43,537 nt of DNA from Polyangiaceae bacterium (GTDB lineage Bacteria > Myxococcota_A > Polyangia > Polyangiales > Polyangiaceae): positions 1 to 43,537 of the forward strand of contig JAJDAH010000410.1 of the NCBI GenBank assembly GCA_029261965.1. Direction: 5' to 3'. The notes under the pieces are model-generated. The model made no database searches. It worked only from the letters and a program-made list of their open reading frames with translations, and was not told the DNA's origin. Position numbers and translations under genes: made by a program. Positions 1 to 43,537 of the stretch are shown in pieces (position 1 is the first letter of the stretch; each line of letters starts with the position of its first letter).

Positions 1-652
1 TCGAGGGTGCGCTGATAGCTTGTAGCCGGTTGGGGATCTTGGCGTCGCCGGTGCTGTCCTGTCGGAGGCTCGCCTTGAAGTGCGTGTTCGACAGCCACCA
101 CCAGAAGCCGAAGTAGAAAACGACCCGGATGAGGAAGAACGTCTTGTTGAGGTAGGGCGCCTTGTGGTGAAGAAGGTGGTCGCTCGCGGCGAGCTCTTCG
201 TTGTTCCACTTGTAGAGCTCGTCGCTCCCCGTGGCGACGGTGGCGACGATCGGCACGGACAACAAGGCCAACACGACGAAGTTGGTGGCAAAAAACTCGC
301 CCACGCGTCGAATCGAGATGCACCAGTGCGCGTTCACCAGATGCTGCAGGTTCACCCAGAACAGCGCCCCGAGCCCTAGGGTCAGCGCGTAGAAGAAGGC
401 GATGAGGTAAGAGAAGAGGAACGCCTTCTTGTCGCCGGAGCCCACGGCGTAGGCGGCGCCCAGGCCGACGATGCCGATGACCAAGGCGCCGTTGCGCACC
501 TTGACGGCGAGCTCCCCGAGGGCGAGCGGCCCCTCGGCGGGCTTGGCCGCAGCCTTCGACGTCGAGCTCGACTTGCTCGAACCGCCCGAGGAGCCGGACT
601 TGCGCGAGCTGCCGGACTTGCTCTTTTTGGCTTTTTTCTTCGATTCAGCCAT
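1..652 (-). CDS. actF: Alternative complex III subunit ActF, N-terminal part (cut by window edge)
   Basis: Polytopic membrane subunit of alternative complex III, a paralogue of ActC in the NrfD/PsrC-type family that packs in the inner membrane near quinol. Only 217 codons are present; the frame is still open at base 1, and full-length ActF proteins are roughly twice as long. Residues 1-40 are a Lys/Ser/Ala-rich cytoplasmic tail. Membrane helices are visible at about 55-72, 79-101, 121-140 and 170-188. The segment around residues 96-110 (FWVNLQHLVNAHW) matches the His-containing helix typical of ActF. The ATG start lies 18 nt after the actDE stop, so it is in the same operon. The assignment rests on gene order plus the helix pattern; the missing C-terminus cannot be checked. 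Confidence 0.85.
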   Translation of the reverse strand, partial: MAESKKKAKKSKSGSSRKSGSSGGSSKSSSTSKAAAKPAEGPLALGELAVKVRNGALVIGIVGLGAAYAVGSGDKKAFLFSYLIAFFYALTLGLGALFWVNLQHLVNAHWCISIRRVGEFFATNFVVLALLSVPIVATVATGSDELYKWNNEELAASDHLLHHKAPYLNKTFFLIRVVFYFGFWWWLSNTHFKASLRQDSTGDAKIPNRLQAISAPS

Positions 653-670
653 CGATCGTGTTCCGTCGCA

Positions 671-2068
671 TCAGGGGGTCGGTGCGGGTGCCGCGGGTGC
701 GGGTGCCGCCGGGGTGGGTGCCACTGGGGCGGGTGCCGCCGGGGTCGGTGGTGCTGCAGGTGCGGGCGCTGCCGGGACTGGGGCCGGGGGCTCATCGGGG
801 GTCGGTTCGGGCTCGGGAGCCTTCACGGGCTCCGGCTCGGCGTCGGTCGGTGTCGACTCGGCGTCGGGCATCGCCATTTGGTTTCGCTGGAGCGCGCGCA
901 TGTACATGATGATCTTCCACCGGTCTTCCGGAGGGATCTGTGCCGCATAGGGCGGCATGTTCCGGATGCCGTTGGTGATCGTGTTGAAGAGCTGACCGAC
1001 GGGTTGGTAGAGCAGGTAGTCCTTGGTCATCGCCATAGGATCGACCCAAGTGCCCTCGGCCAGGCTCTTGGCGCGAATCGCCACCATGCCGGCGCCGGCG
1101 CCGGTGATGCCGTGGCAGGGCGCGCAGTAGATGCCGAATCGCTCGCGACCGCGCTCCATGTTCTCCGCGCTCGGCTCGATGCGATCGGGGAAGGTCCGCG
1201 CCCAAGCGTTGCCGTTCTTGCCTCGGAAGAAGTGGTCGTCGAGATCGAGCGCGCCTACCGCCACGGTCCCTTCGACCGGGAGGCGCATCGCCCGTCCGTC
1301 GTCGAAGAACGCGTTCTTCTTCTGCGTCTTGTACTTTTGGTACTGCGTGTCCATGTCGGGGATGATGTGGTAGCGCGTCTCCCTCGACTTGCTCTCCCGC
1401 GCTTTCGCGATGATCGCGAAGGGGATGAGCGAAGCGACCGTCAAGATTACCAGACCGTAGATCACGCCGGCGGGCACCGTCGCGCTCGTCTTCGTGTCCT
1501 CGGCGACCTCGTCGACGATGACTGCGTTGGTGGTTTCGAGCAGCTCCCTCGTGTCGTCCTCGTCGAACTTGGGGTCCTTGGCCTCGATGACGAGGAAAAA
1601 CCGGTCGTCGTTCACCCGGTCGACGAACCGGTCGTGGTGGTCGAGAGGTGAGCTCGGCTGCGGCAGCTTGTTGAGGGCGAGCATGCCGAATACGGCTGTG
1701 AGCGCGCTGAACAGCACGGTGAGCTCGAAGGTCACCGGAATGTTGGCCGGGATGCTCCAGAAGGGCTTGCCGCTGATGATGTAGGCGTAGTCGTAGGCGT
1801 TGGTCCACCACTGGAGCGTCAGCGCCGTCGCGCACCCGGTCAGCCCGCCGAAGAACACCAGCCAGGGCAGCACGGTCCAGGGGATCCCCATCGCGCGCTC
1901 CATCCCGTGAATCGGGAACGGGGTGTAGGTGTCCCAGTTCTTGAAGCCCGCGTCGCGAACCTTCTTCGAAGCGGCGACCACGTCGGTCGGCGTCTCGTAC
2001 TCTGCCAAGAGCGCGTAGAGCGGCGCCTCTTCGGACTCCGTGTTGGGATTGGCGTTGGTGTCGCTCAT
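671..2068 (-). CDS. actDE: Fused alternative complex III subunits ActD and ActE (DUF3341 membrane protein + monoheme cytochrome c)
   Basis: A 465-residue protein joining two subunits that are separate in described ACIII complexes. Residues 1-185 are ActD-like (DUF3341): a soluble N-terminus with the motif KNWDTYTPFPIHG at 43-55, then two helices near 66-88 and 110-132. Residues 198-222 form a third helix, which would place the rest in the periplasm. Residues 233-400 are ActE-like, with one heme site CAPCH (315-319) and a likely axial Met at 371 (NMPPY). The tail from about 400 is low-complexity Pro/Ala/Glu. Start chosen at ATG 2068 (MSDTNANP), one base after the actC stop; longer upstream frames would overlap actC. 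The fused order matches the usual actD-actE gene order, so it looks like loss of the intergenic stop. Confidence 0.9.
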   Translation of the reverse strand: MSDTNANPNTESEEAPLYALLAEYETPTDVVAASKKVRDAGFKNWDTYTPFPIHGMERAMGIPWTVLPWLVFFGGLTGCATALTLQWWTNAYDYAYIISGKPFWSIPANIPVTFELTVLFSALTAVFGMLALNKLPQPSSPLDHHDRFVDRVNDDRFFLVIEAKDPKFDEDDTRELLETTNAVIVDEVAEDTKTSATVPAGVIYGLVILTVASLIPFAIIAKARESKSRETRYHIIPDMDTQYQKYKTQKKNAFFDDGRAMRLPVEGTVAVGALDLDDHFFRGKNGNAWARTFPDRIEPSAENMERGRERFGIYCAPCHGITGAGAGMVAIRAKSLAEGTWVDPMAMTKDYLLYQPVGQLFNTITNGIRNMPPYAAQIPPEDRWKIIMYMRALQRNQMAMPDAESTPTDAEPEPVKAPEPEPTPDEPPAPVPAAPAPAAPPTPAAPAPVAPTPAAPAPAAPAPTP

Positions 2069-2069
2069 C

Positions 2070-3464
2070 TCAGTGGTCCCCGTCGTGCGCATGCGCTTCG
2101 GGCAGGGTCGCTTTGACCTCTGCGACCGCCACCAGCGGCAAGTACCGGCAGAACAGCAGGAACAAGGTGAAGAAGAGGCCGAAGCTTCCGACAAGGGTCA
2201 TGAAGTCGAAGGCCGTCGGTAGGAAGTAGCCCCAACTCGAGGGCAGAAAATCACGGTTGAGGCTGGTCACGATGATGACGAAGCGCTCGAACCACATGCC
2301 CACGTTCACCAGCGCGCAGATGACCATCATCGCGGGAATGCTCGTGCGTATCTTCTTGAACCAGAACAGCTGCGGGAAAATCACGTTGCAGCTGACCATC
2401 GTCCAATAGGCCCAGGCGTATGGCCCGAACGCGCGGTTGACGAACGCGAAGGTTTCGTAGGGGTTCGCGCCGTACCAGGCGATGAAGAACTCCATCCCGT
2501 ACGCGTATCCAACCATCGTGCCGGTCGCGAGGATGACCTTGTTCATGTTCTCGAGGTGCTCCATGCGGATGATCCGCTTGAGCCCGAAGAACTGACGCGC
2601 CGGTACGAGGAGCGTCACCACCATCGCAAAACCGCTGAAGATAGCGCCGGCGACGAAGTACGGAGGGAAGATCGTCGTGTGCCAGCCGGGTAGCTGCGCG
2701 GTGGCGAAGTCGAAACTGACGACCGAGTGTACCGAGAGCACGAGCGGCGTCGCGAGAGCGGCGAGGATCAAGTACGCGCGCTCGTAGCGGTGCCACTGCC
2801 GGGAGCTGCCGCGCCATCCCATGGCGAAGGCACCGTAGATTGCCTGCCGCGTGCGCTCTTTGGCTCGGTCCCGAATCGCGGCGAGATCCGGAATCATGCC
2901 GATGTACCAAAACAGCAAGCTGACCGTGAAGTATGTGCCGACCGCGAACACGTCCCATTCGAGCGGGCTCCGGAACTGCGGCCACAAGTCCATCTGGTTC
3001 GGGATCGGGAACATCCAGTAGGGCAGCCACGGGCGGCCGATGTGGATGCCGGGGAACGTGAGCGCGCAGATGACCGCGAAGATGGTCATTGCCTCGGCGC
3101 TTCGGTTGATCGCCGTCCGCCAGCGGGCACGCAGAAGGAACAAGATCGCGCTGATGAGCGTGCCGGCGTGGCCGATGCCGACCCAGAAGACGAAGTTGAC
3201 GATCGGGAAAGCCCAGGCGACCGGGATCATGTTTCCCCAGGCGCCGATGCCTTCGTAGAAGACGTATCCAATGCTGCCGCCGAACATCGTGAGGGCGGCG
3301 AGCGAGATGGCGAACGCGATGTACCAGGCGCGAGGCGGCTTCGGCACCTCGGTGACGCGGATGACGTTTTCGGTGAGCTCAGCGAACGGGTTGTCCGTCG
3401 GCTTGAGCGGGCCTTGATAAGCGTTGAGGTGGATGTCGTCGGCTTCGGGAGCTGCGGTGGTCAT
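2070..3464 (-). CDS. actC: Alternative complex III subunit ActC (NrfD-family quinol-binding membrane protein)
   Basis: Integral membrane subunit proposed in ACIII structures to hold the quinol oxidation site. The 464 residues contain about ten hydrophobic helices after an N-terminal cytoplasmic segment, typical of ActC/NrfD/PsrC proteins in length and layout. Family-like features include an early helix motif [12 protein letters not shown], the loop [14 protein letters not shown], the segment [12 protein letters not shown], and [17 protein letters not shown]. The ATG overlaps the actB stop by 4 nt (ATGA), and a clear GGAGG lies about 6 nt upstream, supporting this start and translational coupling. 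The C-terminus is short and His/Asp-rich. No key segment appears to be missing. Confidence 0.95.
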
Positions 3465-6400
3465 CCGTGACCTCCCTTCGGCTTCGCGTCGCCCTCTTCG
3501 GGCGGTGCAAGCTCCGGGTTCGGGTTTCGGACCCGGGCGAGATACTTGAGGCGCGGCCGCACATTGAGCTCTTCGAGCATCGCGTAGGACCGCGGTCGGT
3601 TCTGCAGCTCGGCTACGCGGCTAGCACCGTCGTTGAGATCCCCGAATACGATGGCTTCGGTCGGGCATGTCTGCTGACACGCCGTGACGATTTCTCCGTC
3701 TTCGACCGGGCGGCGATGGTTCTTCGCCTCGATGGTGACCTTGCGGATCCGCTGCACGCAGAAGGAGCACTTCTCCATGACGCCACGGAAGCGGACGGTG
3801 ACCTCGGGGTTGAAGGACATGCCTTTGACCTGGTTGTCCGGGTCTTTCATGTCGTCGTGATAGTTGTGGAAGTTGAACCGCCGCACTTTGTAGGGGCAGT
3901 TGTTCGAGCAATACCGCGTGCCAATGCAGCGGTTGTAGACCATGTCGTTGAGCCCCTCGCTCGAGTGCGAGGTCGCGGCGACAGGGCAAACCTGCTCGCA
4001 GGGAGCGTGCTCGCAATGATGGCAAGTCACCGGCTGCTGAACGAGCTGCGGGTCTTCGGCGTCACCCTTGAAGTACCGGTCGATGCGTAGCCAGTGCATC
4101 TCCTTGCCGCGGGACACCTTGTGCTTGCCTACGACGGGTATGTTGTTCTCGGCCTGGCACGCGACGATGCAGGCGTTGCACCCGACGCAACGGCTGAGGT
4201 CCACGCTCATGCCCCACTTGTGGCCGTCGTAGGAGACCGGCTCGTTCCAGAGCGACAAGAGTGGCTCGTGGTGCACGGCATGCCGGACGGCGTCAGGCTG
4301 TTTCTTGTACGCGGCGAGGGTCTGCTCCCGCACGAGTTGCGGCAGCCGCTCCTCGGTGCCGTCGCGGCCGACCTGATCGATGACGTGTTTGTCTTGAGTG
4401 GTCGAGAGCTTGGCCCTCTTGCCGGTCGCTTTGACTGAGAGGCCACGGCTCGGGTCGAAGACCTCCGTCGTGCGCAGGGCGTAGGCATTGGCGCCGACGG
4501 GGTCGACTCCCGGCTGGCCTCCGAAACGGCCCGCGTGAGTACGCCCGTACCCGTAGGAGAGCACGACCGTTCCGGGCGCGACTCCAGGCGCCATCAAGGC
4601 TGGCACTTCGAGGCTGCGACTGCCGATGCTCAGCTCGACCCACGTGGCGTCGCCGACGCCGAGTTTTTCGGCTGTGGCCGGGCTCATGAGCGCGGCGTTG
4701 TCCCAGGTGAGCTTCGTCATCATGTCTGGCAGCTCTTGCAGCCAGGGGTTGTTGCCGAAGCGGCCGTCGTAGACCTTCGAGTCCGGGCAGAGCACCAGCT
4801 CGAGCTTGCCGTTTTCAACGTCGAGTCCGCCGAGCTCCTCGGCGGTGAGCTTCACCGGCGCGATGGTTTGAACCTCGGGCTCGGTCCCGTTGAAGGCCGT
4901 CCCGGGCACGATGCCTTCGTGCAGAGCGCGTTTCCACGCGCGGTCGTCCGAGCCCCATCCGGCGTGGACGCGGCGGAGGATATCGAGACCTTTTTGCTGC
5001 TCGTCGTTGAGAATGAAAGCGAGCAGCTCGGTCGGCGTGCGGCCCTGAAACAGGGGCTCGACGATGGGCTGGGCAATCGACAGGGTGCCGTCGCTCGCTC
5101 GTGCGTCCCACCAGCGCTCGAGCCAGTGTGCCGCGGGCAGGTGCCAGGTCGATGCGTTCGAGGTCTCGTCCTCGTAAACGCCGAGACGGATGCGATACTT
5201 GATTTTGCTGTACGCCTTCTCGAAGCCGAGGTCCGCCGGCGCGTCGTAGACCGGGTTCGCTCCGAGAACGACGATGGTCTCGACCTGGCCGGAGTTCATC
5301 TCGCCGACCAGAGTCTTGATGGCGTCCCGGTGGTGAGGGCGAGCGGGCTCGGGCTCCGCGAGGTAGCTGATCGCCCCGCCGACGTTGCCGAGAACCTCGT
5401 TGATGCGGTGGACGAGCGCGTGCACCACTGGCGGCTGGCTCGGTCCGACCACGACCGCGGACTTGCCGCGGTTGGCGACGAGCTCCTTGACGACGGTCTT
5501 CAGGAACGCCGCGACCTTCGGGCCATTCAGAAATGCCGCTGCGGGTTTCTGCTGGGCTCCGCCCGCGGCGTCGCCACCGAGGGCTGCACTGACTTCGGCG
5601 TCGAGGGTTGCGGCGAAGGCTTTGATGTAAGTGGACGGGAGCGGCAGCCGATGGTCGGCGACGCCGCCCGTGCTGGTGAATCGGCTTTCGACGGCGTACA
5701 GCCGCGTCATGTAACCAGCTTCGGGCTTACGTGTGCTCATCATTGCCCGGGCGTGCCGCAGTGCGCTGGGCTCTTCGCTCATCACGTCGGCGTCGAGGCA
5801 GAGAACGACCCGTGCCTTTTCGAGCTGCACGTGCGTGCGATGAGCGGCACCGAACGCCAACGCTGCGCCGGCTCGCGCGTTGTCGCGCGACGCCGGCTCC
5901 CACTCGTACCACTTGGCTTGCGGGTACTCGTTCATCAGCCGCCGCAACATGTCTGCGAGCGCAGGAGACGAGCTCGCCTCGGACACGAAGACCAGTCCCT
6001 GACCGCCTTTTGCCTTCGAGTTGTCGAAGATCTTCCGGCCTTCGCCCTCGAAGCTCGCCCAGTCGGCGGCCGACCGCTTGGCACCGGCGATGCGCGCCGG
6101 ACCACGGCTGCGATCCGGGTCGTACATCTCGAACACTGCGGCTTGCGCGAAGACGGTCGCTGCGCCGAGGCTGTCGGGGTGATTGGGGTTGCCCTCGACC
6201 TTGATCGGCCGCCCGTCGTAGCTGGTGACTCGCACCCCGATGCCGACGCCCGCGTGCTCGTAGACGGTCGAAAAAGACTTCGGCACCCCGGGCACGTGGT
6301 CCGGTGGCCGTCGCGAGAACGGCAGAATGTAGTCCTTCTTCCACCGGATCCCGTCTTGCTCCTCGCCGCAGGCGACGGTGGCCGCCGCCGCGGCGGCGCC

Positions 6401-6583
6401 GCCCATCACCTTCAAGAAGCGGCGGCGTCCCGTCGAGTCCGCTGGGCTGAGCTCGGCCTCCGCGATGTCGCCTTCGAGCTCGGTGCTGAACTCTCGTTCG
6501 GCGACCTTCGAAAATTCTGGATCGCCATCACGCTCGGCGAGCGTGCGCCAGTGAATCGGCCCCTGGTCTTTTACCGATGACAT
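3461..6583 (-). CDS. actB: Alternative complex III iron-sulfur subunit ActB
   Basis: Large periplasmic subunit (1040 residues) made of a molybdopterin oxidoreductase-like domain that in known ACIII carries no cofactor (about 75-780) and a C-terminal ferredoxin domain (about 790-980). The N-terminus has a conserved ActB-type IHWRTL motif, then a twin-arginine signal, RRRFLK at 53-58, a hydrophobic stretch and Cys72, so Tat export with possible lipid anchoring is predicted. Ferredoxin cysteines occur at 799/802/805/809, 854/857/862/866, 886/892/896 and 939/942/969/973. The third group has only three cysteines, consistent with the [3Fe-4S] cluster known in this family. Start is ATG 6583, overlapping the end of actA by 13 nt; an open frame upstream of it is an artefact over actA. 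Confidence 0.95.
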
Positions 6584-7221
6584 GTCGAGCAATCTTCTGA
6601 AGGGTTGATGTTTCGCTTCTCGCGAAGGCTCTTGCCGTAGGTCGTTGCGTCCTCCGGCGGTTCCCAGGTCATGTTCGTGACTTCCTCGGGCGGACGTAGG
6701 TGCGGGTCGGGGTTTCTGTGACAGTCGAGGCACCACCCCATGCTCAGCGGCTCGTGCTGGTAGACCTCGACCATTTGGTCGACTCGGCCGTGGCACGACA
6801 CACAACCGATGCCGCGCGTGACGTGCGCGCTGTGGTTGAAGTACGAGAAGTCGCCGAGGTCGTGGATCTTCACCCACTCCACTGGTGCGCCTGTCGTGTA
6901 GCTCTCGCGGATGGGGAGCAGCTTCTTGCTCTCCTTCTTGACGCGCTGATGGCAGTTCATGCACGTCTCGGCCGGCGGCACACCAGCGGCGGCGCCCTTC
7001 TCGACCGTGGTGTGACAGTATCGACAATCGATGCCGAGCTCGCCCGCGTGCAGCGCGTGGCTGTACGGTACGGGTTGCTCCGGCATGTAGCCGACGTCCA
7101 ACGTCTTCGGCGAGAAGCCGAACCAGATCAGGAACGTCAGGTAGACGGGGGCGCCACCAAGAACGGCCCCCGCGAGCATCGGGGTCTTGTTCGTCCAGCG
7201 GGGGAATACGAATCGACTCAT
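6571..7221 (-). CDS. actA: Alternative complex III pentaheme cytochrome c subunit ActA
   Basis: First gene of the ACIII operon. The 216-residue product has an uncleaved N-terminal helix (about 13-36) followed by a periplasmic multiheme domain. Five CxxCH heme sites are visible at residues 66-70, 87-91, 140-144, 164-168 and 211-215; the last sits at the extreme C-terminus. Five hemes is the usual ActA count. The protein receives electrons from the ActB clusters and passes them on to ActE or an external acceptor. ATG 7221 (MSRFVFPRW) is chosen because the upstream frame extension is not ActA-like; the ribosome site is weak. The terminal oxidase partner is not in the window and may lie beyond the left edge. 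Confidence 0.95.
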   Translation of the reverse strand: MSRFVFPRWTNKTPMLAGAVLGGAPVYLTFLIWFGFSPKTLDVGYMPEQPVPYSHALHAGELGIDCRYCHTTVEKGAAAGVPPAETCMNCHQRVKKESKKLLPIRESYTTGAPVEWVKIHDLGDFSYFNHSAHVTRGIGCVSCHGRVDQMVEVYQHEPLSMGWCLDCHRNPDPHLRPPEEVTNMTWEPPEDATTYGKSLREKRNINPSEDCSTCHR

Positions 7222-7338
7222 CTCTGAAACCGTCGAAAAGGGGAGCTCCGATGAAGCCGGCCCTCGTTTCCGAGCGCGCGGCATGCGGCGGGGGTTCCGC
7301 GGCTAACTCGTTGAATCCGCAGGGCTGCTACCACGGTT

Positions 7339-7356
7339 GCGCGCAGAAATGCGCGC
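7339..7356. other. Perfect 7-bp hairpin with GAAA loop (TTTC on the minus strand)
   Basis: GCGCGCA (7339-7345) and TGCGCGC (7350-7356) are perfect inverted copies separated by GAAA. It lies about 120 nt upstream of the actA start, so it would fall in the act leader or promoter. It could be an operator or RNA hairpin; nothing in the sequence tells these apart. Confidence 0.35.
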
Positions 7357-7456
7357 GCTTCTTTGCGCATAATTTGCAAAACTGGCCCAATGGACTAGCC
7401 CGCCGCCGAAGCGGGGGCTGGGCATGGAACCGGTCCACAACATGGTCTTCTAGCCT

Positions 7457-7495
7457 CACGCCTTCGGGGGCCCCGGGGTGGGGACCGAAGGCGTG
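7457..7495. terminator. Strong 11-bp stem-loop between sigma gene and act operon
   Basis: CACGCCTTCGG (7457-7467) is perfectly complementary to CCGAAGGCGTG (7485-7495) around a 17-nt G/C-rich loop. It lies about 165 nt beyond the sigma factor stop and 235 nt before actA. It is the most stable structure in the gap, so a transcript end for the sigma gene is a reasonable reading. No T-run follows on either strand, so it is not a textbook intrinsic terminator; an act leader element is the alternative. Confidence 0.4.
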
Positions 7496-7658
7496 GCAAG
7501 ATGACGCGCGCCGTTATGCGCCTACCCTGAAAAAAAAGTAAATGACGGACCGCAGCGGTACCGTAACCACCTGAAATTCCAGGGGACCGTGGGCTAGTGC
7601 AGGGCACCCCCCGCCGTGTTGGGGGGCGCGGGCGACCTGGCTGGGGGCCGCGCCGGGT

Positions 7659-9020
7659 CTACCAGCGCTCTCGCATCTGCTTGCGGATCTTACCGATCGC
7701 CTGCTCTTGAAGCTGGCGGATCCGCTCACGGCTCAAGTTGTACTTGTCGCCGATTTCCTTGAGCGTGAGCTCGTCCTCGTTGTCGAGACCGAAGCGCCAC
7801 CGAATGATCCGACTTTCGATCGGCGTCAGGGTGCCGAGCAAACGTCGGACCTCCTCCGCCCACTTCTGGTTGGCGAGGTTGTCGAAAGGCGACAAGGCGT
7901 TCTCTTCAACCAGGAAGTCGATGAAGCGGCGACCGTCCTCGTCGCCGACCGGGCGGTCGAGGGAGAACGGCGTGTCCGCGTAGAGGTCTTTGACCTTGTC
8001 GAGCTTTTCGCGCGGAACTCCGGTTTCTTTTTCCAACTCTTCGATGGTCGGCTCCTGGCCGGTGCGCGCAATGATGGTCTGCGTGGCCCGCGCGACACGG
8101 TTGTACGTGTCGAGCATGTGAACCGGGATCCGAACCGCGCGACCCTTGTCCGCGAGCGCGCGGCTGATCGCGTGGCGAATCCACCACGAGGCGTACGTGC
8201 TGAACCGGTAGCCCCGCGCGTGATCGAAACGCTCGACGGCCTTCATCAGTCCGATGTTGCCCTCTTGAATGAGGTCGATGAGCGGAAGGCGCCCGCGGTT
8301 GTAGCGCCGGGCGATGCTCACGACGAGGCGCAGGTTTGCCTTGACGAAGCGGTTCTTGGTCTCGCGCTGCACGGCGTCGGTGCACCGAACTCGGTCGATG
8401 TAGCGCTTGTACGCCGGGGTCGCGGCGACCACCGGGCGACCGGTTAGCTCGTCGGGTTTCGACAATGCCCGCGCTTCACGGTTGGCGTTGGCGATCCAGA
8501 CTCGGTCGGTGTCCGGAAGCCGGACGTCGCGCGCGAGATCCTCGCAGAACGAGGTCCACGTTCGCATCTGATCGGCGAGCAGCTTGCTGCGCTGCTTGCG
8601 ATAGACCTTGAGCAGCTTGCGCAGCTCCGCGACCTCGGCGAGTCGCGGGCGGACTTCTTCGCTGAGGGTTTGCACGTTTCGCTCGAGCTGATCGATGAGG
8701 TGCTCCGCCACCGGGAGGTACGAAAGAAGCGCCGCCCACTGGGCGACCTCGGCATTCTCGACACTTTGGGCGGCCTTGAGCTCCTCTTCGGGGCCCATGA
8801 CCTGGTGAGTGGCCATGTCGCGGAAGTATCGCGAGAGCATCGAGTCGTTGGCGACCTCGTCGGGGAGCTTGTCTTTCCTCGACACCTTCTTCTTCGATTT
8901 GTCCTTCTGAGCGGTCACGGAGGGATCCACAGCGGGAGCACCGCGCGGTCGGGCCCGCACGCCGGTCTGCTCGGACGCGTCTTCGTCGAGGAGGAGGTCT
9001 TTGCTTTGCTTTGCGGTCAT
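7659..9020 (-). CDS. RNA polymerase sigma factor, sigma-70 group 1/2 (RpoD/SigA family)
   Basis: A 453-residue sigma-70 protein with a basic, disordered N-terminus (1-55), region 1.2 (about 57-90), a spacer predicted to be helical (105-210), region 2 (221-300, with LIDLIQEGNIGLMKAVERFD and the -10 recognition stretch FSTYASWWIRHAI at 273-285), region 3 (301-375) and region 4 (390-449, with helix-turn-helix LTLKEIGDKYNLSRERIRQ). It lacks a long acidic region 1.1, and its length fits a group 2 (alternative primary-like) factor better than the housekeeping one. The specific paralogue (SigB, SigC or RpoS-like) cannot be decided here. ATG 9020 has no clear ribosome site. It is a single gene flanked by two long gaps, which suggests its own regulation. 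Confidence 0.9.
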   Translation of the reverse strand: MTAKQSKDLLLDEDASEQTGVRARPRGAPAVDPSVTAQKDKSKKKVSRKDKLPDEVANDSMLSRYFRDMATHQVMGPEEELKAAQSVENAEVAQWAALLSYLPVAEHLIDQLERNVQTLSEEVRPRLAEVAELRKLLKVYRKQRSKLLADQMRTWTSFCEDLARDVRLPDTDRVWIANANREARALSKPDELTGRPVVAATPAYKRYIDRVRCTDAVQRETKNRFVKANLRLVVSIARRYNRGRLPLIDLIQEGNIGLMKAVERFDHARGYRFSTYASWWIRHAISRALADKGRAVRIPVHMLDTYNRVARATQTIIARTGQEPTIEELEKETGVPREKLDKVKDLYADTPFSLDRPVGDEDGRRFIDFLVEENALSPFDNLANQKWAEEVRRLLGTLTPIESRIIRWRFGLDNEDELTLKEIGDKYNLSRERIRQLQEQAIGKIRKQMRERW

Positions 9021-9427
9021 GGTTCGTGCCGAATTCGTAAGGGGGGGAAGTTTCGGGAAGAAAGTCGTGTGGGGCTCGAGAGGGGGTTTGGCAATCGGGG
9101 TGGCTCAGGGCATCAAGCGCTGTGACAACCTCTGGATGGGGGCGTTGATTCCGTCGCCGTCGCGGGGGGCTCTCGGGTCCATGGGCGGAAGTCGTGTCTA
9201 GGGGTTATGGGCGGGAAACGCGCAGATATCGGTGCAATCTCCATGCCCGGCCGTGAGCTGACTTTCTCGGCGCGGGCCGCTCAGAGGTTGGGAGATCTTC
9301 AGGGTGAATCCATTCATCGGGAGTTAGGGTGGTGCGCGACGATGTTGCTCGGCCGCGAGGAAAGAGATTCACCGTGAAATGGGGTTTCACGAGTGAACCA
9401 GGCCCCCGGCAGAGGCGTGCTGAGGGC
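9021..9427. other. Divergent control region between the sigma factor and ABC transporter genes
   Basis: About 407 bases upstream of both divergent genes. I see no gene in it. The left part (9021-9200) is G-rich on the plus strand and would hold the sigma gene promoter, but no convincing -35/-10 pair is visible. The right part contains a TGAATCCATTCA palindrome (9305-9316) and the paired TTCAC/GTGAA elements at 9368-9397. An in-frame GTG at 9329 could extend the ABC protein to 598 residues, but the operator-like sequences argue that the stretch is control DNA. Confidence 0.5.
9368..9397. promoter_or_regulatory. Two adjacent palindromes TTCAC-N-GTGAA, candidate operator
   Basis: TTCAC-C-GTGAA (9368-9378) and TTCAC-GA-GTGAA (9386-9397) are near-identical palindromes separated by 7 nt. 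A further GTGAA half-site lies at 9304-9308. Repeated dyads at this spacing just before a transporter gene resemble binding sites for a dimeric repressor or activator. The same bases could also fold into one long hairpin (GTGAAA/TTTCAC stem). The cognate regulator is not identifiable in the window. Confidence 0.45.
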
Positions 9428-11125
9428 ATGGAACGGCCCGAGGGACCGGGAACGTTAAATACGGGCGAGAAAGCGAAAAGGTCGGATCAGAGCGGCAGGG
9501 ACACGGGGTTCTACGGGGCAATTTTCTCAGAGTTCCTTCGACACCGCCCAGTTCTCGCAACCCTTGCGTTAAGCGTGATATTTCACGCAGTTGGGCACGC
9601 GGGCACCGCTATCGCGGCGGGGCTCCTGGGCCGGGCGCTGGTGGTGGGCTCAAATGCTCCCGGTTGGGATCCCGTGCTGCTTTGTTATGTCGGGCTCGCG
9701 GCAACGATCGTCAAGGCGATCGCCTCGATTTCCCTGGGTTTCGTCGAATCCCGAGTCGCAGGCCGGGTGGGCGCCCGACTGCGCGGCCGGGTCACCGCGG
9801 CCCTCCTCCACCGTGGCTTGCCTGACGCGGCTTCCCGGGTTCTCGCAACTATTGCGGTGCGCGTCCGGGAGGTGGAAACCGCCACCCAAGTTGGCGCCTT
9901 GGCGACCATTCGGTCATCGGCCCAACTTGTGCCGCTCGCCCTGGCACTGATCGTGGTGTCACGCCCGTTAGCTTTGGGCGCACTTTTGGCTTTGGTGCCG
10001 TTCGGCCTCCTTCTGGCCGGATTTCGACGACGCTGGCGCCGCGCCAACGAACGCGCGCTGCTCGTCGTCGAGGAACTTCACACGGGGGTCGACGAGCTCG
10101 TGCGACATGTCGATCTCTGGCGAAGTTATGGTGCACAGGAGCGCGTGCATGGGGCCATCGAGCTGCTGGGCGAGCGTGCCAGTCGGTCCTCGGCCCGCGT
10201 AGACGCGGCCCGTGCGGCGCTCTCCAGCTCGAACGAAGTGCTGAGCGCGCTCGCGTTGCTCGGCGCCATCGTTCTCGCTTCTCGCGTGGGGTTCACGGTG
10301 GACGGGACCCTCGTTGTGTTCGCAGCCATTTTTTTCATGGCGTACCGCCCGATGCGTGACCTTGGCGACGCACGCGCTCACCTTGCGCGCGGCCAGATGG
10401 CCTACCAGGCGGTCGACCGTCTCATCGCCGCGGCCGGCGACGAAGAAAGTCCGAGCTGCGTCTCCAAGGAGACGCACGAGCTCGCGACGCTCGAAGCGCG
10501 CGCGGTGGGTGTGCCGGGGCGTGGCCCGCGTACGAGCCTGGTGGTGAACCCCGGGGAAATTGTCGGTGTCGTCGGCCCGACCGGCAGTGGGAAGACGACC
10601 CTGCTCCGCGCACTCATCGGTCTCGAGGCTGTCGTTGGCGAAGTCGAATACGGCGGGAGACCCATCACCGATGCGCCGGTCGGTCCCGCTCTGCGACCGT
10701 TTGCGTGGGTCCCTCAGGACGCTCCGCTCGTGACCGACACGGTGCTCGGCAACGTCGGGCTCTTCGGCGCCGACGAGGCCGCGAGTCGTCGCGCGCTTTC
10801 GCAAATCGGTGCTGAGGATCTCGCCGAGCTGAGCGAGAAGATCGGACCCGGGGCCCGCGAGCTCAGCGGCGGTGAGCGGCGGCAAGTCGCCATCGCGCGA
10901 GCGCTCGCGACCGGCTTGCCGGTGCTGCTGCTCGACGAACCGACCGAGGGACTCGACGCCGACTCCACCGAGCGGGTACTGACCGCCATCAAGGGGCTAC
11001 GAGGAGCGCGCAGCGTGATTGTCGTAACTCATCGGCAGGAGGTGCGGGCGATCGCGGACCGTGTCGTCGAGATCGGCGCGACCCCGGAGCCACCGTCCCG
11101 CGCCTCCTCGGCGCACGCCGCGTGA
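9428..11125 (+). CDS. ABC transporter, fused permease and ATP-binding protein
   Basis: Half-transporter of the exporter type: an N-terminal six-helix permease (about residues 35-310) followed by a nucleotide-binding domain. In this numbering Walker A (GPTGSGKTT) is at 383-391, the signature LSGGE begins at 479, Walker B (VLLLDEP) at 499 and the H-loop His at about 535. All ATPase motifs are intact. The permease part is similar in style to CydCD/lipid exporter half-transporters, but the substrate cannot be inferred. It stands alone, convergent with pheS, so a homodimer is likely. ATG 9428 is preferred because the 99-nt extension to GTG 9329 overlaps an operator-like palindrome pair; a weak AGAGG lies 12 nt upstream. 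Either start leaves the domains unchanged. Confidence 0.85.
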   Translation: MERPEGPGTLNTGEKAKRSDQSGRDTGFYGAIFSEFLRHRPVLATLALSVIFHAVGHAGTAIAAGLLGRALVVGSNAPGWDPVLLCYVGLAATIVKAIASISLGFVESRVAGRVGARLRGRVTAALLHRGLPDAASRVLATIAVRVREVETATQVGALATIRSSAQLVPLALALIVVSRPLALGALLALVPFGLLLAGFRRRWRRANERALLVVEELHTGVDELVRHVDLWRSYGAQERVHGAIELLGERASRSSARVDAARAALSSSNEVLSALALLGAIVLASRVGFTVDGTLVVFAAIFFMAYRPMRDLGDARAHLARGQMAYQAVDRLIAAAGDEESPSCVSKETHELATLEARAVGVPGRGPRTSLVVNPGEIVGVVGPTGSGKTTLLRALIGLEAVVGEVEYGGRPITDAPVGPALRPFAWVPQDAPLVTDTVLGNVGLFGADEAASRRALSQIGAEDLAELSEKIGPGARELSGGERRQVAIARALATGLPVLLLDEPTEGLDADSTERVLTAIKGLRGARSVIVVTHRQEVRAIADRVVEIGATPEPPSRASSAHAA

Positions 11126-11146
11126 CCAGCACGCGGCCAGGGCCAG

Positions 11147-11166
11147 AAAAAAACCTCCAATCGAGG
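11147..11166 (-). terminator. Probable intrinsic terminator of the rpmI-rplT-pheS operon
   Basis: On the minus strand, just after the pheS stop, CCTC and GAGG (11163-11166 and 11154-11157) form a short stem that is followed directly by seven T residues (11153-11147). The stem is only 4 bp, so termination may be weak. The convergent ABC transporter gene ends 21 nt away. Confidence 0.45.
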
Positions 11167-11171
11167 CCCGG

Positions 11172-12248
11172 CTAGAACTGGGCGAGAAAGCGCGGGTCGT
11201 TCTCGAAGAACAGTCGGATGTCGGGGATGCCGTATCTCAACATCGCGATGCGCTCGATGCCCAGCCCGAACGCGAACCCGGTCCAGCGTTCGGAGTCGAT
11301 GCCGCAGTGTTCGAACACGTCCGGGTGCACCATGCCGCAGCCGAGAATCTCGATCCAACCGGTGCCCTTGCACACGCGACACGACGCGCGTGACCCGTTC
11401 TCGGCGTTGCAAAATACGCAACCGATGTCGACTTCGGCGCCCGGCTCGACGAACGGGAAGTAGCTCGGCCGAAAGCGGACCGGCGTATCGGGTCGATAGA
11501 GCCGTTGGGCGAATTCGGTCAGCACGCCTTTGAGGTGGCCGAAGCTCACGTTTTCGTCGACCAAGAAGCCTTCGATTTGATGAAACATCGGCGAGTGCGT
11601 GATGTCGTCGTCGCGTCGGTACACCGGACCCCCGCTGACGATCGCCATCGGGGGCTCGTTGGCCATCATCTCGCGCACCTGCACGTTCGAAGTGTGTGTG
11701 CGCAGGAGTACCCTAGCGTCCGGTTCCCCGCCCTCGACCGTCACCCAGAAACTGTCCTGCATGTCGGTTGCCGGGTGATCAGGCGGAAACGCGAGCTTGG
11801 TGAAGTTGTTTTCTTCGAGCTCGACCTCGGGTCCCCATCCGATGGCGAAACCCAGCGACGCAAAAATGTCGAGGATGTCGTCCTTCACCCTGGTGAGCGG
11901 ATGGAGATGCCCGCGCGGCGTTCCCACGCGGCCGGGCAGGGTGAGGTCCTCGGGGCGGCCTTCGAGGTCGGCCTGGCGCCGACGTCGAGCGAGCGCGGTG
12001 ACGGCCTTTTCGAAGTCGGCTTCGACCTCCGCCTTGACGGCGTTGACTCGCTCACCGATTTCGCGTCGCTTCTCTGCGGGCACCTTGCCCATGCCCCGAA
12101 GGATCTTGGTGAGCTCGCCCTTCTTCCCCAGCACCTCGGCGCGGGCGGCCCGCATCGACGGCTCGTCGTCGGCGGCAGCGAGCCGTTCACGAAAGCTCTC
12201 GCTTAGCGCTCGGAGGCCGCTCTCGATGTCGGCGGCAGCGTCGGTCAC
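11172..12248 (-). CDS. pheS: Phenylalanine--tRNA ligase alpha subunit
   Basis: Catalytic alpha subunit of the (alpha-beta)2 class II synthetase that charges tRNA-Phe. The 358-residue protein has the N-terminal coiled coil (1-100), class II motif 2 with RTHTSNVQVR, and motif 3 GFAFGLGIERIAML near the C-terminus. A loop with cysteines (CVFCN...CRVCKGTGW) precedes ILGCGMV, so a small zinc-binding knuckle is likely; some bacterial PheS proteins have such an insertion. Start is GTG 12248, supported by GGAGGAG about 10 nt upstream. It is third in an rpmI-rplT-pheS operon, 28 nt after rplT. The beta subunit gene pheT, which usually follows, is absent: the next gene downstream is convergent. pheT must lie elsewhere. 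Confidence 0.97.
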   Translation of the reverse strand: MTDAAADIESGLRALSESFRERLAAADDEPSMRAARAEVLGKKGELTKILRGMGKVPAEKRREIGERVNAVKAEVEADFEKAVTALARRRRQADLEGRPEDLTLPGRVGTPRGHLHPLTRVKDDILDIFASLGFAIGWGPEVELEENNFTKLAFPPDHPATDMQDSFWVTVEGGEPDARVLLRTHTSNVQVREMMANEPPMAIVSGGPVYRRDDDITHSPMFHQIEGFLVDENVSFGHLKGVLTEFAQRLYRPDTPVRFRPSYFPFVEPGAEVDIGCVFCNAENGSRASCRVCKGTGWIEILGCGMVHPDVFEHCGIDSERWTGFAFGLGIERIAMLRYGIPDIRLFFENDPRFLAQF

Positions 12249-12276
12249 GCCCGGAGCCTCCTCCCCGGCGGCGAGG

Positions 12277-12648
12277 TCAGCTCGCGCTGGCGGCTGGTTG
12301 AACGCTGGTGGTCAGCTGGACGAGTTGCTTGAACGCCGCGGGGTCGTTCACCGCCATGTCAGCGAGCACCTTCCGGTCCAAATCGATGTCCGCGATCTTC
12401 AGGGCGTTGATGAGTCGTGAATAGGTCGTCCCGTTTTGACGGCAGGCGGCGTTGATGCGTGTGATCCACAGCCGGCGGAACTGGCGCTTGCGCTGCTTGC
12501 GCCCGACATAGGCGTACTGCCATGCCTTCCACAGCACGCGGATGGCTTGCCGATACCTGTTCTTGCGTCCGCCCCAATATCCCTTGGTCTGTTTGAGCAC
12601 CGCCTGATGGCGACGATGCGGGATGGGACCTCTCTTCACGCGGGGCAT
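12277..12648 (-). CDS. rplT: 50S ribosomal protein L20
   Basis: Large-subunit protein essential for early 50S assembly. The 123 residues show the long basic N-terminal helix ([20 protein letters not shown]), [14 protein letters not shown], and the globular C-terminal domain with [16 protein letters not shown] and [15 protein letters not shown]. Length is standard for the family, plus a short Ala/Ser tail. ATG 12648 is preceded by GAGGAG at 6 nt. The gene lies 16 nt after rpmI and 28 nt before pheS. L20 often represses its own operon by binding leader RNA; no such leader fold was identified here. Confidence 0.98.
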
Positions 12649-12664
12649 CGGTATCTCCTCGGAT

Positions 12665-12868
12665 TCACTTCGTGCCGTACGGCAGCAGCACCTTCACGCG
12701 GTACTCGAAGCTCGGCGCGACCATGTCGTTGTCGCGGTGGCGGCGCGTGAGCTTGCGGCTCTTGCCGATCATGCCGTGTTGACCGTTCTGCTTCGGGCGC
12801 CGGACGCGTCCCGTGCCGGTTATCTTGAAGCGCTTTGCCGCAGCGCGATTGGTCTTCATCTTGGGCAT
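12665..12868 (-). CDS. rpmI: 50S ribosomal protein L35
   Basis: Small basic 50S protein. The 67-residue product begins [15 protein letters not shown], the canonical L35 N-terminus, and ends with the expected basic region plus [12 protein letters not shown] 12868 is chosen on the family N-terminus. A competing ATG at 12883 would add MSALP and has a GGAGG 4 nt upstream, so initiation there is possible. rpmI leads the operon; infC, which usually precedes rpmI in bacteria, is not upstream, where a divergent gene begins. Confidence 0.95.
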
Positions 12869-12880
12869 GGGGAGCGCGGA

Positions 12881-12909
12881 CATATGGCCTCCGGCGGCGA
12901 TTTCGTCAA
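12881..12909 (-). promoter_or_regulatory. Weak candidate promoter for rpmI-rplT-pheS
   Basis: On the minus strand TTGACG (12909-12904) is separated by 17 nt from CATATG (12886-12881). The -35 box matches five of six consensus bases but the -10 only three of six. If used, the transcript would begin just before ATG 12868 and favour that start of L35 over ATG 12883. Confidence 0.25.
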
Positions 12910-13003
12910 GCATTTCCGGCGGTGAGGCTGGTTCCGGCGCTGGGGCCGCCTTGGGCCTGCCGCGGGGCCGGGGTCCGCTTTATCGCTGCAAGGTCGCGGG
13001 TTT

Positions 13004-13423
13004 GTGGCCCTTCGCCTGGTGGGTCGACGGCCACCACGGGCCTTGGCTACCGTAGTGCTCGCTGTGGCGAGCGTCGTCCTTCTCATGATGGGTGGCGGAG
13101 CGGCGCGCGGGACGGAGCTCGCGGCCCTGCGTGACGTTGGCCATGGCGTGGTCGTCGTGGAGCCACGTTTTCCGGAGTGCCAATCGGAGCTCGAGGGCAC
13201 GCGCCCCGACATCATCCTCGTCGACGGCGAGAGCTCGCCGTCTCACGGGCGGGCGACGGCTGCGTGGATGGGCGGTCTCGGAAAGTTCCGCACCGTCCCG
13301 GTCGTTTTCCTCGACGCCGAAGATCGGGATGTGCCCAAGGCGAAAAAGGAAATCCCACGGGCGCAGTTTGCCGCATGGGCCAGCGTCGTCCCGACGACAG
13401 ACCGTCTCGCCAAGCGACGGTGA
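13004..13423 (+). CDS. Hypothetical protein with a degenerate response-regulator receiver fold
   Basis: 139 residues from GTG 13004, but a GTG at 13061 (MASVVLLMMGGG) may be the real start. From there the pattern follows a CheY-like receiver: strand 1 SVVLLMMG, helix 1, strand 2 HGVVVVEP, strand 3 PDIILVDGE, strand 4 VPVVFLDAED. The Asp in ILVDGE aligns with the usual phosphate acceptor. The acidic pocket after strand 1 is replaced by Met/Gly, the switch Thr/Ser is Asp and the conserved Lys is not seen, so it is probably a pseudo-receiver. No output domain follows. It ends base-to-base with the convergent lipoprotein gene. The alternative reading of the N-terminus as a signal peptide is less likely, since it matches strand 1. 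The assignment is from pattern only. Confidence 0.55.
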   Translation: MALRLVGRRPPRALATVVLAVASVVLLMMGGGAARGTELAALRDVGHGVVVVEPRFPECQSELEGTRPDIILVDGESSPSHGRATAAWMGGLGKFRTVPVVFLDAEDRDVPKAKKEIPRAQFAAWASVVPTTDRLAKRR

Positions 13424-14866
13424 CTACTCGGCGCAGAGCCGAAAGCGTTCGACGCGCAGCTCGCTGTCGGCGACGCCTGCGGGTTGGATCCACGCGATCG
13501 CGACGCGATCGTCGGCGAACGCGATCGCCGGCCAATCCGGACCGTCGAGCTCGCTCGTCGCCGGCTGCGTGGCAAGCGGCACGCCGCCGCCGGTCAACGG
13601 AGTCACCGTGGCGTCGACGGCGCCGTTGCCGAGCTCGAACAACAGCGCGTTCATCACGATCGATGCCGTGGGCGGGCTTGCGCCGAAGTCGACGAAGGGC
13701 GCGGCGGTCACCTGGAAGAGCCGACCGGGCTGTGCGCTTTCGATGAGCACCGAGACCGGATTGCGCGTTCCCAAAGAGACCCGGCCGCCGACGTCGGACG
13801 ACTCGCACCGATTGGCCTGGTTGAGGTCGAGCGGCACGCACCTTGCGCCGCCACCGCATCCGAGGGTGATTTGCTCGAAGCCGAGAAAGGTCGAGTCGAG
13901 CTTCGACCAGCCGACGCCCCAGACTCCGTCGGCGCCCGTGAACGTGCTGGTCGAGCTGGTGTAGATGCCCGTCCGGGGCAGACACTCTTCGAAGGCTGTG
14001 GCCGGTCCTCCGAGGATTTGTGCAAACGACTGTTCGGCGCCCCAGACGGCGCCCGGGGAGGTGCCGAGGCCAATCGGCGCGACGTATTGCGCGGGAGCGG
14101 CGCTGCCAAACGACGGCTGGTTCGCCGAAATGCCCGTTCCGGATTGATGGAGGTAGATGGCGCCGTCGGCACCGATCCAAATGGCGTACACGTCGGCGCT
14201 CGGCCCGGGCTGGAACGCGATGGGATACCGACGCGGGTCCGAAGGATCGTAGTTCGGACCGGTCGAGACCCTCCCGGAGTCTCCGACTCGGAGCCCCAGG
14301 TTTTCGTCGAGCACGATGTCGAACACATCGGCGGGTTGGTTCGGCGCGATACTGCCCACGGCCACGTACGCGTGCACGTCGAAGTCGAGACCGCGGCTGT
14401 CCACTGCGAGGCCGGCGGCGCTCACCGGATCGCGAGCTCCCAGGAGTGGGAGGGCCGTGAACGACGGTCCTTCGACGAGGTCGTCGGGGGTGTCATCGGA
14501 CTTGAACCCGAACAGCTGCACGTCCGGTTCGCCGTCGACGATCCCGTAGGTCGACATGAAGAAGCGATCCCCGGCCGCCGCCATCGTCACTCGGAACAGC
14601 GGGTCGGTGACCCTGCTGACGGAAAAACCATCGTTGACGAGCGGTTGGCGCTGGTGTTCACAGCGGGGAGTCGCTTGGCTGCGGTCGCACACGTCGACGG
14701 TGCAGGGGTCGTTGTCGTTGCAGTTGTCGACGCAACCGATGTTGCCGGCCCCACCAGTGCCGGCGTCGGGGCCACTAGCTTGCAGCTCGTCGAAATCGAG
14801 AATGAAGCCGCACCCGAGTTGCGACGCGCCTAGACCCGCGGCGACGAACAAGTGGCGGGGTCGCAA
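13424..14866 (-). CDS. Predicted lipoprotein with Cys-rich stalk, function unknown
   Basis: A 480-residue secreted protein of unknown role. The start is TTG 14866, set by a GGAGG 7 nt upstream; this gives a signal MRPRHLFVAAGLGASQLGCGF with a plausible lipobox and lipidated Cys19. An upstream ATG (14911) would overlap the preceding gene and spoil the signal. After the signal comes an Asp/Gly linker and a Cys-rich segment (CVDNCNDNDPCTVDVC), a motif common in secreted Myxococcota proteins. The rest looks like a beta-rich, possibly propeller-like domain with repeated AVDSRG, YAIWIGADG and IAFADDRVAIAW segments. It follows the TPR gene by 1 nt, so the two form an operon. Confidence 0.8.
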   Translation of the reverse strand: MRPRHLFVAAGLGASQLGCGFILDFDELQASGPDAGTGGAGNIGCVDNCNDNDPCTVDVCDRSQATPRCEHQRQPLVNDGFSVSRVTDPLFRVTMAAAGDRFFMSTYGIVDGEPDVQLFGFKSDDTPDDLVEGPSFTALPLLGARDPVSAAGLAVDSRGLDFDVHAYVAVGSIAPNQPADVFDIVLDENLGLRVGDSGRVSTGPNYDPSDPRRYPIAFQPGPSADVYAIWIGADGAIYLHQSGTGISANQPSFGSAAPAQYVAPIGLGTSPGAVWGAEQSFAQILGGPATAFEECLPRTGIYTSSTSTFTGADGVWGVGWSKLDSTFLGFEQITLGCGGGARCVPLDLNQANRCESSDVGGRVSLGTRNPVSVLIESAQPGRLFQVTAAPFVDFGASPPTASIVMNALLFELGNGAVDATVTPLTGGGVPLATQPATSELDGPDWPAIAFADDRVAIAWIQPAGVADSELRVERFRLCAE

Positions 14867-14867
14867 C

Positions 14868-15689
14868 TCAAAACCTCCACTTGGCTTGGGCGCCGACGCT
14901 GCGAGGGCCAAATCCTACCTGTAGACGCGGTCGAGCTTTGCTCTGCTCGCTCGCTGCCGAGCTCGACCCCATCGTGAAAAAAAGTGCCGCGCCGACGCCG
15001 ACGCTCACGATCGCGACTCCGGTGAGTGCGGTGCTCGTCCACGCCATCGCTTTGCCCGTCGAGACGTCGCTGTTGCTGCAGTTCGGAGCACAGGTCTTTT
15101 CTGCGTCGTCGTGTTCCTTTTTTGCCAACAGCCCCGTGATACCGGCGCCGATGCCCGTCAGACCGCCGACCCCGAACAGCACGTACGCCGGAACGCGATT
15201 GCCGCTCGGAGGCGGGCCGGGCGGCGGATCGGCCTCGGTTTCCGGAGCCTCGGTGGGGGCGACGGTCGACGGCGTCGGCGGCGGCTCGGCGGGCGGCGGC
15301 TCCGGCGGCTCGGGCCTGTGTTCGGACTCGCGTTTCTTCAGATTGGCGATTCGGAGCTTCACCGTTTCCGCATGCGCGCCGTCGGCGGCCGTTTCGAGGT
15401 ACTTCTCGAGCGCCGCGATGGCTTTGCCGAGCTCGCCCAGCCGCTCGTACACCGTCGCGATGCTGAGCAAGATGACGGGTCGGCTCGAAAGGTCGTACGA
15501 CTTCTCGAACGCCTTGAGCGCGTTGTCGTAGTCGCTCTCATGCAGATAGGCCTCGCCTGACTCGAAGTGGCGCCGGGCGAGCTCGTCGGCGGTCGCGGGC
15601 TGGCCGAGCGCGGGCGTCGCCCAGGAGGCCACCAACAGCGCGGCGCCGGGGAGCCAGAGGCGGCGCCTCGTCGCAGCCGGTCTCCTCAT
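14868..15689 (-). CDS. Tetratricopeptide-repeat protein with signal peptide and C-terminal membrane segments
   Basis: 273 residues. An N-terminal signal ends near ALG/QP (about residue 29). Residues 35-120 contain TPR units (ARRHFESGEAYLHESDYDNALKAFEKS and the following IATVYERLGELGKAIAALEKYL). A Pro/Glu-rich spacer follows, then two hydrophobic helices around 185-208 and 220-248, and a short basic C-terminus. This layout is frequent in Myxococcota exported proteins but no function is established. ATG 15689 was chosen because it opens on the signal peptide; the longer frame upstream runs into the control region shared with carB. It is translationally coupled to the lipoprotein gene downstream (1-nt gap). 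Confidence 0.8.
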   Translation of the reverse strand: MRRPAATRRRLWLPGAALLVASWATPALGQPATADELARRHFESGEAYLHESDYDNALKAFEKSYDLSSRPVILLSIATVYERLGELGKAIAALEKYLETAADGAHAETVKLRIANLKKRESEHRPEPPEPPPAEPPPTPSTVAPTEAPETEADPPPGPPPSGNRVPAYVLFGVGGLTGIGAGITGLLAKKEHDDAEKTCAPNCSNSDVSTGKAMAWTSTALTGVAIVSVGVGAALFFTMGSSSAASEQSKARPRLQVGFGPRSVGAQAKWRF

Positions 15690-15711
15690 CCCGCCTACAT
15701 ACCATGTTGGG

Positions 15712-15748
15712 ACCGCCGGAGTTTCCCAGGGAACCGCCGGGAGTTTCC
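15712..15748. repeat. Imperfect direct repeat upstream of carB
   Basis: ACCGCCGGAGTTTCC (from 15712) recurs as ACCGCCGGGAGTTTCC (15733-15748), one inserted G apart. The pair sits in the 152-base region between the divergent TPR and carB genes, so it could be a two-copy regulator site or just a local duplication. Confidence 0.4.
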
Positions 15749-15841
15749 GCCCCGGCGATCTGGTAGTGCCAACCGGGGCCGAGCGTGTGGTAAGTGCGGC
15801 TCTGCCCGCCGGTGGTCCGTGCGGGTGCACCGCGATTCGGC

Positions 15842-19186
<3,345 letters not shown>

Positions 19187-19230
19187 GCGCATCCGTCATC
19201 GGCACGAATCGTGTATTGGCGACCCGGCGC

Positions 19231-20220
19231 ATGCGTCGGCTCCGACGAGTTCTTTTGTGGATTGGGGGCTCATTTGTCGTCGCAGCGCTCGCTTTTGGAA
19301 TCCTCTCGTGGGGAGTTCGACCCGAGCAGCGACCGGCGCTGAAAGTGCACGCGCCGCTCGATCCGGCGCGAATCGAGCGCGGACGCTACCTGTCGAACCA
19401 CGTGCTCGGGTGCATCGAATGCCACTCCGCGCGCGATTGGACTCGATTTGGTGGACCGGTGGTCGGTGCCCCGGGGGCCGGTGGCGACTGCTGGGGGGCG
19501 CGCGAGGGTGTGCCCGGCAAAGTTTGCGCGTCGAACATCACTCCTGACGACGACGCGGGCATTGGTGCGTGGACCGATGGTGAAGTCTTGCGGGCCATAC
19601 GCGAAGGCGTCGACCGGGAGGGCGAGGCGCTGTTTCCTTCGATGCCCTTCACGGAGTACGCGGCGCTTTCCGACGAGGACGCGCTCAGCGTCGTGGCCTA
19701 CCTCCGCACGCTCGAACCCGACGGCAAGAACGTGCCGCCGACGGAGATCGATTTCCCGTTCAGCTACTACATCAAGCTGCTCCCCCGAAAACTCGATGGC
19801 CCCGTCGCCACCGCCGATGGGGACGACGAGGTCGCCTACGGCGAGTATCTGGCGACGGTCGGGGGGTGTCGTCACTGCCATTCTCCGATCGATTCCCGCT
19901 TGCGACTCGAGCCGGGACGCGAGTTCTCCGGTGGTCGCGAGTTTCGAGGCCCCTTTGGTGTCCTCCGGTCGCCGAATCTCACCAGTCACCAAACCGGACT
20001 GGGCGCCGTGGACCGTGGCTACTTCGTCAAGCTGCTGAGGAAGGCGTCGAGCGCTAGCGGTGGGGCAAAAAGGGTGGATCCGAGCCACAACACCATCATG
20101 CCGTGGATCCCTTACGGCGGGATGAGCGAAGCCGACGCGAGCGCCATCTTCTCGTTCCTTCGCTCGGTTCAGCCGAAGGCGAACCGGGTCCTGGTTCGCC
20201 CGCCCCGAGCGGGCTCGTGA
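19231..20220 (+). CDS. Membrane-anchored diheme cytochrome c
   Basis: 329 residues with an N-terminal membrane anchor or signal (6-28) and two class I cytochrome c domains. Heme sites are CIECH (61-65) and CRHCH (213-217). Each domain has the expected downstream Met regions (PSMPF near 139; HNTIMPWIPYGGMS). It would act at the periplasmic face, moving electrons between a quinol-oxidising complex and a reductase. ATG 19231 is the first that opens on the anchor; a GTG at 19211 is possible, and neither has a strong ribosome site. It follows carB but is functionally closer to the barrel protein and Nap-like genes beyond it. Partner unknown. Confidence 0.85.
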   Translation: MRRLRRVLLWIGGSFVVAALAFGILSWGVRPEQRPALKVHAPLDPARIERGRYLSNHVLGCIECHSARDWTRFGGPVVGAPGAGGDCWGAREGVPGKVCASNITPDDDAGIGAWTDGEVLRAIREGVDREGEALFPSMPFTEYAALSDEDALSVVAYLRTLEPDGKNVPPTEIDFPFSYYIKLLPRKLDGPVATADGDDEVAYGEYLATVGGCRHCHSPIDSRLRLEPGREFSGGREFRGPFGVLRSPNLTSHQTGLGAVDRGYFVKLLRKASSASGGAKRVDPSHNTIMPWIPYGGMSEADASAIFSFLRSVQPKANRVLVRPPRAGS

Positions 20221-20238
20221 AGCGAGACGCGGGTCCCG

Positions 20239-21498
20239 TCAGAACTTCACGTCGAGGGTCAAGTACGTGAAGTGATCCGGTTCGAGGCTGCCGGTTGCCG
20301 GGGCCCGCCCGACGGTGCGCATGAGCTCGTCCGGCACGAATATGCCGTAGAGCGCGCGGACCTGCACGAACTCGATGGGATCGAAAACGACTTTGACATC
20401 GATTTCGTTTCCGAACACAGAATTGCCCGCAGCGTCGTCTTCCGCGCTGCGGAAGTGGTGCACGTCGACGTGGGCGCCGACCCTCTCCGCAATGGCGGCG
20501 CTCAGGCGACCACCGAGGTCGACCAGCCCGAGGTTCGTCGTGTGAACCGGAATGTTGAGGAAGAAATCCATCTCGCCGTAGAATTTGTGGTTCGTCGCGA
20601 AAAGCGTGTCGAAGGTGCCTTCGGCGCTTCCGTTGCCGTGCAGGTGTTCGAGAAAAACGGCGATGGCCGGTTTTTTGGGAACGTCGAAAGCGTAGCCGAG
20701 CTCTCCAGCAACGAATGCGGTGCTGATCGTCTCGTCTTCGAGGGTTCCGAATTGGTAGAAGGCTTCCCCGGTGTAGCGGAACCCTCGATGCTTTCCCGTG
20801 GCGTTGACTCCGGCCGTGTGTCGCACGTCGTCGGTGGCCTGGATCCACCGCGTCATGAAGCTCGGCGAGATCTGGTGGTTCTTCGAGATCTCGAACGAGG
20901 CATGCACACCCCCGAAGTCGATGTCGCCATCACGCCCGTCGGGCACGGTTCCATCGGGGTATTGTCCAGCTTCGAGAATCTTCGAGTAGAACACATCGAG
21001 GGTCACGGGCTTCGCCGAGTAGGTCAACCGGCCCGCGTCGAAAGAACGAGCGCGCTGCGTCCAACCGACGTTTCCGACGAGCCGGTGGTTGTCGAGGGTG
21101 ATCTCTTGGCGACCGATCTTGAGCGAAAGTCCCCGAACGATGGGAAGCACGGCGAACACCTCGTGCGCGTCGAACCCGCTCGCTGAAAAGTCGAGGGTGC
21201 TGTCCTCTTCGCCCCAAATTCGCACGTCCTGCACACGAAGAGTGAACGCTACTCCGGTGTCGTGCTCGAGGGTGAGCCCGAGGCGCGCTCGGTGCGTCGC
21301 GAGTTCGCGAACCTCCGAGTCGTCGCCACGAAAATCGAGTCCGGTGTGCACAATCACCCGCGGGCGATACTGACCGTCTACTGTCAGAAACCATTCGTCG
21401 GAGAGTTCGACCGAGGGAGACGCCGCTGCCGTGCCACTCGCGGTCAGCGCGAGCGCAAAACCTGCAGCCCACAACGTCGTTGTTCTTCGATTCGGCAT
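20239..21498 (-). CDS. Outer-membrane beta-barrel protein, alginate-export family-like
   Basis: 419 residues with a signal peptide (MPNRRTTTLW..., cleavage near ASGTAAAS) and a C-terminal TLDVKF ending in Phe, the mark of an outer-membrane barrel. The body alternates short hydrophobic and polar strands (TLRVQDVRIWGEED, KIGRQEITLDNHRLVGNVGW, ARSFDAGRLTY), as seen in alginate-export/OprD-style porins; the segment GRQE..DNHRLVG is typical. In other genomes such porins sit next to respiratory or uptake genes and may admit an anion. Here it is divergent from the Nap-like genes and convergent with the diheme cytochrome. Ligand not known. Confidence 0.65.
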   Translation of the reverse strand: MPNRRTTTLWAAGFALALTASGTAAASPSVELSDEWFLTVDGQYRPRVIVHTGLDFRGDDSEVRELATHRARLGLTLEHDTGVAFTLRVQDVRIWGEEDSTLDFSASGFDAHEVFAVLPIVRGLSLKIGRQEITLDNHRLVGNVGWTQRARSFDAGRLTYSAKPVTLDVFYSKILEAGQYPDGTVPDGRDGDIDFGGVHASFEISKNHQISPSFMTRWIQATDDVRHTAGVNATGKHRGFRYTGEAFYQFGTLEDETISTAFVAGELGYAFDVPKKPAIAVFLEHLHGNGSAEGTFDTLFATNHKFYGEMDFFLNIPVHTTNLGLVDLGGRLSAAIAERVGAHVDVHHFRSAEDDAAGNSVFGNEIDVKVVFDPIEFVQVRALYGIFVPDELMRTVGRAPATGSLEPDHFTYLTLDVKF

Positions 21499-21521
21499 CT
21501 TACGCGCGCTGGTGCAAGCCG

Positions 21522-21539
21522 CGCGCCATGTTTGGCGCG
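21522..21539. promoter_or_regulatory. CGCGCCA-TGTT-TGGCGCG palindrome between divergent genes
   Basis: A perfect 7-bp inverted repeat with a 4-nt centre lies in the 71-base region between the barrel gene and napG1, where the promoters of both should be. An ATG at 21528 sits inside it, which argues that the napG1 start is the later ATG at 21570. It is a candidate operator; no FNR- or NarL-type consensus was seen. Confidence 0.4.
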
Positions 21540-21569
21540 TTGGCACGCGTTGCGCAAGCGCCGCCTTTC

Positions 21570-22232
21570 ATGGCGTGGAAACCATCGGACGACGACGCAC
21601 CGCCCGGCCGACGGCGCCGCAAGTTGCGCGTGCTCCAAGACCGTCGCTACGAGGTCAATCGTCGGGTTTTTGTGATCCAGGGGCTCGCCCTGGCCGCCGG
21701 CGGCGCGGGCTTGGCGGCGGTGGCGCCGAACGGGCCCCGGCCTCGCGCGACCCCGCCGATCCGCCCCCCGTCGGCGGCTGCCGCCGATGACGTGTTCAGG
21801 GCGGCGTGTGTTCGTTGCGGCATGTGCGGGACGGTGTGTGAGAACGGCTGCATCCGGTTCTTCGGGGCTGACGAAACCGAGCACGGGGCGCTCACCCCAT
21901 ATCTCGACATGCGGCGCCGCTCGTGCACTCTCTGCATGCGCTGCACGAACGTCTGTCCGTCGGGAGCTCTCCGCGGCGTCGCTGACGACCTCGGCGTGAT
22001 CGCGCGGGAGGTGCGCATGGGTCGCGCGGTCATCGATCCCGAGGGCTGCCTTTCGTACCTCGGGCGGCTCTGCGGGTATTGCCACGACGCGTGCCCACTG
22101 CCGGGTGATGCGATTCGCCTCACCCCACCGGCGCTGCCCGTGGTGCTCGAGCAATGCGTGGGGTGCGGCCGCTGCGAGGAAGAGTGCCCCCAGCTCCCCG
22201 CGGCGATTCGCGTCGAACGGAGGAACGCCTGA
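21570..22232 (+). CDS. napG: NapG-like periplasmic ferredoxin (first copy)
   Basis: 220 residues. In Nap systems NapG carries electrons from the quinol-oxidising NapH to the reductase. It has a basic N-region, a twin-arginine motif NRRVFVIQG (30-38) and a hydrophobic stretch, so Tat export is expected with the ferredoxin folded beforehand. Four [4Fe-4S] motifs are visible: CVRCGMCGTVC, CTLCMRCTNVC, CGYCHDAC with an upstream Cys, and CVGCGRCEEEC. The start is uncertain: ATG 21570 is preferred over ATG 21528, which lies in a palindrome. The next gene overlaps by one base (TGATG) with GGAGGAA before it, so NapG and NapH are coupled. Confidence 0.85.
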   Translation: MAWKPSDDDAPPGRRRRKLRVLQDRRYEVNRRVFVIQGLALAAGGAGLAAVAPNGPRPRATPPIRPPSAAAADDVFRAACVRCGMCGTVCENGCIRFFGADETEHGALTPYLDMRRRSCTLCMRCTNVCPSGALRGVADDLGVIAREVRMGRAVIDPEGCLSYLGRLCGYCHDACPLPGDAIRLTPPALPVVLEQCVGCGRCEEECPQLPAAIRVERRNA

Positions 22233-23773
22233 TGAGCCGCAAAGTATCGCTTCCGATCGTACAGTCGTTTGTGCCCGCAGCAAAATGGCGATGGGGAAGG
22301 CGACTGACTCAAGCGTTCGCGCTGGTGGCCGTCGTCGTCGCGCCTTTGCTCGGGGGGTGGCAACGCCTCGAACGAAACGACATGGCCGCGTGGGAAGGGC
22401 CCGGCTGGGATTTACCCGCCTGGCTTGTCGCTCTGTTGCCGCGCGGAGAATCTCCTACGCTGGCTCACGAAGCCAATCGACTCCTCGGGGGTGGTAGCGG
22501 CATCGAATACTTCTCGGTCGCGGTCGTCGACCCGGTGGCGGGCGCGCTCGCGCTGACCACGATGCAGGTTTCGACAAAAGTGCTCGTCGCGTGGCTCTTG
22601 CCGGTGGGGTTGGCCCTCGTCGCCGGGCGAGTCTTTTGTGGATGGCTCTGCCCGTTCGGCACGTTGTCTCGCACGATGGAAGGACTCCTCCGCGCCCTGC
22701 GATGGCGGATCCCGCGCGCTAGGGTGCCCACGCGCCGATGGCTGCGGTGGTGCGTGCTCGCGCTCGGTGCCAGTTTGGGAGTCGCTGGGTTCGAGGTCGT
22801 GCTGTACCTCGCGCTCCCCTATGTGTTGGTTCAACAGTCGGCGTATGGCCTGTGGTTGTTGGGCGGGGCGGGGGCGTCCCTAGGGTGGCTCGTTGGACTG
22901 CTGGTGGCCGGCCTGTTTTTCGGTCCGAGCACCTACTGCGCCACGGTCTGCCCCACCGGTGCGGCGCTTTCACTACTCGGTCGCCGAAGGGCGCTTCGGG
23001 TGACGATCGCGGAGCCATCGAGTTGCGGGAAGTCCTGTCGCAATTGCTCCCGCGCCTGCTGGCTGTCCCTCGATCCGGCGTCGGGAGATCCCGGTCCCGA
23101 CTGTGACTCTTGCGGTCGGTGCTTTTCGGTTTGCCCCCACACGAATTTGAGGATCGGCTGGCTCCGCCCGGTCGGTCGTCGGGCGGCCGCCGCCGCAGTT
23201 GCGCTCGCCGTGCTCGTCGGCCTGCCCGTGCGAAGCGCACGAGCCGAGCTCGCCCGCCCGCAACCTAGGCTCGTTCTCGACGAGGTGCGAGCCGTGCGAG
23301 ACGTGCACGTGCACATCGGCATCGAGGACCTGACGGGCGTCCGGTTGGACGCCGACGATGAGCGCCAGCTTTCTGGAGTCCGCCTGAGAGTGATGCTGGT
23401 TCGCGGTTCTCGCGGCGCGGAGGACGAGCTCGGAAAGTTGGACTGGAGAGGGATGTACGACGGGCCCATCGTCATCGACGTCGATGGTCGGGTCGTCGAG
23501 TTGATGGAGCCCAACGCGCCGTCGTCCACACCCCGGCGCTCTTTCTACCGAGCGCACCTGCCCATCCAGCTCACCGCGGGCGCGCGCATACGCATCGAAA
23601 AAGTCCCTGGGTGGTTGGACGAGCCAGTGTCTTTTCGAGTGCCGCATCGCTCTCCGGCATCCTGGCGGAGGTTCGTTTCGGCGCTTGCTGTCGCGGTCTT
23701 CACTTTCGGCGGCGCGCTTTCCCTCGCGTTGGCTCTAGGAGATCGCCCGAACGTGCGACTACCCAACCACTAG
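22232..23773 (+). CDS. napH: NapH-like membrane polyferredoxin with periplasmic C-terminal domain
   Basis: 513 residues. NapH oxidises quinol and passes electrons to NapG. Several helices in the first half flank two cysteine loops characteristic of NapH/NosR (CGWLCP at 136-141 and CATVCPTG near 237). Two [4Fe-4S] motifs follow (CGKSCRNCSRAC, CDSCGRCFSVC). Unlike E. coli NapH (287 residues), it continues with a helix, a signal-like ARAEL junction and a roughly 200-residue extracytoplasmic beta-rich domain, ending in a final helix and short tail. The extension resembles in layout that of the N-terminal half of the giant fusion at 28070. Start at ATG 22232 overlaps the napG stop by one base. Confidence 0.85.
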   Translation: MSRKVSLPIVQSFVPAAKWRWGRRLTQAFALVAVVVAPLLGGWQRLERNDMAAWEGPGWDLPAWLVALLPRGESPTLAHEANRLLGGGSGIEYFSVAVVDPVAGALALTTMQVSTKVLVAWLLPVGLALVAGRVFCGWLCPFGTLSRTMEGLLRALRWRIPRARVPTRRWLRWCVLALGASLGVAGFEVVLYLALPYVLVQQSAYGLWLLGGAGASLGWLVGLLVAGLFFGPSTYCATVCPTGAALSLLGRRRALRVTIAEPSSCGKSCRNCSRACWLSLDPASGDPGPDCDSCGRCFSVCPHTNLRIGWLRPVGRRAAAAAVALAVLVGLPVRSARAELARPQPRLVLDEVRAVRDVHVHIGIEDLTGVRLDADDERQLSGVRLRVMLVRGSRGAEDELGKLDWRGMYDGPIVIDVDGRVVELMEPNAPSSTPRRSFYRAHLPIQLTAGARIRIEKVPGWLDEPVSFRVPHRSPASWRRFVSALAVAVFTFGGALSLALALGDRPNVRLPNH

Positions 23774-23952
23774 CGGGCCTTCCGCAGATTGTGCGCCCGA
23801 TGCGTCGGCGCGGTGCACGATCTGCGTCGAGCTTCGGGTGGAACGCGCGTTTCCCGAGGGATTTTAGGCTGGTACGAGACTTGTACTGGTGCGCCTCCGG
23901 TGCGTAGGAGCGGAGCCTCCATCGCGCCCCCACCGTTCTTGGAGGACTCGAG

Positions 23953-24663
23953 ATGAAACAAATGCGCTCTTGCCGTCGGCCAGCGGTGCTCGCGGTGATC
24001 GCCGTCGCGGTCGCGGCGTGCAGCTCCACCAACGACGGCGGCTCGGCGCGTTCGAACAGCACCGAAGTCCGGCCGATCCGCACCATCAAAGTCATCGATT
24101 CGATGATCGAAGAGGGTGAGACGCAATTCAACGCCAACTGCAAGACTTGCCATGGCGAAGAAGGGGTTGGGCGCATCGGTATCGCACCGAGCCTGACGTC
24201 GACCAGTTTTCTCGAAGCGGCAAGCGATCCGTGGCTCGTGAGAACGATCACCGGCGGGCGTCAGGGCACCACCATGGCTGGCTTCGGAGATCGCCTCGAG
24301 GGGTATCAAATCGAGGCCATGGTCGCCTATCTCCGGTCGAAGAACGAGACGAAGCCCCCGCTGCTCAACGAAAGCCCGGTGTTTGGCGATGCCGACAAGG
24401 GCGCGCAGATCTTCCGCACGGTGTGCGCCACCTGTCACGGTCGCCGCGGCGCCGGGTATCAGGAGTCCACCAGCGGATCCGGTATCGGCCGGCGAGGTTT
24501 CCTGAGCACCGTGAGCGTCGGATACCTCCGCTACATCATCAAGAACGGCAAGAGCGGTACGCCGATGAAGCCGTTCACTGACCAAGTGGTGACCAACGTC
24601 ACCGGTTTGGGCGATGACCAAGTCGAGGACGTCATCGCGCATCTCAAAAAGAGTGCCTGGTAG
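23953..24663 (+). CDS. Diheme c-type cytochrome lipoprotein
   Basis: 236 residues with a lipoprotein signal (AVAAC, Cys23) and two c-type domains: CKTCH (63-67) and CATCH (158-162). Each is followed by small-domain features of cytochrome c4/c555-like proteins; a Met-containing TTMAGFGD segment lies after the first. It probably docks to the outer face of the inner membrane and could replace NapB as the direct donor to NapA, which follows 21 nt later. ATG 23953 is supported by GGAGG 7 nt upstream. A 179-base gap separates it from napH1, so this may be the head of a second transcript; no consensus promoter was recognised in that gap. Confidence 0.9.
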   Translation: MKQMRSCRRPAVLAVIAVAVAACSSTNDGGSARSNSTEVRPIRTIKVIDSMIEEGETQFNANCKTCHGEEGVGRIGIAPSLTSTSFLEAASDPWLVRTITGGRQGTTMAGFGDRLEGYQIEAMVAYLRSKNETKPPLLNESPVFGDADKGAQIFRTVCATCHGRRGAGYQESTSGSGIGRRGFLSTVSVGYLRYIIKNGKSGTPMKPFTDQVVTNVTGLGDDQVEDVIAHLKKSAW

Positions 24664-24684
24664 GGGAAAAGGAGCAGAATCGAG

Positions 24685-27432
24685 ATGAAGCGCAATCGTC
24701 GCGAGGCCAGATTTTACGGAGGGAAGGAACACGAGGTCCTCGCGCAAGCGCCGGCGGACCTCACTCGCCGGGGCTTCGTGCAGGGTGGGCTGGTCGCCAG
24801 TGCGGCGGCCGTCGTCGCATGCGAGAAATCCAAGAAGCCGGTGGAGCCCACCGAGCCCTCACCGCTCACCGAAGCCATTGCACCGGGACAACCGCAAACC
24901 GAGTTCGCGCCACCCGAAAAGGACGTGCCCAACGACATTCTCGCGCAGTGTCCGTACTGCGGGGTGGGCTGCGGCACCCTCATCCAGACCGAGAAAGGGA
25001 AGATCGTCGGGATGAAACCCGACCCGAAGCATCCGACCAACGCGGGTCTTCAGTGCATCAAGGGTTTGACGAGCGCCGAGGCCATCTACGTCGATCGCCT
25101 GACCAAGCCGCTCATTCGAAAGGACTACACCGACCCGATTTCTGGCCGCGAGAGCAAGAGCAAGGGCAGCTTCGACGACAACGTATTTCGTGAGGCGACC
25201 TGGGAGGAAGCCGAAGAACTCGTCATCTCCAAGACCGTGGAGATCATCAAGAAGTTCGGTGGAAACTCGGTGGGCCTCTACGGCTCAGGCCAGCTCCCGG
25301 TCGAGGGGCAGTGGCTCGAGAACGTGTTCATGAAAGGCGTAGTCGGCTCGAACACCATCGAAGCGAATGCTCGCATGTGCATGACGTCGGCGGTGACAGG
25401 GTACTTCAAGTCCCTCGGCAGCGACACGCCTCCTACCTCCTACGAAGACATCGAGATGGCGGACATGGTGACCCATTGGGGCCACAACGCTCGAGGCGCG
25501 CACCCGATCGTCTTTTGGAGGATCGCCGACCACAAGGCGAAAAAGAAGATCCCGACCCTGGTGGTCGACCCACGCCGCACGGGCACTGTGCAGGGCTACG
25601 AGGAGATCGGTGGGAAGAAAAATTCGTATCACTTCTCGACGATCAACGGCGACATCGCGATTCACAACGCCATCGCCCACGTGATCCTCACCGAACACGA
25701 CGACGCAGTGGCGTGGGATTTCTTGAAGGAACACGTCACCGGGTGGGAGAAGTACGTCGAGGCCTGCAAGGAGCGCTACTCGCCGGAAAAGGTCCAACCG
25801 ATCACCATGATCGAGCCGCGCTACCTGAGAAAGGTCGCCAAGGAGTGGGCAGACGCTTCGATCAAGGGGAAGAAGAACGGCAAGGGCGGCGTCCTGAGCT
25901 TCTGGGGCATCGGGTACAACCAACATCTGCACGGGCAGAACAACACGGTCAGCCTCATCAATTTGATGGCCCTCACCGGCAACATCGGGCGACCGGGGTG
26001 CGGGCCGTTCTCCATGACCGGACAACCGAACGCGATGGGCGAGCGGCTCACCGGCGGATTGACCGGGCGGCTGCCTTTCAACCAGGGCATCGACAATGAA
26101 CAGTGGCGCGACCACATCGCCGAATCCTGGCACGTCGATGCCGATCGGCTGAAAGGAGTGAGCAAGCTCCAAAACACCGGCTACGCCGTCGGGATGATGG
26201 AGCGCGCGCTCAAGGACGAGCTGAAGGCGTTTTTCCTCATCTACGCGACGCACATCGATTTGCCCGACCAGCACAAGTTGGTCCGCCCGGCCCTGTCGAA
26301 GACGTTCAACGTCGTGCAGGAGATCTACAGACACGCACCCAACAACCTCTACGCCGACGTCATCTTGCCGGCGGCCACGTGGGGGGAATGGGTCGGCGGC
26401 ACCTACATCCAGTCCGAGCGACGATTCTACGTGTGTGATGGCACCGCGAATCCGATCCCCGGTACGCGACCCGACATGGACATGGTCATCGACAAGGGCA
26501 TCGAGATCGCCAACCGTCTTGGGCTCGAAGGCGACAAGATCTTCCCCTACAAGCGGAAGGAAAACGGTTTTTACGATCCCGAAGAGGTGTTCCGCGACAT
26601 CGTCAAGGCGAGCAAGGGCTCCGACGCGGACATCAGCGGAATGCTCGAAGTCGAAAAGCGCGACAAGATCGGGCTCTACGACCAGATCCGTAAACACCGC
26701 GGCATCCAATGGCCAGCGCCGACCTACGAGATCGCCAAGGAAGGCGGAACGAAGCGGCGCTACATGGAGCAGGAGGGGTGGAAAGAGAAACCCTACGGTT
26801 GGTTCAGAACCAACGATGGGAAGCTTCACATTCACCTCTGTGAACAGAACTACGAGAACCGCGAGGCGATCATCAAAGAGTTGAGCCGAGCGGGCACAGA
26901 GGAAGGGTTCTACTTGATAGACCACATGGATCTGCTGATTGAGGCACGGGACAACGGCCTCACTCCCGAGTTGCCGGACTTCAGTCAGCTCGGCAAGAAG
27001 TGGGATGCCGTTCCGAAGGACAAGTACCCATTCTGGGTCGGCCTCGGCGTCGTCTACGAGCACTTCCACACGTCGAAGACCATTCGCTCCGGTACGACGA
27101 AGCGTCTGGTACCGGAAATGTACGTCGAGATGCATCCGGAGGACGCCAAAGAGCTCGGCATCGACGACGGCGAATGGGTGAAGGTCATCACGCGGCGCGG
27201 TCACTACGAAGCGCGTGCATCGATAGGGCTCGACTCGAAGGTGAAACCGGCGAGGAACACCGTTCCCAAGGGGTACATGTTCAGCCCGTGGAACCTCTCG
27301 GTCGCCGATTCCGCGGATCCGAAGAAGAACAAATGGCTCGTGAACGGCGTGAGTCACCGAGCGTTCGACCCGGTCAGCGGCCAGGCGGATTTCAAGAAGC
27401 TGGCGGGTCGTATCGAGAAGCTCGAGGCGTGA
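24685..27432 (+). CDS. napA: NapA-family periplasmic molybdopterin oxidoreductase
   Basis: 915 residues. Closest in layout to NapA, which reduces nitrate to nitrite in the periplasm using Mo-bis-MGD and one [4Fe-4S]. Cluster cysteines are C89, C92, C96 and C124 (CPYCGVGC...GLQCIKG). The Mo ligand position is Cys232 in ANARMCMTSAV, as in NapA (NARHCMASAV); formate dehydrogenases have SeCys/Cys and DMSO reductases Ser in other contexts. GNIGRPGCGPFSMTGQPNAMG and the C-terminal VVYEHFHTS and HPEDAKELGI match NapA as well. It is about 90 residues longer than E. coli NapA. A Tat motif (TRRGFVQGG, RR28-29) is followed by AVVAC, so Cys46 may be lipidated. No NapD chaperone gene is nearby. Nitrate is the default substrate, but another oxyanion is possible. 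Confidence 0.85.
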   Translation: MKRNRREARFYGGKEHEVLAQAPADLTRRGFVQGGLVASAAAVVACEKSKKPVEPTEPSPLTEAIAPGQPQTEFAPPEKDVPNDILAQCPYCGVGCGTLIQTEKGKIVGMKPDPKHPTNAGLQCIKGLTSAEAIYVDRLTKPLIRKDYTDPISGRESKSKGSFDDNVFREATWEEAEELVISKTVEIIKKFGGNSVGLYGSGQLPVEGQWLENVFMKGVVGSNTIEANARMCMTSAVTGYFKSLGSDTPPTSYEDIEMADMVTHWGHNARGAHPIVFWRIADHKAKKKIPTLVVDPRRTGTVQGYEEIGGKKNSYHFSTINGDIAIHNAIAHVILTEHDDAVAWDFLKEHVTGWEKYVEACKERYSPEKVQPITMIEPRYLRKVAKEWADASIKGKKNGKGGVLSFWGIGYNQHLHGQNNTVSLINLMALTGNIGRPGCGPFSMTGQPNAMGERLTGGLTGRLPFNQGIDNEQWRDHIAESWHVDADRLKGVSKLQNTGYAVGMMERALKDELKAFFLIYATHIDLPDQHKLVRPALSKTFNVVQEIYRHAPNNLYADVILPAATWGEWVGGTYIQSERRFYVCDGTANPIPGTRPDMDMVIDKGIEIANRLGLEGDKIFPYKRKENGFYDPEEVFRDIVKASKGSDADISGMLEVEKRDKIGLYDQIRKHRGIQWPAPTYEIAKEGGTKRRYMEQEGWKEKPYGWFRTNDGKLHIHLCEQNYENREAIIKELSRAGTEEGFYLIDHMDLLIEARDNGLTPELPDFSQLGKKWDAVPKDKYPFWVGLGVVYEHFHTSKTIRSGTTKRLVPEMYVEMHPEDAKELGIDDGEWVKVITRRGHYEARASIGLDSKVKPARNTVPKGYMFSPWNLSVADSADPKKNKWLVNGVSHRAFDPVSGQADFKKLAGRIEKLEA

Positions 27433-28073
27433 GCGAGCTCACGCCCGAGCCGGGGGGAACGTCGCCGAAGGGCGACGGCGCCACGCGACGGACGTTTCTC
27501 GGCGCTCTGGTGGCTGGTGCCGTGGGCGCGGCTGGGTGGGCCGCAGGGACAAAGGACTCGAAGCGTAGCCGCGAGCTTCGGCTTCGGCCGCCCGGAGCGC
27601 TACCCGACGGCGAGTTCGAGTCCGCATGCGTGAGCTGTTTCAAGTGCGGGACGGCGTGCCCGAACGACTGCATTCGCTTTCATGGTCTCGAAAGCGGACT
27701 CGGCAAAGTCTTCACCCCCTACATCAAAGCCCGCACCCGCGGGTGCACCCTGTGTGGCGAGTGCGCCAACATCTGCCCGAGCGGGGCGCTCGTTCCGTTT
27801 GGGGATTCTCGAGAGGGTTGGCTCGAGGGAGTCGACATGGGCAAGGCCTACGTCAACGAGGGCCTCTGCTACAGCTTCGCCGGGCGGACCTGCGGCGCCT
27901 GCTACCGCGCGTGCCCGCTGGCGGGACAGGCCATCAAGATTGGCCTCCTCGAAACACCGCACGTCGATCGCGACCTGTGCGTGGGCTGCGGCCTCTGCGA
28001 GCAGTCTTGTTTGCATTTGCCCCAGGCCATCCGAGTGATCCCGAGGGAGAACCTGAAGGGGCCCGGCGCATGA
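27429..28073 (+). CDS. napG: NapG-like periplasmic ferredoxin (second copy)
   Basis: 214 residues from GTG 27429, overlapping the napA stop by 4 nt (GTGA). Tat motif ATRRTFLGAL (RR20-21) and a hydrophobic run to about 40. Four [4Fe-4S] motifs: CVSCFKCGTAC, CTLCGECANIC, CGACYRAC with CYSFAGRTC upstream, and CVGCGLCEQSC. It is clearly related to the copy at 21570 in motif order and length, so the cluster has two NapG paralogues. The gene lies between napA and the giant NapH fusion and overlaps both by 4 nt, suggesting a fixed stoichiometry. The gene symbol denotes family only. Confidence 0.9.
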   Translation: MSELTPEPGGTSPKGDGATRRTFLGALVAGAVGAAGWAAGTKDSKRSRELRLRPPGALPDGEFESACVSCFKCGTACPNDCIRFHGLESGLGKVFTPYIKARTRGCTLCGECANICPSGALVPFGDSREGWLEGVDMGKAYVNEGLCYSFAGRTCGACYRACPLAGQAIKIGLLETPHVDRDLCVGCGLCEQSCLHLPQAIRVIPRENLKGPGA

Positions 28074-31000
28074 CTGGTCGTGCGCGAGCCATCTTCGGCC
28101 AAGTGTTTCGGCGGGCACTCCAGCTTGGCGTCTTGGTTTTTGTCGTTTGGGCGGCTTTCGGCGGTGCCTGGCGCAATTACAAGGTCGCGCACAACAACTC
28201 ACGCCTCGTCGGGTTGATCGAGGGAGAAAGCTGGGGCGCCGCCTACGACTACAACGAGCGCCTGTTGTCGTTTTGGGACGAGCCGTTCCGCGCCAGCTTC
28301 GATTTTCTCGGCATGCCGTGGGCGGCCACCGTGTTCGGCGTCGCCACCGTCGACCCGATCATGGTGCTCTCTCACGCGGCGACCTCGCGCTCTTTTACTC
28401 CCGACCTCTGGATCGCTGCGCTCACGCCCGTCGCTCTTGCGGCCGTGCTCGGTAAGTTTTTCTGTAGTCACCTTTGTCCAGCTCGTTTCGCGTTCGAGGT
28501 GGCCCAGCTCGTCCGGAGCGGTTTGATGAGACTCGGGATCGCTCTACCGCATCGACGCCTGAAACAGCGCTTCGGTGGCTGGGTGTTGCTCGGGGGCCTC
28601 TTGGCTGCGGCGTTTTCTTCCACAGCTATCTGGCTGTTCGTCTTGCCCTACGTGGGCATCGTGTCGGCCATCTTCCTCGCGATCACCGGAGGGACAGCGA
28701 CGGGTCTCTTGCTCGTGCCGCTCGCCTGGTTCGTCTTCGACGCCCTCGTTGCTCCGGGGTTTTTCTGCCACAACGTTTGCCCGCAGGGTTTCCTGCTCGA
28801 GCAGATGGCTCGGGTCGCGCCGTGGCGGCTCTTGCAAACGAAGGCCGACGAGTGTCCGTCTGCCTGTCACGCCTGCGAAAAAACCTGCCCGTACTCGCTC
28901 TCACCACGCAACGGGACCCATCGTCCAGCGTGCAACAACTGCGGGATGTGCTCGGTGGTCTGTCCAAAGCAGAAACTCGGTAGGCGCTTCTCTTTCGGCC
29001 CCGCGGCGCGCCGCGTGCTTCCCGTAGTGACAGCGCTTGCGCTGGTGCTGCTCCCCGCTGCTTCGGCATTCGCCCATCACAACAAGGGGCTGCCGCACTA
29101 CGGGTACTACGATAACTATCCGCAAGTGCCCACCGAGGAGAGCATTTCGATTCAGGGCCGTTGGGAGATGGGCGGTACCGTCTTCAACTTCCAGGGCTAC
29201 GACCGGCGCCAAGCGGACACGCCCAACGACGTGAAGTTCTTCATGTACTTGTACGACCTCGAGGCCGACGAGCACTACGAGGGGCCCGTAGATTTCGAGA
29301 TCCGCCGCGATGACGAGATTGTGGCGCGTTTCTCACGCGATGGCGTCGACGAAGAGAAGATCTATTCGACGAGGGAAACCCTGCCGGAGAGCGGCGACTA
29401 CGACGTCGTGGCGCACATCCGTGACCCAAGCCGACCCGGGACGGCAACCATCTACTTCCCGATCGATCTCGGCGATCGGCCAGTCAACTGGGGCGTCGTG
29501 GCAGCGATCACGATCCCGGTGCTCGTGCTCTTTGCGCTTGCGGGCCTCGGTCGGACACGGCGAGCTCGAGCGAAGCGAATGAAGACGCAGCCCGTCGCTG
29601 CGGCGGTCTTTGCGGTGCTCTTGGGCGCCGCGAGCGCACAGGCCGAGGTCGACCACTCTAAACACGCTCATCACGGTCCAAAGCCGCCCGCCACCGCCCA
29701 GGCGCCGGTCGACCACTCTAAGCACGCTCACCACGGCCCAAAGCCGCCCGTCGCAGCCCAGGCGCCGGCGAACCACTCGAAGCACACCCGCCCCGCCGAG
29801 CCGTCGCCGAGCGAAACCGCAGCGCGGGTCGACCACTCGAAACACAACCATCATGTGCCGGCCAAGGGCGGAGCCCGCACTGACGATTCGAAACACGACC
29901 ACGGCGCCGAGCCGGCGCCGGCCAAGACCGCGGTGCCCGTCGACCCCTCGAAGCATGCTCACCATGGCGGCCAATCGGCAGCCAAAGCGTCGTCGGCGGC
30001 GGACCACTCGGAGCACGGGCACCATGTCGAGGCGGAGCCGCCCAAAGCATCGGCGCCGCTCGAGCATTCGAGGCACGCCCAAGACGGACCTCAGCCAGCT
30101 GACGGCGCGCAACCGGCCCACGCGGACGCCGTCTCGGCGCGGGCTCACGCTGGGCACGGGGAGCCTTCCGCGCACGCCGGCCACGGTGAACACGCGGCGC
30201 ACCAGGCTCACGGCGAGCACGCGGGGATGAAACACTTCACGACAACTGACGGTCAGACGGTGATGGTGATGGGTGGCATTCCGCCGTGGCTATTGGTCGT
30301 CGCGGTCGTGCTTCTCATTCTGGGGTCGTTTGTCATCGTCGAACGCATCGGCAAAGGACGCGGGTCGAGCTTTCGTTTCAACTTGATCCGAAGGCCGAAG
30401 CTCTACCGGGCGATCAAGAATCGCTGGCTCCAAGCGATCCCCCAACTGTTCGCGGTCGTTGCGTTCGCGTTCATCGTGTACGCCGGGCTCGGGGGGAGCC
30501 GCTACCACAACATCGCGCCCGTCGCCGTGTGGACGCTCTGGTGGGCGGGATTGATTTTCGCTGTCGTAATTCTCGGTCCGGTGTTCTGTTTCGCTTGTCC
30601 ATGGGATGGGCTCGCGAACCTGATGACGAGGCTACGCCTCGCAGCTCGCGTCGACACCTTGTCCTTCGGGCTCCAGGTTCCGAGCTGGCTCCGGAACATG
30701 TGGCCCGCCATTGGACTGTTCGTGCTTCTGACTTGGGCGGAGCTTGGTCTCGGGATTACCTCGGATCCCCGCGGCACCGCCTACATGGGCATCGGCATGG
30801 CGGCGTTGGCGGTGGGGTTCGCGCTGACCTTCGAAAAAAAGGCATTTTGCGCGCACCTGTGCCCGGTCGGTCGCATCACGGGCATCTACTCGAACTTCGC
30901 ACCGGTCGAGGTCCGCGCAAGAAACGAAAAGGTGTGCGCCAAGTGCACGACCGAGGATTGCCTCCACGGCAACGATCGGGGTTACGCTTGCCCCACCGGG

Positions 31001-31780
31001 CTTTCGCTCAAGGTGCTCGACAACGCGACGTATTGCACCGGCTGCACCGAGTGCATCAAGAGCTGCGACAAAAACAACGTCGCGTTGAACGTTCGACCGT
31101 TCGCCGCGGACATGGATCGCATTCGACTTCCGCGGTTGGACGAGTCGTGGCTGTGCCTCTCACTCCTGGCGCTGACCTTGTTCCATGGCTTCACGATGAC
31201 CACGGCTTGGGAGAACTTCGAGCCGGGCAGCACGAGCTTGATGAAATGGATGACGGTGGCGATAGGCACCCCCTCTGCCGTCAACTTCACCGTCGGTATG
31301 GTTCTGGCGCTGGCCGTGCCCGTCGGACTCTACTGGGGGAGCTGTCGCGCCGCCGCCTGGTGGGCGGGGGGAGGCGTGTCGGCAAGGACTCTCTTTCTAC
31401 AGTATTCGTTCACGCTGCTCCCAGTCGCGCTCTTTTACCACTTGGCACACAACGCGATGCACCTCGGGATGGAGGGCGCGCACATCGTGCCCCTCTTGAG
31501 CGACCCGTTCGGGACCGGTGCCGACTACTTCGGGACGGCGAGCCGTAGCCCCGGGCATCTCATCGGCGAGAGGCCGCTTTGGTACATTCAAGTGGGACTG
31601 ATTCTCGTCGGCCACGTCTTCGGCATCGTGGTGGCGCACCGCATCAGTCGACGGCTCTACGAAAAGATCGAATTAGCGAGGCGAAGCTTGGTTCCGTTGT
31701 TGCTCGTCATGGTGCTGCTCAGCGCCGCGGGCCTGTCCTTGATGGCGCTGGACATGAACATGCGCGTGGGACGAATGTAG
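28070..31780 (+). CDS. Giant fusion: NapH-like module, His-rich repeat linker, second polyferredoxin membrane module
   Basis: 1236 residues. Part 1 (1-503): NapH-like helices with CSHLCP (132) and CHNVCP (233) loops, two [4Fe-4S] motifs (ECPSACHACEKTC near 262, CNNCGMCSVVC), then a signal-like ASAFA/HHNK junction, an extracytoplasmic domain with GLPHYGYYDNYPQ, and a helix ending in a basic stretch. At Met504 a second signal-peptide-like segment begins (MKTQPVAAAVFAVLLGAASAQA). Part 2: His-rich repeats (527-673) and further His/Gly-rich sequence to about 723, a helix, then a second polyferredoxin module with CFAC (840), CAHLCP (927), CAKC (956) and CTGCTECIKSC (989), and five C-terminal helices with conserved-looking His residues (1039, 1124, 1127, 1131, 1182, 1190). 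Start ATG 28070 overlaps napG by 4 nt. Likely a quinol-linked electron-transfer protein; metal binding is inferred from the linker. I know of no described protein with this order of parts. Confidence 0.8.
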   Translation: MTGRARAIFGQVFRRALQLGVLVFVVWAAFGGAWRNYKVAHNNSRLVGLIEGESWGAAYDYNERLLSFWDEPFRASFDFLGMPWAATVFGVATVDPIMVLSHAATSRSFTPDLWIAALTPVALAAVLGKFFCSHLCPARFAFEVAQLVRSGLMRLGIALPHRRLKQRFGGWVLLGGLLAAAFSSTAIWLFVLPYVGIVSAIFLAITGGTATGLLLVPLAWFVFDALVAPGFFCHNVCPQGFLLEQMARVAPWRLLQTKADECPSACHACEKTCPYSLSPRNGTHRPACNNCGMCSVVCPKQKLGRRFSFGPAARRVLPVVTALALVLLPAASAFAHHNKGLPHYGYYDNYPQVPTEESISIQGRWEMGGTVFNFQGYDRRQADTPNDVKFFMYLYDLEADEHYEGPVDFEIRRDDEIVARFSRDGVDEEKIYSTRETLPESGDYDVVAHIRDPSRPGTATIYFPIDLGDRPVNWGVVAAITIPVLVLFALAGLGRTRRARAKRMKTQPVAAAVFAVLLGAASAQAEVDHSKHAHHGPKPPATAQAPVDHSKHAHHGPKPPVAAQAPANHSKHTRPAEPSPSETAARVDHSKHNHHVPAKGGARTDDSKHDHGAEPAPAKTAVPVDPSKHAHHGGQSAAKASSAADHSEHGHHVEAEPPKASAPLEHSRHAQDGPQPADGAQPAHADAVSARAHAGHGEPSAHAGHGEHAAHQAHGEHAGMKHFTTTDGQTVMVMGGIPPWLLVVAVVLLILGSFVIVERIGKGRGSSFRFNLIRRPKLYRAIKNRWLQAIPQLFAVVAFAFIVYAGLGGSRYHNIAPVAVWTLWWAGLIFAVVILGPVFCFACPWDGLANLMTRLRLAARVDTLSFGLQVPSWLRNMWPAIGLFVLLTWAELGLGITSDPRGTAYMGIGMAALAVGFALTFEKKAFCAHLCPVGRITGIYSNFAPVEVRARNEKVCAKCTTEDCLHGNDRGYACPTGLSLKVLDNATYCTGCTECIKSCDKNNVALNVRPFAADMDRIRLPRLDESWLCLSLLALTLFHGFTMTTAWENFEPGSTSLMKWMTVAIGTPSAVNFTVGMVLALAVPVGLYWGSCRAAAWWAGGGVSARTLFLQYSFTLLPVALFYHLAHNAMHLGMEGAHIVPLLSDPFGTGADYFGTASRSPGHLIGERPLWYIQVGLILVGHVFGIVVAHRISRRLYEKIELARRSLVPLLLVMVLLSAAGLSLMALDMNMRVGRM
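29648..30088 (+). repeat. Eight tandem copies of a His-rich VDHSKHAHHG unit (60-bp period)
   Basis: In-frame repeats begin at 29648, 29708, 29768, 29828, 29879, 29939, 29999 and 30059. Seven successive distances are 60, 60, 60, 51, 60, 60 and 60 bp, that is 20 residues with one 17-residue step. Each unit is a 10-residue core (x-D-H-S-K-H-x-H-H-G type) followed by a Pro/Ala spacer. The first two copies are almost identical in DNA; later ones drift, keeping S and H. The period and composition suggest metal binding in the periplasm and growth by unequal crossing over. Confidence 0.95.
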
Positions 31781-32352
31781 TGGCTAGCCGCGACCTGAGT
31801 CGACGTGACCTCTTTCGCCGTTTCGTGCCGGAGACCGTGGAACACGTTGGTCGAGACGTTCGTGAAGAGCTGGGGGTTCCGCTCGTGCCCCGTCGGCGTC
31901 CGCCTGGGGCGGTGGGCGAACGTGCGTTCCTCGAAAAGTGCACGCGGTGCCGTCGCTGCGTCGAGGCGTGCGAACACGGCGCGATTCACACGCTCGCGGA
32001 CTGGGTGGCAGTAGGCGCTGGCACCCCCGTGATGGTCCCCGAATCGCGGCCATGTCACACGTGCGACGGGTTTCCGTGTGCGCAGGCGTGCGACGACGGT
32101 GCACTCTTGGAAGTGGTCGACCCGGTGTGGAAACTCGGCAGCGCGCGCCTGGTTGCCGCGCACTGCCTGGTTTTCCAGGGCCCGGAGTGCGGGGCATGCG
32201 CGGGCCTCTGTCCGCCGCCTCTCGATCCACCGCCGCTCGCGCTGACCTTGGGGCGTCCGAGCATCGACCCCGACTCGTGCGTCGGATGTGGGTTGTGCAT
32301 CGACGCGTGTCCAGTCACGCCCGCGGCCATCGAGATGATAGCTCTCGATTGA
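31780..32352 (+). CDS. napF: NapF-like cytoplasmic ferredoxin
   Basis: 190 residues from GTG 31780, which shares one base with the preceding TAG. NapF is a cytoplasmic ferredoxin linked to NapA maturation and iron-sulfur loading. The N-terminus (SRRDLFRRF) resembles that of NapF and lacks a hydrophobic stretch, so it is not exported. Four [4Fe-4S] patterns are visible: CTRCRRCVEAC, CHTCDGFPCAQAC, a CGACAGLC segment with an upstream Cys, and CVGCGLCIDAC. It closes the run of overlapping genes napA-napG-fusion-napF. Its presence with a NapA homologue supports the Nap-type reading of the cluster. Confidence 0.85.
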   Translation: MASRDLSRRDLFRRFVPETVEHVGRDVREELGVPLVPRRRPPGAVGERAFLEKCTRCRRCVEACEHGAIHTLADWVAVGAGTPVMVPESRPCHTCDGFPCAQACDDGALLEVVDPVWKLGSARLVAAHCLVFQGPECGACAGLCPPPLDPPPLALTLGRPSIDPDSCVGCGLCIDACPVTPAAIEMIALD

Positions 32353-32471
32353 GCTCGGAGTGCCGCCGGCCAGCACGCCGGGGGACTGTGTTTTTCGCCG
32401 GAACCAGCCGGTCTTGGTTGGATTCCGCCCCAAAATTCGCGCGACAAAAGGCGATCCACTACCTTTGCACC

Positions 32472-32951
32472 GTGAAGCGCCGGTACCCGCTCGAGACCTT
32501 GCGTCACGTCAAGAGTCGCTCCGTGGACGACCGGGCGACCGAAGTCGGCGACGCGATGAAGCGGACCAAAAAGGCGGCCGAGGAAGCTCTGCGCGCAGCC
32601 GCCGAGCGTCACCGAGAAGAAGACGAGACGACGAACGTCGCGGCACGGGAACGCGCCCGCCTGGAAGACGGGGAGAGTAGCGTGGCCGACCTCGCTCGAG
32701 CTGGCGACTACACCTTGGGCGCCGAGGACCGCGTTACGAAAAAGCGAGCTGCCGAGACTTGTGCGGAGCAGGCGTTGCTCGAAGAGACCGAGCGCGAAAC
32801 AGAAGCGCGCGACAGGCTCACGAGAGCCGACGCCGATGCCAAGGCCGTGGAAAAACATCGCGACAAGTGGCAGGCGCGCGAGAACGCCGCCGCCGACCAG
32901 GCGGAGGACGAGGCCGCCGAGGAAGTCTGGAACTCGCGGAGGCGAGGGTGA
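32472..32951 (+). CDS. Small charged coiled-coil protein, FliJ/YscO-like in appearance
   Basis: 159 residues, almost wholly predicted helical and rich in Glu, Arg, Ala and Lys, with no Trp until WQAREN near the end. The opening RRYPLETLRHVKSRSVDD resembles the N-terminus of FliJ/YscO stalk proteins of flagellar or type III export, and the length fits. No other secretion gene is near, so the similarity may be only coiled-coil bias. The start is GTG 32472; upstream in-frame sequence overlaps napF and does not look like a protein. It overlaps the transglycosylase gene by 4 nt (GTGA), which suggests a shared role near the cell wall. Confidence 0.6.
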   Translation: MKRRYPLETLRHVKSRSVDDRATEVGDAMKRTKKAAEEALRAAAERHREEDETTNVAARERARLEDGESSVADLARAGDYTLGAEDRVTKKRAAETCAEQALLEETERETEARDRLTRADADAKAVEKHRDKWQARENAAADQAEDEAAEEVWNSRRRG

Positions 32952-35431
32952 GGGTGAGGCTCGGCCGGCTCTGGCGTGCGACGCGACTGCAAAGGTGGCG
33001 TGCAGCGCTCGGTTTTTCCGCGCTTGGTGCCGTGGTGGTGGCTATCGAGTGCACGGGCTCGCCAGCGAGCGGGCAGTCCCACGGCGTGAAGACGCCGCTA
33101 GGAGTTTCGAGTGGGTCGGCGTCACCGAGCGCGTCGGCGAATCCCGAAGCTTCCGAACGCAAAATGGCGCTCGAAGACTTTACCCCCATGCTCGCCCGGC
33201 CCGAGCTCGCCGAGGCGTCGGAAATGGTCGAAGCCAGCAGACCGGCGGGGGCGGTGCTCGCCGTGGAGAAGGCGCTCGCGGCGACTCCGCCTAGTGCCGG
33301 GGACGTCAAGCGCTGGCAATACCTGCTGGGGCGTCTGCGCGAGCAAGCCGGTGACTTGAACGGCGCGGCCGCTTCCTACGATCTGGCGGCTGCCGAGATC
33401 TGGCCGCTCACCGACTACGCCAAGCTCGGCTCGGGGCGAGTGCTGCTTCGCGCAGGCCTGCACGAAAAAGGTCTCGAACGGCTGGTCAGCATTTCCCCGG
33501 AGCTGCCGATCATAGGTGAGACCCGCCTTCTCGTTGCAGAAGCCGCAGACCGCCTTGGGCGCCGAACCCTGGCGATGGAGGCGTGGCGTAGCTATCTCGC
33601 CAGCGACGATGCCCCGCGCGATTGGATGAAGGTCGCGCTCCATCTCGCCGAAGCACTCGTGGCGGAGGCCGCGGAACGAAAGAACGACGGGGCGACCGAT
33701 GGCGACGTGCGGCCGCTGCTCAGCGAAGCACTGCGAACGGCACGACGTGTGCGCTTGGAGGCCGCGGCGCAGCCGGTCACCCGCTCGAAGGGGGAGAATC
33801 TCGAGGACAAGGCGCTCGCCGCGCTCGCGCCAGCCGACCGCCGAAGGCTCGAACCATTGACGGGTGCGGACGAGCTGTCGCTCCTACGAAGTCTCGTGGA
33901 GGCGCGCCAGGAGAAAGCGGCGCTCGAGACCGCCGAGTCGTTGCTGCAAAAGTTACCTCCGAGCGAGCGGTGGGGGCCGGTGGGCTGCGAAGCCGTGGTG
34001 CTCCGCGCCAAAGCGTACGACCTGCAACGACGCCGCGGTAAGGCGGCGGACTCGCTGGCAGACGCGATCATCAAGTGCAAAGGGGATGACGATCGCCTCG
34101 CTAGGCTGCTCTATTTGGCTGGCAAGTACTCGTCGCTCGACAACCGGCACGCGGCGGCGATTCGACGGTTCCAGGACCTGGAGAAGAAGGTCCCAAAACA
34201 CCGCCTCGCCGACGACGCCAGGCTGCTCGCTGCGCTGAGCTACATGAAGCTCGGGGATGAGGCACGGTTCACCGAGCTCTTGAGTGCCATCGCGGAGGAC
34301 TATCCCGGCGGCGACATGGTGCTCGACGGAATGTTTCAACTCGCGATGCGTCGCATCGAGAAGGACGACTGGTCGGGTGCCGCGAGCGTGCTGGACCGAG
34401 CAGCGCGGTTCGTCGAAGGACACGACAACGAGCGTGGGACCGAATTTTCGGGCCGCGAACGCTACTTTCGCGCACGAGCCTGGATGGAGACCGGCGAAGA
34501 GGCTCGCGGCTACGACGAGCTCGAAGCCATCGTGCGGGAATTGCCGCTCTCGTACTACATGCTGCACGCGTACGCGCGCCTCGCCGAGAGAGACGGCGTG
34601 CGAGCGGCAAAGGCGCGAGAAGAAGCGATTGAAAAATCTTCGAGCGAAGCGTTCGAGTTCAAACACCAGCCGGAATTCGACCAGCCGGCGTTCGCTCGAG
34701 CCATGGAGCTTCTGTCCCAAGGCGAGATCGAGCGAGGCAAACACGAGATCGCCGAGCTTGGGATCGCCAAGCGCGGCGCCGCTCCGGGGATCCTCTGGGG
34801 AGTCGCCCTTTTGTATGCCCGCGCTGGTGCTGCGAAACATTCCCACGGCGTCGCCCGCGGGCTCTTGACGGACTGGCTGGCTCGCTGGCCCGCTGGGGAC
34901 TGGTCGAAAGCGTGGGAAATCGCTTTCCCGCGTCCATTTCATCGCCTCGTCCAGATCGAGGCAAAGCGCAACGACGTGCCCGAATCGTTGATCTACGGTG
35001 TGATGCGCGAGGAGAGCGCGTTCGATCCGAACGCGCTGAGCCCCGCGAACGCACACGGGCTGATGCAACTCATGCAGGGCACTGCGGCGATGTATTCGAA
35101 GCGCCTCGGTCTGCCGGCCACACCTACGGCGCTCAAGCGACCTTCGGTCAACATCGCGTTCGGCTCCCGAGTGCTTTCGAGCCTCACCTCGCGTTTCAAG
35201 ACGAATCCTCTGCTGGCGATCCCCGGCTACAACGCCGGGCCTGGCCGTCCGGTGCGCTGGCTCAAGGAGCGCCCCCACGTCGACTTCGACGTCTGGGTGG
35301 AGCTCATCCCTTTCCGCGAGACGCGCCGGTACACCAAGCGCGTGCTCGCCAGTCGGGCAGCGTACGCCGTTCTCTACGAGCCGGAGACCGCCGAGGAAGC
35401 GATTCGTTTGCCGATTAAGCTCGAGCGCTGA
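32948..35431 (+). CDS. Soluble lytic murein transglycosylase (Slt family) with helical-repeat superhelix
   Basis: 827 residues from GTG 32948. A signal-like helix (16-35) precedes a low-complexity Ser/Ala linker, then about 600 residues of TPR/alpha-superhelical repeats as in Slt70. The C-terminal catalytic domain has MREESAF with catalytic Glu689, then ANAHGLMQLMQGTA, and GYNAGPGRPVRWL, all Slt/family 1 lysozyme-like motifs. It cleaves the glycan strand between MurNAc and GlcNAc, leaving a 1,6-anhydro end. It is longer than E. coli Slt70 (about 645). The signal is followed by ECTGSPASG, so lipidation on Cys is possible but the lipobox is poor. The gene is translationally coupled to the coiled-coil gene before it and convergent with the following small gene. 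Confidence 0.9.
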   Translation: MRVRLGRLWRATRLQRWRAALGFSALGAVVVAIECTGSPASGQSHGVKTPLGVSSGSASPSASANPEASERKMALEDFTPMLARPELAEASEMVEASRPAGAVLAVEKALAATPPSAGDVKRWQYLLGRLREQAGDLNGAAASYDLAAAEIWPLTDYAKLGSGRVLLRAGLHEKGLERLVSISPELPIIGETRLLVAEAADRLGRRTLAMEAWRSYLASDDAPRDWMKVALHLAEALVAEAAERKNDGATDGDVRPLLSEALRTARRVRLEAAAQPVTRSKGENLEDKALAALAPADRRRLEPLTGADELSLLRSLVEARQEKAALETAESLLQKLPPSERWGPVGCEAVVLRAKAYDLQRRRGKAADSLADAIIKCKGDDDRLARLLYLAGKYSSLDNRHAAAIRRFQDLEKKVPKHRLADDARLLAALSYMKLGDEARFTELLSAIAEDYPGGDMVLDGMFQLAMRRIEKDDWSGAASVLDRAARFVEGHDNERGTEFSGRERYFRARAWMETGEEARGYDELEAIVRELPLSYYMLHAYARLAERDGVRAAKAREEAIEKSSSEAFEFKHQPEFDQPAFARAMELLSQGEIERGKHEIAELGIAKRGAAPGILWGVALLYARAGAAKHSHGVARGLLTDWLARWPAGDWSKAWEIAFPRPFHRLVQIEAKRNDVPESLIYGVMREESAFDPNALSPANAHGLMQLMQGTAAMYSKRLGLPATPTALKRPSVNIAFGSRVLSSLTSRFKTNPLLAIPGYNAGPGRPVRWLKERPHVDFDVWVELIPFRETRRYTKRVLASRAAYAVLYEPETAEEAIRLPIKLER

Positions 35432-35447
35432 CCGGTCGGTTGGTGAG

Positions 35448-35858
35448 CTATCCCTCGGTCAGCTCGTTCGCCGCCCAGCGCATCGCCTTGTCCTCGTCGG
35501 CGAACACCATGACGTTGCTCGCCAAGGTGAGTGCCTTGCTGGTCTCCCCGCCGTCGTCGCCGAGCACGACGCCAACCCGCGCGAATCTTTGGTCGAGCTT
35601 CTGTCGGAAGGCACGAAAAGCGTCCCGAAAACCCTCGTCGTCGCGCTGGGGACCCAACCGGCCGTCGACGTAGAGTCCGTACTCCTTGCCGTCGACGTCC
35701 TCGATTTGCGCGAGGATTTCTTCGAGCGCATTGATCATGTCGAACACCGTATTGAACGGCTCGGCCGTCCGGATCAGGCGGACGACGTGTTTGTCTTCGA
35801 GGATTTCCAGCGAGTAGAAAGCGTTGTTCCAGGGTTCAGCCACGCCCCAAGATCTCAT
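35448..35858 (-). CDS. Hypothetical protein with STAS/SpoIIAA-like features
   Basis: 136 residues, soluble, no signal. Secondary-structure pattern (beta strands at FYSLEILEDKHVVRLIRTAEPF, helix FDMINALEEILAQIED, strand YGLYVDGRLG, helix FRDAFRAFRQKLDQRF, strand RVGVVLGD, helix, VMVFADEDKAMRWA) resembles the SpoIIAA/STAS-like fold seen in small regulators. No catalytic motif is visible and I do not recognise the family. ATG 35858 has no ribosome site; GTG 35843 is a possible later start. It ends 16 nt from the convergent transglycosylase. Confidence 0.65.
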   Translation of the reverse strand: MRSWGVAEPWNNAFYSLEILEDKHVVRLIRTAEPFNTVFDMINALEEILAQIEDVDGKEYGLYVDGRLGPQRDDEGFRDAFRAFRQKLDQRFARVGVVLGDDGGETSKALTLASNVMVFADEDKAMRWAANELTEG

Positions 35859-35966
35859 CGCGAAACCAGAATTTCAATGGTCAAACGCCACGGGCTACGC
35901 GGGTGCTAGAGTTGGCCGGTGGCTGGGGTGCATCGAACCCCGAAGCGAAACGATGGAGAGACAGAA

Positions 35967-36629
35967 ATGAGGTGCTTCGTCGTCGTTGTGCTCGTCATTT
36001 CGAGCACGCTCGCAGCCCCGCAGGCGGCGGCCCAAGGTGCTGCCGAGTCGCTGGTGTACGACCCGCTTCGGGCGCCGACGGACGAGCAGAACCGGGACCG
36101 CAGACTGAATGACACGTTGGCGCTGAGCGCGGGTGCCTTCGTCTACAATCTGCTCGGTGTGGGGATCGGTGGAGAAGCGGCGGTCTACGTCGGCGCGGAC
36201 ACCCTCTTGTTCGTCGACGCGACCATGGCGGAGAGTCGGTTTCCTCGCGCCACCAGCACCACCGCGGGTCTGGGACTGACGAGATTTTTTGGCGACGTAT
36301 TCTACGCGCGAGTGAGCGGCCGGCTCCGGGCGTTCACCCTCGGGATCAAGACTAGCCAAGAGTTGCGCGACGACGAGGAGCGCGAAGTCCCTCCTGCCGA
36401 CGCCATCGAAACCCGAGACTCCGGGGTCGATGTCGCGGTCGGCTTCCGTCGGCAATGGGGCCGTTTCATGCTCAACGCCGATATCTTGGGCGCCTACTTT
36501 CCCCTCGTGGTGACGGCAAAAGCCGCTTACTCCGACGGGCCCGAAGGCCGCGTGCGCATTCCCTACGAGGAACGCGAAGCCGTGCCCGAGTTCCGAGTCG
36601 CGTACTTGCGCGCCGGCGTGTCGTTCTAA
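35967..36629 (+). CDS. Predicted outer-membrane protein, function unknown
   Basis: 220 residues with a clear signal (MRCFVVVVLVISSTLAAPQAAAQ, cleavage near AAAQ/GA) and a C-terminus ending ...YLRAGVSF, a terminal Phe as in barrel proteins. The body has Gly-rich alternating strands (YNLLGVGIGGEAAVYVGADTLLFVDATMA, STTAGLGLTRFFGDVFYARVSGRLR, DVAVGFRRQWG), consistent with a small barrel. ATG 35967 is supported by GGAGAG at 6 nt. An earlier ATG (35919) would hide the signal. It is 183 nt before the VIT/VWA gene and separated from it by the structured leader. Confidence 0.75.
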   Translation: MRCFVVVVLVISSTLAAPQAAAQGAAESLVYDPLRAPTDEQNRDRRLNDTLALSAGAFVYNLLGVGIGGEAAVYVGADTLLFVDATMAESRFPRATSTTAGLGLTRFFGDVFYARVSGRLRAFTLGIKTSQELRDDEEREVPPADAIETRDSGVDVAVGFRRQWGRFMLNADILGAYFPLVVTAKAAYSDGPEGRVRIPYEEREAVPEFRVAYLRAGVSF

Positions 36630-36727
36630 GCTCGGCGCTGTGCCAACGTGTGCCAGCGCGGCACCGGCGTGCACTTCCTCACGCTCGGGTTCGAGTGTGC
36701 GCTGACGAATTTGCCCCGAGTTTGGTG

Positions 36728-36793
36728 AAAGCAATGCGTTGGCGCGGGCATTGCTTTGCCTGGACGGTCGCGCCAACTCAGAACATTGGCGCG
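36728..36793 (+). promoter_or_regulatory. Three overlapping, mutually exclusive hairpins in the leader of the VIT/VWA gene
   Basis: Stem A: AAAGCAATGC (36728-36737) with GCATTGCTTT (36748-36757), loop 10 nt. Stem B: GTTGGCGCG (36738-36746, in the loop of A) with CGCGCCAAC (36769-36777). Stem C: CGCGCCAA (36769-36776) with TTGGCGCG (36786-36793), loop 9 nt. All are perfect. B and C share one strand, so only one can form. C ends 20 nt before the ATG at 36813, close to the GAGGAG ribosome site. It could be an RNA switch or a multi-site protein operator. Confidence 0.5.
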
Positions 36794-36812
36794 CTTCCTT
36801 CGAGGAGACTTC

Positions 36813-39134
36813 ATGCGCTCTACCCGTTGCTTGGTTCCCTGCGGACTCGCTTTTTTTATGAGTCTGGTCCTCGTGCTTTTTTCGTCAGAGGTCCGGGCAG
36901 GAGGGATGGTCATCTCCACCACGCCCAACGACGCTGCACTTTGTCCACTCGGCTCGCTGTCTTTCGACGTCGAGCTCGACGATTTGGGTGCGACCATCGT
37001 CGAGCGCCGGACCTATCCTGTTCCCGTCATCGTCGACGAGTCCGGGCGACGGCTCGTGCGTTTCTACAAGCCCGTCCAGCGCGCCGGGGGCGTGGTCGAT
37101 TCGGTGACCGTCGACGGCGTGCCGCGGACCGGGCGCCTGCTCGAGCCGGGTTTGGCGGATCCGCTCCGCCGCGCTCTGGTTCTCGAGCTTTCCGACCCCG
37201 CCCCGCTTCGCGAAGTCCGTACCCCCCTTTGGGTCATGGACCCCGTCGAGATGGATCCGCAACAAACTTCGGTGGAAATCGAGGTTCGGTGGAGGACGGA
37301 CCTCCATCGACAAGGCACGCTCACGGGGTTCTCGGCCCCGGTGGATTGGCACCCGAACCCGGCGGCGGACGTGGTCCTGGACGTGCGGGCGTCGACCGAG
37401 CTGCCTTTCCGAGCGCTCTACTCGCCATACCACCAGCTCGAGGTCGTACGGAGTGAGAACCGAGCTACCGGAAGCTACAGCGGGAACGGCGTAGCGACCG
37501 CCCACGACGTCACCGTGCTCATTTCCAGTGGTTCCGAGCCGGTTCGATTCGATCTTCTGCCCTTCCGGTACGGCGATGATGAAGGTGGGTTTTTCATGGC
37601 GCTGCTGTCGACCGAGCTCGCTCCGCCCGAGGAGGAGATCGTCGCTCGAGATCTCGTCGTCACCCTCGACGTCTCGGGCAGCATGGACGGAGAGAAGATC
37701 ATCCAGGCGCGAAACGCGCTTTCGCAGGTCCTCAGTGGCCTTCGCGCCGACGATCGGTTCAACGTCGTGACCTTCTCCGACAACGTCGACTCCTTTCGAC
37801 CAGCCGCCGTAGAAGCGTCCTTCGAGGCTCTCGAGGACGCGGGTAACTTCGTCAGTCGCGTCGTGGCGGATGGTGCCACCGATATCGACCAGGCGTTGAC
37901 GCGGTCTTTTGCTTCGTTGCCCAGCAAAAGAGGCGCGCCGCAATACGTCGTTCTCATCACTGACGGACAACCGACCGCCGGCGAAACTGAGATCGACCAG
38001 ATCGTGGCGAATGCCGAACGCAACAACGAACGCGGTGCCCGGATATTCACCTTCGGCATTGGACATGACGTCAACACCGTGTTGCTCGACAAATTGGCGG
38101 AGAGCTCGTCCGGGGACGCGCTGTACATCGAGCCCGGCGAGTCGGTTCAACAGATCGTCGAGGAGTTTTTTGGTCAGATTCAGACACCGATTGTGGCGGA
38201 CCCGACGATCGACTTCGGTGACTTCGGTGTGTCCGACGTCTACCCGGCCTCGCTACAGGACCTGTTCGCTGGCAGCACGGTGGCGATTGCGGGTCGCTAC
38301 GCCTCACCAGGTTCGAGCACGATTGCGCTTCGAGGGGTGACCGGAGGAAAAGACACCCAGCTGTCTTTCGACGTCCAGCTTCCTGAATTCGACTTGTCGA
38401 GCTCGTTCGCGCCAGCGGTCTGGGCGACCCGTCACATCGGAACCCTGCTGGAAAACGTGAAACTCGGGAACGACGACCCGGCGCTGGTGTCGAGCGCGCT
38501 TGCCGCCGCTTCGCGGTACGGCATCGTGTCGAGGTTCACGTTCTTCGACGTGGATGAAGCCGGTAATACTCGGATGGAGTTCGGTACGGTTTCTCAAGCT
38601 GCGGTCGGAGCCGACGCGGTGGGTACCTCATCGGCGCTCGACGAGCAGACCAAAGAAGAGTCGGTTCAGGCATTCGCGTCTGCGGACGTGCGCGCCATCC
38701 TCGACCGGAGCTTGCCGCTCCAAGACGGATACTTCACCGATTCGAGCCTTCCGCGCACGACGCAGTGGGTGGACGTGCACTTCGGCAGCGAGTTGTTCTT
38801 CGAGCTTGCATTCGCCGAGTCCGATTATGGCGCGGCCTCCATCCTCAGCACTGCGCCCAACCTTCGCTTCGAGCTGCTCGGTCGGCTTTTTCGCGTGACC
38901 GACGAGGCGAGCGGGCTGCCGATGCCGCCCGAGAGCGCTCGGATCCCGGCGCCCACCTACACGCCAGTCTCGGCGACGCCGACCGAGGTGCAAGCCAGCG
39001 ATGCCACGCCGCTCGCCGCGGGATGTGCGTGCCGAGCTGCACCGCGCCCTCGGGCGGGTTTTGCGGCGGCGTTTTTGTCGCTCCTCGCGGTCGGAGCGGT
39101 TCGTCGGCGCCGCCGCCCGGCGAGCCGCTCTTGA
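36813..39134 (+). CDS. VIT and von Willebrand factor A domain surface protein with MYXO-CTERM-like tail
   Basis: 773 residues. A signal (MRSTRCLVPC..., cleavage near VRA/GG) is followed by a VIT domain (about 30-240) and a VWA domain with the metal site DVSGSMDGEK (Asp286) and downstream ITDGQPTAGE and ATD. This pair resembles inter-alpha-trypsin inhibitor heavy chains; in bacteria it is often at the cell surface and may bind ligands or matrix. The extreme C-terminus is GCACRAAPRPRAGFAAAFLSLL-type, a Cys followed by a helix and an Arg cluster, which matches the MYXO-CTERM sorting signal of Myxococcota. ATG 36813 is the start that opens on the signal, with GAGGAG 5 nt upstream. The substrate or partner is unknown. 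Confidence 0.85.
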   Translation: MRSTRCLVPCGLAFFMSLVLVLFSSEVRAGGMVISTTPNDAALCPLGSLSFDVELDDLGATIVERRTYPVPVIVDESGRRLVRFYKPVQRAGGVVDSVTVDGVPRTGRLLEPGLADPLRRALVLELSDPAPLREVRTPLWVMDPVEMDPQQTSVEIEVRWRTDLHRQGTLTGFSAPVDWHPNPAADVVLDVRASTELPFRALYSPYHQLEVVRSENRATGSYSGNGVATAHDVTVLISSGSEPVRFDLLPFRYGDDEGGFFMALLSTELAPPEEEIVARDLVVTLDVSGSMDGEKIIQARNALSQVLSGLRADDRFNVVTFSDNVDSFRPAAVEASFEALEDAGNFVSRVVADGATDIDQALTRSFASLPSKRGAPQYVVLITDGQPTAGETEIDQIVANAERNNERGARIFTFGIGHDVNTVLLDKLAESSSGDALYIEPGESVQQIVEEFFGQIQTPIVADPTIDFGDFGVSDVYPASLQDLFAGSTVAIAGRYASPGSSTIALRGVTGGKDTQLSFDVQLPEFDLSSSFAPAVWATRHIGTLLENVKLGNDDPALVSSALAAASRYGIVSRFTFFDVDEAGNTRMEFGTVSQAAVGADAVGTSSALDEQTKEESVQAFASADVRAILDRSLPLQDGYFTDSSLPRTTQWVDVHFGSELFFELAFAESDYGAASILSTAPNLRFELLGRLFRVTDEASGLPMPPESARIPAPTYTPVSATPTEVQASDATPLAAGCACRAAPRPRAGFAAAFLSLLAVGAVRRRRRPASRS

Positions 39135-39141
39135 AGGCTCG

Positions 39142-39978
39142 CTAGAGCTTCGTGACGCCGTCGGCGCCCATTTTTCGCCACCTGCCCGCCACGAGTCTCG
39201 ACACCGCGCGAGGAGAAATTCGCTGCAGCGCGTCGCCCAGATGAGCCTCTTTGGTGATGAGCACGCGTTGCTTGTCGTTGGCGACGCCATCGACGATGCG
39301 TCGGGCGGCTTCGCTCGGCGGCATCATCGACTTGAACGAGGCGACGGTTTCGTTCTGCGTTTTCTGCGCGCCCTCGTCCTCGCTCCAACGGGCGGAGGCG
39401 ACGATGTTCGTGGCGATCCCGCCCGGATGAACCGACGTCACGCCGATGCCCGAATCGGCGAGCTCGACCCGGAGGGACTCGCTCAGTCCGCGCACCGCGA
39501 ACTTGCTCGCGCAATACGACGAGTTCATCGGCACGCCGATGATGCCGAAGATGCTCGAGATGTTGACGATGTGCGCTTCCTCGGCCTGGCGTAGAAGCGG
39601 AAGGAAGAGCTTGCATCCGTAGACGACGCCCCAGAAGTTCACTCCGAAGAGCCACTCGAAGTCCTCGAGTGAGTGCTGCTCGAACGTCTTGGCGACTGAG
39701 ACGCCCGCGTTGTTGACGATGATGTTGGCTCCGCCGTGCTCGGATTCGACCTCGCCGACGAATCGATCCATCTCGCTTCGTTTGCTGACGTCGACCACGT
39801 GACGCGTGGCACGTCGGCCTCGCCGTTCTACCCGGGTCGCAGTTTCCGCGAGCCCGGTTTCGTTCATGTCGGCGATGGCCACGTCGCAGCCCTCGGTCGC
39901 GAACGCTTCGGCCACGGCTTGGCCGATTCCGCTCGCGGCACCGGTGATTACCGCAATTCGATTCTCGAACGTCTTCAC
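39142..39978 (-). CDS. Short-chain dehydrogenase/reductase
   Basis: 278 residues, classical SDR. Cofactor motif TGAASGIG (12-19), NNAG (89-92), catalytic Ser142 (NISS), Tyr155 and Lys159 (YCASK) are present. Asp37 after strand 2 (IADMNE) suggests NAD(H) rather than NADP(H) preference. The C-terminal VHPGGIATNI loop is typical. The substrate is not evident; such enzymes next to amino-acid or acyl-CoA uptake genes vary. Start is GTG 39978 with GGGAGA about 7 nt upstream, and 13 nt after livF, so it is the last gene of the liv-like operon. It converges with the VIT/VWA gene, 7 nt apart. Confidence 0.9.
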   Translation of the reverse strand: MKTFENRIAVITGAASGIGQAVAEAFATEGCDVAIADMNETGLAETATRVERRGRRATRHVVDVSKRSEMDRFVGEVESEHGGANIIVNNAGVSVAKTFEQHSLEDFEWLFGVNFWGVVYGCKLFLPLLRQAEEAHIVNISSIFGIIGVPMNSSYCASKFAVRGLSESLRVELADSGIGVTSVHPGGIATNIVASARWSEDEGAQKTQNETVASFKSMMPPSEAARRIVDGVANDKQRVLITKEAHLGDALQRISPRAVSRLVAGRWRKMGADGVTKL

Positions 39979-39991
39979 GAGTCGTCTCCCG

Positions 39992-40825
39992 TCAGCCCCA
40001 GCGTCGCCGACGTTTGTACCTTCGATATCCTTTGATCGAGTCGGCTTCTTTCACCCCCAGATAAAACTCCTGAACGTCGGGGTTTTCCAGCAGCTCTTTC
40101 GACGTGCCATGCATGACGATGCGACCGCTTTCGAGGATGTACCCGGTTTCTGCGAGCGCGAGCGCGACACGCGCGTTCTGCTCGACGAGTAAGAGCGAGA
40201 TGCCACCCTCGGCCAGCTGGCGAAGAATCCCAAAGATGCTTTCGACGATGAGCGGCGCTAGCCCCAACGACGGCTCGTCGAGCAGAAGGACTTTGGGGCG
40301 ACTCATGAGCGCCCGACCGATGGCGAGCATCTGCTGCTCGCCACCGCTCAAGGTACCTGCATCTTGTTTTTCCCGCTCCGCCAGAATCGGGAAGTGACCG
40401 TAGACGCGGTCGAGATTGCCGCTGATCTCTCCGCCGGAGCCGACCCACGCCCCCATCACGAGGTTCTCTCGGACCGTCAGCTCCCCGAACACCTCGCGAC
40501 CCTCTGGCACGCAGGCGACACCCGCCTGCACGCGCCGGCCGGTGTCCCAATCGTTGATGATGGCCGAGTCGAGCCGAACCTCTCCCCGCTCCGGCTGATC
40601 GTCGATGAGGCCCATGATCGTGCGAATGAGAGTCGTCTTGCCTGCGCCGTTCGGGCCGAGAACCGCCACGACGTTGCCTTGACCGACACTCACGGACACT
40701 CCGCGAAGCACTTGAAGGTACTTCCCGTAGAAGACCTCGAGGTTGTGGCAAACGAGCAACTGCTCCGCGCTCGGCTCACCATTGGCCTCTCTGGCCGAGT
40801 CTTGCGTCTTCGCCGCGAGGCTCAT
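39992..40825 (-). CDS. livF: Branched-chain amino acid ABC transporter ATPase, LivF type
   Basis: 277 residues. Second ATPase of a LivFGHMJ-type importer. Walker A GPNGAGKTT (57-65), Q-loop region CVPEGREVFGELTVREN (the LivF signature after Walker A), signature LSGGEQQMLAIGRAL, Walker B VLLLDEPSLGLAPL and H-loop LVEQN are intact. The C-terminus has a basic tail (KGYRRYKRRRRWG), which is unusual and may help it stay at the membrane. ATG 40825 overlaps the livG stop by 4 nt, so LivG and LivF are coupled. The permease genes livH and livM are not in the operon. Confidence 0.93.
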   Translation of the reverse strand: MSLAAKTQDSAREANGEPSAEQLLVCHNLEVFYGKYLQVLRGVSVSVGQGNVVAVLGPNGAGKTTLIRTIMGLIDDQPERGEVRLDSAIINDWDTGRRVQAGVACVPEGREVFGELTVRENLVMGAWVGSGGEISGNLDRVYGHFPILAEREKQDAGTLSGGEQQMLAIGRALMSRPKVLLLDEPSLGLAPLIVESIFGILRQLAEGGISLLLVEQNARVALALAETGYILESGRIVMHGTSKELLENPDVQEFYLGVKEADSIKGYRRYKRRRRWG

Positions 40826-41655
40826 GGTGCGACCTCGTCGGCTTTCACGACGTCTTCCGCGGCGTCACCGAGTGCCGTCTGAACGGTGGAGTCCGTACCG
40901 AGATAGGCACGGATGACTTCCGGGTTGGCTGTGACCTCGGAGGGCGTGCCGTGCGCAATCTTTTCTCCGTGGTCCAGTACGGCGACCTGGTCACTGATGC
41001 CCATCACCAACCCCATGTCGTGCTCGACGAGGATGATGGTGACGCCCATGTCGTCACGAATGTCGCGAATGACGTGTACCAGGTCCTCTTTTTCCTCGGC
41101 GTTCATGCCGGCGGACGGCTCGTCGAGCAGAAGGAGCTTGGGCTCGAGTGCGAGGGCCCGCGCGAGTTCGACCTTCTTTCTCACCCCATAGGGGAGGTGC
41201 ATGACGAAGCGGTCTCGCGCGAACTGTAGATCGAGGAAGTCGAGCACTTCTTCGACCTTCCGGCGTTGAGCCACCTCCTCGGCGACGACTTTCTTGCCGA
41301 ACAAAGCGGCGCGAAGCGGACCGACGACCATGTGCAAGTGGCGACCGAGGAGGACGTTGTCCAGCACGCTCATTCGGCCGAACAGCTCGATGTTCTGAAA
41401 TGTTCTCGCGAGCCCGAGGGCTGCGATGTGATGGGGCTTTCGGCCGACGAGCTCGTTTTCGCCGAGGCGCACCGAGCCTTCCTCCGGCCGATAGACGCCG
41501 GTCACACAGTTGAACAGGGTCGTCTTGCCCGCGCCGTTCGGTCCGATGACACTGACGATGGCGCCGGATGGCACGTCGAGCGAGACCGAGTTGAGCGCCT
41601 GCACCCCGCCGAACGCGATGCTGGCGTTCGCGATCGACAAGAGCTGCGCTGACAC
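40822..41655 (-). CDS. livG: Branched-chain amino acid ABC transporter ATPase, LivG type
   Basis: 277 residues. First ATPase of the importer. Walker A GPNGAGKTT (38-46), the LivG insert RPEEGSVRL, TFQNIELFGRMSV, signature LPYGVRKKVELARALALEPKL (Pro where many LivG have Ser), Walker B LLLDEPSAGMN and H-loop VEHDMGLV are present. A C-terminal acidic extension follows the usual HGTPSEV end. Start is GTG 41655, 6 nt after the binding-protein gene. The absence of permease genes means the ATPases must work with permeases encoded elsewhere. Confidence 0.93.
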   Translation of the reverse strand: MSAQLLSIANASIAFGGVQALNSVSLDVPSGAIVSVIGPNGAGKTTLFNCVTGVYRPEEGSVRLGENELVGRKPHHIAALGLARTFQNIELFGRMSVLDNVLLGRHLHMVVGPLRAALFGKKVVAEEVAQRRKVEEVLDFLDLQFARDRFVMHLPYGVRKKVELARALALEPKLLLLDEPSAGMNAEEKEDLVHVIRDIRDDMGVTIILVEHDMGLVMGISDQVAVLDHGEKIAHGTPSEVTANPEVIRAYLGTDSTVQTALGDAAEDVVKADEVAP

Positions 41656-41661
41656 GGTCCG

Positions 41662-43014
41662 CTACTCGGCCAGGAGCTCTTTTTCGAGCTCCTTCTCGAA
41701 GTCGTCGTCGGTGTCGTCGTCGTCCGAGTCGTCGTCCTTTTCGCCGCCAGGTGGTGCGAGCCAGTCGGTGAGCTTCTCCCACTTGCCGTCTTTGGCCTCG
41801 GCCAAGAAGATCTTGTTGCTGGCGAGTCGTTGTTTGTCGTTCCAAGTGATCGTCGGACCGAATCCGTCGCCTTCCCAGTGGGGTCCGGGTCCGGGCCACT
41901 CGTCGAACTTGTTCAGCGCGGCGATGAATTTGTCCCGAGTGAGGTCCTTGCCCGCCAGCTCGAGAGCCTGGGTCACCGGCGTGGCGAAAACCATCCCGGC
42001 GAGGGTGAAGTTCCCGACGGTCAACTTCCCGCCGCCGTGTTTCTTCAAAACTTCGCGGTACTGGTTGATGCTCGGGTCGTCGGCGGTCGGCAGCTTCGTC
42101 GCCATGCTCGAGATGGTGCCGTTCCACGCGTCACCTGCGAGCTTGAACATCATCGGGTCGCCGAGAACGAAGCTGGTGAGGATCTTCGGCTTCTTCTTCT
42201 GCGCCTCGAGCATCTTCACCGCGGCGACTGCTTGCTTGATGCCGCAATACAGCACGAGCACGTCGGCCCCCGCTTCCACGATCTTGCTGACCTGTCCGCC
42301 GAGTTCGGTGTCGGTGGGCTGCACGCTGATTTCCGCAACGACCTTGCCCTTGTCGCCGAGGCCCTTCTTGACGCCCTCGAGTCCCTGCTTGCCGAAGTCG
42401 TCGTCCTGGTAGAGCACCGTGACTTTTTTCGCCTCGAGCTTTTCACCCGCGTAGTTGCCGAGGATTGCCCCCTCGGTCAGATACTTCGGAAACGCGGTCC
42501 AGATGTTTTTCTTGCCGCCCTCGCTCCAGAACTGATCGCCGCTTGCCGGCGTGATGTAGGGGACGCCTTTGGTTTCGAGGAAGTCGGCCACCGCGCGGCC
42601 GTTTGCCGTGCCGATGCCTCCGACGATGCAGAAGACGTCCTCTTTCTCCACTAGCTCGCGAGCGACAGCGGGCGTTTTCGCCGGATTGTATTGGTCGTCG
42701 CGATAGATGAACTCGATCTTCCGACCGTGGATGCCGCCCTTTTCGTTGATGTGCGCGAAATAGGCGTTCATCGCGTGGAGGAGCACGCCCCAGGCCGCAG
42801 CAGGCCCCGACAGCGGCCCATAGCTACCAATCTTGATGGTGTCCGCCGTGACGCCCGGCGGGCCCTTTTTTGCCTGAGCGCCTTCCTTCGGCGGATCCGC
42901 GCTGGCTTTGCTTCCTACGCCCTGGCCGGCCTTGCGCTCTTCACACGCCGCCGTCCCGATGCCCAGGGTGGCCAGCAGCAGGGTTGCCTCTCTTCGCCGG
43001 ATCTTGATGCTCAC
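41662..43014 (-). CDS. ABC transporter substrate-binding lipoprotein, LivK type
   Basis: 450 residues from GTG 43014, set by AGGAGA 6 nt upstream; the earlier in-frame ATG is not supported. A lipoprotein signal ends at Cys24 (LGIGTAAC), followed by a Lys/Gly-rich spacer and a two-lobed periplasmic-binding fold: KIGSYGPLSGPAAAWG, then GIHGRKIEFIYRDDQYNP, FCIVGGIGTANG, and VTVLYQDDDFG. These match LivK/urea/aromatic-type branched-chain family binding proteins; ligand cannot be inferred. The C-terminal tail is a striking acidic run (EKDDDSDDDDTDDDFEKE). Heads the operon livK-livG-livF-SDR. Confidence 0.9.
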   Translation of the reverse strand: MSIKIRRREATLLLATLGIGTAACEERKAGQGVGSKASADPPKEGAQAKKGPPGVTADTIKIGSYGPLSGPAAAWGVLLHAMNAYFAHINEKGGIHGRKIEFIYRDDQYNPAKTPAVARELVEKEDVFCIVGGIGTANGRAVADFLETKGVPYITPASGDQFWSEGGKKNIWTAFPKYLTEGAILGNYAGEKLEAKKVTVLYQDDDFGKQGLEGVKKGLGDKGKVVAEISVQPTDTELGGQVSKIVEAGADVLVLYCGIKQAVAAVKMLEAQKKKPKILTSFVLGDPMMFKLAGDAWNGTISSMATKLPTADDPSINQYREVLKKHGGGKLTVGNFTLAGMVFATPVTQALELAGKDLTRDKFIAALNKFDEWPGPGPHWEGDGFGPTITWNDKQRLASNKIFLAEAKDGKWEKLTDWLAPPGGEKDDDSDDDDTDDDFEKELEKELLAE

Positions 43015-43125
43015 GATCGTTCTCCTCGCTCGTTCGGCGCGGCTCAGTTCGTCCCGCGCGCCAGGACTTACCACAGGCGCCTCGCGGGCTCGTCTTTAGC
43101 CGTCAACCGCGGCGAACACCTCGTT

Positions 43126-43152
43126 TTGCCAAGGGAAAAGACGGGTTATAAA
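43126..43152 (+). promoter_or_regulatory. Candidate promoter of the thioredoxin-like gene
   Basis: TTGCCA (43126-43131) and TATAAA (43147-43152), each five of six to consensus, are separated by 15 nt, slightly short. A start near 43159 would leave a very short leader before the GGAG site at 43161-43164. The region is the 155-base gap between divergent liv and thioredoxin genes; the liv promoter on the other strand was not recognised. Confidence 0.35.
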
Positions 43153-43169
43153 GTACCGCAGGAGAAAAC

Positions 43170-43537
43170 ATGGCGGCTACCCCCTCGACGATGCTCAGCC
43201 TCGGCACATCGATGCCCCCGTTCGACCTGCTCGACACCGTGAGCGGGCACCGCCTCGCGAGCGACCAACTCGTCGGAGCGGGCAAACCGATCGTGGTTGC
43301 TTTCATCTGCAATCACTGCCCGTTTGTCATCCACATTCGCGGGGCACTCGCGGAGTTCGGGCGCTACTGCAAGGACCGGGGCGTGGCGGTCGCCGCCATC
43401 AGCTCCAACGACGCGACGAAGTACCCCGCCGACGCGCCGAAAAAAATGGCCGAGGAGGCCAAGGCACACGGCTACACGTTCCCCTACTTCCACGACGAGC
43501 AGCAGGAGGTGGCGAAGTCCTACCGCGCGGCGTGCAC
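43170..43537 (+). CDS. Thioredoxin-like/AhpC-TSA family protein, N-terminal part (cut by window edge)
   Basis: 122 codons are present and the frame is open at the right edge. Layout follows the redoxin fold: strand and loop PPFDLLDTVSGHRL, then IVVAFICNHCPFV with CNHC at 47-50 in the place of the CxxC, then helix, ISSND and YFHDEQQEVAKSYRAAC. The CNHCPF site is characteristic of a small group of thioredoxin-like proteins annotated as AhpC/TSA; no signal peptide, so cytoplasmic. Most likely a thiol peroxidase or reductase role, not provable here. ATG 43170 has GGAG 5 nt upstream and a candidate promoter just before. Confidence 0.85.
   Translation, partial: MAATPSTMLSLGTSMPPFDLLDTVSGHRLASDQLVGAGKPIVVAFICNHCPFVIHIRGALAEFGRYCKDRGVAVAAISSNDATKYPADAPKKMAEEAKAHGYTFPYFHDEQQEVAKSYRAAC

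Follow-up and report, generated by a model that had tools for sequence, protein, structure and literature searches.

A putative respiratory polyprotein with a candidate copper-type redox module in a Nap-type gene cluster of a Polyangiaceae bacterium

The fbcH gene of Bradyrhizobium encodes a polyprotein from which cytochromes b and c1 are cut apart at an internal signal. Here we analyse a 43,537-nucleotide stretch of Polyangiaceae DNA (the window) that holds a 1236-codon reading frame, called the giant below, for which a comparable release of several respiratory membrane proteins from a single bacterial ORF by signal peptidase is predicted, with the difference that the giant would yield three products by way of two internal signals. 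Its modules are, in order, a NapH-like module (M1), a periplasmic beta-sandwich that starts with His-His (HHNKG), a periplasmic tail and a polyferredoxin (M2). Like NapH, M1 carries CX3CP twice, followed in its C-terminal part by two 4Fe-4S motifs (all read from the sequence), and adjoins a NapG gene, but it falls far under the curated NapH cut-offs and possesses an extra internal signal-like helix and a periplasmic domain.

Two further systems bear on the rest of the protein. CcoG (with FixG/RdxA) is presented in PMC7558416 as a membrane Fe-S protein with an Ig-like periplasmic domain and is described there as a cupric reductase. M2 is likewise a membrane Fe-S protein but matches neither the CcoG model nor FixG_C, and has C-terminal helices of its own with invariant His and Met residues. 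FtrA and FtrD are, according to PMC11966278, components of the FtrABCD ferrous-iron uptake system; the resemblance would lie in a fold moderately like that of P19, next to a polyferredoxin of distant relationship, while the giant differs in its link to NapA, in its extra metal-binding tail and in the lack of FTR1 or a cupredoxin among the window ORFs scanned. Searches of open-licence papers, with passages of PMC7558416, PMC5928378 and PMC11966278, brought up no earlier description of the giant.

The giant reading frame and its counterparts in relatives

The frame is open throughout from 28070 to 31780 on the forward strand, and the architecture described in an earlier note on this DNA, a 1236-residue protein with a NapH-type module, an extracytoplasmic domain and a second module, is confirmed; the product is likely a polyprotein precursor. 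The 5' end overlaps the napG2-like gene (ending at 28073) by 4 bases, and the TAG stop (31778–31780) has one base in common with a GTG able to start napF, bearing out the placement of the giant in a NapA cluster, overlapping napG2 and with napF directly after it. These overlaps suggest a single napG2-giant-napF transcript, the second of them holding if napF starts at GTG 31780. The giant occurs once in the genome (9.6 Mb in 480 contigs, the window being contig 346), where weak partial matches to it are found at napH1 and one other place. NapH models score 98–100 bits against the whole protein, below their curated cut-offs, the best E in a PDB sequence search was 0.22, and the FMN-binding family, a feature of NosR, is absent from its Pfam matches at E<=1e-3.

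Relatives were gathered by a scan of genome contigs (five loci) and by a search with M2 of 282 genomes of the phylum, 33 of which match at E<=1e-20, and 32 stretches were fetched. The whole M1-HHNKG-M2 region can be judged in 13 NapA-type loci, and in seven of these (the window, L005, L007, L056, L057, L059 and L060; L075 is L005 again and was not counted) it forms one continuous frame, while L004, L077, L079 and L080, all cut by contig ends, were left out of the count. Three loci (L008, L061 and L062) have two genes, M1-HHNKG and M2, split just before M2. M1, HHNKG and M2 are three genes in L006, the order in L058 is M1, napF, HHNKG-M2, and HHNKG lies in an ORF of its own in L063. The L005 contig begins in napG2 and carries no NapA. 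On a tree of M2 the seven fused loci group with L058, L008 and L004 (100/100), with L006, L061 and L062 beside them (93/89), and because of this clustering a single fusion followed by splits would fit the tree; several fusions are also possible.

The earlier note had proposed that homologues split by a stop at about 29575 would show two ordinary genes, and had called for a search for the same architecture in relatives. That search recovered the fusion in six other genomes, and the split was found in part: L008, L061 and L062 divide near the equivalent position, six relatives do not. The three split relatives are what speaks for two ordinary genes that were joined when a stop codon was lost or misread in sequencing, an explanation that we reject as scarcely credible since six other genomes share the fusion, with tails that differ; judged by these comparisons, the continuous frame is real and not a base-call artefact or the outcome of a lost stop. 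The internal ATG at 29579 (ATG being the only start codon considered) was also weighed as a general start of M2 and is unlikely as such, Met being missing from that position in L005, L007 and L057.

Internal boundaries and the domains between them

M1 spans residues 1–335 (28070–29074) and ends in a signal-like segment at about residues 316–335, directly before HHNKG, that closes with LPAASAFA. It matches TIGR02163 (5.1e-20), and taken alone reaches 72 bits against this model (cut-off 213) and 66 bits against PRK09477 (cut-off 234); the second half of the giant reaches 36 and 40 bits against the NapH models, so that a search with the halves, as the earlier note had proposed, finds NapH matches for both and every score under its curated cut-off. 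The predicted signal peptidase cut falls between Ala335 and His336 (29072–29077). At this boundary all 14 loci compared show Ala at -1 and 13 of them Ala at -3 (Val in L008), while position -2 takes nine different residues and -6 is Pro in 10 of the 14. Of the 13 loci other than L079, ten encode M1 and HHNKG in a continuous frame, and L006, L058 and L063 do not. Over its 531 columns the M1-HHNKG alignment of those ten contains no other A-x-A conserved at 85% or more, and the M2 alignment (13 rows) has none. The sequence that follows, HHNKGLPHYGY, is nearly invariant, and in L006 and L058 what looks by eye like an N-terminal signal, belonging to a separate gene, closes with the same A-x-A/HH.

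A signal-like segment before the second module had been noticed in the earlier note and is confirmed at residues 504–525 (MKTQPVAAAVFAVLLGAASAQA; 29579–29644), the segment ahead of HHNKG being an addition to it. The predicted cut lies between Ala525 and Glu526, with A-x-A in all eight loci compared (the seven fused ones and L058), where shuffling of the tails leads one to expect 3.4. Within the same eight proteins A-x-A follows 10 of 108 other hydrophobic cores, as against 8 of 8 boundary-1 cores; between HHNKG and M2 it follows 9 of 12, made up of all seven detected boundary-2 cores (that of L007 fell under the detection threshold) and two of five cores of the HHNKG anchor. These counts overstate the evidence, coming as they do from related and hence non-independent sequences. 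Both internal sites show the feature of signal peptidase I substrates, a hydrophobic core and then A-x-A, and since the A-x-A is conserved at both joints, signal peptidase I probably cleaves at each of them, with a mature product of three chains. The earlier picture of two modules held on one chain by a metal-binding linker is accordingly not supported.

The domain between the two boundaries is a predicted periplasmic beta-sandwich with an anchor helix (residues 336–495; 29075–29554), and it is the only confident part of the AlphaFold model of the giant (overall pLDDT 51), with block values of 82–91 at residues 391–460 and lower ones before. Structural likeness, seen over residues 352–469, is to FetP/P19/FtrA-type chains (Z 7.8–9.3 over about 110 residues), CrdA (Z 9.0) and PmoD (Z 8.8), which are titled or known as copper-binding. 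Two proteins of unknown function, DUF4426 (9.1) and DUF3244 (9.0), score equally high, and other Ig-like chains (complement, Brr2) reach up to 8.1. HHNKG has no Pfam family at E<=1, and thus no sequence-family match to P19/FetP/FtrA; the model resembles the P19/FetP, CrdA and PmoD copper proteins moderately, as a likeness of fold only.

Residues 526–718 (29645–30223) are His-rich, with 34 His among the 192 residues from 527 to 718. The eight repeats of DHSKH type reported for this segment are all present, as matches to [DNE]xS[KER]H at residues 528, 548, 568, 588, 605, 625, 645 and 665; shuffled sequences hold 0.04 on average and 2 at most. Among the loci the tail varies from 24 to 192 residues and in content: those of L007, L057 and L058 have CxxCGM and MDHS or MDHY motifs, and those of the fused L056 and L059 are ligand-poor, with 6% and 4% H+M+C. 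Because other M2 proteins carry a heavy-metal-binding segment or Cys/Met/His-rich stretches at this position, the segment is better seen as a variable periplasmic tail of M2 than as a linker between modules.

The M2 polyferredoxin family

M2 (residues 719–1236; 30224–31777) is a polyferredoxin in which 12 Cys are conserved and the C-terminal part is helical, and its first motif is CX2CP, unlike the CX3CP of NapH. The 12 Cys, and likewise Met1043, His1127, His1131, Met1229 and Met1231 (31196–31762), are identical in all 31 aligned members, namely 14 NapA-type, 10 HMBD-group and 7 CtaG proteins; a duplicate (L034), contig-cut or partial sequences (L045, L047 and L055), distant ones (L054 and L083) and a Cys-less one (L073) had been dropped before the count. 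Hydropathy and charge place the invariant His and Met at the periplasmic ends of helices (one helix placed by eye), where they form a candidate periplasm-facing copper site. By virtue of this C-terminal part with its invariant His and Met, M2 is, on alignment, not simply a second NapH. By its sequence it is a family of its own. Neither the giant nor M2 has an NCBIfam match to the CcoG model TIGR02745 at E<=1e-3, and FixG_C is absent from the Pfam matches of both; identity of M2 with CcoG was rejected, the one match of the CcoG model in the genome being weak (24 bits, under the cut-off) and on another contig. The predicted structure of M2 is poor (pLDDT 57.5) and gave no Foldseek match in the PDB at E<=0.001.

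Other members of the family are joined to metal-related domains. The two standalone M2 proteins scanned with Pfam match the heavy-metal-binding domain HMBD, one at 3.4e-6, which passes the cut-off, and one at 3.4e-4, which falls short of it. In the HMBD group a CPMxC...CPxCxM segment behind the signal is visible by eye in nine of ten proteins, L037 being the exception. The domain of the copper factor CtaG (Caa3_CtaG, 1.8e-58, Pfam) is fused to one M2 relative, whose neighbourhood includes, judged by eye, genes of cytochrome oxidase and cytochrome b/Rieske type, and six further aligned members have CtaG-type N-termini by eye. The relatives behind a CtaG domain are L046 (the same place as L074) and L048–L053, one of them recognised with Pfam and the rest by eye. 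A distant relative occurs in Deinococcus ficus, with a gene directly upstream that encodes a His-rich anchored protein, and a Cys-less one in Sagittula aligns over 417 columns. An Azospirillum operon for iron transport encodes a 4Fe-4S protein that can likewise be aligned with M2 (3.8e-15), over the 206 columns of a shared core only; homology to an FtrD-like polyferredoxin of an FTR1 operon is thus partial.

Relatives without cysteines were seen at L010 (4999–6402) and L073 (G146:C33 78365–79813), the latter with SCO-like and PCuAC-like genes, named by eye, nearby on the opposite strand. On an Aulosira laxa plasmid (L011, 4663–7377) an M2-like core lies behind regulator-type domains in a protein annotated as a nitrogen assimilation regulatory protein.

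The Nap-type cluster and the reading of the giant

The giant belongs to a same-strand run of napG1, napH1, cytochrome c, NapA-like, napG2, giant and napF genes. The napG1-like ferredoxin (21480–22232, start uncertain; Fer4-type Pfam matches) has tblastn matches in L004, L006, L061, L063, L077 and L081. The napH1-like gene follows (22232–23773; Fer4_5 4.9e-14), with a C-terminal periplasmic domain and anchor, and then a two-domain cytochrome c (23953–24663; Cytochrome_CBB3 3.6e-21, Cytochrom_C 6.7e-19), a homologue of which is encoded upstream of NapA in all but one (L061) of the 14 loci that include that side. The NapA-like bis-MGD oxidoreductase (24685–27432; Molybdopterin 2.6e-38) has, by eye, a twin-arginine-type signal and a possible lipobox. 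Its closest solved structures are periplasmic nitrate reductases (best 1.5e-75); it scores 306 and 322 bits against NapA models with cut-offs of 931 and 904, and 330 bits, slightly above these, against an Fdh-alpha model with a cut-off of 666. The active-site stretch reads Cys-Met by eye (NARMCM), as in nitrate reductases, and nitrate is the likely substrate. On the other side are the napG2-like ferredoxin (27429–28073, start assumed; PRK09476 NapG 1.4e-38, below cut-off) and, after the giant, the napF-like ferredoxin (31780–32352; Fer4 matches), whose homologues adjoin M2, or M1 in L058.

The NapA clade is present in 13 of the 282 genomes (E<=1e-100) and is found in all nine that have a close M2 (at least 53% identity). 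Conversely, 11 of the 13 NapA-clade genomes have an M2-family gene, a more distant one in G143 and G105, and the two without M2 at E<=1e-20 (G173 and G185) have NapA contigs that end before its expected place.

We favour, as a little more probable than its denial, the reading that the giant is a cut polyprotein giving rise to a NapH-like dehydrogenase, a copper-binding sandwich and an M2 for copper redox beside Nap. On membrane insertion signal peptidase I would cleave the two internal signal-like helices, one behind Ala335 and the other behind Ala525. The first product would be a quinol dehydrogenase feeding NapG2 and the NapA-like enzyme; the second a membrane-anchored periplasmic sandwich whose new His-His N-terminus is a likely Cu(II) site; and the third the M2 polyferredoxin with a periplasmic metal-binding tail, His-rich in this genome. 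In M2 electrons would pass through 4Fe-4S clusters on the cytosolic side to the periplasm-facing His2Met3 site and there reduce or oxidise copper bound to the tail and to the sandwich protein, by analogy with CcoG more likely from Cu(II) to Cu(I). The metal of M2 and HHNKG is most likely copper, because of the HMBD and CtaG partners, the tail motifs, the invariant His and Met, the fold of HHNKG and the precedent of CcoG, and the hint of copper in the earlier note is to that extent supported; against copper count the ligand-poor tails of L056 and L059 and the failure to recognise a copper enzyme among 20 window ORFs scanned with Pfam. Against the reading as a whole stand also the moderate fold match of HHNKG, the poor model of M2, the M2 relatives that lack the cysteines and the A-x-A behind two of the five anchor cores. 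A fuller version, in which the NapH quinol dehydrogenase, the cleavage-made His-His copper protein and a cupric-reductase-like M2 with an exchangeable metal-binding tail form a copper redox shuttle that links the NapA-type reductase with the quinol pool or the cytosol, and M2 is a new metal-reductase family with Nap, CtaG and HMBD settings, is tentative and on present evidence rather doubtful.

Three other readings have to be set against the cut polyprotein. The giant might be one uncut multi-domain membrane protein that keeps M1 and M2 together with the His-rich linker as a tether, as the continuous frame in seven loci and internal signals that exceed the hydropathy threshold for membrane helices would allow; we judge this unlikely in view of the A-x-A conserved at both joints around a free middle residue, the relatives that encode the same modules as separate genes, and the variability of the tail. 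Somewhat less probable still is that M2 has no electron role and acts in maturation or protection of the NapA-like enzyme, for instance by shielding Fe-S or heme from copper. Its tight co-occurrence with the NapA clade, and the M2 relatives in loci without a NapA match, agree with such a factor, but the M2 of the window sits between the electron-transfer genes napG2 and napF and a copper-sensitive NapA has no support in the present data.

To the iron reading, in which M2 and HHNKG would be an FtrA/FtrD-like ferrous redox pair without FTR1, perhaps passing electrons of Fe(II) to Nap, we give the lowest standing of these three. The Azospirillum operon aligned with M2 is annotated with an iron transporter, a cupredoxin, FTR1 and the 4Fe-4S protein, and the HHNKG model resembles FtrA/P19, some entries of which hold copper and iron; that alignment is nevertheless limited to the shared core, FTR1 was absent from the 20 window ORFs scanned with Pfam, and the HMBD and CtaG partners and the invariant Met favour copper. 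If the cut polyprotein is the right reading, it would be a rare respiratory polyprotein in bacteria, with two conserved internal cleavage sites, and M2 would represent a membrane family for metal redox chemistry, as yet uncharacterised, that is associated with copper domains in several contexts, a Nap-type cluster among them. We know of no role for copper in a Nap-type cluster, and as a probable polyprotein that includes a redox module of copper type the giant is of more interest than as a wire of two modules.

A further small polyprotein may be encoded in the cluster by napH1. An internal signal-like segment ending in A-R-A precedes its periplasmic domain, with A-S-A in L081 and no A-x-A in L004, and the possibility arises because the periplasmic domain of the L006 napH1 (1855–2946) lies in another frame, by eye as if it were a gene of its own. 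In L076 (G105:C262 1–3162) the genes for cytochrome c and the NapA of this clade are immediately preceded by one for an M2 relative of HMBD type (34%), and because of this adjacency the NapA-type and HMBD-type M2 can, it appears, replace each other near NapA.

The neighbours that recur between loci were also looked through for copper enzymes, with Pfam in the case of the window porin. Besides the nap genes they include several groups that look like shadow ORFs and a CxxCH-bearing ORF found in three loci (L007, L060 and L081). The porin, an alginate-export-type outer membrane protein (20239–21546, reverse strand) through which the substrate may pass, is present close to the cluster in four loci, the window, L061, L063 and L080. 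Elsewhere in the window (2070–7027, reverse strand) an NrfD-type membrane protein stands beside a 1188-residue molybdopterin-binding and 4Fe-4S protein, a pair that we take to be as in alternative complex III.
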